Shown here one piece after another: positions 1 through 64,000 of a stretch of DNA of 64,000 nt (position 1 is the first letter of the stretch; every line of letters starts with the position of its first letter). The DNA comes from Nannobrachium achirus (taxonomy: Eukaryota; Chordata; Actinopteri; Myctophiformes; Myctophidae). Position numbers and translations under genes: made by a program. The stretch is taken from positions 56,830,838-56,894,837 of the forward strand of contig OY997652.1 in NCBI GenBank assembly GCA_963921795.1. Reading direction: 5' to 3'. Under the pieces are notes generated by a model that was not told the DNA's origin, did not search any database, and worked only from the letters and a program-made list of their open reading frames with translations.

Positions 1-1340
1 TATTTGACTTGTTTCAGAGTCCTTCAGCTTAATTGGTTTAACTTAGCCCCGCCCTCTCTTCTGATTGGCCGAAGCTTTTTTTGTCCATAACTCTACTTCA
101 CAACACGTTACTGCTCTCAAACTTGATGGGTGGTCCCACGGCCTCAACGGCTAACCGCTAATGCTAACCACTACTTCTGCTAATGCTAAAGCTAAAAATG
201 CTAATGCTAACAAATGCTAAAGCTAAAAAAGCTAATGTTAAAAATGGTAATATTATGCTAATGCTAAAAAAGCTAATGTTAAAAATGGTAATATTATGCT
301 AACAAATACTAATGCTAAAAAAGCTAATGTTAAAAATGGTAATATTATGCTAACAAATGTTAATGCTAACATGCTAATGTTACAAATGCTAGATAATGCT
401 AAAATGCTAATGTTAGCTAATGTAAAAAATGCTAATAAAAAATGTTAATGATAATGCTAAAAATCTAATGCTAATGCTAACACCAACCGCTACACAAGGT
501 TTCACACACATAGCGAGCTGCAGGCACACTTAAAATTTAGTAGAAATTTTCTTTTCTAGTTTATATGACTTTTTAAGTGTGACTACCATGCAATGGCAAG
601 ACACTTATCCGCCATAAGTAATTAAGTAATGTCACCACAAATTTCAGCATGTAATAACTGCCGCACAATTTACACCACCCCTGCAATATATACATCAAAG
701 GGTGCGGCTCGGCCGGGAATAGGTTGCTATTACTTTTCTTTCCGATCCGCGTTACCATGGTGACGGAATTCGCCAAAAACTACGCCCAAAAACCCCATTC
801 TCATTCAAAGTGAAAACAGAAACTTTGGCGCCACATTACTCTGGCATACTTTTGCCTAGCAACGTGATTTAAACTTTAAAACGCTCACACGACTTTGGAC
901 TTTTTTCCGGCCAATAGGGACGAGCTATAATTGATTAAGCCCCGCCCCCTCTGGATTCCTATTGATTGGGCTTTAAACAGCCATAACTCCAGTTCACTGC
1001 ATGGTACCGTCTTGAAACTTGGTGTCTGGACTTAAACGGCCAATAGGAACGTATTACTTAAGCCCCGCCCCTCTTAAGCCCCACCCCCATCTGATTGGCC
1101 AAAACTTTATTTGGCTCTAACTCATCAACCGTTTGTTGTACAAGCTTGTGGGTAGTACCATTTGACTTGTTTCAGAGATCTTCACCTTAATTGGTTTAAA
1201 TTAGCCCCGCCCCCTCTTCCGATTGTCCGAAACTTTATTTGGCTATAACTCATCAACCGTTTGTCGTACAACCTTGTGGGTGGTGTCATTTGACACGTTT
1301 CAGAGTTACACAAGCACACTTAAAGCTTCTTAGAACATTT
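1..1340. repeat. Composite dispersed repeat block (satellite-like units plus minisatellite)
   Basis: The block contains short units also found at 7760-11191, 28612-28960, 41960-43470, 51120-52850 and 53800-55500. They include GC-box-like stretches reading 'taagccccgccccctct', the phrase 'catcaaccgtttgttgtac', the phrase 'ttgcctagcaacgt', and 'ttacgtcg/ttaccatgg' blocks around 740-770. The order of these modules changes from copy to copy and both orientations occur, as expected of a foldback-type composite repeat. No coding potential is convincing here. Confidence 0.75.
176..480. repeat. GCTAAT-type minisatellite
   Basis: This is a tandem array built from the hexamer 'gctaat' and variants, with longer units such as 'gctaatgttaaaaatggtaatattat' repeated three times at 228-350. 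The same array appears at 10797-10890 and 42215-42640, and in reverse orientation at 8643-8930, 9430-9500, 42738-42870 and 54815-55198. It always sits inside the composite repeat block. Confidence 0.9.
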
Positions 1341-1429
1341 CTTTTCTAGTTAAGACTAGACTACGGGTCCATTTTGTTTCATCTTACAATAAATGCGAGA
1401 AGTCTCTACGTGTATGCGTGTATGTATGA

Positions 1430-1905
1430 ATGTATGTATGTATGTATGTATGTATGACAACAGGTATAATGGGGTTTGCATTAAATGGTAGGGCATTCAC
1501 AGAGATCTCCATATATGGGCATAAAATGGACGCCCGTATGCGGAGCTGATGTCTGACATCAGAGTTTTCCGGAACCGGCACTGTGTCTGCATATGCCCTT
1601 CATGCGGAAGGTGAGTGGTTCAAACCCTGCCGTCAGCAAGGGGGAGAAGACGACAGCCAGCCCCATGGCTTCCCCTATAAGTAACAAGAAATCAGGCAAA
1701 CAGATGGTCAAAACGGGTCCTATGACAACAGGTATAATGGGGTTTGCATTAAAGGGTGGGGCATTCATTCCCTATTTACATCGTTCCCGAGTAGGCCGGT
1801 CCCCGACTAGACACTCGGCCGCCCGACAGACAGATAAAGCGATCTCTATATATGGGCATAAAATGGACGCAGACAGACAGATATAGATATCTCCATATAT
1901 GGGCA
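1430..1905. repeat. Repeated CATATATGGGCAT modules and partial duplication
   Basis: The phrase 'ctccatatatgggcat' occurs at about 1506, 1849 and 1890 and again, in both orientations, near 40236-40315. A second module, 'gacaacaggtataatggg', occurs at about 1455 and 1722 and once more near 7670. The segment also holds a (TGTA)n-like tract at 1420-1455. The modules suggest remnants of one repeated non-coding element, which I do not recognise. Confidence 0.6.
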
Positions 1906-1907
1906 TT

Positions 1908-2066
1908 CATTTAAACACTTCAGCTTAGAGTTAACCGTTTGACATTTATTAGGAATAACATAACCATTTATGCAATGATATTGCCTTGAGTTTGGCAGAT
2001 GGGCTGATGATACAGATTTATTTGTGTAACCATAACATAACACAGAATCTGCTATCTCAGACCCCC
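1908..2066. repeat. Direct repeat, copy 1 (paired with 2530-2696)
   Basis: The sequence starting 'catttaaacacttcagctta' is repeated almost exactly at 2530-2696. The second copy lacks or gains a few bases and reads through the same 'gatgggct' and 'gctatctcagaccccc' ends. The two lie in the same orientation about 620 bp apart. No coding content was seen. Confidence 0.75.
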
Positions 2067-2278
2067 CAGAGCAGAGCATAAGTTACAGATGTACATAAAA
2101 CATGAACTTCCAATTACATCATCAATTACAACACATAGAATAACCATAGTACAATCAAAATTTCATCATACCACAATCATGGAATAACCATGGTACAATC
2201 CACATGTTATCCTATCACAGAGCATCCATTACAACTGAAGCTAAATACCACAGGGAGGAGGCCGGGGAAGTGGTGGAT

Positions 2279-2529
2279 TTTTCTAACACATCACACAACT
2301 TGCTTTGACAGCTGAACAAGTAGAATGAGCAGTGAGCAGAGGCTGCTTATAATGACTACACTGAGAAATGAGGGTGTGTATGAAGTAGCTTGTAGCGAAT
2401 GAGAATGAAGTAAGAATGAACATGGGCGTATGAATTAATTAGCTGTTAGCGAATGAAGAGGGGGGGTTCGGGCTATATCTAGACTCTAACTTCCGTGTCC
2501 AAATGAACTACGCTGCATGCGCTAGATTT
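2279..2529. repeat. Direct repeat, copy A (paired with 7381-7627)
   Basis: About 245 bp from 'tttttctaacacatcacaca' to 'cgctagatt' is repeated at 7381-7627 in the same orientation with a few substitutions. The pair brackets 4.85 kb that contains the 4118-6013 element. The repeats do not have TG...CA ends, and the module that follows copy B (7640-7740) matches sequence lying before copy A (1690-1800). A simple LTR pair therefore does not explain them. Confidence 0.75.
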
Positions 2530-4113
2530 CATTTAAACACTTCAGCTTAGAGTTAACCATTTGACATTTATTAGAAATAACATAACCATTTATGCAATGA
2601 TATTGCATTGAGTTTGGCAGATGGGCTCTGCTCTGATGATATACAGATTTATCTGTGTAACCATAACATAACAGAATCTGCTATCTCAGACCCCCAACAC
2701 TCACTCACATGGTGTGAGCATAATCCATGCAGAGCCACACCTTTAATATGAATGAGATAAGACATATATGTGAATGAAATGTGGTAGAACAACTATATGA
2801 GATTTCATTTTCAATGAAATATACGCCATGGGTGCAGTGTCCCATTTCCATTAAACGCAGAGCCGTATGCCCTCCTCATCTAAAAGCCGTTATCCCCACC
2901 GATGTGATACTTAGATGAGGATTAATGGCAACCTAACGAATAAGACTAGGAATAGACGACAAGCATGTCTAATTTTCTTCATATGCAAGGTGACCCAGCC
3001 CTACTACTCGTGGTAACTCAGCAACAACCTAACGGCAAACCATGATCTCCGGCGAAAACAGATTTTATATGAACAAAATATTCTATCTAGTGATCTAACT
3101 ATGTGATAATTTCCTTCATATCAGAAATCATATTCTCCGGTGAAAACAGATTTGATATGAACAGATATTCTATCTAGTGATCTAACTATGTGTAATTTCC
3201 TTCATGTCATTCATCCGAGTGCTCGAAATGACGCCCCATTCATGTGGACCCTGTTTCAGGCACTGATCCTGATACAGCCAGATGAATTATTAGGGCAAAC
3301 CATGTTCTCCGGCGAGAACAGACCTGTCATGAAGAAAATATGCTACCTAAAGAACTACTATGAATAAAGACAGACATAACCTCCGAACCCCCAACCAGCA
3401 CTACGGCAGGAGTATGATGACCAATTAACAATAAGAAAATCATGCCATCTTGAATGATATTAGTCAACGCTCATGCTTTCTGAGATGCAAGAATCTCATT
3501 GCCTCAAGCAACTTGGTAATAAAACTGGCCCACTGCAGACCCCTCTGCCTGCGTATGCAGCTGATGAGGCTACAACCAAAACTAAGCATCTGGTGAGTCA
3601 AATTTAACCATCCCATCGCCTTAAGGGCTGAGCCCTTCTGATTGGTTCAGTGATAAAGCTGGTACATGAATAAAGCTACTTGCAAATACAAGTTAACTGA
3701 ACCAATAGTATTGAATCAGCTGACACAGTAGATAATCAGCTTAACCTTTAATGCCTTCTAAATGCTAATTCATGAAAAGCTGCAATCCAATCTACTACAA
3801 TAATTACATTATTGTGTTGTTTAATTAAAGTTGTTTGTTTAAGTAGGCATATTTTATGTATACAGTAATACATTTAATGTAATAATTATATTAATTGCCC
3901 CTATTAGGCTACCTAAACTTTAGGATCCAGGCAGAATTTTGATACCAGCCTCACACATAATGATTATAAATGAATTATCCAATGATCAATAAGAATACCG
4001 TCTGTCATTCACTGTTATGTGATATATGAAGGATCCTAGGCAACAAGCCCAAGCTTTCTTTGATCTCCTTTTAGCTGACCATGAACTGTACTGACATAAA
4101 ATTATGCCTTTCT
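2530..4113. other. AT-rich non-coding stretch with a short tandem duplication
   Basis: No credible gene is present. The start is copy 2 of the direct repeat (2530-2696). At 3043-3210 a unit of roughly 88 bp, containing 'tctccggcgaaaacagattt' and 'ctatctagtgatctaactat', is present twice in tandem, with a third diverged partial copy at about 3300-3330. The remainder is unrecognised. Confidence 0.6.
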
Positions 4114-4117
4114 TATA

Positions 4118-6013
4118 TCGAGGGCTTGGAGTGCAAAGGGCCCAAGTGACATTTTTGACGAAAATGACTTTTTTACATCATTTTAAAGGTCTCTGCGAAC
4201 TCTATCAGATGGTGAAATTTTTACGTAATAATAATTTCCACTTTTTGAAATAAAGCCTAAAAACCAAAAAGGCGCATGTGAAAACCTTCAGTTGAACTTG
4301 GAGCGCAAAAGGCCTAAGTGCACGTGTAGTATACCAAACCAGACACACGTGGCCCTAATAGGCACCAAATTTGGCACAAACACTGTTCAGGAGCCTGCCA
4401 TGACAATAGTCACACCAGGGGCCTTGTGTGGCCCCCAGGGACCACATTAGGGCCCCTCGTGGGCCCTGGGTGCCACAGGGGAACAGAGATAGTAACTTGC
4501 CAGAAACTGCTCTGATCCGCACCAAACAAAGATTAATCAGGGGTCTGCATTCAGAGTAGCCACACCAGAGGCCATGAGTGGCCCCCAGGTGCAAAATCAA
4601 GGCCCCCAGGGGCCCCTAGATGCCACAGTTGCACCGTTGGTCCACTCTGCACCAGACGTGGCATAAACACTGTTCAGGGGTTTGCCATGACAAAAGTCAC
4701 ACAAGGGGCCATGTGTGGCCCCCAGGGGCCACGTTAGGGGCCCGCAGGGGCCTTTGGGTGCCACAGGCGCACTGTTGCCCCATTACGCATCAAACTTGTC
4801 ACAAACACTGTCCAGGGGTCTGCCCTGAGAATAGTCACACCAGGGGCCACATTAAGGGCCCCCAGGGGCCTCTGGATACCACAGATAAACTGATGCCCCA
4901 TTACGCACCAAACGTGTCACAAACATTGTTCAGCGCCATATTTGGTGCAGATCAAAGCAGCAGTGTGGCACATGGGGCCCGTGATGTGGCCCCTGGTGAG
5001 ACTAGTGTTATAGCAGACCCCTGAACAGTGTTTGTGCCATATTTGGTGCAGATCAGAGCAACGGTGCACCTTTGGCACCCTGGGGGCCCCTGATATGGCA
5101 CACTGGGGCCCCTGATGTGGCCTGTGAGGTGGCCCCATGGTGTGGCATTGTCATGGCAGACCCCTGAACAGTGTTCATGCCAAGTTTGGTGCAGATTGTA
5201 GCAACGGTGCACCTTTGGCACCTTGGGCCCCCGGGGGCCCCTGATATGGCCCACTGGAGCCCCCGATTTGGCATGTGAGGTGGCTCCTGGTGTGACTATT
5301 GTCATGGTTGACCCCTGAACAGTGTTTTTGCCAGGTTTGGTGCAGATTGGAGCAACAGTGCACCTTTGGCACCCTGGGGCCCCTGATGTAGCCCTTGGTG
5401 TAACTATTGTCATGGCAGATCCCTGAACAGTGTTTATGCCCAGTTTCGTGCAGATTGGAGCAGCGGTGCACCTTTTGCACACTGGGGCCCCTGATGTAGC
5501 CCTTGGTGTAACTATTGTCATGGCAGAACGCTGAACAGTGTTTATGGCCAGTGTCGTGCAGATTGGATGAACGGTGCACTTGTGGCACCCAAGGGCCCCC
5601 TGGGCCTCTGATTTTCCCCTGGGGAAATGTGGACCCTGGTGTGGCTACTCTGATCGCAGACCCCTGATTAGTGTTTGTGCCAAGTTTGGTGCAGATCGAA
5701 AGAGTTACTGTGTCTGGTCCAGTATTATTATTGTCTGAATGTCACTTGGGCCCTAAACATTAAGCAAAAAGCTATAAAATGTTGGAGCTCAAAGGGCCTA
5801 AGTGACAGTTTTGAAATAAAAAAAAAGTAGTTTTGTACTTTTTTATGTACATACCTATTCAAATATCAATTCCTTTTAGCTTAATCTGTATAAAAGTACT
5901 GCTTACATATGTTGTTTTTAATAAAATAGTTACAGTCAATCAAAACTTTGTTTTTTGCTCTCCTGTAAAATTCTGAAAATGTCACTTGGGCCCTTTGCGC
6001 TCCAAGCCCTCGA
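4118..6013. mobile_element. Non-autonomous inverted-repeat element with internal satellite, TATA duplication
   Basis: The ends are long inverted repeats. The left end reads 'tcgagggcttggagtgcaaa' followed by 'gggcccaagtgacattt', and the right end is its near-perfect complement. TATA flanks both ends (4114-4117 and 6014-6017), consistent with a 4 bp target duplication. A second, degenerate copy of the end lies inside each terminus (about 4300 and 5790). The interior is a tandem array of units of about 125 bp that switches orientation near 4930-4960. No transposase is present. The superfamily is not determined. Confidence 0.7.
4340..5700. repeat. GC-rich tandem array of ~125 bp units, inverted about its centre
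   Basis: Units contain 'cagacccctgaacagtgttt', 'tttggtgcagatc', 'cggtgcacctttggcaccc' and 'gggcccctga' in the right half (about 4960-5700). The left half (4340-4930) carries the same units as reverse complement. The open frames here (for example 4952-5521) are by-products of the repeat. Confidence 0.8.
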
Positions 6014-7380
6014 TATATGCACACTACGAAACACATCGATCAATAAATCACCATTGATCAAACATCAAGACAATGTATAAAACAGTGAAGCTTTCACATG
6101 TCCAGCACATGAATGCATGTAAGCTATGAATTGCATCATAAATAATATGATACAATGCCAATTATACAATGCTAGAATGCTTAGAGTTGCATAAGTTTAT
6201 GCTAACCAAGCAATGAAGCTATCAGATGTCAAGCACAGGAATAGATGAAAGCTAGCTTTAGCTTAGCATGAACAAACAACCTGGATGCTAGCATTAGCTT
6301 TCACCACCAAACAATTAAAATGAGGAAATCACGATACCACATGCTGCAATGCACAATACTCCGACTATCCAATTGGATATATCCTCATACAGGCCTGTAA
6401 TGAAATGTCAACATATGTTCAAAAGTTACTTACCAAGTAGGCTACTAGGCTGTATACATCATGCCTCAAGGTCCAAACACTCAAACTAGGCTTTAGGCCA
6501 AACAGGCCTCAAACCTGGAAGCCCTTAAGGCAGCTCTTAACCACATTTTCCCGTCACACATTTTAACTAAATATAATATTCTCAATCTCGACTCAATTCC
6601 TATACTAATTGACTCCAAAGCAAGCTAGAAAGACAGTGCTGAAGTGAGATCAACACTGCACCACACCAAGATGAAACTCTCCGGTTGCCAGAGTCTGTGA
6701 GTGAAACAAGGGACCAGGTCTATGAAAACAAGCCCAAAGTTTCACCACTTCACCACTCTAATTATGTTTGCCATTTCCTAAAGGAACGACGAAGGCAAGG
6801 CCATATAGACAACTACACTTCAGAACAATCCCAACCAGAAGCAACCCACAACTAGAACTTTAACAGGAAACAAAACCCAAGTTGCTTATAATGAGCAGAC
6901 GTGACAACACTGCCAGCCTGAGAACAGGTGTGGATGTGTGAATGATAGAAGCAGTACAGACTGGTTATGAGAGGCTTCTGGTTACAAAGAAGCCTCCATT
7001 ATCCTACTTTCCACCACATTGGAAAATGTACTGGTGCCTACGTTTATAAGCCACAAAGTAATCACGTGAGCAAGACCTTCATTACCATACTTATCGTACA
7101 CAGAAGAGACTGGACTCCTGCAGGCAGAAATGAAAGCTTCCCCATTACAGAAGATGGTGCAGGCTAATTCCTGGTCAGAATCCATTGAATGACTATGCTG
7201 CTACTTCACAGAACAACCACATATATCGAGGATATCCAACACATGATATCAGGTTAACTTTACAACTCAAAGCAAGACATAAACCATTGACCTCGAGAAC
7301 CATTTAGTTTAGGCTATTTTTGCCACACCTGATTTCCAACCAAATGCTACATGCAGCTACATGCAGAGTAAACCAGACTA
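6014..7380. other. Unassigned non-coding stretch
   Basis: The region is AT-rich with 'gctagc/ttagct' phrases (6235-6300). It contains only short overlapping open frames around 6967-7185 on both strands that show no recognisable motif. I see no RNA gene or mobile-element end inside it. Confidence 0.5.
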
Positions 7381-7627
7381 TTTTTCTAACACATCACACA
7401 ACCTGCTTTGACAACTGAACATGTAGAATGAGCAGTGAGCAGAGGCTGCTTATAAGGACTACACTGAGAAATGAGGGCATGTATGAAGTAGCTTGTAGCG
7501 AATGAGAATGAAGTAGGAATGAACGTGGGCGTATGAATTAATTAGCTGTTAGCGAATGAAGAGGGGGGGTTCGGGGTATAGCTAGACTCTAACTTCTGTG
7601 TCCAAATGAACTACGCTGCGCTAGATT
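7381..7627. repeat. Direct repeat, copy B (paired with 2279-2529)
   Basis: This is the second copy of the 245 bp direct repeat. It is followed at 7640-7740 by the 'ggtcaaaacgggtcctatga' module, also present at 1700-1800. Confidence 0.75.
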
Positions 7628-7944
7628 AAATGGACACAGGCAAAAAGATGGTCAAAACGGGTCCTATGACAACAGGTGTAATGGGGTTTGCATTAAAGGG
7701 CGGGGCATTCATTCCCTATTTACATTGTTCCCGCCTTTGCTAGACGCTCGGCCGAGGGCGGCCGAGCTTCTAGTTTAGTTAAATTAGCACTAGGCTACGG
7801 TTCCATTTGGTTCCATTTAGTTAATACTGCTAATTCAAACAATGCAAACATAGAATACATAGATAATTTAGTTGAAAGAAAACAAAATGTGTCAGTCAAT
7901 TAGCAACAATGATTCACAGAAAAATGGTGAAGACGGCACTTAAT

Positions 7945-8345
7945 CAAGTTTAATGTAAGGTAAAGGACTCTTAATCCAGTCATTTGACGCCACCCACAAG
8001 TCTGTACGACAAACGGTTCACAAGATAAAGGGTCACTTCCTGTTTGGGGAGGGGCACTTCCTGTTTGGCGAAATAGGCCCCAATTAAGGTTAAGGACTCT
8101 TAAACAAGTCATATGACACCACCCACGCATCTGTACGACAAATGGTTCATGCGATGAAGAGGCACTTCCTGTTTGGCGAAGGGCACTTCCTGTTTGGTGA
8201 AGGAAACGCCAATTAAGGTTAAGGACTCTTAATCAAGTCATATGACGCCACCCACACGTCTGTACGACAAACGGTTCATGATATATAGAGGCACTTCCTG
8301 TTTGGCGAAGAGCACTTCCTGTTACAGAGGGGGCGGGGCTTAGTC
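7945..8345. repeat. ~123 bp satellite array, forward orientation
   Basis: Units carry 'cacttcctgtttggcgaag', 'caattaaggttaaggactct', 'aatcaagtcatatgac' and 'ctgtacgacaaacggttcat'. About three units occur here. The same array is at 9655-9830 and 51817-52745, and reversed at 9955-10800. Confidence 0.9.
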
Positions 8346-8642
8346 AATTACAGCTCATCTCTATTGGCCGGAAAAATATCAAAGTTGTGTGTGCATTTTA
8401 AAGGTTAAATGACGTTTGTCAATGGGGGTTTTTGCGCGTAGTTTTTTACGGAAAGAAAAGTAATAGTACACCAATCCCGGCCGAGCCGCACATTTTGATG
8501 TATACATTGCGGCGGTGGCGTAAATCGTGCGGCAGTTATTACGTGCAGAAATTTGCGGGAAGAATATTATTACTAGAAAAGAAAATTTCTATCAAATTTT
8601 GTGTGCCTGCAGCTCGCTGTGTGCAACCTTGTATAGCAGTTG

Positions 8643-8930
8643 GTATTAGCATTAGCATTTATGCATTAACATTAACATCATTAGTAGAATTTAACATTAG
8701 CATTTTTATCATTAGCTTTAACTTTAGCATTATCATTGATTTTTTTTTTGCTTTAGCATTAGTGAGCATTAGCATTTTAGCATTAGCAATTTTAGTATTG
8801 CATTCGTTAGCATTAGCATTTTTAACATTAGCATTTGTTAGCATTAGCATTTGTTAGCATTAGCATTTGGTAGCATTAACATTTGTTAACATTAGCATTT
8901 GTTAGCATTAGCATGTGTTGGCAATAGCTT
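8643..8930. repeat. GCATTA minisatellite (complement of GCTAAT array)
   Basis: Tandem 'agcattagcatttgtt'-like units. Open frames over it code for low-complexity peptides on both strands and are not genes. Confidence 0.9.
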
Positions 8931-9954
8931 AACACCCATGGAGCCAAACTCGTTCAGGGACGAGTTAAGGCCACTAGGTGTCCCCCTGCCAAAAGGAAGT
9001 TATCTCGTTTACAGACGAGGCAACGAAGAGTTAACTCTACGAGCCTGCAGCTGCCCTCTGAATGACCTGAGTCCATTACGTCACCCGGCAGCTGCAGGCA
9101 GCTCTTCTGGGGGAGAAATTGCGGAAGCACTTTACATTGCTTTAGATTCTACTTTGAAACATAAGAAGGGCTTTATCTAAGAATGAGATGAAAACAGCAC
9201 CAGGGAAGCAGAGAGCTGATTGTTTCCACGGCGACACTTTACCGCGATGGTCGGTCCCGGTTTGGATTTTAGTTTCGCGAGCGTTTGTAAACAAATGGAT
9301 TATCCTCCTCAATCTTCTCTGGACACGCACGTGCACACGCACGAAGCTTGCGAGGCACGTCAAAACAAAGCGTAAGTCAATGGTGGCAGCAGCAACAGCT
9401 ATAAATGTTATAAACCTTAGCAGCCCATGTGTTAAGCATTTGTTAGCATTAGCATTTGTTAGCATTAGCATGTGTTAGCATTAGCATTAGCATTAGCGGT
9501 TAGCCGTTGGGACTGTGGGACCACCCACCGAGTTTGAGACCAGTAACGTGTTGGGAAGTGGAGACATGGCTGTTAAAAGCCCAGCCAATAGGAAGGCAGA
9601 GGGGGCGGGGCTTAAGCAATTACAGATCATTCCTGTGCTGTAAACTGGAATTATAGCTGTTTGGCGAAGGAAGCACCAATTAAGGTTAAGGACTCTTAAT
9701 CAATTCATATGACACCACCCACGCGTCTGTACGACAAACGGTTCATGAGATATAGAGGCACTTCCTGTTTGGCGAAGGGCACTTCCTGTTTGGCAAAAGA
9801 AGCACCAATTAAGGTTAATGGGGGACTCTGATAAAACCCCAGAAACTTTGGCCCCACATTACTCTGACATATTTTTGCCTAGCAACGTCACTTAAACTTT
9901 GGTCTTTTTCCGGCCAATAGGGATGAGCTGTAATTGATTAAGCCCCGCCCCCTC

Positions 9955-10800
9955 TGTAACAGGAAGTGCCCTTCGCCAAACAGGAAGTGCCTCTACATCT
10001 CAGGAACCGTTTGTCGTACAGATGCGTGGGTGGCGTTCATATGACTTGATTAAGAGTCATTAACCTTAATTGGGGCCTATTTCGCCAAACAGGAAGTGCC
10101 CCTCACCAAACAGGAAGTGACCCTTTATCTCATGAACCGTTTGTCGTAGAGACTCATGGGTGTTGTCATATGACTTGATTAAGAGTCCTTAACCTTAATT
10201 GGGGCCTATTTCGCCAAACAGTAAGTGCCCCTCACCAAACAGGAAGTGACCTTTTATCTCATGAACCGTTTGTCGTACAGACTCGTGGGTGGCGTCAAAT
10301 GACTTGATTAACAGTCCTTAACTTTAATTGGGGCCTATTTCGCCAAAGAGGAAGTGCCCCTCACCAAACAGGAAGTGACCCTATATCTGATGAACCGTTT
10401 GTCGTACAGATACGTGGGTGGCATCAAATGACTTGATTAAGAGTCCTTAACCTTAATTGGGGCCTATTTCGCCAAACAGGAAGTGCCCCTCACCAAACAG
10501 GAAGTGACCCTATATCTCATGAATCGTTTGTCGTACAGCCGCGTGGGTGGTGCATTATGACTCGATTAAGAGTCCTTAACCTTAATTGGGGCCTATTTCG
10601 CCAAACAGGAAGTGCCCCTCACCAAACAGGAAGTGACCCTATATCTCATCAACCATTTGTCATACAGATGCGTGGGTGGTGTCATATGACTTGATTAAGA
10701 GTCCTTAACCTTAATTGATGCTTCCTTCGCCAAACAGGAAGTGCCCTTCGCCAAACAGGAAGTGCCTCTATATCTCGTGAACCGTTAGTCGTACAGTCGA
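9955..10800. repeat. ~123 bp satellite array, reverse orientation
   Basis: Six to seven consecutive units read 'ttcgccaaacaggaagtgcc', 'ctcatgaaccgtttgtcgta', 'atgacttgattaagagtcct' and 'taaccttaattggggcctat'. The units differ from each other by a few percent, so the array is old enough to have diverged but still clearly tandem. Confidence 0.92.
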
Positions 10801-11255
10801 TAATGTTAAAGCTAATGCAAAAAATGCTAATGTTAAAAAATCTAACGATAATCTAACGCTAATGCTAACACCGAAAAAAATCTAACGCTAATGCTAACAT
10901 CAACCGCTACACAAGGTTGCACACACTTAGCGAGCTGCAGGCACACTTAAAATTTTGTAGAAATTTTCTTTTCTAGTTAAGTATTTTCCTTGCAAATTTC
11001 GGCACGTAATAACTGCCGCACGATTTACGCCACCGCCGCAATATATACATCAAAACGTGTGGCTCGGCCGGGAATGGTGTGCTATTACTTATCCTTCCGA
11101 TCCGTGTTACCATTGCGACGTAATTCGCAAAAAAACTACGCCCAAAAACACCATTGACTTAGAATGGGAGACATTTCGGCACGTAATAACTAGAAAGAAG
11201 TAGTCGCCAGCACTCAAGGAATATCCTTTTTACATGATTTTATTTACCTCAATGG

Positions 11256-11308
11256 ACAGTGTACGGACGCGTTTCAGCCCTTAGGCCTTCCTCAGCGTTG
11301 CATGCATG
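11256..11308 (-). ncRNA. Hammerhead ribozyme-like motif of the Penelope-like element
   Basis: On the minus strand the motif reads CTGAGGA, then a stem-loop arm (AGGCC, loop, GGCT), then GAAAC, then GCGTC. These fit the hammerhead core CUGANGA / stem II / GAAA / (stem III) / GUH. Stem III would be the palindrome ACGCGU, which needs a dimer or a minimal loop. Bases after the putative cleavage C (CGT) can pair with those before CTGAGGA (ACG), giving a three-pair stem I. Stem II has one mismatch. Hammerheads with very short stem III are known from PLE terminal repeats, and this one is on the coding strand of the PLE here. Activity is not shown. Confidence 0.6.
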
Positions 11309-11737
11309 TAAACTGGAAGTGACGTATATAAGTACGTTGTGTTACAATCACTGTGATTCGTGTCAGCTGACAAAGCTGTTATCACAAAAAATAAATAAAA
11401 AACTTGCAATACAATTACATACATGCTTGGTACCAAAGACAAATATCATGTGTATATAAATTATTTTTAAAAAACCAGTTGAATGTACAATACAAAAATA
11501 CCAAAATACAATACCACTTATAATGACAGAGTCAACTCGTTATGACAAGGCGCCCCCTAGGGGTCTTGGACTGGCCAGTCCTATGTCTTGTAAAGACCAA
11601 AATGACACTGATGAATAGTGCTCTAAGTAGTAAATAGTAATATAAAGAGTAAAGATATAAATTGTAAAAAGTTAGTCGGAGGAAGAGGACAATTGGACAC
11701 ACTGTCTTTTTAAAGCCTCCAAGTAGGAACCTCTTAA

Positions 11738-12411
11738 CTCATTGAGTGCCAGCGCCCTCTAGGGGCCATAGAATGCCAGCGCATCTCTCATAGGCGAGCG
11801 CTTTAGCTTCCAGGACCTCACCTTCCAGGACCTCACGTGTGCACGTTCATGCACGTCATGGAAATGTCCCGGATGATAATGCTAACAGAATGGCTATTCC
11901 CATTTTGTCATCTAAAAGATCATTTTTGGGCGATTTTGCCGTAATTAAACCTCGCGCCGCTTCCCTAAAGACACAATCCAGAGATATAAGCCTTCAAAGA
12001 TTGGTCTTTCATTGGATTAGGCGGAGATTGGCGATTTCGTTTTGCAAATGACGGCCGGCCGGGAGGTTGCTAGCTTTTGGCTAGTAGCTAGAAAAATCAG
12101 GCCAGGCTTCAGAAGGCCTCTTATCATTTTATTCATGTAATTAAAAAAAGCCGGACTACTGCGGGATCGGCACACTCGTGTACTCATCGGAAGCGGCGCC
12201 GAACATCGGGTGAACATTGGGGAGCTCAAAAATGTATTTTAAACCATTTTTAATGGAATATATCGTCGGACAGAGTAGAATGGCTAACTGGCTAGCGGCT
12301 AGCGAGCCAGGACCACCCACGACTCTACAAGCAGCTCGGGGTAAGTGAATTAATAAAAATTGTATTGGATTGAAATAAAGCCGAACTAGTTCGGGATCGG
12401 CACAGTATGAG
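11738..12411. mobile_element. piggyBac-type MITE with TTAA duplication
   Basis: Flanked by TTAA at 11734-11737 and 12412-12415. The left end reads CTCATTGAGTGCCAGCGC and the right end is the complement of CTCATACTGTGCCGATCCC. They share the CTCAT...GTGCC pattern of piggyBac-like inverted repeats. It contains no transposase. It lies in the 3' part of the PLE, so it inserted after the PLE. Confidence 0.7.
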
Positions 12412-12492
12412 TTAATGGACTCCAATGTATTAAGTATTAAGTATTAGACAAATTTAAGAAAAGTAGTAATAAGAAAATTCAAGATGCTGCAT

Positions 12493-12537
12493 TTACAGGA
12501 AGCAGCTCAGTAGGAGCTCTTCGTTTAAGCCCTTAGG
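12493..12537 (-). pseudogene. Penelope-like element ORF, C-terminal end (severed)
   Basis: Reading leftward from 12537, the codons give a PK-G-L-N-E-E start, a leucine-rich tail and a TAA stop at 12493-12495. This is the usual C-terminal style of vertebrate PLE proteins. It continues in frame from the main body at 26894 once the giant palindrome and one copy of its 6 bp duplication are removed. That makes 12538-26893 a single insertion event within coding sequence. Confidence 0.8.
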
Positions 12538-12760
12538 AGTAGTATATTAAGCATAGATTGTGTTCTAAAAATAGATTTTCTAAATTTAGAATGTTATTAA
12601 TAGAATACTATTAATAGCATTTCTAAAATTAGAATGCTATAAATATAATGCTATAAATATAATGTTATTATTAGCATGTTATTATTAGCATGTTATAATT
12701 AGATTGTTATTAATAAGATCTAAAATTAGTCATCTGAAATTAGTCATCTAAAAATAATAA
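12538..12760. repeat. AT-rich subterminal repeats of the palindrome
   Basis: Short repeats such as 'gctataaatataat' (twice), 'gttattattagcat' (twice) and 'aaattagtcatct' (twice) follow the terminus. They are mirrored at 26660-26893. Subterminal repeats of this kind can be transposase or replication-protein binding sites; that role is inference. Confidence 0.65.
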
Positions 12761-12830
12761 TGGTCAGCTGTTAGAGGGTCAGAGTTAGGGGGGATGACAG
12801 CTGGGGTTAGAGAGGGGGTGTTGTGTGTTT

Positions 12831-12861
<31 letters not shown>

Positions 12862-14883
12862 GTCCGTGGAGAGGTGTCAATTTTCACGGTTAAAGGTGTT
12901 ATCAGGGGCCATCACTACCTTTTCAGAGTATCCTTATAGTTTTCATTATTTGACAGCACAATCATCAGTGTATTTTGGATTCATGTCTAAGATAATTAAA
13001 GATAAGATAATTGCATTATACCGGTACTTTATACTTAGTTTGCTATTTTGTCTCCCCTACACCATACCTCTTTGCCAAAAATAACCAATTTACAAGCTCA
13101 CAACGTCTCGCAGCGCGGGATATTATGTGCATGTAGATCTGCTATTTTTGGGACTATACAGTTCTCAGAATATGGACACTAGGGTTTTTTAAACTCCAAG
13201 GACTCCTAGTTGAGAGAGATGTAGCAGGGACCCCCTCAACCTTTTCAGAGATTTCCTTATAGTTTTCATTGTTTGACAGTCAGATGACAGATTGACAGAT
13301 ATTTAACCACTTGAGCCATCATTATCTAAGATAATTGCATTATACCGGTACTTTATGCCTAGTTTGCTATTTTGTCTCCCCTACACCAAACCTCTTTGCC
13401 GAAAATAACCAATTTACAAGCTCACACACATTATGCGCTTGTAGATCTGCTAATTCTGTAGGGTTGCGGTAGGTTTTCAGGTGTTTTACTGACTCTTGCA
13501 TTGCATTTGGGATTTGCCTACTTTTAAAGCAGTGAAGGGAGCTGAGAGGCCCTTCTTGAACTTAATTCAAGTGACAGATACACAGAAAACGGATTCTGTG
13601 ATTTTGCTTTATAAATATTTGTGTTTATATTTAAATCTTTAGGGGCATACCATGTGATATACCTGCACAGTCTTTGATGCAGGTCTTTTACTGCCCTTTT
13701 TCTGAATTATGAGTGAGAAATACAATGAAAAGAATGCAAGCAACGATGTACCTACAGCGCTGGTATACGCAGTGTACATGTAGTAAGCATATGCAAACAG
13801 TGTATGCTTTATCGTCATAACATCTTGTGGATGAATCTACTAGTGAACCCTAATCTGGTAGTTATAGGTGGTACTGTATTAGGCAAAACCTCATAAAGGG
13901 TAGAACTGGTACTGTACGTAAAAAACTCTGACATGAAATTCATGATCAATCCCTAACATTATACAGTGGTTATTACTAACAACACTCATAAGTTGAGTTA
14001 TCACACTCTTACATACAATTTTTTTCCCTAATTATATATTTCAATAGATGACACATCATGAAATGGTACCTAAGTTACACAAAATGTCAAATCTCACACA
14101 GTAGGTAATGCCTAATGCCAATGCAGTGAGTTAGAGAAGGATTTTCACCCTAACCATACCATGTACGGTATAGGGGAGCATGGTAATTAGACAACTTATT
14201 GTTTTCTTTCTTGGGTGTTCTGTAGGCTAAGTACGTTTCTAATGAACATGCTAATACTCACACCATGTGCGTTATATTTACAGTAAAACATGGACACATA
14301 AGCTGACTATTTAGTGTTTACATTATTCTACTTCACTGATATAATAGCATGGATGTATGGAAGCACAGCTATACAATGCTACTAAATAAAACCAGTGCTA
14401 CTGTACCTTTCTATTCTCCTCTCATTACATATTTGTTGTCCCACTACAATTAAAAAAGCTCACCCAGTCACCCTCATACACATCTACAAAACCCAGTACA
14501 TCAACAAAACATCAACACTCCTGCATATTACAGCATAACAAAAGCTAAAACACATGACAAAATGCAAAACATGAAACCAAAAAGTCACAATATTACTAAC
14601 AATGTTACTAACAATGTGTTCAATAGACTAGTGTCAATAAACTAATAGTTTCAACCCTTAATCCTAAAACATCCAATAAGACAGCAGCTATATGGCTATG
14701 TTATATTCAGTCTGAATAGTAGTTTGACTGATTGAATGAAAACATTTTGCATAGGAAAGAGTTCACTGGTACAAGAAAGGAGGATAAAGGAGATCCTAGT
14801 AAGCTTTTCGGCTTGTTCTCACACGAAAACCTTTATGTATCTTACAGTATATAACATTGAATGACAGACGGATAAAATACTAG

Positions 14884-14955
14884 TTCTCATACCAGGAGTT
14901 GAACCGGGGCTGCCGTGGTGAAAACCATGAATCCTAATCGTTAGACCATAGGGAA
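14884..14955 (-). tRNA. tRNA-Glu(UUC)-like sequence, probably degenerate (left arm)
   Basis: The minus strand gives a 72-base tRNA-Glu pattern with D-arm 'ggtctaacgattagga', loop TTTTCAC with anticodon TTC, and B-box 'ggttcaactcc'. The acceptor stem has two mismatches, the T stem has one, and the anticodon stem keeps only about two of five pairs. It is therefore probably a pseudogene or tRNA-derived fragment. The mirror copy is at 21757-21828. Confidence 0.55.
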
Positions 14956-16599
14956 TGCAATTCCTACAAACTGTATAAGTGTACAGTACCAACTACATAA
15001 CACAGCTATACAACATCAACATGACTGCATAATATCAAGTCAACTACTGTATATTCAGCACAAATATACATCACCAACAGAAAGCATCACCATCCTCACT
15101 ACACATTGCTAGTAGATCCACACAAAAACATAAAAAACACAACTTGTCCATTCACAGGATGACAAAATACACAATATGTTCTAATAATAAAGTGTAGATT
15201 AAAGTAGACTACATTTGCTCAACAACCTTTTTAATATAAATTAACTGTGTAATTAACTGAATGCTTTTTTGCATAGGTGATAGGAAAGTATGTTTTCTAG
15301 TGTCAGAAAGTTCATGAATGGGCTACACTGAAGGGCTGGCAGCCAAACCGTTTCGTACCAGGCATGTCCATATTAAGTGTTTTACACAGTATGCAATCAT
15401 ATTGTTCAGAACTGGTACTGAATGTGAAATTGTATTAATATTACAAAATGAAAGGGTAGAAGAGTGTAGGTCTGCTATTTTCACTGATTGGATTACACGA
15501 ACATGTATAGGCCTAAATGGGGGAGTGTACTTATTTCTAGGAGTCATGCACATGATAGCTGTGAAATATGGGGTTTTAAGCGTATGGGTACACTAATACA
15601 GGTCCATTGTGACATCATTTGGTAAAAATGAGGGTCATCTCTTTCACTAGATTGACGAACAACATACAAAGGGCTTATTAAATGTATTTATTATCATGCA
15701 CTTTCCTCATTCCGCCACCATCGTTTCCTTTATCTAATTTTCAACACAGATATTAGGAGCTTTTTATATAATCACTAGCAAAGGTCTGATGTATTGTTGT
15801 AAGATATAGGGATGGCTACATATTATGTTGGTCCCTTGGAGGGTTTTGGCTATTGTGACCATATGTTGGACCCAATTGTACACATCGCAAGAGTACAGAG
15901 CCAGGGGTTTAGCTATTGTTTTATGTGCAAATCTAAGCTGAAGGGTCAGATTGTGGTTTGTTGTTGTTAGTTCTTATTAGTAAGCACATATTATAATTGT
16001 TTGTACCTGGGTTTTAGATTAGAATAATTGTTAGTGTAATGAGGCCTATGTCAGGCGAAACTGTAAATTCATCATTATACAGCACTTTTTTTTCTGGAAA
16101 TATGTGTCAGATGTACTCATGGAGCACTAAGTTGACAGGTATAGTAGGGGGTAATAGCTACATCTGTTGGGTGAACCACTAACAAAGATCATGGGTATTT
16201 CTTGTAAGGGGGTATTTTATCACAAACTAAATTGAAATGTCATCATATGTCCCATACATCCCCAATATTTTACCCATCATACACATTTGATACGGTAAAT
16301 TTTCAGTATTGTGTATGTCTAAGATGACTATTTAGTGTGTTTTAAAAACAATTATTCATTTTCACTTGTAGAATAGCCCACGATATTCTGAAATGTGGGG
16401 TATTATGGTCTTTGAATCAACACATACGTGTCCCCAAGCTCCTCAAGTCCCCAATAGTTTGCTGATCAGCCAAGCTTTATCACAGGACACATAATGTGTT
16501 ATAGTTTTGAATACTACAACTGACATAGATATGAGGTATGAAGGATTCACTATTCAATGCTACCTGTCTATTTTCATCTCACTAGTGTTTCTCCCCATA

Positions 16600-17490
16600 C
16601 AATTTAAATAAAACATTGCCCTCATACACTTCAACATAACTACACAACCCCGTACAGCATCAACAAAACATAAAACTATGCCACATAACAAAAATATTAC
16701 AAAAATAACACCACTAAGAATTTCAATCACCACTAAAACACACAAAACATAAAACTATGCAACATAACAGAAAATGTTTACAAAAATAACACCACTAAGA
16801 ATTACAATCACCACTAAAACGCATAAAACATAAAACTTTGCCACATAACAGAACAATTTTACAAAAATTACATCACTGAGAATTCCAACGAGCACAAAAC
16901 CAAGCAAAAACAGCAAATATTAAGCACATTAACAAAACATCAAATAGTATAAAATAACATCAATAAGAATTACAACTGACACACAAACAAACAAAAAACA
17001 GCAAATATTACAAAAATAACATCACTAAGAGATGTTTTATCACCACTAAAATGCACAAAACATAAAACTTTGTAACATAACAAAAATAATTAAAACATAA
17101 CACCACTAAGAATTTCAACCACCACAAAAACGCACAAAACATAAACCTTTGCAACATAACAGAAAATATTACAAAATAACCTCACTAAGAATGTTCAACT
17201 AGCACCTAAAACTTTGTAACATAACGAAAATATTTATAAAATAACACCACTAAGAATTTCAACCACCACTAAAACGCACAAAACACAAAACGTTGCCACA
17301 TAACAATAATATTATAAAACATAACACCACTAAGAATTTCAACCACCACTAAAACGCACAAAACACAAAACTTTGCAACATAACAGAGAATATTACAAAA
17401 TAACCTAACTAAGAATGTTCAACTAGCACCTAAAACTTTGTAACATAACAAAAATATTTATAAAATAACACCACTAAGAAATTTAAACTA
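16600..17490. repeat. A-rich minisatellite, ~75-80 bp units (left arm)
   Basis: About ten imperfect units contain 'caccactaagaatttcaa', 'ccaccactaaaacgcacaaa' and 'aactttgcaacataacaga'. The mirrored array is at 19205-20110. Sequence composition is strongly strand-biased (A and C on this strand in the left arm). Confidence 0.88.
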
Positions 17491-18164
17491 AAAACAGACA
17501 AAAACATCACGAGTTATCTAGATTACCGTAGGTTCCGCAACTATCATCACAGAGCCAGTAGCTTATGTTACTCATATTGCTAAGGGATATTGTTAATCTC
17601 TAGATTTGTAGATAAAACATATCTCTAGGGTTAGTGGTGGACTAATAATAATAATAATAATAATCTCTCTCAATCTCTCTCCAATACAATTTCATAATTT
17701 CTCTATTTTTATCCCTCTATAGTCATATCAACTAGCAAGCATATCTAATAGGGTAGTGTTCAGTACATCATTTCATCAAAACATGGTAACCTATTTGGCA
17801 ATAACTTTATGATTATGGTCCTATACAAATCTAGACATTTTGTAATTAACCCATATTGTAATTCTGAAGGTCACTAATATTGTACAATAGGTGCTAAATC
17901 AAAATAGTATATGTCTATTAAAACAAATATTTATATGTTTTTTTTTCAGATCTGCACATGGACTATTGTGGTAACCCTAGTGTTGAGAATGATGACAAGG
18001 GGGTCAGATAATATGTAGATGAGTTGAATTGAAGATATTACAGTGATACACAATTTTACTTTTTATTGCTGCCTTACAATTTTCAAAATACGTATATGAA
18101 TATGGAGAATGAATCTATGAGGAATCCATGATACTGATAATATTTGACTTTTGTAGTTTATGCT

Positions 18165-18553
18165 GTTAGGTGCACTGTGTTACCCAAGTCAGAAACATAA
18201 CATAGATCTTACAAAAACAGTACACTCTAATTATGCCTGCCAACACCAATCATTTCAGATACACTAATCCAATACTATAATTATGAGGATGGTTAATCTC
18301 TAAATGCCAGGTCTGCTTACTGACCAGTGATTTTCCTATGCAAATGTCCAATAAAGTATCCCTATTCAATCAATCTAAGGCTAAGCTAATATTAGTATTA
18401 GTTTCTTGTTCATATAGGGAGTTTTGAATCAACATGCTGGGTAACCAGAAACGATAATAAAGAAAATATCGTAATAAACCAACTTTGAAAAAAATACATT
18501 ATTGACAAACAATAGTGTATTGACATACAAAGTTGGTTTATTACGACTTTTGT
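18165..18553. other. Central spacer of the giant palindrome with its own small hairpin
   Basis: 389 bp are present once only, between the two arms. Near the right edge, 'cgtaataaaccaactttg' (about 18470-18487) and its complement (about 18528-18545) form a separate 18 bp stem around a 40 bp loop. No open frame of interest is present. Confidence 0.8.
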
Positions 18554-19204
18554 AGCATAAACTACAAAAGTCAAATATTATCAGTATCATGGATTCCTCA
18601 TAGATTCATTCTCCATATTCATATACGTATTTTGAAAATTGTAAGGCAGCAATAAAAAGTAAAATTGTGTATCACTGTAATATCTTCAATTCAACTCATC
18701 TACATATTATCTGACCCCCTTTTCATCATTCTCAACACTAGGGTTACCACAATAGTCCATGTGCAGATCTGAAAAAAAAAAACATATAAATATTTGTTTT
18801 AATAGACATATACTATTTTGATTTAGCACCTATTGTACAATATTAGTGACCTTCAGAATTACAATATGGGTTAATTACAAAATGTCTAGATTTGTATAGG
18901 ACCATAATCATAAAGTTATTGCCAAATAGGTTACCATGTTTTGATGAAATGATGTACTGAACACTACCCTATTAGATATGCTTGCTAGTTGATATGACTA
19001 TAGAGGGATAAAAATAGAGAAATTATGAAATTGTATTGGAGAGAGATTGAGAGAGATTATTATTATTAGTCCACCACTAACCCTAGAGATATGTTTTATC
19101 TACAAATCTAGAGATTAACAATATCCCTTAGCAATATGAGTAACATAAGCTACTGGCTCTGTGATGATAGTTGCGGAACCTACGGTAATCTAGATAACTC
19201 GTGA

Positions 19205-20110
19205 TGTTTTTGTCTGTTTTTAGTTTAAATTTCTTAGTGGTGTTATTTTATAAATATTTTTGTTATGTTACAAAGTTTTAGGTGCTAGTTGAACATTCTT
19301 AGTTAGGTTATTTTGTAATATTCTCTGTTATGTTGCAAAGTTTTGTGTTTTGTGCGTTTTAGTGGTGGTTGAAATTCTTAGTGGTGTTATGTTTTATAAT
19401 ATTATTGTTATGTGGCAAAGTTTTGTGTTTTGTGCGTTTTAGTGGTGGTTGAAATTCTTAGTGGTGTTATTTTATAAATATTTTCGTTATGTTACAAAGT
19501 TTTAGGTGTTAGTTGAACATTCTTAGTGAGGTTATTTTGTAATATTTTCTGTTATGTTGCAAAGGTTTATGTTTTGTGCGTTTTTGTGGTGGTTGAAATT
19601 CTTAGTGGTGTTATGTTTTAAATATTTTTGTTATGTTACAAAGTTTTATGTTTTGTGCATTTTAGTGGTGATAAAACATCTCTTAGTGATGTTATTTTTG
19701 TAATATTTGCTGTTTTTTGTTTGTTTGTGTGTCAGTTGTAATTCTTAGTGATGTTATTTTATACTATTTGATGTTTTGTTAATGTGCTTAATATTTGCTG
19801 TTTTTGCTTGGTTTTGTGCTCGTTGGAATTCTCAGTGATGTAATTTTTGTAAAATTGTTCTGTTATGTGGCAAAGTTTTATGTTTTATGCGTTTTAGTGG
19901 TGATTGTAATTCTTAGTGGTGTTATTTTTGTAAACATTTTCTGTTATGTTGCATAGTTTTATGTTTTGTGTGTTTTAGTGGTGATTGAAATTCTTAGTGG
20001 TGTTATTTTTGTAATATTTTTGTTATGTGGCATAGTTTTATGTTTTGTTGATGCTGTACGGGGTTGTGTAGTTATGTTGAAGTGTATGAGGGCAATGTTT
20101 TATTTAAATT
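19205..20110. repeat. Minisatellite, ~75-80 bp units (right arm)
   Basis: Mirror image of the 16600-17490 array, here rich in T and G, with 'gttatgttgcaaagtttt' and 'tagtggtggttgaaattctt' as recurring phrases. Confidence 0.88.
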
Positions 20111-21756
20111 GTATGGGGAGAAACACTAGTGAGATGAAAATAGACAGGTAGCATTGAATAGTGAATCCTTCATACCTCATATCTATGTCAGTTGTAGTAT
20201 TCAAAACTATAACACATTATGTGTCCTGTGATAAAGCTTGGCTGATCAGCAAACTATTGGGGACTTGAGGAGCTTGGGGACACGTATGTGTTGATTCAAA
20301 GACCATAATACCCCACATTTCAGAATATCGTGGGCTATTCTACAAGTGAAAATGAATAATTGTTTTTAAAACACACTAAATAGTCATCTTAGACATACAC
20401 AATACTGAAAATTTACCGTATCAAATGTGTATGATGGGTAAAATATTGGGGATGTATGGGACATATGATGACATTTCAATTTAGTTTGTCATAAAATACC
20501 CCCTTACAAGAAATACCCATGATCTTTGTTAGTGGTTCACCCAACAGATGTAGCTATTACCCCCTACTATACCTGTCAACTTAGTGCTCCATGAGTACAT
20601 CTGACACATATTTCCAGAAAAAAAAGTGCTGTATAATGATGAATTTACAGTTTCGCCTGACATAGGCCTCATTACACTAACAATTATTCTAATCTAAAAC
20701 CCAGGTACAAACAATTATAATATGTGCTTACTAATAAGAACTAACAACAACAAACCACAATCTGACCCTTCAGCTTAGATTTGCACATAAAACAATAGCT
20801 AAACCCCTGGCTCTGTACTCTTGCGATGTGTACAAGGTGGGTCCAACATATGGTCACAATAGCCAAAACCCTCCAAGGGACCAAAATAATATGTAGCCAT
20901 CCCTATATCTTACAACAATACATCAGACCTTTGCTAGTGATTATATAAAAAGCTCCTAATATCTGTGTTGAAAATTAGATAAAGGAAACGATGGTGGCGG
21001 AATGAGGAAAGTGCATGATAATAAATACATTTAATAAGCCCTTTGTATGTTGTTCGTCAATCTAGTGAAAGAGATGACCCTCCTTTTTACCAAATGATGT
21101 CACAATGGACCTGTATTAGTGTACCCATACCCTTAAAACCCCATATTTCACAGCTATCATGTGCATGACTCCTAGAAATAAGTACACTCCCCCATTTAGG
21201 CCTATACATGTTTGTGTAATCCAATCAGTGAAAATAGCAGACCTACACTCTTCTACCCTTTCATTTTGTAATATTAATACAATTTCACATTCAGTACCAG
21301 TTCTGAACAATATGATTGCATACTGTGTAAAACACTTAATATGGACATGCCTGGTACGAAACGGTTTGGCTGCCAGCCCCTCAGTGTAGCCCATTCATGA
21401 ACTTTCTGACACTAGAAAACATACTTTCCTATCACCTATGCAAAAAAGCATTCAGTTAATTACACAGTTAATTTATATTAAAAAGGTTGTTGAGCAAATG
21501 TAGTCTACTTTAATCTACACTTTATTATTAGAACATATTGTGTATTTTGTCATCCTGTGAATGGACAAGTTGTGTTTTTTATGTTTTTGTGTGGATCTAC
21601 TAGCAATGTGTAGTGAGGATGGTGATGCTTTCTGTTGGTGATGTATATTTGTGCTGAATATACAGTAGTTGACTTGATATTATGCAGGCATGTTGATGTT
21701 GTATAGCTGTGTTATGTAGTTGGTACTGTACACTTATACAGTTTGTAGGAATTGCA

Positions 21757-21828
21757 TCCCCTATGGTCTAACGATTAGGATTCATGGTTTTCACCACGGC
21801 AGCCCCGGTTCAACTCCTGGTATGAGAA
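21757..21828 (+). tRNA. tRNA-Glu(UUC)-like sequence, probably degenerate (right arm)
   Basis: Mirror copy of 14884-14955, with the first acceptor bases TCCC in place of TTCC, one pair better than the left copy. The acceptor still has two mismatches and the anticodon stem remains poor. Box A and box B promoter elements are recognisable, so transcription by RNA polymerase III is conceivable; function as a charged tRNA is doubtful. Confidence 0.55.
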
Positions 21829-22948
21829 CTAGTATTGTATCCGTCTGTCATTCAATGTTATATACTGTAAGATACATAAAGGTTTTCGTGTGAGAACAAG
21901 CCGAAAAGCTTACTAGGATCTCCTTTATCCTCCTTTCTTGTACCAGTGAACTCTTTCCTATGCAAAATGTTTTCATTCAATCAGTCAAACTACTATTCAG
22001 ACTGAATATAACATAGCCATATAGCTGCTGTCTTATTGGATGTTTTAGGATTAAGGGTTGAAACTATTAGTTTATTGATACTAGTCTATTGAACACATTG
22101 TTAGTAACATTGTTAGTAATATTGTGACTTTTTGGTTTCATGTTTTGCATTTTTTTCATGTGTTTTAGCTTTTGGTATGCTGTAATATGCAGGAGTGTTG
22201 ATGTTTTGTTGATGTACTGGGTTTTGTAGATGTGTATGAGGGTGACTGGGTGAGCTTTTTTAATTGTAGTGGGACAACAAATATGTAATGAGAGGAGAAT
22301 AGAAAGGTACAGTAGCACTGGTTTTATTTAGTAGCATTGTATAGCTGTGCTTCCATACATCCATGCTATTATATCAGTGAAGTAGAATAATGTAAACACT
22401 AAATAGTCAGCTTGTGTGTCCATTTTTTACTGTAAATATAACGCACATGGTGTGAGTATTAGCATGTTCATTAGAAACGTACTTAGCCTACAGAACACCC
22501 AAGAAAGAAAACAATAAGTTGTCTAATTACCATGCTCCCCTATACCGTACATGGTATGGTTAGGGAGAAAATCCTTCTCTAACTCATTGCATTGGCATTA
22601 GGCATTACCTACTGTGTGAGATTTGACATTTTGTGTAACTTAGGTACCATTTCATGATGTGTCATCTATTGAAATATATAATTAGGGAAAAAAATTGTAT
22701 GTAAGAGTGTGATAACTCAACTTATGAGTGTTGTTAGTAATAACCACTGTATAATGTTAGGGATTGATCATGAATTTCATGTCAGAGTTTTTTACGTACA
22801 GTACCAGTTCTACCCTTTATGAGGTTTTGCCTAATACAGTACCACCTATAACTACCAGATTAGGGTTCACTAGTAGATTCATCCACAAGATGTTATGACG
22901 ATAAAGCATACACTGTTTGCATATGCTTACTACATGTACACTGCGTAT

Positions 22949-25364
22949 GGGTCAGTGACGTGACGCCCCAAAAAATGTGTTTTTAAAAAAACTTTAAATT
23001 GCAGGCATAAAAGTTATTTACTTTTGTTCTACTCACTCTCAACCTTATGGAAATACATTTTGTTTTTAGATATTTTATTGGAATCAGACTTTATTCAGCA
23101 GTTTGTTGTACTTGTGCCTAAAATCGTCATATGGTGTGAACATGAAAATAATTGTTCATAAAATGAAAATGGAGTACATCTTTCTTAAGTTACTCACTTT
23201 ATCAAAGTCCTTTATCATAACTAACCAGTGATCCACTATAGTTTTTTGAAAATTAATTATATCTGTATATTTTTTTCATAATCGACACCCTGTGTGAGGC
23301 CCATGTTCATGATCTTACAACATATTTTAAATGTATTCTGTCAAAACTTTCTCTAAAATTACACAAATATTTGTGACTCTTCCTGATAATATTCTCTATG
23401 TAATCCATAAACATTTTTTTGGTTTAATCATTAATAAAGGTATGATTTTTCACTATTTGGAATGTCACACCAAATGATTTAGTGTCACACCGTATGATCA
23501 TATCTTCATTTGTCAAAGCAAACTGTGTTTTAACCTACCTATTAGTGAGTACTGAACTTTACTGATTGATTAAACAATTACCCAGGATAACATGGCCTTA
23601 ATATTTCTGAACAGGATATTATTGTAGGGCTTTAACATGGGATAAGAAAGAATTGTAGTAGTAGATGGATGATGAGGATGTGCACAGGAATGCTACGCAC
23701 ACCTAAGTCTTCTGCCGGCCCACGGCAGAAGGATCCTAAAGAGACAATAAGGCGCATAGCCACACTTGGAGCCAAGGCAACATTTTATTAACATTAATTA
23801 GTGGAAACAGAACTCAGCATTCAGGTAAATTGCTTTTTTCCGAAGTCTCCTGAACTTGAACACAGCATTTTGTGTTGAACAAATGTAATTAGGAATCATG
23901 ACATTACACCACATCTCCACTAGCTAAAGAGTGCTGGGTTGCGCAACTCCGAAAATAGCTGATCTACAAGCTCTCGCAGCACAACGTGTTGAGAGCTTGT
24001 AGATCAGCTATTTTCGCTAGTTTTGTCTCGGGTCCTACCTTAACACTGTCCACTGTCCAGTCCAGTGAGTGAAAGTACAAAAGTATTAGATCAGATTAGA
24101 TTATACATTTAGACTGTATTGTACATCAGCCAGTCGTATTTGGTGAGGGTAGCAAACCGGCTGCCTTGTTGCGGTTCTGCTATGCCACAGACAACCTCCT
24201 GCTCTTCGTAGAAAATGCAGTCTCGCCCCTTTGGCTCCTCTCTCCTTGCTGGGTCATTGTTTAGTTTCTCCCTGTACTTTCTCGTTCTCTCAGCACTTGT
24301 CATTTTCCAGCTGACAAAAGAAAATGGAATGTATAGTTTAAGACAAAGAGAAAATATTGTTTAGATTGAAACAATATGTTAAGGTTTCTGTGAAGGGGTT
24401 TCTGCTCTGTCTGATGAATTTGAAGTATCACTGAATGAAGCTAAATTACATTTTATGTAAAAATGTTTAAAACAAATGTTTAAATGTACAAAAGAAACAT
24501 GGAACTTTGTTATTTATTGTTATATCTGTAGTTAAATACAGTATAAATCATATGGTGTGACAATCAAGTCATATGGCGTGACAAGCAGACATGTCACACC
24601 ATTATGATTAAGTGTCACACCATATTACGTTTTCTGCATTTAGGTTTACCTTGAGGCTACTATGTACACATTAGCATGCTAACAGCATGCTAGCTATAAC
24701 AAAGCAACCTAGATCTACATGGAAATATGACCAAAACTTCAAATAACTTAAGCTTTTTTTAATGAAAAGGTGTCACACCAACAGACATCCAAAGTGGTGA
24801 GTTTGTCAAAGTTTCAACAAGATGGCATTTCATGAAAATGTTAAAATCATAACTCACCTCAGACACCTGTCATGCAGTTGTGCTGGGAGTGCTGAATAGC
24901 CTTACAGAAGAAGGACCTCTCTAGCCAATAGGTGTCCAAATAATTGCCTGTTTAATTTGTCCAAACTAGTGTCACACCAAATGATTTTGGTTTGGGGGAC
25001 AAAATGTTTTTGATCAGAAATGACTGAAAACATTATGCTTTGACTTTGAAAAGATATAGGCTCACAAATAGACATTTTTTTTTAGCCTAAATTCATTTTC
25101 AAATGATTTTTAGCAATTCTTTTTCTTAGTTTTATTCAAGTTCCCACTTTGAGAAACAAGGTCAGGACAGTCACACCATATGAGTTTTGCCATGTTTGGT
25201 TGAAAATTCTGAAGAAATGAGGAATGAAATGTTTTAATCTTGAGTAAGTTCACATAAAGCTTAATGTCCTGCACAATATTCAGAAGGTTTTTGACAAATA
25301 TATTTTTTATTTATACATGTTTGACACCGAGGACAGCGAAAACGTTACGTCACGTCACCCACCC
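22949..25364. mobile_element. 2.4 kb DNA transposon relic inserted in the right arm only
   Basis: The left arm keeps the uninterrupted site (complement of 13751-13775). In the right arm it is split, with GTAT duplicated at 22945-22948 and 25365-25368. The ends are GGGTCAGTGACGTGACG and the complement of GGGTGGGTGACGTGACG, 15 of 17 matching. The interior carries the dispersed motif CATATGGTGTGAC in several copies, an internal hairpin (23955-24016) and a short coding remnant (24109-24303). The superfamily is undetermined. Confidence 0.8.
24109..24303 (-). pseudogene. Short transposon-associated coding remnant (KYREKL motif)
   Basis: A 64-codon frame begins MTSAERTRKYREKL and is rich in basic residues. 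Its opening resembles the N-terminus of uncharacterised transposon-linked proteins common in fish genomes; I know the style but not the function. It lies inside the 22949-25364 element and is probably the stump of its protein. No catalytic residues can be named. Confidence 0.35.
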
Positions 25365-25950
25365 GTATACCAGCGCTGTAGGTACATTGTTGCTTGCATT
25401 CTTCTCATTGTATTTCTCACTCATAATTCAGAAAAAGGGCAGTAAAAGACCTGCATCAAAGACTGTGCAGGTATATCACATGGTATGCCCCTAAAAATTT
25501 AAATATAAACACAAATATTTATAAAGCAAAATCACAGAATCCGTTTTCTGTGTATCTGTCACTTGAATTAAGTTCAAGAAGGGCCTCTGCAAGAGTGCAA
25601 TGCAAGATGCAATGCAAGAGTCAGTAAAACACCTGAAAACCTACCGCAACCCTACAGAATTATAGTATTTATTATATTATATTATACTGATCTACAAGCG
25701 CATAATGTGTGTGAGCTTGTAAATTGGTTATTTTCGGCAAAGAGGTTTGGTGTAGGGGAGACAAAATAGCAAACTAAGTATAAAGTACCGGTATAATGCA
25801 ATTATCTTTGATAATGATGGCTCAAGTGGTTAAATATCTGTCAATCTGTCATCTGACTGTCAAACAATGAAAACTATAAGGAAATCTCTGAAAAGGTTGA
25901 GGGGGTCCCTGCTACATCTCTCTCAACTAGGAGTCCTTGGAGTTTAAAAA

Positions 25951-26002
25951 ATCACACCCGTGTGAACTGAGCGGTGGTTTATCTCTCCCCCCCCCCCCCC
26001 CC

Positions 26003-26067
<65 letters not shown>

Positions 26068-26229
26068 TGTGTGTGTGCCTGGCCTGGCCTGAAAACAGCG
26101 CCCCTCCCTTAACATGTGTGGTCATAAAAGGTACTACACCACTTGAGGCTACATACAGACATACAAACAAACAAACATACATACCTACACACACGGCCAC
26201 GCTATGGAGACGGTGTGACCACCGCTCAA
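25951..26229. repeat. Right-arm-only segment with poly-C and (GT)n tract
   Basis: The left arm reads straight through 'ttttttaaactccaagg' at 13183-13200, whereas the right arm contains about 280 extra bases: a C-run (25987-26004), (GT)n (26005-26080) and a short unique tail with (ACAAACAT)-like repeats. It is either an insertion in the right arm or a deletion in the left. The open frames over it are repeat artefacts. Confidence 0.7.
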
Positions 26230-26555
26230 AAACCCTAGTGTCCATATTCTGAGAACTGTATAGTCCCAAAAATAGCAGATCTACATGCACATAATATCCC
26301 GCGCTGCGAGACGTTGTGAGCTTGTAAATTGGTTATTTTTGGCAAAGAGGTATGGTGTAGGGGAGACAAAATAGCAAACTAAGTATAAAGTACCGGTATA
26401 ATGCAATTATCTTATCTTTAATTATCTTAGACATGAATCCAAAATACACTGATGATTGTGCTGTCAAATAATGAAAACTATAAGGATACTCTGAAAAGGT
26501 AGTGATGGCCCCTGATAACACCTTTAACCGTGAAAATTGACACCTCTCCATGGAC

Positions 26556-26586
<31 letters not shown>

Positions 26587-26893
26587 AAACACACAACCCC
26601 CCCTCTCTAACCCCAGCTGTCATCCCCTCTAACTCTGACCCTCTAACAGCTGACCATTATTATTTTTAGATGACTAATTTCAGATGACTAATTTTAGATC
26701 TTATTAATAACAATCTAATTATAACATGCTAATAATAACATGCTAATAATAACATTATATTTATAGCATTATATTTATAGCATTATATTTATAGCATTCT
26801 AATTTTAGAAATGCTATTAATAGTATTCTATTAATAACATTCTAAATTTAGAAAATCTATTTTTAGAACACAATCTATGCTTAATATACTACT

Positions 26894-28618
26894 CTTAGGC
26901 TGTTCAGTTTGGAGTGTGTGTATCCAATATGCCTCTCGCTGCAACAAAGCTTTATCTCGATCACCACCTCTTTTTAGTGGCTTAACCACTTCGATCCCCA
27001 TGAACCGCAGAGTGCAAACATCATGACCCACATTGTTAAAATGTCTGGCTACTGACGACTTTTCGTCTTTGTTTCGAATAGAACTTTTGAGTTCCGAGAA
27101 CCTGGTTTTGATTTCTCTGATCGTTTTGCCCACATAACACAGTCCACAATATGGACATTTTAGTAGATATACAACATGTTTGGTTTTACAGGAAATGCGG
27201 CCCTTGACCAAGTATTTTTTCCCAGAGTGTGGATGTAAAAATGACTCGCCTTTGATCATTGCATTACACTGTATACAGTTTTGACATGGGAAATTCCCTG
27301 AAGGTAACGTGGACAAAAAGTGTTTTGGGGGATTGTAGAGATCTGCTCTCACCAGTGTATCTCTCAAGTTCTTGGCCCTCTTATGGGCAAACACCGGCTT
27401 CTCTTTAAAGGCCTGGCCTATGCTAGGGTCACTCGCTAGAACATGCCAGTGTTTCTCAATGGCTTGTCTTATGTCTCTAGAGACAGGTGAAAAAGTTGTG
27501 GCGCACACGATTCTATTTGACTTACTGGCTCCATGTAGTTTTGGAGTCAACAGTTTTTTCCTATCCAGAGCTCTTGCTCTCTGTAGAGCATTAGACAGAA
27601 TATCTGGCCTGTAGCCTTTGACCTTGAACCTTGAGCATAAGTCAGCAGCCTGTTCCTCAAAAGTGTTTTCAGAACTACAAATTATTTTTATTCTCACCAA
27701 CTGGCTATATGGTAACCCTTTTTTAAGGGCTGGGGGGTGATAACTGGTGAAATCCAGAAAACTGTTACGATCTGTTTCTTTCCTGTATACTCTAGTATCC
27801 AGTGTTTCTGATTTTGTTATGACTACATCAAGGAAGGAAATTGACTGTTGACTGTGCTCCGAGGTAAATTTAATGGTAGGCATTCTGCTGTTTAGATAAG
27901 ACTTAAACTCTTGTAACTGTTCTAAGGACCCAGTGAAGATACAAAACACATTGTCTATGAACCTGTACCAACATCTTATCAGAGTAGAAAAAGGATTGTT
28001 ATTGTGCACAAAGTCTTCCTCAAATTTCCCCATAAACAAGTTTGCGTAGTTCGGCGAGCAGGGACTCCCCATACTGACCCCTTGACATTGTAGATAGTAA
28101 GAATTCTCAAATTTAAAATAATTCCTATTCAGAACCAGCTTCATGAGCTCTACCAGAAAGTCTGTAGGGGGAGTAGGGTTGTCCCTTTGGTTCAAATAAT
28201 ATGCTAAAGATAACAAGCTTTCATGGTTAGGTACATTAGTGTACAAAGCGGTTATGTCTAGACTGCAAAGAAAATCATCTGATTGGATATTCTCTATAGC
28301 ATCTACTTTATTTAAGAAATCAGTTGTGTCTTTTAAAAAAGAGGGGAGATGAGAAACTAAATCCTTGATGTGCACATCTATGTATTGAGATAAGGGTTCT
28401 GTCAATGACTGTATTCCTGCTACAATTGGCCTGCCAGGTACAGGTTCGACACAGGATTTATGGATCTTTGGCAAAGTATGGAAAACAGGTCTGATAGGAT
28501 GTTTCTGTAACATAAATTTGAACTCGTCTTGAGAAATAAATGCCTCATCCAGTGCTCCAGTTAAGAATACCTCTATTTCTTGTGAAAATTTCACAGTGGC
28601 ACGTAATAACTGCCGCAC
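26894..28618 (-). pseudogene. Penelope-like reverse transcriptase/GIY-YIG protein (5'-truncated, C-terminus severed)
   Basis: The open frame (595 codons from 28618 to 26831) has PLE reverse-transcriptase motifs in order. LPKIHKS lies near residues 49-55, PGRPIV at 61-66, an LDITALYTNVP block with the motif A aspartate at 121, QGVSMGSP...YANLFMG at 179-197, motif C as FIDN at 220-223, and FLDVVITK at 262-269. A CxxC region and a GIY-YIG endonuclease follow (VVYLL at 482, GLCYVGKT at 492-499, arginine-containing helix after). Motif C has Asn where PLEs usually have a second Asp, which would be expected to cripple polymerisation. Codons after about residue 575 come from the giant palindrome, not the PLE. 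The first few codons come from the flanking repeat, so the true N-terminus is missing. Confidence 0.88.
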
Positions 28619-28960
28619 GATTTACCATTCCGTGTTACCATGGCAACATAATTCGTAAAAAAACTACACGAAAAAACCCCCATTGACTTTGAATGGGGGC
28701 TCAGAAAAAAAAACAGAAACTTTGGCGCCACATTACTCTGCCATACATTTGCCTAGCAACGTCATTTAAACTTTAAAATGCACACACAGCTTTGGTCTTT
28801 TTCCGGCCAATAGGGATGAGCTGTAATTGATTAAGCCCCGCCCCCTCTGTATTCCTATCGGCCAGTTCACAGCATGGTACCGTCTTGAAACTTGGTGTCT
28901 GGACTTAAACGGCCAATAGGGACTTATTACTTAATCCCCTTTTTATGGGGACCAAAATCA
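28612..28960. repeat. Composite repeat block, continuation of 7760-11178
   Basis: Sequence resumes directly from the PLE target site with 'gccgcacgatttacc', the 'ggcgccacattactctg' module and the 'cccgccccctctgtattcct' module. Confidence 0.75.
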
Positions 28961-29032
28961 TATTTTGTACTTAAATTACATATATAAATCTATACTTCTA
29001 TCGAAAGCCACACTACCCCTCTTACAAAGGAA

Positions 29033-29035
<3 letters not shown>

Positions 29036-29092
<57 letters not shown>
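29036..29092. repeat. (TA)n microsatellite
   Basis: Uninterrupted alternating TA of about 56 bp. Confidence 0.98.
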
Positions 29093-29094
<2 letters not shown>

Positions 29095-29096
<2 letters not shown>

Positions 29097-29190
29097 GCCT
29101 GCAACGATACACAAAATTCACGGTTCGATTTGGATCGATATTTTGTGGTCACGGTTCGATATTCTTTCGATACACAAAAAAAATATATTT
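29095..29190. mobile_element. hAT-type terminus
   Basis: The run 'taggcctgcaacgatacaca' resembles the TAGGGCTGCAACGAT ends of some vertebrate hAT elements. It is followed by repeated 'cacggttcgat' phrases. It lies downstream of the ZBED-type transposase remnants read on the minus strand and may be the 3' end of that element. The partner terminus was not found. Confidence 0.4.
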
Positions 29191-29199
29191 ATTCAAAAT

Positions 29200-30680
29200 A
29201 ATTTTGTTTCTTTCTTTCTTTCACCTTTATTTAGTCAGGGGAGCCCATTGAGAGCAAGCTCTCTTTTTCAAGGACACCCTGATTACAACATAAAAAGCAA
29301 TACAAGCAATGACAAATAATACAAAATAATACAACAAGCAATTGAATCATGGAACAACGTTACAGATGCAAAGTAAAATGTGTTGTTACACAAAGCAGGT
29401 ACAGTCAGGTACAGTTTCAACTTTCAACAACATCCATATTCTTATTCTAGGGAGATATTCAACATTTTCAACAACAACAATATGCTAGGGAGATAGTCAA
29501 CATTTTCAACAACACCATATTCTAGGGAGATATTCTACTGAGACAGTCTACAACATCCATATTTTAGGGCAGGAGATCCCCAGCCAAAAATACTTCATTT
29601 GGTCAAAATCAGCTTAACCACTTTAACCCTTATAACCAATCTAGCTTGTAGATCTTCTGTTTTCAAAAAGATCTCACCTGAAAAGCTTGTATTTCTCAGC
29701 ACAATATATTTTCAGATGTTGGTCAACTGACAAATACATATGAATTTGAGGGTTCCTGATATAAACTGGTTTGAGAACCACTGTTCCATGGTGTGTTCTT
29801 AGCAGCATATAAAACAAATGCACCTGATGGAATAGCACTTGACTCATTTGCTGCTGTGCATTCTTAGCAACATATAAAACTAACTGTAAAATGTAAAAAA
29901 GTAAAGACAATTGTTCTATGATATTTGATAGAGCTACAGTATAATTCATCCATCTTCTGGGGTGTCTAACATATCTCCTTATAAAATAAATGATACCTCA
30001 CCCATCTTCTGGGGGGTGTTTTTAGCAGCATAGAACACAGATCCTTATAAAATAAATGTCTCTCTGATTGAGCTACAGTATGCAGCATACAAAACAAATG
30101 TACCATGGAGTTACACTTGACCTGTTTTCTGTGCATTCTAAGCAACAGACAAACTAAAACAGTACCTTGTAAAAATAAAAATAAAATACAAATACAGTAA
30201 ATGTGCTATGATATTTGATAGAGCTATGAATCACCCATCTTCTGGGGTGTCTAGCAGCATAGGACACAAAATAGATGTGCATTCTTAGCACAATATAAAA
30301 CAAAAACAGCACCTTATAAAATGTAAAATAAATAAATGTGCTATGATATCTGATAGAGCTATAAATCACCCATCTTCTGGGGTGTCTAGCAGCAGGACAC
30401 AAACATATCTCCTTATAAAATAAATGATACCTCTAGCAGCATAGAACACAGAAACTGGTTGGTCCTTATAAAATAAATGTCTCTCTGAGTTATACCTCAC
30501 TCACCCAACTTCTGGGGTGTGTTTTAGCAGCATACAGTAGTACACAGAAGTCCATAAAAAACAAAAACAAGTCCATAAAAGAATGTATTAATAGAAAATA
30601 AAATACACTCCTTGTAACTAAATCTACAGTATGTGAGGGGAGCTACATCTCACACGCATCTTCTGGGTGCCTAATTACTG
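29200..30680 (-). repeat. Degenerate tandem repeats downstream of the hAT transposase
   Basis: Five or six irregular copies of 'cacccatcttctggggtgt' followed by 'agcagcata' and 'ccttataaaataaatg' lie at about 29950, 30002, 30233, 30366, 30500 and 30650. The position, directly 3' of the transposase remnants, suggests a long untranslated region of the hAT element. The short open frames inside are not genes. Confidence 0.55.
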
Positions 30681-30689
30681 TAGGTGCAT

Positions 30690-31090
30690 CTAAATCCTCA
30701 TGTTTTTCTTCAGAAAGATGAGGATATCGACATTTTCAGGTGTCAGGCAAGATCTGCTTGCTGTGACAATGTCACCTGCAGTGGAAAACACCCTCTCACT
30801 AGGGACAGAGGTTCCAGGCACAGCCATGTAGCTCCGTGCCAACATGGCAAATCGAGGGTACATTTTGTCATGTTCTTTCCACCATCCCAGTGGATTAGCA
30901 TCCAGTGCAATGCAGTCTGCAGCCCTGAAGAGGGCGACCTCCTCCTCTGCCACTGTAGCTGCAGACCTGGTCCTTGGCTCCTGGGTCCTGAACAAGTCTC
31001 CCAACAATTCTGCCATGGCTGACTTATTTTGGGTGGAGATGATGGGTCCACTGAGTCATTCTCCATGGCTTCTGTTGTTTGGCCCTAAAG
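30690..31090 (-). pseudogene. ZBED-type hAT transposase, C-terminal dimerisation region
   Basis: The frame at 31016-30690 contains MAELLGDLF, a PLGWWKEH segment, YPRFAMLARSY, then the hAT C-terminal signature with VPSERVFSTAG and a final LIFLKKNM. These are the conserved features of the hAT dimerisation domain used by ZBED-like transposases in the nucleus. Sequence just upstream (31090-31016) is in another frame, so an indel separates it. A MITE (31127-31580) divides it from the preceding part of the gene. Confidence 0.85.
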
Positions 31091-31126
31091 AATAAAAACA
31101 ACATGTTTGTTAACATCAGTTTATGT

Positions 31127-31580
31127 CAAAGGTCTTCAACAGGGGGCCCAGGACCCCTAGGGGGTCCTCAGAGTTACTATAGGGGGTCCTCCAAATCTTT
31201 GTGTGATAGAAACCTTTTTCCTCTTTTTTTATATTAACCACTGAACCCTAGCGTCCATATTCTGAGAACTTTAGCACAAAAAAAAGATAGCAGATATACA
31301 AGCTCGCAGTGCGAGGCATTGTGAGCTTGTAGCTATTTTTTGCAAAGAGGGTTGGTGTAGAGGGGAAAAAGAACAGACTAGGTACAGAGTGAAAGGCCAA
31401 GTTTATAAAGTATTGATGCGGTTTATGTGGTTAAATATCTGAAAATACAAATTGACATGAATCCAAAATACACTGATGATTGTGCTGTCAAACAATGAAA
31501 CTACTGTAAATGGAATCTATGAGAAGGATGTGGGGGTCCCTGCTTCATCTCTCTCTCTCAACTAAAAATGTTGAAGCCTG
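31127..31580. mobile_element. hAT-type MITE (CAGGGGTCTTCAAC family)
   Basis: The left end is CAAAGGTCTTCAACAGGGGG and the right end is the complement of CAGGCTTCAAC. Flanks GTTTATGT (31119-31126) and GTTTATAT (31581-31588) match in 7 of 8 bases, as an 8 bp hAT duplication. The interior holds the shared hairpin (31284-31336) and is close to the copy at 47102-47429. It interrupts the transposase remnant. Confidence 0.75.
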
Positions 31581-31654
31581 GTTTATATGATTTGTTTATT
31601 ACAAAATATTACTCTAGTAAAATAAAATAACATGAATTAATATAATAATACCTA

Positions 31655-32400
31655 CTTGTTCAATGATCGCCACGATCTCAGTGGTGAGTGCATCTTGGAC
31701 TCTCTGGCAAGTGGCAGCATCCAGGTGTGGCAGAGACTTGAATCGTGGATCCAAAGCAGTGCTTTTGTGCAGGTACTCCTGAAGCACAGGGTCTGTGTAT
31801 CTCTTCTCCAGATCATTCCTGATGGCTGCTTTGACATCCCTCACTGCTGGGCAGTCATCAGCACACGGTTCCATATTGTGCAGGATTGATGTTTTGAATG
31901 GCAGGATCATGGATATGGATGGCGATTTCTCAGTGCACATAAGGGTAGTCACAGTTTTCAGGGGTTTCATTACTGTGAGGAGTTGTTCAGCCAGTCTCAG
32001 ATCATTGTCAGACAATGTGGAAAGGTTTTTGAGATTCTTCTTCACCCCCTTGTCTGTCATGGCAGAATAGACTGCAGCCTGCTGCTCAACGAATCTCTCC
32101 ATCATATCATGAGAGGAATTCCACCTCGTTGGTACATCTTGGACTAGTTTGTTATCAACAAGCCCCAGCCTCTCCTGTTTTGTCTTCAACGCAGCTGCTG
32201 CTGTTGAGCTTCTATGAAAGAAGGTGACAATTTTTCTCATCTTTGCAAGAAGATGAGAAACCGGCTGCACAGCCATTCCTTTCTGAGCAGCTAAATTAAC
32301 AACGTGAGCAAAGCACCCTATTTGTGGCCCGAGGCCTGCAACTCCAACAGCATTAACAATATTATATATATTATATATTATATAATATTATATATATACA
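31655..32400 (-). pseudogene. ZBED-type hAT transposase, central catalytic region
   Basis: The frame at 32276-31614 includes VQDVPTRWNSSHDMMERF, a motif typical of ZBED/hAT catalytic regions. It continues with a leucine-rich helical part ending in STALDPRFKSLPHL, also conserved. In-frame sequence extends upstream of the first Met to about 32340 (GCFAHVVNLAAQ-like). There a (TA)n tract of about 40 bases (32360-32400) disrupts the join to the next upstream part. The few codons after 31660 are not transposase. Confidence 0.85.
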
Positions 32401-32651
32401 TCGTCAGTCGTCACAGGGATATTTGTATTAGGTCGCTGCAACTTCCAAGCGTTCACAACATCTGTCAATCCGTCTGCCAAATCATCTGTCATGTGACTGT
32501 CAAGTAGGCATGTCTGAAGAACGCATCCTTTCATCTCCCATTCAGGATTAATGTAATGTGCCGTTGCAGTGAGGTAGCTCTGTGTAGCTCTTGACGTCCA
32601 ACCGTCTGATGACATAGAAACAGCGGGTGCTTCATCCAATTCTGCCTGTAC
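32388..32651 (-). pseudogene. ZBED-type hAT transposase, N-terminal part of catalytic domain
   Basis: The frame contains SMSSDGWTSRATQSYLTATAHYI in overlapping short motifs. The DGWTS element, with its first catalytic-type aspartate, is typical of hAT transposases. Codons from 32732 to about 32652 come from the inserted element. Upstream coding sequence resumes at 40773, so the gene is split by 8.1 kb. Confidence 0.85.
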
Positions 32652-33169
32652 ACACAGAAAAAAAAAGGTTCCAACTGGAACCAAAAATGGTTCTTCAGAG
32701 CGATTCCATAGAAGAACCATTTTTGGTTCCACAAAGAACCTTTTTGACCAAGGTTCTTTAAAGAACCATTTATTCTAATGGTTCGATAAAGAACCATTAA
32801 AGGTGCTTCAAAGAACCATTAAAAAATGGTTCTTTGAGGAACCATTTCTGGTTCCTCAAAGAACCATGTCAAAAAATGGTTCTCTGAAGAACCTTTTGGA
32901 AAATGAACTTTATAATGGTTCTTCAGCTAAAAAATGGTTCTTCAGCTAAAAAAAAAATTTTCAGCTAAAAAAGTGGGTCTTAGGGTATTAAATGTTTCAC
33001 TACACTATCAGATTTGTAGGAAAAGATGAACACGAGATTAGTTATAACTCTTTGAATTTAATCAAATCATCATTTAATCAAAATTCAACATCAGTACAAC
33101 AGTTTCAAAACATTTAAATCTCTTAAGTGCTGTGCAAGTAAAAAAAGAAGAATACAAAGCAAGTCCACC

Positions 33170-33672
33170 TCATACAGGCTCCAGCCGCATACTTGACAGA
33201 GTTCAAAACAATGTGTTTACTCTTACAGAGCTTCTCATCAACAGCAATGGGTACCTCCAAGTTCTTAAAATGAGCCTGCAAGTTCACTGGAAGTTCTTGA
33301 AGGGACAAGTCACTGACTGTTGGTTGTGCATCATCTTTGATGAGATTTCCAATCCCAACACTGCTGAAGCGCGCCACATAGCTCTTGAAGTCGACGTGGG
33401 ACTGCCGTCCTGCCTGGGCGACATCCACGTAGCCGGCGTCGTTCACGTCTCCGCTCGTGCCGTGGCCAGTTTCGTTGGCGTCGTAAGCAGCGTCACAACT
33501 AGTGCAGCTTCTGTTTGCCGTGTGGTGATGGTGGTGGGGAATGCTGAGGTACAGGGCACCCAAGCTGCTGCAGGAGAAGCCAGCCGGGTGCACATCCTCC
33601 TAGGAGCCATGGGAGGACTTGATAAGCGGACGACTGGGACAGGCTGGAGCACAGGGGACACTGTCGTACGCG
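33170..33672 (-). pseudogene. Exon-like segment, function unknown
   Basis: On the minus strand a pyrimidine-rich acceptor ('cctcccccttcttcag') precedes it and a plausible donor (GAG|GTGGAC) follows near 33170. The best frame (156 codons, 33593-33123) contains a His-rich run and a block with GNLIKDDAQPTVSDLSLQ. No single frame stays open from acceptor to donor, so it is likely frameshifted. It may belong to the element with AAGAACC ends. I do not recognise the family. Confidence 0.35.
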
Positions 33673-33779
33673 TTCTGAAGAAGGGGGAGGTTCAGTTAGT
33701 CACATTTAAGATAGTTAAGTCTATCCTTTTCATACAAAATGGAAAATGGTTAGCGGTAGGTTTGTGTGGATGATAGACG

Positions 33780-35144
33780 ATAGGAATAACAGCACCTCCT
33801 AGTCTTACTGTTCTAAATGTTCACTTTCTCTTTCTGGGGCCAAAAAGATGTATGTGTGCATGCACAATTAGTGCATTTATTATCCTGTTAGTGTTTACAC
33901 TTAGAATTACAATTGAGGAAACAGATTGCTCCAATCTGATTTCAATGCATCTAGTGCAGTTTCTCAGCCCTTTTGGGGTCTAGTGTGTCCCTTATCCAAC
34001 ATCCAATGTCATGATACAAATACTTTATATGATTCTGAATTTTTTACTTTTATGCCAGTACCTTTTGTATACAGAACGTTGTAGTCGAGGTTGTTTTGTC
34101 TGATATCCTCCCAGCTCTCGTGCTCAGCAGGGACGACTGCCTTTCTGGTTCCATACGGGCACTGCTACCGATACAGCTGCAACACACACATGCACACACA
34201 CAATTATTGTGGGTAAAAGACAGTATGTGCAAAAGGATAGTGCCTGCATGATGCTGGGGATAAACCAGAATAACAGCAGTTCAAAACCAAAAGCTTTAAT
34301 CTTTTACTGAAGAACTGGTGGTGCTGTGTTCAGAGCTATATATAGTCGATAGCGTTGCCTACTGAATGTGAGGGCCTTTGCTACTAGTTACTAGATACTA
34401 GCAGAACCTCTAGTTTGGTTACATTTGCAATACTGAGTAATTTCAGTGCGGACACAGTGACCCCTTCCTCCACTTACCATAGAATACCAGCAGACACATG
34501 CTGATGGCGGTGGCCTTTCCCAGCTTACAGTGCTGACCTCAGAACCCTTCCTGGCAGCGGCAGCTACTCTTGAAATGATTTAAAAAAGAAAAAATGCTGC
34601 ATTCATTCTTTTAAAATGTAAATTACATTTACAGAATTGTATAAACCTTTTAAGTCATCTTATACTGCATAAACCTTAATTACCACTTTTGATGATGATG
34701 ACCCACTTTTCAACCCATCTTCATTAATGCTCGCAATTTTGTCTCTACTCTGTGTCTTATAGGAGGGCTGTGGGAAGTTCAGAAATCCATCTACCAATGA
34801 CATCGATTGGAAGATTCTTTTTATTTTATATTTTAAATATTTTTATTATAGTGAAAACAATGGCTTCCATTATAACATTGCAACTTTTCAAGAATAGAAA
34901 GCCTAGTTTCTATTTGTTTTGATTCCCCATTGATGATGTCACTGGTAGACGGAGTTCTATGAATTTTGCTATTTTATCATGAACATTAGTAAGGACCAAT
35001 TAAATGAAGTTTAATGTACAGTAGGGTCAACAAAATGTTTATATTTAACATTAGTCCAATACTTGTCAAACATCGATTTCACCATTAATATAAAACATAG
35101 GCCTACATAAATTATAATCTAAAAACACAGAATTTTCCATATTA
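33780..35144. other. Unassigned interior of the 8.1 kb element
   Basis: AT-rich sequence with a short CA/CACACA patch at 34180-34202 and no convincing frame. A polypyrimidine-AG/exon-like stretch occurs near 34480-34570, too short to call. Confidence 0.45.
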
Positions 35145-35148
35145 CTGA

Positions 35149-35731
35149 TGTCGTATCCTGTGAAACTCATATTCGCCAAACTTTGCCATTTATTGTAGTG
35201 CATGATATTGTACAGTATAATGGTAAGGCTGTTAATTCACTCAAGTCTGCCGGCTTGTCTCTCATTGCAACACAAGGGCTTATTTGCATCTACCCCCCAG
35301 TGCTCCTGGGTGGAACAAAGTCACAGGGCACTATCTTTGTGTAGGAATGTCACCTGCTGTGATTAGCTATTGTTAGGGGTTTACTGTCAACAAGGCCTTC
35401 TGCCACAAGGCCACAAGTCAGTGTATTGACCAGATGCTAATTTACTCAGCCTGTCTGGACAAATGAAGGGGTCCGCCTTCATTTGCTTTAAAAGACCATA
35501 GAATTTGTATGTACTGGGTGCATTTCCCGGGAGGCCGGCAGGCTGACCGGTTGTTCTAGAAGGCTCAGGCCTGATAGGCTTCATATATGCAATAAACCTG
35601 ACTGGAAACTCTGACCATCTCAACATCTTTGCCTGTCTGTTCCTGATTGCCTGCTACTCTGTTTCTTAACATCTCCTCTCCAAGCAACAAAGTTGAGTAG
35701 ATAGCTGAACTCATGGCTCTAAGATACGTCA
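35149..35731 (+). repeat. 5' LTR
   Basis: 583 bp, TG...CA. It contains an AATAAA polyadenylation signal (about 35590) followed by a TG/T-rich stretch (35628-35645), consistent with an R/U5 boundary. The 79-codon frame on the minus strand inside it is not a gene. Confidence 0.92.
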
Positions 35732-35739
35732 TAGAATAG

Positions 35740-35757
35740 TGGGGGCTCTAATATGGG
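35740..35757 (+). promoter_or_regulatory. Primer binding site, tRNA-Pro-like
   Basis: Eight bases after the LTR comes TGGGGGCTC, identical to the first nine bases of the proline-tRNA primer site used by many retroviruses. The following bases (TAATATGGG) diverge. Confidence 0.6.
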
Positions 35758-37809
35758 TACTAATCTACGCCAGGTATTTTTCCTGTGGTGAGTTTTCTAT
35801 TTTGGCTTACTATGAGGGCAGGATTTTTATTTGTGCGTCGTTTTTGTCAAAGGACTCGGGACCGTGGAAGAGCTGTGTTTTTTCCTATTTTTCCTCTTTG
35901 TTGCGTTCGACGGAGGAAGGTTTTTTTGAGGAGCTGTAGCGTCAGTGTCAACGAGCGTCTCGATGGTCGAGGGAGGATGACGGACGGACGGCAACGTGGG
36001 AACCCGCGGACCGCGGCTACACTACAACAGCGGTGATGACGACAACGCGACGGAGGACGCCGTGCGGGTGAGAGATGTCCACGACGGCAGCGGCTGCCTC
36101 AACTCAACTCATCTGCAAGCCTGGAACCTCGCAGCGCAAGTCTGTGATGACACTACGCTACATGGCCTCACAGATGGACCTCTGTGATGAGGAATTGGAG
36201 AAGAAAAAGTGTGGTGAATCCATGTCTGGTTCACCGCAGGGGGGAGAAGTCAGCAGATCGATCCAGTCGGACAGTAAAAACTTTTCGGGAACAATAGCAG
36301 CAGCAGTAGGCCTAGGTGAGAGCCAAGGGAGGTCCGGTGATTTTCGTTCACCCGGGATCATGGGCTTTCCTGCCGCCTGTCTGTAGCCTACAGCACATCA
36401 CCCACCAAAGCTCAATGCAGGGCCGAGGGGGGGGGTGTTGGAACTTTTCAATCGGGACATTCCATTCCACAAAGCGGCAGTAGGTGAGACAAGGACATTT
36501 TTGTGAGAAGACTACAGAAGCGACATATACGAAGAGGTCAATTATTTTTTATTCAATATCATGTAATAATAATCAGTTAAATGTATGTATGTATTTTATG
36601 TTCTTGGTGATTTTGAGCTAAGCAAATGAACAGGGGGACCATTAATCGGAGTCCCTATACTAGATCTTAAAGGCATATTTGCCACGAAATTTTGTGATTA
36701 TTTTCTATTTGCGGCCTAAATTCTGCGTTTCTTGGAAGAGGTATTACAGGACTGCACCGGATATAACGTAGAGTGTGGGTACGCGGGTCATAGCTTCTTG
36801 TTTATTATATGTATCATGTTTTATTACTTTTTTATTATGTATGAATGATTCTGGGAATGGCCTGAGTTTAAATGGACCAGGCATTACTCAGAGTATGTTC
36901 GACTGTTCATTATTATGCTATTTGACCCAGCAGTGATCGTAATTTGTTCTTCCCGAACAAAGGGGTCACTTTTCTCAAATTCCGTTGGTATGGTGTGGTA
37001 CACTGTTATTTCTCAACTTTGAAGCACAGTGTTTTTAAGTAAAATGGATTTGATCTAATATTTCTTAAATTGTCAGTAGTGAAAACACGTCAAAGAGGTT
37101 CTGTTTTAGACAGAATTATTAGAAATACGGCAGGTTTCTGTGATGTTGAAGGTATTTCAGTGCAAACGGGATAAGCCAGTTGGTGGTGTTAATACACAAG
37201 TATGCCAAGTACAAATTCACGTTTTTTTTCCTGAAGTATTGATTGTCACGTCTTGTCTCTTTTTATTTTTGTCTGAATATGGTCAAATAAGTGTTAAAGT
37301 TCATTATTTGGCATTCATTCGATTTAGGAAAGCCAATAAGCTATTATCAACAAGTGTTTGTATGTACTTGTGTACCATTGTAAACCACCATTTCTAGATT
37401 GTGTAACTGGTTATAATTGTGCAATTAATTTGCAATGGAGTGGAATAAAGCCTGAAAAGGACACCCGTATTAGGTTAACTGATTCAGTTTAACTCAAGCA
37501 AAGTAATGGTGGTATGGCCAGTCCATATCACAAGGTGTTACATACGGGATAAAGTTAAATGTTTCAGTAGGCTAAAGTAGTGTGGTTGTCCAAATAAAGC
37601 TTTTCCATTTGCACTCCATGCCAAGGTCTTTGTGTTGGTTTAGGCCAGGTAAACCGACCACATTTCAAGAACCTGTAACCACCACATGTACATGAAATCT
37701 TGAATCTGTATGTACCATGTCGAACTGTATTTTTCTTCTTTTCATGTCGTTCCACTTATGAATATGGTTTCACTTTTGTATTTTGAAGATCACAGGTGTC
37801 TGTGGTCTT
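35758..37809 (+). other. Internal region of the LTR element, no retroviral genes
   Basis: The first 650 bp are CpG-rich (35840-36400) with a 103-codon frame at 36075-36386 that has no gag-like motif I can name. The rest is AT-rich. A G-run occurs at 36429-36438. Neither zinc knuckles nor polymerase motifs are seen. Confidence 0.6.
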
Positions 37810-37819
37810 AGGGAGGAAA
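37810..37819 (+). promoter_or_regulatory. Polypurine tract
   Basis: AGGGAGGAAA lies directly before the TG of the 3' LTR, as required for plus-strand priming. Confidence 0.8.
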
Positions 37820-38402
37820 TGTCGTATCCTGTGAAACTCATATTCGCCAAACTTTGCCATTTATTGTAGTGCATGATATTGTACAGTATAATGGTAAGGC
37901 TGTTAATTCACTCAAGTCTGCCGGCTTGTCTCTCATTGCAACACAAGGGCTTATTTGCATCTACCCCCCAGTGCTCCTGGGTGGAACAAAGTCACAGGGC
38001 ACTATCTTTGTGTAGGAATGTCACCTGCTGTGATTAGCTATTGTTAGGGGTTTACTGTCAACAAGGCCTTCTGCCACAAGGCCACAAGTCAGTGTATTGA
38101 CCAGATGCTAATTTACTCAGCCTGTCTGGACAAATGAAGGGGTCCGCCTTCATTTGCTTTAAAAGACCATAGAATTTGTATGTACTGGGTGCATTTCCCG
38201 GGAGGCCGGCAGGCTGACCGGTTGTTCTAGAAGGCTCAGGCCTGATAGGCTTCATATATGCAATAAACCTGACTGGAAACTCTGACCATCTCAACATCTT
38301 TGCCTGTCTGTTCCTGATTGCCTGCTACTCTGTTTCTTAACATCTCCTCTCCAAGCAACAAAGTTGAGTAGATAGCTGAACTCATGGCTCTAAGATACGT
38401 CA
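37820..38402 (+). repeat. 3' LTR
   Basis: Same length and apparently same sequence as the 5' LTR; the flank CTGA follows. Confidence 0.92.
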
Positions 38403-38468
38403 CTGACATTTAATTATTTTGTGCCATTATCTTGTGTGGATGTGTCATTGCACACATGCAATTGTCAC

Positions 38469-38486
38469 TCACACACACACACACAC

Positions 38487-38582
<96 letters not shown>
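38469..38582. repeat. (CA)n microsatellite
   Basis: About 114 bp of CA with a short CGCGCG interruption near 38495. The overlapping open frames are artefacts. Confidence 0.98.
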
Positions 38583-38585
<3 letters not shown>

Positions 38586-38799
38586 AACTTACTTTGCTTT
38601 CTCACAGCCCATTTTGTCTTCATTTGCTGCCAGCAAATCTCTTCACACGTTCTGGATACAGAGAAATACAGAGCTCAACTGAGTCAATTTCCCCCTCTTT
38701 TTAAACACAATGACCTGTCATTTAAATAACACAGACCGCACATTACTCAAAATGCCTTCAACAACTTTACTAAACTTGACTTTTAAGCTAGTTTACATG

Positions 38800-39403
38800 G
38801 GTGCGTTCGGAAACCCGCACCGAGTGTGTGCTCGGTGTAGTGAGTGCAGTGGGCGTGACGTTGGAGAGTGCGTTCAGTGTGGCTTATTTACGAACGACCA
38901 GTTTTAACAGGGAGCTGTCAGCTGTGTGCTTTTTCACTCTGAACTCTGTAGCCTAAACTTTCTGAAAAGCAGCAGTTGCTAAGTATGCTAACGTAACATT
39001 GACATTGAAAGGAGATGTAATTCATAGCATTGGCATACCTGCTGTTAGTTTACACGTTAATGTGTGTGAAACTATCAAGGCCAAACGACCAATTAAGCTG
39101 CAAATGCTGCATTTTGCGGTAATTTCCTCCGTTGCAAACTTCTAATAAAGCCTTCAATCAATCAATCAATCAATTGTTCACAGCTGAGAAGCGTTCGAGA
39201 CATGGCTATGAAAACCAACCAATCAGAACACCGAACCACCGCACCACACCGCCTAACCCCATCTTCTGAGTAGGGTTGGTGAGTGCGTGCACTCAACACA
39301 CCAGTGCGCCGCGCACTGGATTTCCGAACGACAACGCACCAAGTGCACCGAATAAACGAACGACAACATGGCACACCAGTGCGTTGAGTGCGCATTTCCG
39401 AAC
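38800..39403. mobile_element. MITE with GTGCGTTCGGAAA ends, copy 1
   Basis: The left end reads GGTGCGTTCGGAAACCCGCA and the right end 'gcatttccgaacgcg'. A near-complete inverted copy lies at 51265-51816. The ends and the GC-rich subterminal 'cgcactggtgtgttgagtgc' phrases define the family. A possible CATG duplication flanks this copy. There is no coding capacity. Confidence 0.75.
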
Positions 39404-39749
39404 GCGCATGCCTTCTTTCTTAGCTTTCAGCTAACAGTCAATTGAATTAGCAGCTGCAGCTAACAGCTAACTAGTAACCAACAGTATTGTCTCTTCCCTC
39501 TGCCCTGGCTCCAGGCTGTCACAACAAACACATGTAACTACTGCTCGTTATGATGGCAGTGGAACATTCTAACGTCAACTAAAACATGTCCAAAGTCGAA
39601 AAAACCTTACCTTTCTTCCAGAATGAAGGAAATGTTGAAGGATGGAGATGCCAAATAGCTAAATAAAACTCCAGTTTCAACGGAGATGTGACGCAGCATA
39701 GAAGGAAAAAGTGGGCGGGGCCGACATAATGCTGGCCCGCTTGTTGTGT

Positions 39750-39795
39750 GTGTGTGTGTGTGTGCGTGTGTGTGCGCGTGTGCGCGAGTGTGCGC

Positions 39796-39861
<66 letters not shown>
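39750..39861. repeat. (TG)n then (GA)n microsatellite
   Basis: GT-rich tract followed by about 65 bp of GA. The open frames over it are artefacts. Confidence 0.97.
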
Positions 39862-39864
<3 letters not shown>

Positions 39865-39899
39865 ACTGTAAAGCTATGCCCAATACAAAGGGACAACAG

Positions 39900-40620
39900 G
39901 TTTTAGTTTGGTCATGATTCACCAATAGCCTAAAACATTAGATTCTAGACAGGCCTATTTGAAAAATCATGTTATATGTTATATATTATATACAATTATA
40001 TTAGCCTACATATTTAGTAAATACCCATTTTTGGGTGTTTTTCAAATATGTTTTGACAGAATAAGATGTTTTATGGTCATGATTCACCAGGACTGGATGT
40101 CTTCTGGTTCCAGGTTTATAATAATTTATATGCATATTTTCAGAAATCTTTATGACAGCAAAATGACCGCAACTGCTGTGCCCCACATAATATGGTTTGG
40201 GCATGCTCACACTTATGTTGCGCCACCAAGCCAACTGATATGCCCATATATGGAGATCTCTGTATCTGTCAATCCCTTTTATATCCCTGATGTCATATAT
40301 ATCCATATATGGGCATGCTACCTTTGTACCCATAGGCTATATGGAGCAGACTGATTTGTTTGCACCTGATGCCATGACAACACATTTAGGTTAGATACAC
40401 TTCATATTTGGGTGTAGCTGTATGGTTACGGCTGAGTCAGTGACATCAGAGATAAGCCTGCCGGCTGGCTAAAAGGTCCTCCTTTAAAACAATTTTAATA
40501 TAGGATATTGTTTTTTATAAATCTTTCCATCTCTGCATCTGCCAAATGCCTACATTGAAAATTGTAATTGTTTTAATATGTAGGTTATAATTTACATTTG
40601 CAAAATACATACTGTAACCT
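39900..40620. other. Non-coding stretch with inverted CATATATGG modules
   Basis: 'gcccatatatggagatctc' (about 40241) and 'tccatatatgggcatgc' (about 40300) face each other over a 50 bp spacer. They match the modules at 1500-1905. No gene is present. Confidence 0.5.
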
Positions 40621-40785
40621 CCATATAGGCCTAAGAACCTTTTAAAACCCAAAGAACCATAGGAGGAATCTGAAGAACCATTTGCTAAATAAAATGGTTC
40701 TTTAGTAGGCGATGGTTCTTCAAAGAACCATATAGCCTTTTAAAGAACCATTTAAGAACCATTATTTTTCTATACTTCAGCTTTT

Positions 40786-41276
40786 GTCTTGTGGTACAAA
40801 GCAGGAATTACCTCCTCAGTGAAATGGGTTCGTGAAGGAATCGTGTAACGGGGATCAATTACCTTCATCATGTGCACAAATCCTTTGCACTCCACTGTAT
40901 TCTCTCATGTCCGCAGCGAGAAAAACACCAATCGCCCGGTAATGTCCTGTGCCCTCTTTGAGCCCTCAGGGTATGGTTCTTTAAAAGCTCCATGTAGTGT
41001 TTGTTGCATTAATGATCCCCCCTTTTTTTGTCGTGTTGTGGTTTTCTCGATATCCACACTGGGGTGATGTCTGAGTAAATGACTCTTCATGTTTGTAGTA
41101 TTTCCAGTGTTGTAAGTTATAGTTGTGTAACACTTGCGACATATCGTAGCCGTTTTATCCACAATTCTTGCACCATTCTCGTCATACCTAACCTGAAAAC
41201 CAAAGTGGTCCCAAACGCCAGATTTGCTGGACTGTGGTGGATCTTCTATTTCGGGTTGTGCTCTCTGTGTAGCCAT
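40786..41276 (-). pseudogene. ZBED-type hAT transposase, N-terminal BED zinc finger
   Basis: From the ATG at 41276 the frame shows SGVWDHFGFQV, then a C-x2-C pair (ICRKC) and a distal H-x4-H-type pair (KSHLLRHH). This is the BED zinc-finger layout that binds transposon ends. A single-base deletion near 40938 (in a run of Gs) and a second slip near 40900 break the frame. In-register transposase-like sequence can be followed to 40786, ending in a YHKTKAEV segment. The gene is then interrupted by 32652-40772. It is a dead transposase, not a domesticated ZBED gene. Confidence 0.85.
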
Positions 41277-41955
41277 TGTATCAACAGGTTAGCTTAGCAA
41301 CATGTAGCGTCAGCGTCTCTCTCTGCCCCTGGCCAGTGCCTGCATGTTTTTCCTGTGTGTGTGTGTGTGTGTGAGGAGGAGGGGAGGAGCGCTGGAGCTG
41401 GTCATAGAGCTATAATAGTAGAGCAGGTTGGTATAGGCTTCACAACAGAGTGCAGATCTGTCTTAACACATCGAATGCCCACGTTAATTCAGGGTTTACC
41501 CTCACAGGGGCCCATCGTCTCCATGGCAACACGTCATTTACGTACCTTCGCTTCGTGGAAAAAGCATCCGTAATACGTTGAGTAAATGTAATCCAAGTAT
41601 GTCCAGTTTATTTTCACGATGATCTTTTCTTTCAGTCAGGACAGCTTTTTACCAATCTTGGGCCACAGCGTGTGTATCACGGGCGGTAGAAAGGGTCGCG
41701 TTTTGAACATGGTGATTGAAAAAGCTAGACCAGGAGAGGAATCCGCCATGTTATGTTACCTCCGCAGCGTCACTGGGAAAATAGTATCCATGATACGAGT
41801 AAATGTAATCCACGGATGTCCTGTTTATTTTTACGATAAAGTTTTCTTTCAGTCAGGACATCTTTTTATCAAACCTGGGCCACAGCGTTTGTGTCACGGT
41901 AGGTAGAAAGGACCGCGCATTGAACATGGCGATTGAAAAAGCTAGACTAGGAGAA
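41277..41955. other. Upstream flank of the hAT gene with duplicated segment
   Basis: A GT tract lies at 41357-41372. Between 41600 and 41970 a unit of about 200 bp is present twice in tandem. It contains 'gtccagttta/gtcctgttta', 'tttctttcagtcaggac' and 'gaaaaagctagac'. No gene was recognised. Confidence 0.55.
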
Positions 41956-42214
41956 GAATCCGCCATGTTACGTGTATCTCCGCCGAGACTCCGTTACCGT
42001 CCGAGGCAAACGGCATGAGTAGTTTGCTGCATGGTACCGGGTCTCAAAACTGGCTGTGTGTACTTACATGGCCAATAGGAATTATCTGTAATTGCTTAAG
42101 CCCCGCCCCCTCTGCCCTCCTATTGGCTGGGCTTTAAACAGCCATGTCTCCACTTCCCAAATTGATACTGGTCTCAAACTCGGTGGGTGGTCCCACAGTC
42201 CCTATGGCTAACCT

Positions 42215-42640
42215 ATAATGCTAACAAATGTTAATGATAATAAATGCTAATGCCAATGCTAAAAAATGCTAATGTTAATAAATACTAATGCTAATAATAA
42301 CAAATGCTAATGCTAACAAATGCTAATGATAATGATAACAAATGCTAATGCTAAATATGCTAATGCTAACACATGCTGATGCTAACAAATGTTAATGTTA
42401 ACAAATGTTAATGCTAATGCTTATAAATTCTAATGCTAACAAATGCCAATGTTAACAAATGCTAATGCTAATACATGCTAACGTTAACAAACGCTAATGC
42501 TAATACATGCTAATGCTAATACATGCTAATGCTAACAAATGCTAATGATAATATATGCTAATGCTAACAAATGCTAATGCTAACAAAAGCTAATCTATTG
42601 TTAAAAATTATAATGATGTTAATGCAAAAATGCTAATGCT
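42215..42640. repeat. GCTAAT minisatellite
   Basis: Tandem 'aatgctaatgctaacaaatg' units. A reversed array follows at 42738-42870, so the pair is palindromic around about 42690. Confidence 0.92.
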
Positions 42641-43209
42641 AACACCAACTGCTATACAAGGTTGCACACACTTAGTGAGCTGCAGGCACACAAAATTCCT
42701 ACGAAATTTTAAGTGTGCCTGCAGCTCGCTAAGTGTGTGCATTAGCATTTTTAATATTAGATTTGTAGCATTAGCATTTGTAGCATTAGCATTAACATTT
42801 TTTAACATTAACATTAGCATTAGCATTTTAGCATCAGCATTAGCGGAAGTAGCGTTTAGCATTAGCGGTTAGCCGTTGGGACTGTGGCACCACCCACCGA
42901 GTTTGAGACCAGTATTGTGTTGGGAAGTGGAGTTATGGCTGTTTAAAGCCCACAGCCCAGCCAATAGGAAGGCAGAGGGGGTGGGGCTTAAGCAATTACA
43001 GATCATTCCTATTGGCCGCTTAAGTACACATACCAAATCCCGAGAAAGTACAATGCTACTAACTGGAGTTATGGCTGTCAGAGCAAGGAGAGGGAAGCGC
43101 GCACATCTTCAAAAAATGTTTCAGGTGCCGAACCAAAAAATACACACCATAGGAAGAAGAGATGTCCGCACACTGTTCTGCAGCTCCAGCGACAAATTTA
43201 TTTATTAAG

Positions 43210-43252
43210 AGGAAACAACGTTTCGACCCATGTGGGTCTTCATCAGGTCTGG
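43210..43252 (-). ncRNA. Hammerhead ribozyme-like motif
   Basis: The minus strand reads CTGATGA, a five-pair stem II (GACCC/GGGTC with loop ACAT after one A), then GAAACGTTG. A two-pair stem III from the ACGT palindrome would place GUU at the cleavage site. The bases after it (GTTT) pair with those before CTGATGA (AGAC). This satisfies the hammerhead core in the minimal form known from Penelope-like elements. A parent PLE coding region is not seen nearby. Confidence 0.6.
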
Positions 43253-44398
43253 TGAATAGGGGCTTAAGTAATAAGTCCCTATTGGCCGTTTAAGTCCAAA
43301 CACCAAGTTTCAAGATGAACTGGAGTTCTGGCTGTTTAAAGCCCAGCCAATAGGAATACAGAGGGGGTGGGGCTTAATCAATTACAGCTCGTCCCTATTG
43401 GCCGGAAAAAGTCCAAAGTTGTGTGAGCGTTTTAAAGTTTAAATCACGTCGCTAGGCAAAAGTATGGCAGAGTAATGTGGCACCATTTTATTTTTATTTT
43501 TTTTAATTAAAGATCTGCTGACACGCCCAGAAGTTTAACATTATGATACAGTAGGTCACGTCGTCTTTCTCCAGTCTGAAAAGGAGGCGGGGCCGTATCA
43601 GTTAGTAGTGAATGTATACTTTGTCCGTTGTGCGGTGCCGCGACAACGTGATGTGTTGTTGTTAGCTTGTAGCGCCGCACCGCACGGCTATTTTCGAGAG
43701 CTCGCGCACACACGCACACACACATAGGCTACACACACAGTGTATGAGCCACGGACTTCAGTCCTCCGGTGTGCTCCGGTGAAGACAGCAGGACAGATCT
43801 TCCAATTGGCTGGGCTTTAAACAGCCATAACTCTCAGTGGGTGGTCCCACACTCCCAACCGTCCGCTACACAAGGTTGCACACAAACAGCGAGCTGCAGG
43901 CACACTTAAAATTTCGTAGAAATTGTCTTTTCTAGTTCTTTTTTTGAGTCCCCCATTCAAAGTCAATGGGGTTTTTGGCGTTGTTTTTTGCAAGCCTCAC
44001 GTTTTGATGTCTACATTGCGGTGGTGTCGTAAATTGTGCAGCAGTTATTACGTGCCGAAATTTGCGGTGCAGCTAACCTACAGGCTGAACAGTGAACACT
44101 GCTGCAGGGCTCCAGACAAACCAACGTCCCATTTTAAACATATTTCTAATTAATTATAATTATTATAATAATTATTGTTGTTGTTGTTACTTAGCAGCTG
44201 ATAAACTATCCTGGGCAATCATTTCTATTTTTATATTTTGATTTGTGGCTACAGGCTGTTTGCAGGACCCCCACTACATATTGTATCAACATTCTGTTGC
44301 AAATGAAATCTTAATAGATGTCATAGATGGCTCCATAGACTTGTTTGACAGCACTGTGTATTTATCAAACATTTAAAAGTCTCATCAGTAGGCTACTT

Positions 44399-44785
44399 CA
44401 GTGGTTCTCTCTCAACATTTTCAGACTGTGCCCAAAATAATCAGATTTTAACTGGGGACCCCTCCACCCTATAAGAGTTCAGGCAACATTTTGTATAACA
44501 CGGTTCTATACTGTGAAAATAGCAGATACATGTGAGCATGTAGATCTGCTATTTTCACAATGTCTGCCTCTAATACTTGACAATTTGCCCAATGTTTAAT
44601 GTCATTTTAGAGGTATTAAAAGTCCTTAAATTGTCACTTTAGAAATGTGCAGATACACTCTATACACTTAAACTTTATGTTGGTTTGTTTACTGTTGAGT
44701 GAGAAAACAATGTTGCACATTAAGTTAATCATGGCGACCCCCACAAAATAATTTGGGGACCCGACCCACAAGTTGAGAACTACTG
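44399..44785. mobile_element. hAT-type MITE (CAGTGGTTCTC family)
   Basis: The ends are CAGTGGTTCTCTCTCAAC and the complement of CAGTAGTTCTCAAC. Flanks GGCTACTT (44391-44398) and GGCTACTG (44786-44793) match 7 of 8. The shared hairpin lies at 44516-44560. Confidence 0.8.
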
Positions 44786-44919
44786 GGCTACTGGGATTCT
44801 TCCCTCTAGTAGAGTAGTAGTGTTGGTAGTGTTGGTGCAAACCGCCCTATCTCTTCTAAAGCCCTCCTAAGAATATGGGGATATTAGGGTTCAAGAAAAG
44901 TGGATATAGTAACCCATGA

Positions 44920-45240
44920 AATTATTGCGCGTGGGCTCGTTCGTGCATGCGCTCGCGGGAGGCAAGGGCAAGAGCTGGATTGTGGTCATCATTGTGAAAT
45001 ATCGCCCGGCGTTCACTCGCGGGGGCGACGCGATCCCCGGGCGGCCGGCCCCCGCAGATCCAAGCGAGAAAGCATTGCAGCAACCGCCGTCTGTAGGGCT
45101 CTCTCTCTCGCTCCGTCGCCTGCATGTGTGTATGTGTAGAGGGGAGAGAGAGTGGAGGAGCAGAGCAGCCTGCATTTGCTGCGCTTAGAATTCCAGCTGC
45201 TCTGCTCTGCAGCCTGCATTTGCTGCGCTTAGAATTCTCC
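44920..45240. other. CpG-rich stretch with a 40 bp tandem duplication
   Basis: 44930-45130 is unusually rich in CG ('gggggcgacgcgatccccgg'). At 45155-45240 the phrase 'cagcctgcatttgctgcgct' followed by 'tagaattc' occurs twice. It could be a small promoter-type island, but no transcript start or exon is visible. Confidence 0.4.
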
Positions 45241-46039
45241 GTGCGATTTTTACCGAGTGAGAAAACCCCCGCAACTTTTGGGAGAGGTCTGTGGGATGGC
45301 TGTAAAAATGCGTGTGAAATGGCATGTGTGGCGTGTGGCGTGAGAAGAGGTTAAATTGCGTGACTCTCACGCTCAAAGCGTGAGACTTGGCAGCCCTGGT
45401 TTTGCATTTGCATTGCATGGCAGGCACACTTAATGAACCCCTTGGGATGATATTTCAGCTTGGCACCTGGCAGAATCTTAAAATATACCCTTTAAGGATT
45501 AAGAAAAAACAGGTGGCGAATAGAAATCCACCCTATAATGTGGACCACCCCTTTCCTACTAGATTAATATGCAACTATTCGCCCTGCAAAAAAAAAAGAT
45601 CTACCCTATGCACGTGGACCATAGAGTTATATATAGAATAGAGGACGGACAGCCCCACCCCCAGCCATTCATTTCAATGCAAGTGCTCAGTGGCGTTTTG
45701 AAGCATGCAGAAGTAGCTAATCCAGGTGCATTCTGGGGGAAATTGTGCCAAAAAGTTTGACGTTTGACGTTGAAGGAAGAGCTTAAAACATTTGGCCATC
45801 CCTAATCTCCAAACCAAGGACATGTTGCTTTGTTTGTTGTTGTGCCCAACCGAATGCTTCTTTGCTCTCTGCCCCTGCAGCCGTCAACTGGCCTCCAAGA
45901 GTGGAGGTGCGACGAAAAAAAGTTTGATCCATAAGAAGATTGTGGGATCATTTATTTAATAATTATATGCTAAAAACGTCATGGGCTTACAATTGCGTGA
46001 TTATATTGTATATATGTCACTCTGAGGTGTAGTTATTTA

Positions 46040-46153
46040 TATTGGGACTCGGATCGGCGATGTTGTGCCCAATATCAGATTAATTAATTAACATTAATTA
46101 CCATCATATCGGCGCACTGATACCGATACAATATTGGATCGGTTGCACCTCTA
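46040..46153. mobile_element. hAT-type terminus (GGATCGGTTGCACC)
   Basis: The stretch 'atattggatcggttgcacct' preceded by 'atcggcgcactgataccgat' resembles the ends of a widespread fish hAT family ending in ...ATCGGTGCACCCCTA. Only this end is recognised. Confidence 0.4.
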
Positions 46154-47101
46154 GTAGTGAAGGTCACCCAGAAGGGATTTATTTCTCCAGTAATTATGCT
46201 GTTTATTACACAGCTACTTACAGTGGGTGACACTGAGATCCTTCAGCATAGGAGTCTATAGGTACCTCTAGCCACCCACCGTTCTCTCTGGAGATGGGTG
46301 TGTCTAAAAATAGGAGGCTGTCCTTTCAGCTTATCTTCTGCAATACAGTTAAGTGACACTAGATGGCATAGCAGAGCAATTAGTTTAACTATTTTGTTGG
46401 GGGATTGAAATGAACCACAGAACCACAGAAGAATACTATAGAGTAATTATACTTTAAATGGTGTTTAAAAATACATTTTGGCATTGGACTTTTTCATAAA
46501 ATGTTAATTAAATGTCTCATTTGTATTTGTAAGGGTCCATTTAAAAATAAACACTGGGTATTTTTTGTTCTACACAAATTCAAATCATTACCAATAATTT
46601 CATGAAGAAGAAACTAAGAAATCACATAAATTATAAAACAAGTGTTTAAGAAGTTGTGAAAAATAGCTGATCTACAAGCTCACCGCACAAAAGCAACATG
46701 TTGTGAGGTGCTGCCCCGTCAACCCATTAACTGTTTTTATTATATTTTAACTCTTGCTTGGCAATGTAAAAAGATGTTTTCTCATGTCAATAAGCCAATA
46801 AATCACCTTTGAATTGAAATTGAATTGTGTGCCATTACTTTTTGCATAGCTTTTCGGTGTAATCCTTTCTCAGCGTGGGAGGAACTTATCAAGATAATAT
46901 CAAATATAATAATAAAACAAAGCTTTCGATTGTTTTGCTAATAGTCAGGGAATTTTAATAAAACCCTGGTAATAAATTCCTTACCAATTTACTGAAGTGA
47001 TATCTTTCCTAATTTGTTTTTTTGTCAGTGTTGTTGTTTTTCCTTTCTTTTGTGCAGTTTCTTTTTTGGACAGCCGCTCACCTTGTTAACTTGTATTAGT
47101 G

Positions 47102-47429
47102 CAGGGGTCTTCAACAGGGGGTCTGGGACCCCTAGGGGGTCCTCAGAGTTACTACAAGGGGTCCTCCAAATCTTTGTGTGATAGAAAGCTTTATATTAAC
47201 CACTTGAATCCTAGAGTCCAAAATAGCAGATCTACAAGCTCACAATGCCTAACACTGCGAGGCGTTGTGAGCTTGCAGATCGTCTATTTTCGGCAAAGAC
47301 TTTAGGTGTGGAGGGGAAAAGAGCAGACTAAGTACAGAGGTTGAGGTACAAAATGTTGTGGGGGTCCCTGCTTCTTCTCTCTCTCTCTCAACTAAGGGGA
47401 CAATGATCTGAAAACATTGAAGACCCCTG
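47102..47429. mobile_element. hAT-type MITE (CAGGGGTCTTCAAC family), second copy
   Basis: Starts CAGGGGTCTTCAACAGGGGG and ends with the complement of CAGGGGTCTTCAATG. The interior hairpin is at 47221-47292. The flanking octamers TATTAGTG and TATAATGT are poorly matched, so the duplication has decayed. Confidence 0.75.
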
Positions 47430-47509
47430 TATAATGTATTTTTCTTATTAAACTTTTAATCTGTTATTTAATGGACTTTTCCCTTAATGAAAGGATTCCA
47501 CAGTATCTA

Positions 47510-47665
47510 AAGATTTTTCTTTTTGGCTTTTATGCCTTTATTGATAGTATATAGTAGACTGACAGGAAATGGGGAGAGAGATGGGGAGTGAAATGTGGCA
47601 AACGTTGTGTGGCGGTGCCTAAGTGGTATGCGCCTTGACCAGTAGGCCACCGGGTGCCCTGATTC
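47510..47665. repeat. Short interspersed repeat common in fish
   Basis: The run 'gcctttattgatagtatata', then 'gacaggaaatggggagagag', then 'gtggtatgcgccttgaccag' is a familiar fish dispersed-repeat pattern. Classification as a SINE is from memory of its look, not from a match. Confidence 0.4.
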
Positions 47666-48312
47666 CACAGTATCTTAAGGTGGTAGACTCCCCTTCCCCC
47701 TCTTCACACCTCATACAGACCGGGTCTCTCTTTGCATTGACCTATTTGCTTCAAAACATGGCGTGCTGTCTGTCAACAGTGTCAAACAACAACACTGTTA
47801 AATGGCTATTTTACTTAAAAAGGCTCTTGTCTCACCCCAGATATCATGGTTGCATTTAGTCTTTGAGCACATACAGTTTCTTTATAAACTTTAAGGGATA
47901 ACTTTACTTATAAAGTTATCTTTAGAGCTTGTAGATCAGCTGTTTTCACCAGTTTGTGTCCTGGGAAATCATCTAATCAGAGTCAGTCAGAGTTAAGGGG
48001 AGACCTGGAAATTTGAAAGTTTGAGAAACACTGACATAGTTCATAAAAATGCAGTGCAAATAGGACTTAGTAGTACATTTTAGTATAGCCTCCTCATTGA
48101 CCTCATATCACATTATTAAAGAAAACATTTGATAACTTTTCATTGTGTTCCTAAAATTATTTAGCCCATGTATTACTATATTTTTCACGTGCCACTTGGG
48201 GAAATACTAAGCATCAAGACCTGCAGTAGTCACACCAGTAAATGCAAATACTTGGTAAAACAGGTTTCACTTATGTGCGGGGGAGAATTGGATCACTGAT
48301 TTGGCCTCATAC

Positions 48313-48666
48313 CCAGTGGTGGAAAAAGTAATCACATTTTTTGTGGTGAGTGGGTTTTTCACAGAGAACACATCTAACCATGTGCAGGGATAAAAGTATC
48401 AATACTGTAATGTAGAAATGTTAAAGTACATAATTCAAAAAGTATGAAAGTATTGGCATCAAAATACATTGTGAGCTTGTAGATAGGATGTGGTATTATA
48501 AAATGTGGAAATAATGTATTAATGTATGTGTTACAATATAATCGTTTATAGCTGCAATAACTAATTCAAATAATTGCAGTGGAGTAAAAGTACAATATTT
48601 GGCTCCCAGATGTAGTGTAGTGAAAGTAAAGGTATTGGAAATACTCTAGTAAACTACAAATACAAT
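48313..48666. repeat. AAAGTACTC-type dispersed element (CAGTGGTGGAAAAAGTA end)
   Basis: It begins CAGTGGTGGAAAAAGTAATC and continues with 'gagtaaaagtacaatattt'. This is the look of a common fish hAT-type MITE. A start of the same family occurs at 59801, and an extended derivative fills 54330-54810. The right end here is cut by the foldback element. Confidence 0.6.
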
Positions 48667-50141
48667 GGAAACAACAGATTAATACTATGTATTCACAGTT
48701 AGATAGCCATCTTCTCTCTTTTAAATGTTTTTCAAACTTGTTTATTTATGTTTAAATTTAGATAGATGCAAACAAGACATGTGTTACTTCATTCCTACCC
48801 CACAAGGCAATGTGCATTTGGGAAAACTCTAAAATCCCCTCTCTCTCCCCCTTCATTGTGAGCTTGTAGATTTTCAAATGTCTACCAATCTACCAAGTAA
48901 CTACTAACTAAAGTTGTGGGTCTGCTAGCACAGTGGTTCTCAACCTGTGGGTCAGGACCCCCTGGGGGTCCCCAGATGATTAACTTAATGTGCAACATTG
49001 TTTTCTCACTCAACAGTAAACAAACCAACATACAGAAGAATGTTGGTTAAACATAAGAAGAATGTCTTAGCATTGTAGCTTGTAACACCTGAAAGTCTGC
49101 CCATGATTAATATTTTACCAAATGTCACAGTCTTTAATAGAGCAATGTTATCAAAGTGGGGTCCACACCACAGAGGCTGTCTAAATGGAACCTTCTATGT
49201 CTGTAACTCTGGGAGTGTGCAAATAGAACCTAGGAAGTAGTGTGGTAAACTTTTTGGGGGAGGGTAGATACTTGCACCCTGGGCCTTCTTGATTCACATG
49301 CAAATGGACTTGGCAGGCTTAGGTGCGATTCTGCTATGGTATTACTTGTTGAACAGGTCTAGGAAAACAAGCCCCCAAAAAGCCCTTTGAGTCACCACTT
49401 TTACATCAGTTTTTTATCAAGCTTATGTATTAACTACTGCAGCCAGACTCGGGTCTGCTAGCACAGTGGTTCTCAAACCTTTAAGGCCGGGACCCCCCCA
49501 ACCCGACTAGCACTAAGAGTTGAGACATTACATTTTGTATAACACGGTTCTATTGTGAAAATAGCTGATCTACATCCTCACAACGCATGTAGATCTGCTA
49601 TTTTCACAATTTCTGACTCTAATATTTGACATTTTGGCCAATGTTTAATTTGTCATTTTAGAAGTATTAAAAAGTCCTTAAAAAGTCACTTTAGAAATGT
49701 GCAGATACCCTCTATACACTTAAACTGTATGTTGGTTTGTTTACTGTTGAGTGAGAAAACAATGTTGCACATTAAGTTAATCATCTGGGGACCCCCAGGG
49801 GGTCCTGACCCACAGGTTGAGAACCACTGTGCTAGCAGACCCACAACTTTAGTTAGTAATTACTTGGTAGCTTTTTATTATTATCACAAATCATACATAT
49901 TAACCCACTTCAGCCCTATATTCGGACATTTGAAAATCTACAAGCTCACAATGAAGGGAGAGATAGAGGGGATTTTAGAGTTTTCCCAAATGCACATTGC
50001 CTTGTGGGGTAGGAATGAAGTAACACATGTCTTGTTTGCATCTATCTAAATTTAAACATAAATAAACAAGTTTCAAAAACATTTAAAGAGAGAAGATGGC
50101 TATCTAACTGTGAATACATATAGTATTAATCTGTTGTTTCC
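48667..50141. repeat. 1.47 kb foldback with hAT termini inside its arms
   Basis: 48667-49036 and about 49722-50141 are near-perfect inverted repeats. Each contains a CAGTGGTTCTCAACC hAT end next to the octamer TGCTAGCA. The loop holds unique sequence (49040-49455) and the left end of a complete MITE (49464-49829). Confidence 0.85.
49464..49829. mobile_element. hAT-type MITE with perfect 8 bp duplication
   Basis: Ends CAGTGGTTCTCAAACC and the complement of CAGTGGTTCTCAACC. TGCTAGCA flanks both sides (49456-49463 and 49830-49837). The internal hairpin is at 49555-49606. The same octamer and end also occur at 48923-48945, in the other foldback arm. Confidence 0.88.
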
Positions 50142-50550
50142 AGTTTAAATGATCATCTAGAAAACTTTAAGTCTCTGTTAACTTTAGAATTCAGAAAGAA
50201 ATCAACAGAGAGAAATATGCTTGCTCAACTCTCTTGCTCACTAAAAAAAGTGCCTCCCCCTGGCTGAATAGCCACACTACACATTGAAATAAGAGACAAT
50301 ATAGCCAGGGGGCGCGGCTGAGAAAATCTGGGGGAGTGGCTGGAGAGGTACCTATAGCCACTGATAGGGACAGAGAGGTGCCCTTTTGAAGCTCCTGATG
50401 TAAAAAATCGTCACCCACTGTAATACATTAATAAATTGACCCTTCCTTCTATCCTTCCTTCCTTCCTTCCTCCCTTCTTTCCTTGCAGTAATGAAAGTAT
50501 TCCATAAGTGTGGATATCACTACACTAAAGTCATTCTGTTTTGTTTTCAG

Positions 50551-50907
50551 GACAACCTCAGGTGATCGGGTCTTCTCATGACGTGCTGGTCCAAGTGGGA
50601 GATGATGTCATCCTTCCATGTCACATTGATCCATCTGTCGACATGACGAAGAAGACGGTTAAATGGACCAGAGAGCACCTGAGCCTACCATATGTGTACC
50701 TTCGCCAAGATGGACATAACTTATTCGAATGGATCAACCCATTGTACAAAGAGAGGACATCACTGTTTGACGAAGAGTTGTCTCGTGGTAACATCTCACT
50801 GAAGCTGATCAGGGCGATGCTCTCAGACCAGGGGACCTACAAGTGTTCTGCAATAACCAATTCCGTTCCATTCCAGCACAGGAGCAGTTTGATCCATCTC
50901 ATTGTTG
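50551..50907 (+). CDS. Ig V-set exon of a butyrophilin-like gene (single exon, partial)
   Basis: A 357-base exon lies between a good acceptor (TTTTGTTTTCAG|GA) and donor (TTGTTG|GTAAGA), entering and leaving in phase 1, as Ig exons do. The 119 residues form a V domain: ILPCHI with the first cysteine, VKWTRE with the core tryptophan, then SDQGTYKC with the D-x-G-x-Y-x-C signature and second cysteine. Fish butyrophilin/B7-like proteins have exactly this opening (QPQVIG, VGDDVILPC). Such proteins are type I membrane receptors acting in T-cell regulation. No signal-peptide exon, IgC exon, transmembrane or B30.2 exon is recognised in the window. It is either part of a gene with very long introns or an orphan exon. 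The frame itself is intact. Confidence 0.8.
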
Positions 50908-51264
50908 GTAAGATATAGTGTTCAAAACATGGATGGTGAAACAGAAAGCCATTATCATCCCCGATCCCATATAGAGTTATTTAAAGTGTAAACACCATGC
51001 AATTTACCTTGCAAAACTGTTGACACTGTATGTCTCTCAAATCCCCCCTAAGTATTATATTAAATATATATTTGAGCCATATTTCTTTGAAAGGTTTTCA
51101 ACTGCGGCCATCTTGGGAATAACTTTGGAACTAGAAAAGAACATTTCTACGAAATTTTAAGTGTGCCTGCAGCTCGCTAAGTGTGTGCAACCTTGTGTAA
51201 CGGTTGGTGTTAGCATTAGCGTTAACATTATTGACTGTACGACAAACTTTTCATGAGATAAAGG

Positions 51265-51816
51265 GCGCGTTCGGAAATGCGCACTCAACGCACTTGTGTG
51301 CCATGTTGTCGTTCGTTTATTCGGTGCACTTGGTGCGTTGTCGTTCGGAAATCCAGTGCGCGGCGCACTGGTGTGTTGAGTGCACGCACTCACCAACCCT
51401 ACTCAGAGGATGGGGTTAGGCAGTGTGGTGCGGTGGAGCGGTGTTCTGATTGGTTGGTTTTCATGGCCGTGTCTCGAATGCTTCTCAGCTGTGAACAATG
51501 GAGGAAATTACCACAAAATGCAGCATTTGCAGCTTAATTGGTCGTTTGGCCTTGATAGTTTCACACGCATTAACGTGTAAACTAACAGCAGGTATGCCAA
51601 TGTTACATCTCCTTTCAATATCAACGTTACGTTAGCATACTTAGCAACTGCTGCTTTTCAGAAAGTTTGCCTTCAGAGTTCAGAGTGAAAAAGCACACAG
51701 CTGCCTGTTAAAACTGGTCGTTCGTAAATAAGCCACACTGAACGCACTCTCCAACGTCACGCCCACTGCACTCACTACACTGAGCACACACCCGGTGCGG
51801 GTTTCCGAACGCACCC
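51265..51816. mobile_element. MITE with GTGCGTTCGGAAA ends, copy 2 (inverted)
   Basis: Begins GCGCGTTCGGAAATGCGCAC and ends 'gtttccgaacgcaccc'. It is the reverse of 38800-39403 with about 90% or better visual identity. It sits inside a satellite unit, splitting the 'catgagata...gaggcact' phrase. Confidence 0.8.
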
Positions 51817-52745
51817 ATAGAGGCACTTCATGTTTGGCGAAGGGCACTTCATGTTTGGCGAAGGAAGCACCAATTAAGGTTAAGGACTCTAAATCAAGTC
51901 ATATGACACCACCCACGCATCTGTACGACAAACGGTTCATGAGATATAGAGGCAATTCCTGTTTGGAGAAGGGCACTTCCTGTTTGGCAAAGGAAGCACC
52001 AATTAAGGTTAAGGACTCTTAATCAAGCCATATGACACCACCCACGCGTCTGTACGACAAACGGTTCATGAGATATAGAGCCACTTCCTGTTTGGCGAAG
52101 GAAGCACCATTTAAGGTTAAGGACTTTTAATCAAGCCATATGACACCACCCACGCGTCTGTACGACAAACGGTTGATGAGATCTAGGGTCACTTCCTGTT
52201 TGGCGAGGGGCACTTCCTGTTTGGCCAAATAGGCCCCAATTAAGGTTAAGGGCTCTTAATCAAGTCATATGGCACCACCCACGCGTCTGTACGACAAACT
52301 GTTCATGAGATATAGGGTCACTTCCTGTTTGGTGAGGGGCACTTCCTGTTTGGCGAAATAGGCCCCAATCAAGGTTAAGGACTCTTAATCAAGTCATTTG
52401 ACGCCACCCACAAGTCTGTACGACAAACTGTTCATGAGATAAAGGGTTACTTCCTGTTTGGTGAGGGGCACTTCCTGTTTGGCAAAATAGGCCCCAATTA
52501 ATGTCAAGGACTCTTAATCAAGTCATTTGACGCCACCCACAAGTCTGTACGACAAACGGTTCATGAGATATAGGGTCACTTCCTGTTTGGCAAAAGGCAC
52601 TTCCTGTTTGGCGAAGGAAGCACCAATTAAGCTTAAGAACTCTTAATCAAGTCATATGACACCACCCACACGTCTGTACGACAAACGGTTCATGAGATGT
52701 AGAGGCACTTCCTGTTTGGCGAAGGGCACTTCCTGTTACAGAGGG
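51817..52745. repeat. ~123 bp satellite array, forward orientation
   Basis: About eight units with 'cacttcctgtttggcgaagg', 'agtcatatgacaccacccac' and 'ctgtacgacaaacggttcat'. Same family and orientation as 7945-8345. Confidence 0.92.
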
Positions 52746-52849
52746 GGCGGGGCTTAATCAATTACAGCTCATCCCTATTGGCCGGAAAAAGACCAAAGTT
52801 GTGTGTGCATTAGTTTAAGTGACGTTGCTAGCACCCTGAACAAGATATG

Positions 52850-53800
52850 ACTTCCGCTTGGTTCCAAGATTTCTAGCGGAAGTGCTGCATTAATGGAAGT
52901 TACGTTATGCGGTGCGGGTCTGTTAACATTCCCCAGCGAAAAAACAAAAATGGATTGTAGCTCTTAACTCGCACTTAACACCTTGACGTCCGAAATAGAA
53001 TGGTGGTTGGTAGATTAGCCGTGACATTTCTATTATTGTATTGTGATCTGAGACATAATATTATGTTTATAAACATGACCCCGCAGCCCCTCCATCTTGA
53101 ACAGCGCCGCTGTTTTTTCTTTTTTTTTCCCCCCCAGGCCAGTAACTCACCATGATTTTCTCGATTTCCGTTGGGATAGAATGGGGGTTTTGGCCGATCG
53201 TCGATGTCCCCGTGCGTTTCGCGTGCGCGATCCTTTCACGTAAATGTCCCCGCAAATAGTCCATGTGTGACTGAAGAACAGAACTGAAAAGTTTCGCTAG
53301 CATAGCCCCAAGCATGGCTGCAGGAGGAGCTCGAGTGTGTAGACAGTAAACGGATGGGTGGAAGGTGCCTTGGAGAAGGAGAGGCGCTGACGTCACCTCT
53401 GCTTCATGCACGGTCTGCATGAGCTATCAGTGCACGAGTGGTGATTAGGGAAGGTTAGACGATCGCCGATTTTCGGATCAAAAGCTTTTATTCCGGTTTT
53501 AAAGACAAAGTCCGGGAATGTACGACGTGGCTGAGAGTCCCTGGGGGGATGTGCGATATAGTACGGTTTTAACATTAAGGGGCTCCCCTTGGCTTAGAAG
53601 GTGTTAATAGGTGTAATATCGCCTGAATCAATGTTTTAGTGTATATGTTGTTTATTGCGAGCGCAACCGACGGAGCAGGAGACGTAGACCCAATTTTTTT
53701 CCAGCGGGGAATACGTTTGCACCGCACTGTAAAAAGAAGACAACTTCCGCGAATATTCAGCCCCACCTCCTTGAACGGTTTCTGCCTCATATCTTGCCTC
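52850..53800. other. Unassigned stretch, no supported gene
   Basis: Contains a T/C-run (53113-53136) and several overlapping minus-strand frames of 60-117 codons without recognisable motifs. It lies between two composite repeat modules. Confidence 0.45.
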
Positions 53801-54215
53801 ATATCTTGACCAGGCTATGTCAGAGTAATACGGGGCCAAGTCCCCCTCTCAAAGTCAATGGGGGTTTTAGAGCGTAGTTTTTTAAGAATTACGTTGCCAT
53901 GGTAACGCGGATCGGAAAGAAAAGTAATAGCACACCATTCCCGGCCGAGCCGCACATTTTGATGTATATATTGCGGGGGTGGCGTAAATCGTGCGGCAGT
54001 TATTACGTACCGATATCTCCCCCATTCTAAGTCAATGGGGTTTTTGGGCATAGTTTTTTGCGAATTACGTCGCAATGGTAACGCGGATCGGAAAGAAAAG
54101 TAATAGCACCCCATTCCCGACCGAGACGCACGTTTTGATGTATATATTGCGGCGGTGGCGTGAATTGTGCGGCAGTTATTACGTGCCGAAATTTGTGGCA
54201 CCGTCATTATTATTA
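53800..54215. repeat. Composite repeat modules, duplicated in tandem
   Basis: Two consecutive copies of a block of about 175 bp occur at 53840-54015 and 54015-54200. They contain 'gtcaatgggg', 'ggtaacgcggatcggaaaga', 'ttttgatgtatatattgcgg' and 'gcggcagttattacgt'. This is the same block into which the PLE inserted at 11179. Confidence 0.85.
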
Positions 54216-54329
54216 TTACTAGAAAAGCAGTTCCTGCAGAAACTGCGTGGGCTCGCTCGAAACTGTTATGAAGTAATAGTAGAAAATGCATTTAAGCGCA
54301 AGGTTGTAAAGTACATAAGTCTGTGTCTA

Positions 54330-54810
54330 TAGTATAAAGTAGTTATGTATAAATGGTATGACAAGTTCAAATGGAAATGTACTTAGAGTATCAAAAGCAA
54401 AAGTACTTTTTAAGAATTGAAAATGACTCATTATAAACTAGAAATCTATTTGAGTAAAAGTACTCAAAATAACAAGAGTACAAGTATTGTTAAAGTATCG
54501 AAAGTAAAAGTACGAAAGTACTCAAATTACAAAAGAGTAAAAGTACTCATAATACAAAAGAATAAAAATACGTATACAAAGTAAAAGTACTCATTTTGAA
54601 TGAAGTGTACTAATTATTAAGTAAAAGTATATTTGAGTAAAGTACTCAAAATACCAAAGGGCACAAAGTATCAATAAAGTATCAAAAGTAAAAGTACTAG
54701 TTAAGAATTGAAAAGTGCTCATTATGAAGTAAAACCCATTTGAGTAAAAGTACTCAAAATACCAAAGAGTAAAAGTATTGTTAAAGTATTGAAAGTAAAA
54801 GTATTTTAAA
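54330..54810. repeat. AAAGTACTCA repeat tract
   Basis: Irregular tandem of 'aaaagtactcaaaatacaaa'-type phrases, derived from the fish MITE family starting CAGTGGTGGAAAA. Confidence 0.75.
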
Positions 54811-54814
54811 AGTT

Positions 54815-55198
54815 TCGCATTAGCATTTTTAGAATTAGCATTAGCATTAGCATTTTTAGCATTAGCATTTTTTGAATTAGCATTAGCATTAGCATTTTTG
54901 GCATTAGCATTATTAGAATTTGCTATTTTAGCATTACCATTTTTAGCATTAGCATTATACTTTTTAGAATTAGCATTTTTAGCATTAGCATTTTTAGCAA
55001 TAGCATTAACATTTTTAGCATTAGCATTGGCATTTTTAGCGTTAACATTTTTAGCATTAGCATTTTTAGCATTAGCATTAGCATTTTTAGCATTAGCATT
55101 AGCATTTTTAGCATTAGCATTAGCATTTTTAGAATTAGCATTTTTAACATTAGCATTAGCATTTTTAGCATTAGCATTTTTAGCATTAGCATTAGCAT
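54815..55198. repeat. GCATTA minisatellite
   Basis: Units 'gcatta' and 'gcattttta' alternate to give 15-21 bp composite periods. Two long but low-complexity frames cross it, one on each strand; they reflect the repeat period being a multiple of three. Confidence 0.95.
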
Positions 55199-55500
55199 TC
55201 AAATGACTCCACCCACACGTCTGTACGACAAACGGTTGACAAGATAACCCCAAATAAAGTTTCGTCCAATCAGAAGAGGGGGCAGGGCTAAGTTAAACCA
55301 ATTAAGCTGAGGGACTCTGAAACAAGTCAAATGACTCCACCAATAAGTCTGTACGACAAACGGTTGACAAGATAAACCCAAATAAAGTTTCGGCCAATCA
55401 GAAGAGGGGGCGTGGCTAAGTTAAGCCAATTAAGCTGAAGGACTCTGAAACAAGTCAAATGACTCCACCCACAAGTATGTACGACAAACGGTTCAGTTAG
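55199..55500. repeat. Diverged satellite units
   Basis: Three units of about 120 bp with 'ctgtacgacaaacggttgac', 'gtttcggccaatcagaagag' and 'gggactctgaaacaagtcaa'. They match the reverse of 1-100 and 1120-1310. Confidence 0.85.
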
Positions 55501-56220
55501 ATCTACAAATCATGGGGATGGGACTGGTTTTAGAATTAGATCTACAAATCATGTGGATGTGACAGGTGATGAATTTAGAGTTACAAATTATGGTATGGAA
55601 CTGCCGATGGAATTAGATCTACAATTCATGGGTATGGGACTGGTTTTAGCATTAGATCTACAAATCATGTGGATGTGACTGGTTTTAGAATTAGATCTAC
55701 AAATCATGTGGATGAGACAGGTGATGGATTAAGAGCTACAAATTATGGTATGGAACTGCCGATGGAATTAGATCTAAAAATCATGTGGATGTGACTGGTT
55801 TTAGAATTAGATCTAAAAATCATGGTACTGGTTTTAGAATTAGATCTACAAATCATGTGGATGTGACAGATGATGGATTTAGAGCTACAAATTATGGTAT
55901 GGAACTGCCGATGGAATTAGATCTACAAATCATGGGTATGGGACTGGTTTTAGAATTAGATCTACAAATCATGTGGGTGTGACTGGTTTTAGAATTAGAT
56001 CTACAAATCATGTGGATGAGACAGGTGATGGATTTAGAGCTACAAATTATGGTATGGAACTGCCGATGGAATTAGATCTACAAATCATGGGGATGTGACT
56101 GGCTTTAGAATAAGATCTACAAATCATGTGGATGTGACAGGTGATGGATTTAGAGCTACAAAATTATGGTATGGAACTGCCGATGGAATTAGATCTACAA
56201 ATCATGTGGATGTGACTGTG
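55500..56220. repeat. ~130 bp minisatellite (GATCTACAAATCATG units)
   Basis: Five to six higher-order units combine 'ttagatctacaaatcatgtg', 'gatgtgactggttttagaat' and 'tatggtatggaactgccgat'. The open frames inside are repeat products. Confidence 0.9.

Positions 56221-56287
<67 letters not shown>
56221..56287. repeat. (GT)n microsatellite
   Basis: About 65 bp of alternating TG directly after the minisatellite. Confidence 0.98.
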
Positions 56288-56289
<2 letters not shown>

Positions 56290-56290
<1 letters not shown>

Positions 56291-57050
56291 GCGGCTTTTC
56301 CGTGCCAGCTAAGCGAAGCGACGCATGTGTGCCAAATGGCTTTTTGTTTACATATGCGTGCGTGCATGCATGCGTTAGTTGTGCTCCAGTGGCACTACAG
56401 GGCACACGATTGCGCTGGACGCATCGCGTCTTTGGTACGCGTCACGCGTCCTGTAATGATGCCATGCGCGTCTTTGGTACGCGTCACTCGATGCCATGCA
56501 GCCAACGAGGTACACGTCTCGTATCATGTAAAAAAATAAATAATAAAAAAAAAAAATCTGTAAATGTACTGTGATTCTTATATCATTTTTTTCATTGTAT
56601 TTGTTTTAAGCAGTAACTCATTCCAGTTCAAATACAGACCAAACCATTCAATTCTATGCCATTGCCATCCACTATTGTTGCCTGTTCCGTTGCATTTAAC
56701 AATGCAGATCTAATAGTTTAAATATATTTTACTCTGTTGTGAGTAAAAATGAATCTGATTATTATAGAAGAGGGCTTTGCACATAAAGAGTGCTGCTGCA
56801 TTATATCCTATATTAATTATATGAAGAAGTAATCCATTATTTGGGGTGACGACAACCAGAATGCAGAATAGACTATCATTAGTTGGCTGAGAATAATGCC
56901 ATAATGGTTTAAATGATCTAATGTAACTTTGAGAAGCGCAGAGCTGGTCAGAGTCCAATCAGACCAGCTGCGGGAGCGCTAATTGGGTTGACTCGTTGAC
57001 CTAGGCCTACTTAATTGCGCTATTCGGTGTATAATTGAAAAATGGAAATG
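56290..57050. other. Non-coding stretch
   Basis: The beginning (56300-56520) is CG-rich with a near-duplicate 'gcgtctttggtacgcgtcac' at about 56425 and 56467. The rest is AT-rich and unrecognised. Confidence 0.5.
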
Positions 57051-57128
57051 CAATGACAGTAGGCCTATTAATTCATTTATCAAAATATCAAAATTCATTC
57101 AATTTGTCCACACATCCAGTGTGGAAGG

Positions 57129-57129
57129 A

Positions 57130-57198
<69 letters not shown>

Positions 57199-57200
57199 GT
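57129..57200. repeat. (CAGA)n tetranucleotide tract
   Basis: About 17 perfect units. The 75 bp before it ('gtaggcctattaatt' to 'cagtgtggaaggaa') recur before the (CAGA)n tract at 58500, so the two are copies. Confidence 0.97.
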
Positions 57201-57661
57201 GATTTATCCAGATGCTTTGCCATTAGGCTACTCACACGGAGTAATGTAATGAATATGCTGACAGACAGACAGAATAAAAAGAGTCCACGAATAGGCCCGC
57301 ACACTGCTCATAATGCAAAAAAAAAAAAAAAAAAAAAAATCCTCCTCGGCTGCGCGATCCCGCCAGCAGCGTCAGTTCTGCAAATGCTAAGGTATGGTAA
57401 CATGGCTGTTGTTTTGCAACAAGCATGATGAATTCATTTTAAGAAGTACATTTTATTATTTTCTCCTGTAATTAAGGTACGGTAGCTACCATACCCATGT
57501 GCGCCTCTGTAGTCTACTCCACTCGCTGCCTCACTCGCATCCATTGGTGCGTTATGCGTTTTTTCCGACTTTATATCGCCCATCCCCATGTCCAGATTTT
57601 TTTTTTCGGTGATATGCACGGCAGCACGTCATTACTTTCTTTCTGACAGTGGATTTCTCTC

Positions 57662-57663
57662 TC

Positions 57664-57698
<35 letters not shown>

Positions 57699-57701
57699 GG
57701 C

Positions 57702-57742
<41 letters not shown>
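57662..57742. repeat. (CTGT)n tetranucleotide tract
   Basis: About 20 units with one GGCT interruption; complement of the neighbouring CAGA tracts. Confidence 0.97.
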
Positions 57743-58427
57743 GCCTGTCTGTATATATAAAGATATTGGCGAAGCATACGTTGTGCCATTGACCGTTAAA
57801 ATGTTTAATTGGCCGGTAATTATAAAGTCCACCGGACACTGTGACCGGCTGGGAAAATGTCTCCCTTATATCATTTGGCTCCCTTTAGGCTATTTTATCA
57901 GATTTAATCCTATTATTCTTATTATTATTTGGTTAAAGTAGTAGGCTACAACCATTAAAACAACATCATCATTTTTGTATCATGATCTGTCAGCATGGTT
58001 TAAATCCCGAAGGGTGAGCGTGCTGCGGGCTGCTTCTTCTGTGCTGTGCGCTGTTAAAATCAGCCTATTCCTTCGTCGTACGATGGTGACGCGCGTTGAA
58101 AATATCAGAGCTACAAGCTCACAACTCGTCGCAATTCGCCACGCTATGAGCTTGTATATCTGCTATAGATACGCAACACGAAGCACTCATCAAGCTTCAT
58201 AGCTGCGCTGGAGACCCTGGAGTCGGGGTTTACTGTTACAGAACCGTACGGATTCCGTGGCTATAATCGTGGATAATCTATGGATTCCGTGACACCATAC
58301 GTAGATTAATTCGTAGGCTATTGTGTGGCGGCGGTGGCGCACAGGCAGTTCACTTGCACCCACTTTATTCACTTATTTTTTGGTGAATAAATACAGTAAA
58401 CAAACATTCCTATTCCTATCCTATCCT

Positions 58428-58541
58428 AGACAGTAGGCCTATTAATTTCATCAAAATATCAAAATTCATTCAATTTGTCCACACATCCAGTGTGGAAGGA
58501 AGACAGACAGACAGACAGACAGACGGACAGACGGACAGACT
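58428..58541. repeat. Duplicate of the 57050-57200 flank plus short (CAGA)n
   Basis: 'agtaggcctattaattt' to 'tgtggaaggaagacagacag' repeats the earlier copy with small gaps. Confidence 0.85.
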
Positions 58542-58669
58542 GATTGATTTCATTTTCCCATTGCACATGCATATAGAGAACGTCAAGTCAGTCAGTTCAG
58601 CACCACAGCCCCTCATCACACAGATAGACAGCTGTTAAAAGTGGTTGCACTTATATGAAACAGAAATAG

Positions 58670-58800
58670 GCCTCTAATATTTGACAATTTGGCCAATGTT
58701 TAATTTGTCACGGTTACTGTTGAGTGAGAAAATGGTGTCGTGTTAATCATCTGGGGACAAAATAATTTGGGTACCAACCCACAGGTTGAGAAACACTTGT
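58670..58800. mobile_element. Fragment of a CAGTGGTTCTC hAT MITE
   Basis: 'taatatttgacaatttggcc' and 'actgttgagtgagaaaa' followed by 'acaggttgagaaacacttg' match the interior and right end of the MITEs at 44399 and 49464, with an internal deletion. Confidence 0.65.
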
Positions 58801-59094
58801 ATAGCTCTCAGTTACCAATGAATCAATTAGCGCGGTCATTATTTGCTTTCAAGGAAAAACAAACAATAGATGTGTGAATTAGCCAGTCATTAGCTCCTGC
58901 AGCTGTGACGAATATGGTGGACTGATCACCAATCAAGTGATCAAAGCAAAGGCAATTCATGGTGGTAATCGAGGGTTGTGAGTCTCACAGCTGAAACAGG
59001 GAACTGCATGACATAACAGTGAGAGAATTAGAAGGTTGCAAATAGGAAAAAGTAGACTATGCCTAGTTTCATGACACAGAGAGAGAGAGAGCGT

Positions 59095-59132
59095 CGGTGC
59101 AGTCATTCAGTCAGTCAGTCAGTCAGTCAGTC

Positions 59133-59201
<69 letters not shown>

Positions 59202-59202
59202 G
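59095..59202. repeat. (GTCA)n then (GACA)n tract
   Basis: Nine TCAG-type units switch to about 20 CAGA units. Confidence 0.97.
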
Positions 59203-60254
59203 TTGCACCGGGCACCGCCACCTAAATCTTCTCCCCCACAATCTCTTTATTCCGTAACGGAATTCATCAATGACGAGGGCTTTCCAACTGTTCCCTGCAA
59301 ATAAGCCATGTGTATAGGCTATTATATTGTATGTATCCTATACGCTATGCCTAATATAATATAGCCATGGGCCGATTTGTGGGTCTTACTTATTATTGTT
59401 ATTTAATTATTATTGTTATTTAAAACTGATGTCATCATTGAAATAAATATGCCTTTTACAGAACACTCAATGCCTGGGCTTTAATTTATCGCAAGAAAGT
59501 TCTAATTTGGTTTGAAAAGTATAGGCTATGAATGAAGAATGAATGAGCTTTATTACCGGTATCATTGTTGCATAAAACAAGTTCAAGAACAACGAAAGTG
59601 GAGCAAACCTTTATTGTTAAGACAAAACAATAAGTTAAAGTTATAAAAAAAAGTATAGATATAGCCTACGAAGTAAAAAAAAAAAAAAAAAAGTCCCGTC
59701 TCACAGCTAATAGTGCATGAGCGCAGCTATATAAAAAGCTGTTTTTTAAGCCTGTGGATCTTTTAAAAAGGCAGCAGTATGATGCTGCGGGTCTTTGGCA
59801 GTGGTGGAAAAGGTAGCCTATACTCAACTGTTTTACTTTTTAATGTAAAAGTATCAATTATGCAATGCAATGTAGAACGGCGAGCTCCATTTGTGTTGAA
59901 CACCACGGAGCGACCGTCTGTCTAGTCGCCCAACCGTCCAACGAGGGGTCGCGGCGATCCAAAGGCCAGCCATTCTGGAGCTCTATGGTCGTTTATAGTT
60001 TCAGCCAAAGTAGCCGATCTACAAGCAGCGCGCGCCGGGCAACAGAGTGCGAGCGAGGAGGTGGACCAGAACTATAGACAGTTCCTGCACTGCTAATTAT
60101 TTCAAATAATAAACAAACAATTAGGTGTGGAAGGGCTTCAGTCAATGAATCAAAGAGAGTCCGAACATCGGTTTACTCCCCTGGGAGATCAATGATAGGC
60201 CAAGGCTGTTGATGGGCCAATTAAGTTGTGTGCTGCTGTTTAAATAAACGTCCA

Positions 60255-60258
<4 letters not shown>

Positions 60259-60330
<72 letters not shown>
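60259..60330. repeat. (CT)n microsatellite
   Basis: About 72 bp of CT. The frames over it are artefacts. Confidence 0.98.
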
Positions 60331-60336
<6 letters not shown>

Positions 60337-60429
60337 CTCTGCGCTCCGCGCATGCATGAAGCGTCTCCATTTGGACATGATTTGGAACAGAGCGAGAGAG
60401 AGATGGAGAGAGAAAGCGAGGGAGCAAAA

Positions 60430-61620
60430 AAATCCTGCCTACAGGATTACGTTTTGTTCTTCTGGTTTAAGTTCATCATGGCTCGGTCAATTATGAAGCG
60501 ATTAAAACAAATAAAACGTCACCTCTTCCTTGGAAAGCCCCACTTCCATGGACTGTATTGTGTCCCTGTTACATCTAAAGATGTATAACGTTGGCTGATC
60601 TACTAGTGCGCCATGCAGTGCGCTCCCAAAATGGACATTTCCCGACATTGATTTGCTATATAAAACCATATTTGATAGATATAACTATCATCTACAATTA
60701 CTTATTGTAGAGAACGTTATAGGCTATATAGGGTATTTAGCCTAGTGCGCAATGCCACCCTGGCAATGCCGATACGAAATTAATATGGCATTCATATTAC
60801 AGCCTACCAAAAGCTGTATGGTTTAAAGTAGGCCTAATTAATATACGTATAGGATATACTGCAGCACTCGTGTGTAAAGCCCTGTGTTGGTTCTACTGTT
60901 CGCTTCACAATCACTTTTGTAGAATGCAACACAAACTCGAAGCACTGCGCTGTCAGCGCCGACTGCCGCCGAGTCGCCGACTGCGCCCAATGATGAATGC
61001 GTTTCTTGTGGGGAGATTTACAGAAGCGGAATATACCAAGTTAATCAGGGGGAACTTGATAAATATAGGGGAGTAAACACGTATGAAAAATATCAAAAGA
61101 AAACATTTTTTTAATACAAAATTCAACAATTAAAGTTGCATGGACCCCCCTCCAGCCAAAATAAAAAAGTCATGGTCCCCCCTGACAATCAAATTATTAT
61201 TTGAGAACCCCCCCTCGCTATGGACTATACCCACCTTAAGTATTAGACGAACACTCCCTAAATGGTTCGAGTTTTAGTTTGCGCCTAACGACTGTACCGA
61301 CGCAGGCCGTGCGGCACAAATGCGGAGCCCTGAGCCTGTTTATTACAAAAGCACACACAACAAGACACATTAATAATCTTACATTATCAGCCATTCAGCC
61401 AGCCTGACTCTGACTGACGCTGTAACTTAGTGAGTGAGTAGGCTAAGTGAGAGAGAGTGTGATTCCTTCCAGTAGGTCTAAGTTCCACACAAAACAAAAT
61501 CGCCCCATTATAACTATAACTTAAACATAATGCACAAAGCATTTCCCATTCCCAAATATAGGCTATAACAGCGGGACTGCGGGGCGGGGCGGGCACACTT
61601 TTACTGCAGTCTGCATGGGG
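60430..61620. other. Unassigned stretch with a few short frames
   Basis: Short plus-strand frames at 60331-60588 and 60870-61076 have no recognisable domain, and their codon use is not informative. No RNA gene was seen. Confidence 0.4.
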
Positions 61621-61624
61621 GAAC

Positions 61625-61797
61625 CAGAGGCGTCAATTGGGTATGGCAAGCTATGGCAGCTGCCATACCTTGGCTACAGGGGGAAATAATAAAATGTTCT
61701 TTTCATCGTGCCTATTGCAGGTATGTAAGTGTAAGGTATGGCAACCACCAGTCATGTTGCCATACCTTAGCTTTTTCTGAACTGACGCCCCAGGCAG
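61625..61797. repeat. Short inverted-repeat element (GGCGTCA ends)
   Basis: 'agaggcgtcaattgggtatg' and 'ttctgaactgacgccccagg' face each other. Inside, 'tatggcagctgccatacc' and 'gttgccatacctta' are also inverted. It could be the end or a deletion derivative of the hAT transposon that begins just downstream. Confidence 0.5.
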
Positions 61798-61923
61798 CCA
61801 GTGACGTAGATATAGCGTAGGGATACCACTTCAAAGAATTGACAAGTTAACAATAACAATAAGCACACAGGCAGCAGCTATTATAATAGGCTACTCACAC
61901 AAGTTGACACAACAAGCAGAGAA

Positions 61924-62860
61924 TCATGCTAAGATTTGCCTCCTGGCGTTCCTTGCAGCAAATTCTGCAATAACGTCTTTATAATCCAGTGTAGATACAG
62001 CATCCTGTTCTATTGCGATGATGGCAAGTCCACAAAGTCTCTCCTGGGACATGGTTGTGCGTAAATAGTTTTTTATCAGTTTTAACTTGGAGAAACTGCG
62101 CTCCCCAGATGCAACTGTGACGGGGATTGTCAGTAAAATCCGAAGGGCAATTTCACTGTTAGGGAATGTCCCTTTCCTCTTTTTGAGATAACGCAGTGTT
62201 TCCAGCGCAGTCTTGGCTTCCTTGGGCACTGTTACGCACAATACGCGCAGCTGCATTGATGTCACTAGACTGGGTTCCATCTGTTAATGTTGCTGTCAGA
62301 GACAAGCTCAAAGCCTCACACTTTCTCTTCAGTTCAATGTCATCTATTTCACAAAGTTTGGACAGGTTAAAAATAAATCCAAACGTGCCCTCGAATTGTT
62401 TTATTTGTTTGATGTTTCGTGTGATTTTATCACTCATGTGAACCCAATCGTTGATGCCCTTATCAGTGAGCTGGGTTGTTATACTACTCTTATTCACGCT
62501 GAATATTTTGCAGCAAAAGCAAAATGCTTTGTCTAATTTCTTTGAATACGTGAGCCAATTTCTTTCAATTTGTTGCCCATTTGCAAGTTTTCTGATGAAC
62601 CAACTGTCGCTGAAGTGTCTATTGTTTTCTTTGTTTTTGGGATAACAAAATCCTGGTTCGAGTTTTTGGGGACCCCTTCTAATTATAGAATCTCTGACTT
62701 CAGTGTCCATAGTCACTGGCCAATCACCAACATCATCATATTTGGGCATGGGGACGGGGTCTGCGTCTGAGTCTGACTCCATAACCTCCTCAAGTTCAAC
62801 CCCTTGCCCGGCCTCGCGCTCCTCCTCCTCATCAAAGACAGGCTGCTCTTCACTGGTCAT
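61924..62860 (-). pseudogene. zf-MYM/TTF-type hAT transposase, internally deleted and frameshifted
   Basis: From the Met at 62860 the N-terminal part has an acidic stretch. A TTF-type zinc-finger region follows, with PGFCYPKNKENNRHFSDSWF and a CxCC pattern (FCFCCKIF). The frame then jumps directly to FGFIFNLSKLCEIDD, which normally lies some hundreds of residues later, so the central RNase H-like catalytic region is missing. Near 62280 the frame shifts; the second frame (62280-61924) carries the hAT dimerisation region with LLTIPVTVASGERSFSKLKLIK. Such transposases act in the nucleus on short inverted repeats; this one cannot be active. Spacing to the inverted repeat at 61625-61797 is 127 bp. 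Confidence 0.85.
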
Positions 62861-62939
62861 GATGACCGACTCCGGCGAGACCCGGCGGCGGCCTCGCCGG
62901 GCTCGCCCTCCTCCTCCTCATCTTCACTGCTTGTTGTCA

Positions 62940-62975
62940 CCTAGATAGATAGATAGATACCTAGATACCTTATAT
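62940..62975. repeat. (GATA)n-like short tract
   Basis: 'ctagatagatagatagata' followed by related ACCTAGATA units. Confidence 0.85.
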
Positions 62976-63066
62976 CCCAAGGGTGAAATGCAGTTGTGCA
63001 GTTGTAGCACAGCCGTATACAGTTATTTACAAAGTTACAGAGACGTAAAAAAAAGATAGATAAGAG

Positions 63067-63513
63067 CAGGGCCGTGGGAACTCATTTACAGCAGCAGGTG
63101 CTGGTCCCCAGGGAAAAATTTCGTTTTTTAATCGATTTTATAATGGGTTTAATTCGGGTTTTTAAAAAAATAGGCCAAATTGCAGAATCGTCATGCAATG
63201 TAGCATCAAATAGCCTAACATAACATAGGACTGGACAAATACCCCCAGATAAGCAGATGTAGGCTATGCCAAGGCGATGATCTGAAACATATATGGTAGG
63301 CTATATCATTTGTAAATATACATATAGCACTAAATCCTCCGCCCTGCCAAAATATATACATATACATTAATAAATAAACAACTACAACAACAGGCAACGT
63401 TTTTTTAATGTTTGATTTGTTCTTTTCTTTTTTAAATAAAAAATGAAAACTTCCCCACCAGACCACTAGGGGGTGCTGGAGCACCTGCAGCACCTATAGT
63501 TCCCACGGCTATC
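63067..63513. mobile_element. hAT-type MITE with perfect GATAAGAG duplication
   Basis: The left end is CAGGGCCGTGGGAACTCA and the right end is the complement of the same with a mutated last few bases (GTTCCCACGGCTATC). GATAAGAG lies at 63059-63066 and 63514-63521. Subterminal 'cagcaggtgctgg' and 'ggagcacctgcagcacc' are inverted too. Confidence 0.85.
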
Positions 63514-63819
63514 GATAAGAGGAAAAATACCTGCTGGGGGGTCGGTTCACTGGGCTGACCCGTTCTCTCGACATTGTAATTCGTTTAGCACCAAGCTGCC
63601 ATGCACTGCTGCTGCATCCACTTCAACTTGCAACTCAACACAGGTGCCAATGATGCGCTATAATTGCGCTTGATGATCTGTTGCGCATAAAAGTAATTAA
63701 AATTAGGCCTACTACTAGCCTATTCTGCTTTATGCAAATCTGACTGTCTAATGTGAAATCATGTAAGGACATTTGTATTTTTGGTCTGTAAATGGAAGGT
63801 GATTATGTTAATATCTACC

Positions 63820-63859
63820 CTCCCCCCCCCCCCCCCCCCAAAAAAAAAAAAAAAAAAAA
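63820..63859. repeat. Poly-C followed by poly-A run
   Basis: About 18 C then about 20 A; a likely site of assembly or slippage uncertainty. Confidence 0.9.
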
Positions 63860-64000
63860 GTGCTCAGAGCTGAAGTTAACAACTAAACAAAACAAACAAA
63901 TAACGAAATAAAGGTCTAAACACAACATAACTGAACAGAACTAAACAAATAATAAATAAAGCAATTTAACTGACAACTTAACCAGAAGGCAGCCATTCCG

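Follow-up and report, generated by a model that had tools for sequence, protein, structure and literature searches.

Mavericks (Polintons) are regarded as viruses that integrate into host DNA. Symmetric palindromic defective genomes arise in protein-primed viruses, adenovirus among them, and among transposons Foldback/Galileo elements have long, internally repetitive inverted repeats with ends and a target duplication of their own. According to Barreat and Katzourakis (2021; PMC8097293), vertebrate Mavericks terminate in (AGT)2//(ACT)2 or (AG)3//(CT)3, are flanked by 6-bp duplications, measure 12.7-24.6 kb and, when intact, have inverted repeats of 46-1,447 bp at their ends. Galileo is reported to have a transposase of the P-element type (PMC3573991), and Teratorn, the piggyBac-herpesvirus element of fish, a size of 41-182 kb, a TTAA target, a piggyBac-like transposase and 18-bp inverted repeats (PMC6431247, PMC10175614).

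Structure of the window element

The window, by which we mean the whole analysed stretch of 64,000 nucleotides, holds a near-complete palindrome at 12538-26893, which was confirmed. The original prediction had described a palindrome flanked on both sides by the six bases CTTAGG, with arms of about 5.6 kb each around a 389-bp spacer. We re-located the element with its termini and inverted arms, and the spacer was found at the predicted length, while the arm length proved right for the left arm only (5,627 bp); the right arm spans 8,340 bp because it contains a 2,420-bp insertion and 281 extra bp. The features are as follows.

12532..12537, no strand, 6-bp target site duplication CTTAGG, left copy
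12538..18164, plus strand, left palindrome arm, starting with AGTAGT (the Maverick end motif)
12538..15195, plus strand, outer arm part, piecewise related (about 70-97%) to the flanks of BIR-gene palindromes
16034..17486, plus strand, inner arm part, 80-86% identical to palindromes C10a, C269 and C10b
18165..18553, no strand, central unpaired spacer, 389 bp
18554..26893, minus strand, right palindrome arm, terminating in ACTACT
22949..25368, no strand, secondary transposon insertion of 2,420 bp, right arm only, with GGGT..ACCC ends and a 4-bp GTAT duplication
25952..26232, no strand, extra 281 bp, right arm only
26894..26899, no strand, 6-bp target site duplication CTTAGG, right copy

Substitutions between the two arms amount to 0.66% over 5,598 paired columns, and both arms are the same mosaic of two subfamilies. 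The relatedness of the outer part ends beside the start of the BIR frame in BIR-gene palindromes, and the three palindromes matching the inner part are rich in repeats of ~80 bp. In the spacer, 281 bases match (~73%) sequence that flanks the gene-bearing C249 loop on either side, and a relative (84-93%) of the window insertion forms the one-armed stretch of the C15b element.

The window element ends in (AGT)2//(ACT)2. In such ends, in the 6-bp duplications and in overall size range, the palindromes resemble Mavericks as described by Barreat and Katzourakis, and they encode a distant homologue of a motif protein that lies beside a Maverick integrase at the C5 locus. They differ from Mavericks in inverted repeats of 5.5-7.6 kb, as against the 46-1,447 bp of intact vertebrate elements, in having no detected integrase or chromodomain and in a body that is palindromic and contains BIR, CARD and orphan genes. 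With Foldback/Galileo the palindromes share long, internally repetitive inverted repeats, but the ends and the target duplication are different (6 bp in the palindromes), and no transposase domain, of P type or other, was found among the 11 window-element ORFs of at least 70 aa. Like the defective genomes of the adenovirus type, they have one end duplicated into a palindrome that keeps two replication ends; unlike those, they are integrated, multi-copy and old enough for subfamilies to have formed, and many have their own genes. Teratorn is likewise a giant, virus-derived mobile element of fish, though its size, TTAA target, piggyBac-like transposase and 18-bp repeats set it apart.

A multi-copy family of palindromes

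Many further palindromes of the window type lie in the host assembly (1.66 Gb). At least 29 loci of it, the window included, carry the end sequence or the BIR gene as inverted pairs, the count being a lower bound because the underlying searches score best candidates only. In all 13 elements with both ends located, AGTAGT is present at both ends and the flanking six bases are identical, and these 6-bp duplications sit at unrelated targets with differing flanks. Two further elements, C4:68.25M and C2:0.54M, for which the left end only was located in the retrieved sequence, stand outside the 13. C10a has two AGT units at each end, and its duplication, AATAGT, itself ends in AGT. Among 11 loci read inward, the elements having been chosen for the presence of paired ends, 10 are palindromes; the remaining locus, C20, has a single end without an inverted arm. 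For the nine elements read along their whole length the paired arm columns measure 5.5-7.6 kb, the inverted repeats are internally repetitive, and the loop varies in size (0-4.1 kb) and content. Chance or simple repeats are ruled out as an explanation, since kilobase-long arms recur at many loci. A search of the host genome with the end of the element had been expected to yield both palindromic and coding copies, and it largely did so, returning many palindromes with 6-bp duplications and one locus that runs into a Maverick-type integrase and chromodomain; none of the search matches opened showed the same terminus on another superfamily. The element in the window belongs, as a gene-less copy, to a family with many members and is not a one-off defective genome.

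Gene content

That the window copy has no recognisable genes holds as far as it was tested by Pfam and tblastn: none of its 11 stop-to-stop ORFs (at least 70 aa) passed the Pfam cut-off, and nine family or Maverick proteins gave no tblastn match in it at E <= 0.001. Many of its relatives are gene-bearing: they encode BIR, multi-CARD, CxGC..HPSQ..H or orphan proteins, the genes being placed either in the two arms or in the loop at the centre. Many copies have an open BIR frame, and the gene is not private to the host genome, because the protein database holds 24 relatives, the four named ones being from Dallia and Channa. The N-terminal part of a Channa relative presumably resembles a herpesvirus terminase; a scan of IMG/VR with the BIR protein returned no relative. 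The dN/dS of the BIR gene rests on 7-12 differences between elements, which is too shallow to decide on selection. The CxGC..HPSQ..H protein had no match at E <= 0.001 in the protein-database search, and the predicted structure of the orphan family has a mean pLDDT of 43. The centres of C22, C15c, C249 and C16 consist of gene-bearing loops that are not palindromic. The idea that single-BIR loci are coding Mavericks was rejected for the two of 12 that were opened: C249 and C16 carry the BIR and CxGC..HPSQ..H genes in a loop between inverted arms (for C16, 332 bases of arm per side were examined).

Maverick genes and the C5 locus

Maverick-type polymerase B is represented in the host genome by 58 PF03175 matches at 25 loci, none of which (0 of 58) falls inside the palindromes listed. 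The integrase and chromodomain of C5 gave no tblastn match in the window element or in 34 retrieved genome pieces, no Pfam match to capsid, ATPase or protease was obtained among the palindrome ORFs scanned, and a 104-aa piece of what we take to be a minor capsid protein had no tblastn match in the pieces searched.

One of the 25 polymerase loci, C5, is tied to a palindrome-type terminus, located at 6310092. The terminus is followed by a distant CxGC..HPSQ homologue, an ORF related to the CxGC..HPSQ..H protein of the palindromes (E 8e-10, in a single comparison), and then by an rve integrase (7.6e-13) and a chromodomain (3e-8), with polymerase B 9 kb beyond on the opposite strand. The first 300 bases of C5 match both ends of palindrome C4:63.76M (89% over 279 bases); the identity is 83% over about 310-317 bases with C3, and 82% with the window end over 83 bases only. 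An unrooted tree places the C5 end among the palindrome ends. This comparison concerns the left end, with 4 kb of the locus read; the right-hand piece is mostly N, and the end-sequence search did not recover a right end there. The likeness is confined to about 300 terminal bases and the distant protein match, and no BIR, CARD or orphan gene was seen in the 4 kb read. The second-best match to the C5 end, C209, has two same-strand copies.

Homogeneity of the arms

Over the first 350 bp the mean identity is 98.7% within 12 elements against 84.3% between elements (66 pairs), and in the unrooted tree of ends the two ends are sisters in 11 of the 12 elements, one being unresolved. The arm pair of C269 is just 87.7% identical over its first 350 bp. 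Arm substitutions range from 0.03 to 0.96% in 10 elements. One-arm insertions persist in five of the nine fully read elements (window, C2a, C15b, C24 and C269), which suggests that the arms were not equalised in place after integration. An end-to-centre gradient of divergence, which would point to in-place conversion, is not consistently present.

Conversion of one arm by the other prior to integration would produce marks identical to those of fold-back copying.

Origin of the palindromes

Some long-read libraries are known to yield giant palindromes as artefacts, and inverted chimeric reads or mis-joins could in principle have produced such structures. We regard this as extremely improbable, given 13 loci at which the flanks are different and the 6-bp duplications agree, the private arm differences and gene-bearing, non-palindromic centres, and the one-armed insertions, which argue against an assembly artefact. 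A cut-and-paste transposon of the Foldback type, belonging to another superfamily and with its transposase elsewhere, would account for the long, internally repetitive inverted repeats and for finding no enzyme inside; it is nevertheless very unlikely, because AGTAGT ends with 6-bp duplications at unrelated targets occur in each of the 13 elements for which both ends are located and a closely related end runs into a Maverick-type integrase. Less easily dismissed, though still unlikely, is a virus-like lineage of separate, non-Maverick descent, in which a linear genome of ~7 kb with hairpin ends would form an inverted dimer on replication, the dimer then integrating and merely using Maverick-type ends. 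The BIR, multi-CARD and orphan genes shared among palindromes, the open BIR frames with their 24 database relatives and the variable loop agree with such a lineage. Against it stand the lack of an integrase in the pieces read and of a polymerase match in the listed palindromes, and an end whose similarity to that of a Maverick locus extends past the 6-base motif (in C3 and C4:63.76M, 83-89% over about 280-317 bp).

We consider it likely that the window element is a gene-less representative of a group of non-autonomous elements that derive from vertebrate Mavericks, have the form of giant palindromes, move in trans and are formed anew by fold-back copying. The ends, the duplications and the C5 locus support the predicted non-autonomous, Polinton-derived palindrome, with the multi-copy family taking the place of the defective one-off. 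As Maverick ends and scars are present and integrase and polymerase were not found, the palindromes are probably parasites of intact Mavericks. Their structure and the identity of their ends are observed; for trans-mobilisation and fold-back copying we infer the following course. A Maverick would supply protein-primed polymerase and integrase in trans, the AGT repeats being the starting point of copying. As copying displaces a single strand, that strand may fold back, or the polymerase may switch template, near the middle, whereby one arm would be copied into the other and every mobilised copy re-made as a palindrome, which would then integrate with a 6-bp duplication and decay independently in the chromosome. 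More tentatively, and with somewhat less than even confidence, the palindromes may form a self-standing satellite lineage living on Mavericks, with fold-back linear genomes re-palindromised in each round, copied by the helper, perhaps packaged, and carrying anti-death or inflammasome-type genes (BIR, multi-CARD); this would make them an animal counterpart of a satellite virus, of which about thirty insertions are preserved in a single genome.

The literature searched yielded no account of a parasite using Maverick ends, and in it neither 'Polinton' nor 'Maverick' was found preceded by 'non-autonomous' or 'nonautonomous'. If the Maverick-derived reading is true, the family would be a natural record of fold-back in protein-primed replication, would hint at the terminal sequence sufficient for copying and integration in trans, would suggest that a vertebrate harbours satellites equipped with cell-death genes, and would account for some giant palindromes that annotators might drop as assembly errors.

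A minor observation concerns the insertion site, where removal of the element had been said to restore the C-terminal frame of a Penelope-like ORF. The ORF indeed matches RVT and GIY-YIG, but the case for frame restoration by excision is weak, the ORF measuring 588 aa with the insertion removed (14 aa past the junction) and 596 aa with it in place.

Structure of the window element

As first noted, the window element is flanked by CTTAGG on both sides and has an unpaired 389 bp spacer between its arms. Both ends start with AGTAGTATATTAAGCATAG. The arms are indeed inverted copies over 5,598 paired columns, with 0.66% substitutions between them, although the right arm is extended by 2,420 bp and by a further 281 bp confined to it.

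12538-26893, window element, CTTAGG on both flanks
12538-18164, left arm, paired
18165-18553, spacer, unpaired, 389 bases
18554-26893, right arm, paired, with extra stretches
22949-25368, one-armed stretch (2,420 bp), DNA transposon, right arm only, left arm without it
26834-28621, minus strand, Penelope-like ORF matching RVT and GIY-YIG, insertion target of the palindrome

Since the 2,420 bp stretch has GGGT..ACCC ends and a 4-bp duplication (GTAT), and a related sequence is a one-armed part of another palindrome, C15b (L016 4849-8034), it is a later transposon insertion in the window element. The lack of recognisable genes noted earlier was borne out, as none of the 11 ORFs of at least 70 aa passed a Pfam cut-off. 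Removal of the insertion had also been claimed to restore a reading frame; joining the flanks did give a Penelope-like frame of 588 aa, but the argument is weak because just 14 aa lie beyond the junction. Tandem repeat arrays of ~129 bp were noticed in several places and in both orientations, all outside the window element (7956-8323, 9958-10796 and 51817-52737).

Copies, ends and duplications

The window lies in contig C15 of the 1.66 Gb assembly, and a genome search with the first 300 bases of the element returned inverted pairs 7-21 kb apart. Nine further loci were read piecewise: all eight with paired ends (C2a, C10a, C15b, C22, C269, C24, C15c and C10b) are palindromes, while C20 showed one end, the inverted arm being absent in the piece read. 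Ends were fetched for five more loci, with both found in three (C21, C15:13.89M and C3) and the left only in two, and C249 was added later to the set with both ends located. The original prediction that copies elsewhere would carry 6 bp duplications was confirmed, as the flanking six bases agree in 13 of 13 elements with both ends located, window included. A third AGT visible at the left end of C10a belongs to its duplication, AATAGT, which ends in AGT. The nine fully read elements measure about 11.7-15.2 kb after subtraction of one-armed stretches, and C249 measures 17.5 kb. By our count, among the best candidates scored, 29 loci (window included) have either the ends or the BIR gene as an inverted pair.

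Flanking six bases of the 13 elements
1-7: CTTAGG, CCCCTC, AATAGT, CACTCT, CCCGCC, GGCATT, CACAGC
8-13: GAGAGG, GACGAG, CACACA, GGCTGC, ACCCAG, CGTGTA

Genes carried by relatives

Unlike the window copy, many relatives carry genes. The BIR protein of the palindromes (293-295 aa) has a Pfam BIR match of 4e-4, just under that family's cut-off, and its family profile matched NAIP structures at 4e-6; the gene is present in both arms of C2a, C22, C24 and C15c, and in C15b too, where it is broken. The 4.1 kb loop of C22 holds an orphan protein, whose frame is broken in this copy, a 536 aa CARD protein (CARD match 7.6e-12) and a third protein with the motif CxGC..HPSQ..H.C. The 1.2 kb loop of C15c holds the orphan alone with its frame open, and each arm of C2a carries the motif protein as well as the CARD part. 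BIR, orphan, CARD and motif proteins had no match in C10a, C269 and C10b. Named relatives of the BIR protein came from Dallia and Channa, on which basis alone the host is probably a teleost, and the N-terminal part of the Channa striata protein (P0021) presumably resembles herpesvirus terminase. The weak model of the orphan family (A1 / P0025-P0028; pLDDT 43) has parts rich in strands, with a long helix after each, which we take to be somewhat like single-strand DNA binding folds, the model being too uncertain for use.

Searching the genome with the BIR protein yielded 57 matches; we sorted them into 20 inverted pairs, one more copy in the palindrome C4:68.25M and 12 singles at 88-91% identity. 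In both of the single-copy loci opened (2 of 12; C249 and C16) BIR and motif-protein genes lie in the loop between inverted arms, and the ends were located in C249 only. The flanks of the C249 loop are about 73% identical to the central part of the window element, with 281 of the 389 spacer bases among the matched sequence, so the window copy may be of the C249 type with its loop genes lost. Two inverted BIR pairs (C20 22.62M and C12 4.18M) were at just 71% identity to the query, and may form an older branch of the family or a separate one.

Relation to Mavericks

According to PMC8097293, vertebrate Mavericks (Polintons) end in (AGT)2//(ACT)2 or (AG)3//(CT)3, are flanked by 6-bp duplications and, when intact, are 12.7-24.6 kb long with repeats of 46-1,447 bp. 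The palindromes share the end motif and the 6-bp duplication described there, whereas their repeats fall outside that range. Because ends and duplications fit while the repeats are too long, and neither integrase nor polymerase was found in the palindromes, these look like non-autonomous Maverick derivatives and are not Mavericks. No description of such palindromic elements was seen in the literature searched, outside which lie repeat databases and most subscription journals, and the phrases non-autonomous or nonautonomous Polinton or Maverick were absent from the literature searched by phrase.

A genome search with PF03175 found 58 matches, spread over 25 loci; 21 of them were reported to lie in open frames >1,200 aa, the frame length at one polymerase locus, C5, being possibly inflated by N; 14 control genomes gave zero matches. 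The 24 loci besides C5 are presumed to be Mavericks. A palindrome-type end, reading AGTAGTATAATAGGCATAC, lies 9 kb from the C5 polymerase locus. The piece read at C5 (L039) starts just outside this end, and the stretch from there to the polymerase lies beyond it. From the end inwards we found an ORF related to the motif protein of the palindromes (32% over 93 aa, E 8e-10), then an rve integrase (7.6e-13) and a chromodomain (3e-8). The first 300 bases from the C5 end matched C4:63.76M best (89% over 279 bases, at each of its ends). Next came C209 with two copies on the same strand (84%), followed by C3 (82-83%) and more of the palindromes. The C209 copies (60839-64037) are 3 kb apart, with no inverted pair. 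Among the best candidates scored there was no second C5 match, so the right end of C5 was not returned; nor was a C5-type end seen at other polymerase loci among these candidates. The piece on the right-hand side of C5 is mostly N. The prediction that the termini also occur on a coding Polinton was largely borne out: a closely related left end leads to the C5 integrase. The window end itself matches the C5 end at 82% over just 83 bases.

Mosaic and homogenised arms

In the proposed copying scheme, with a Maverick as helper, the helper's polymerase would prime at the AGT repeats, fold-back copying would copy one arm into the other, and the helper's integrase would carry out integration. Along its outer 2.65 kb the window arm is similar, piecewise, to BIR palindromes, as far as a point beside their BIR frame; an inner part resembles repeat-rich palindromes, and the mosaic is identical in both arms. 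In 12 elements the two ends were on average 98.7% identical over the first 350 bp, with a minimum of 87.7% in C269; comparing left ends between elements gave an average of 84.3% (66 pairs; maximum 96.9%). In a tree of 25 ends the two ends were sisters in 11 of 12 elements, C15:13.89M being without resolution, and one-armed insertions were still one-armed in 5 of the 9 fully read elements. Since the mosaic is common to both arms, within-element identity is high and one-armed insertions were kept one-armed, we infer that the arms were made alike when the element was copied, rather than in the chromosome.
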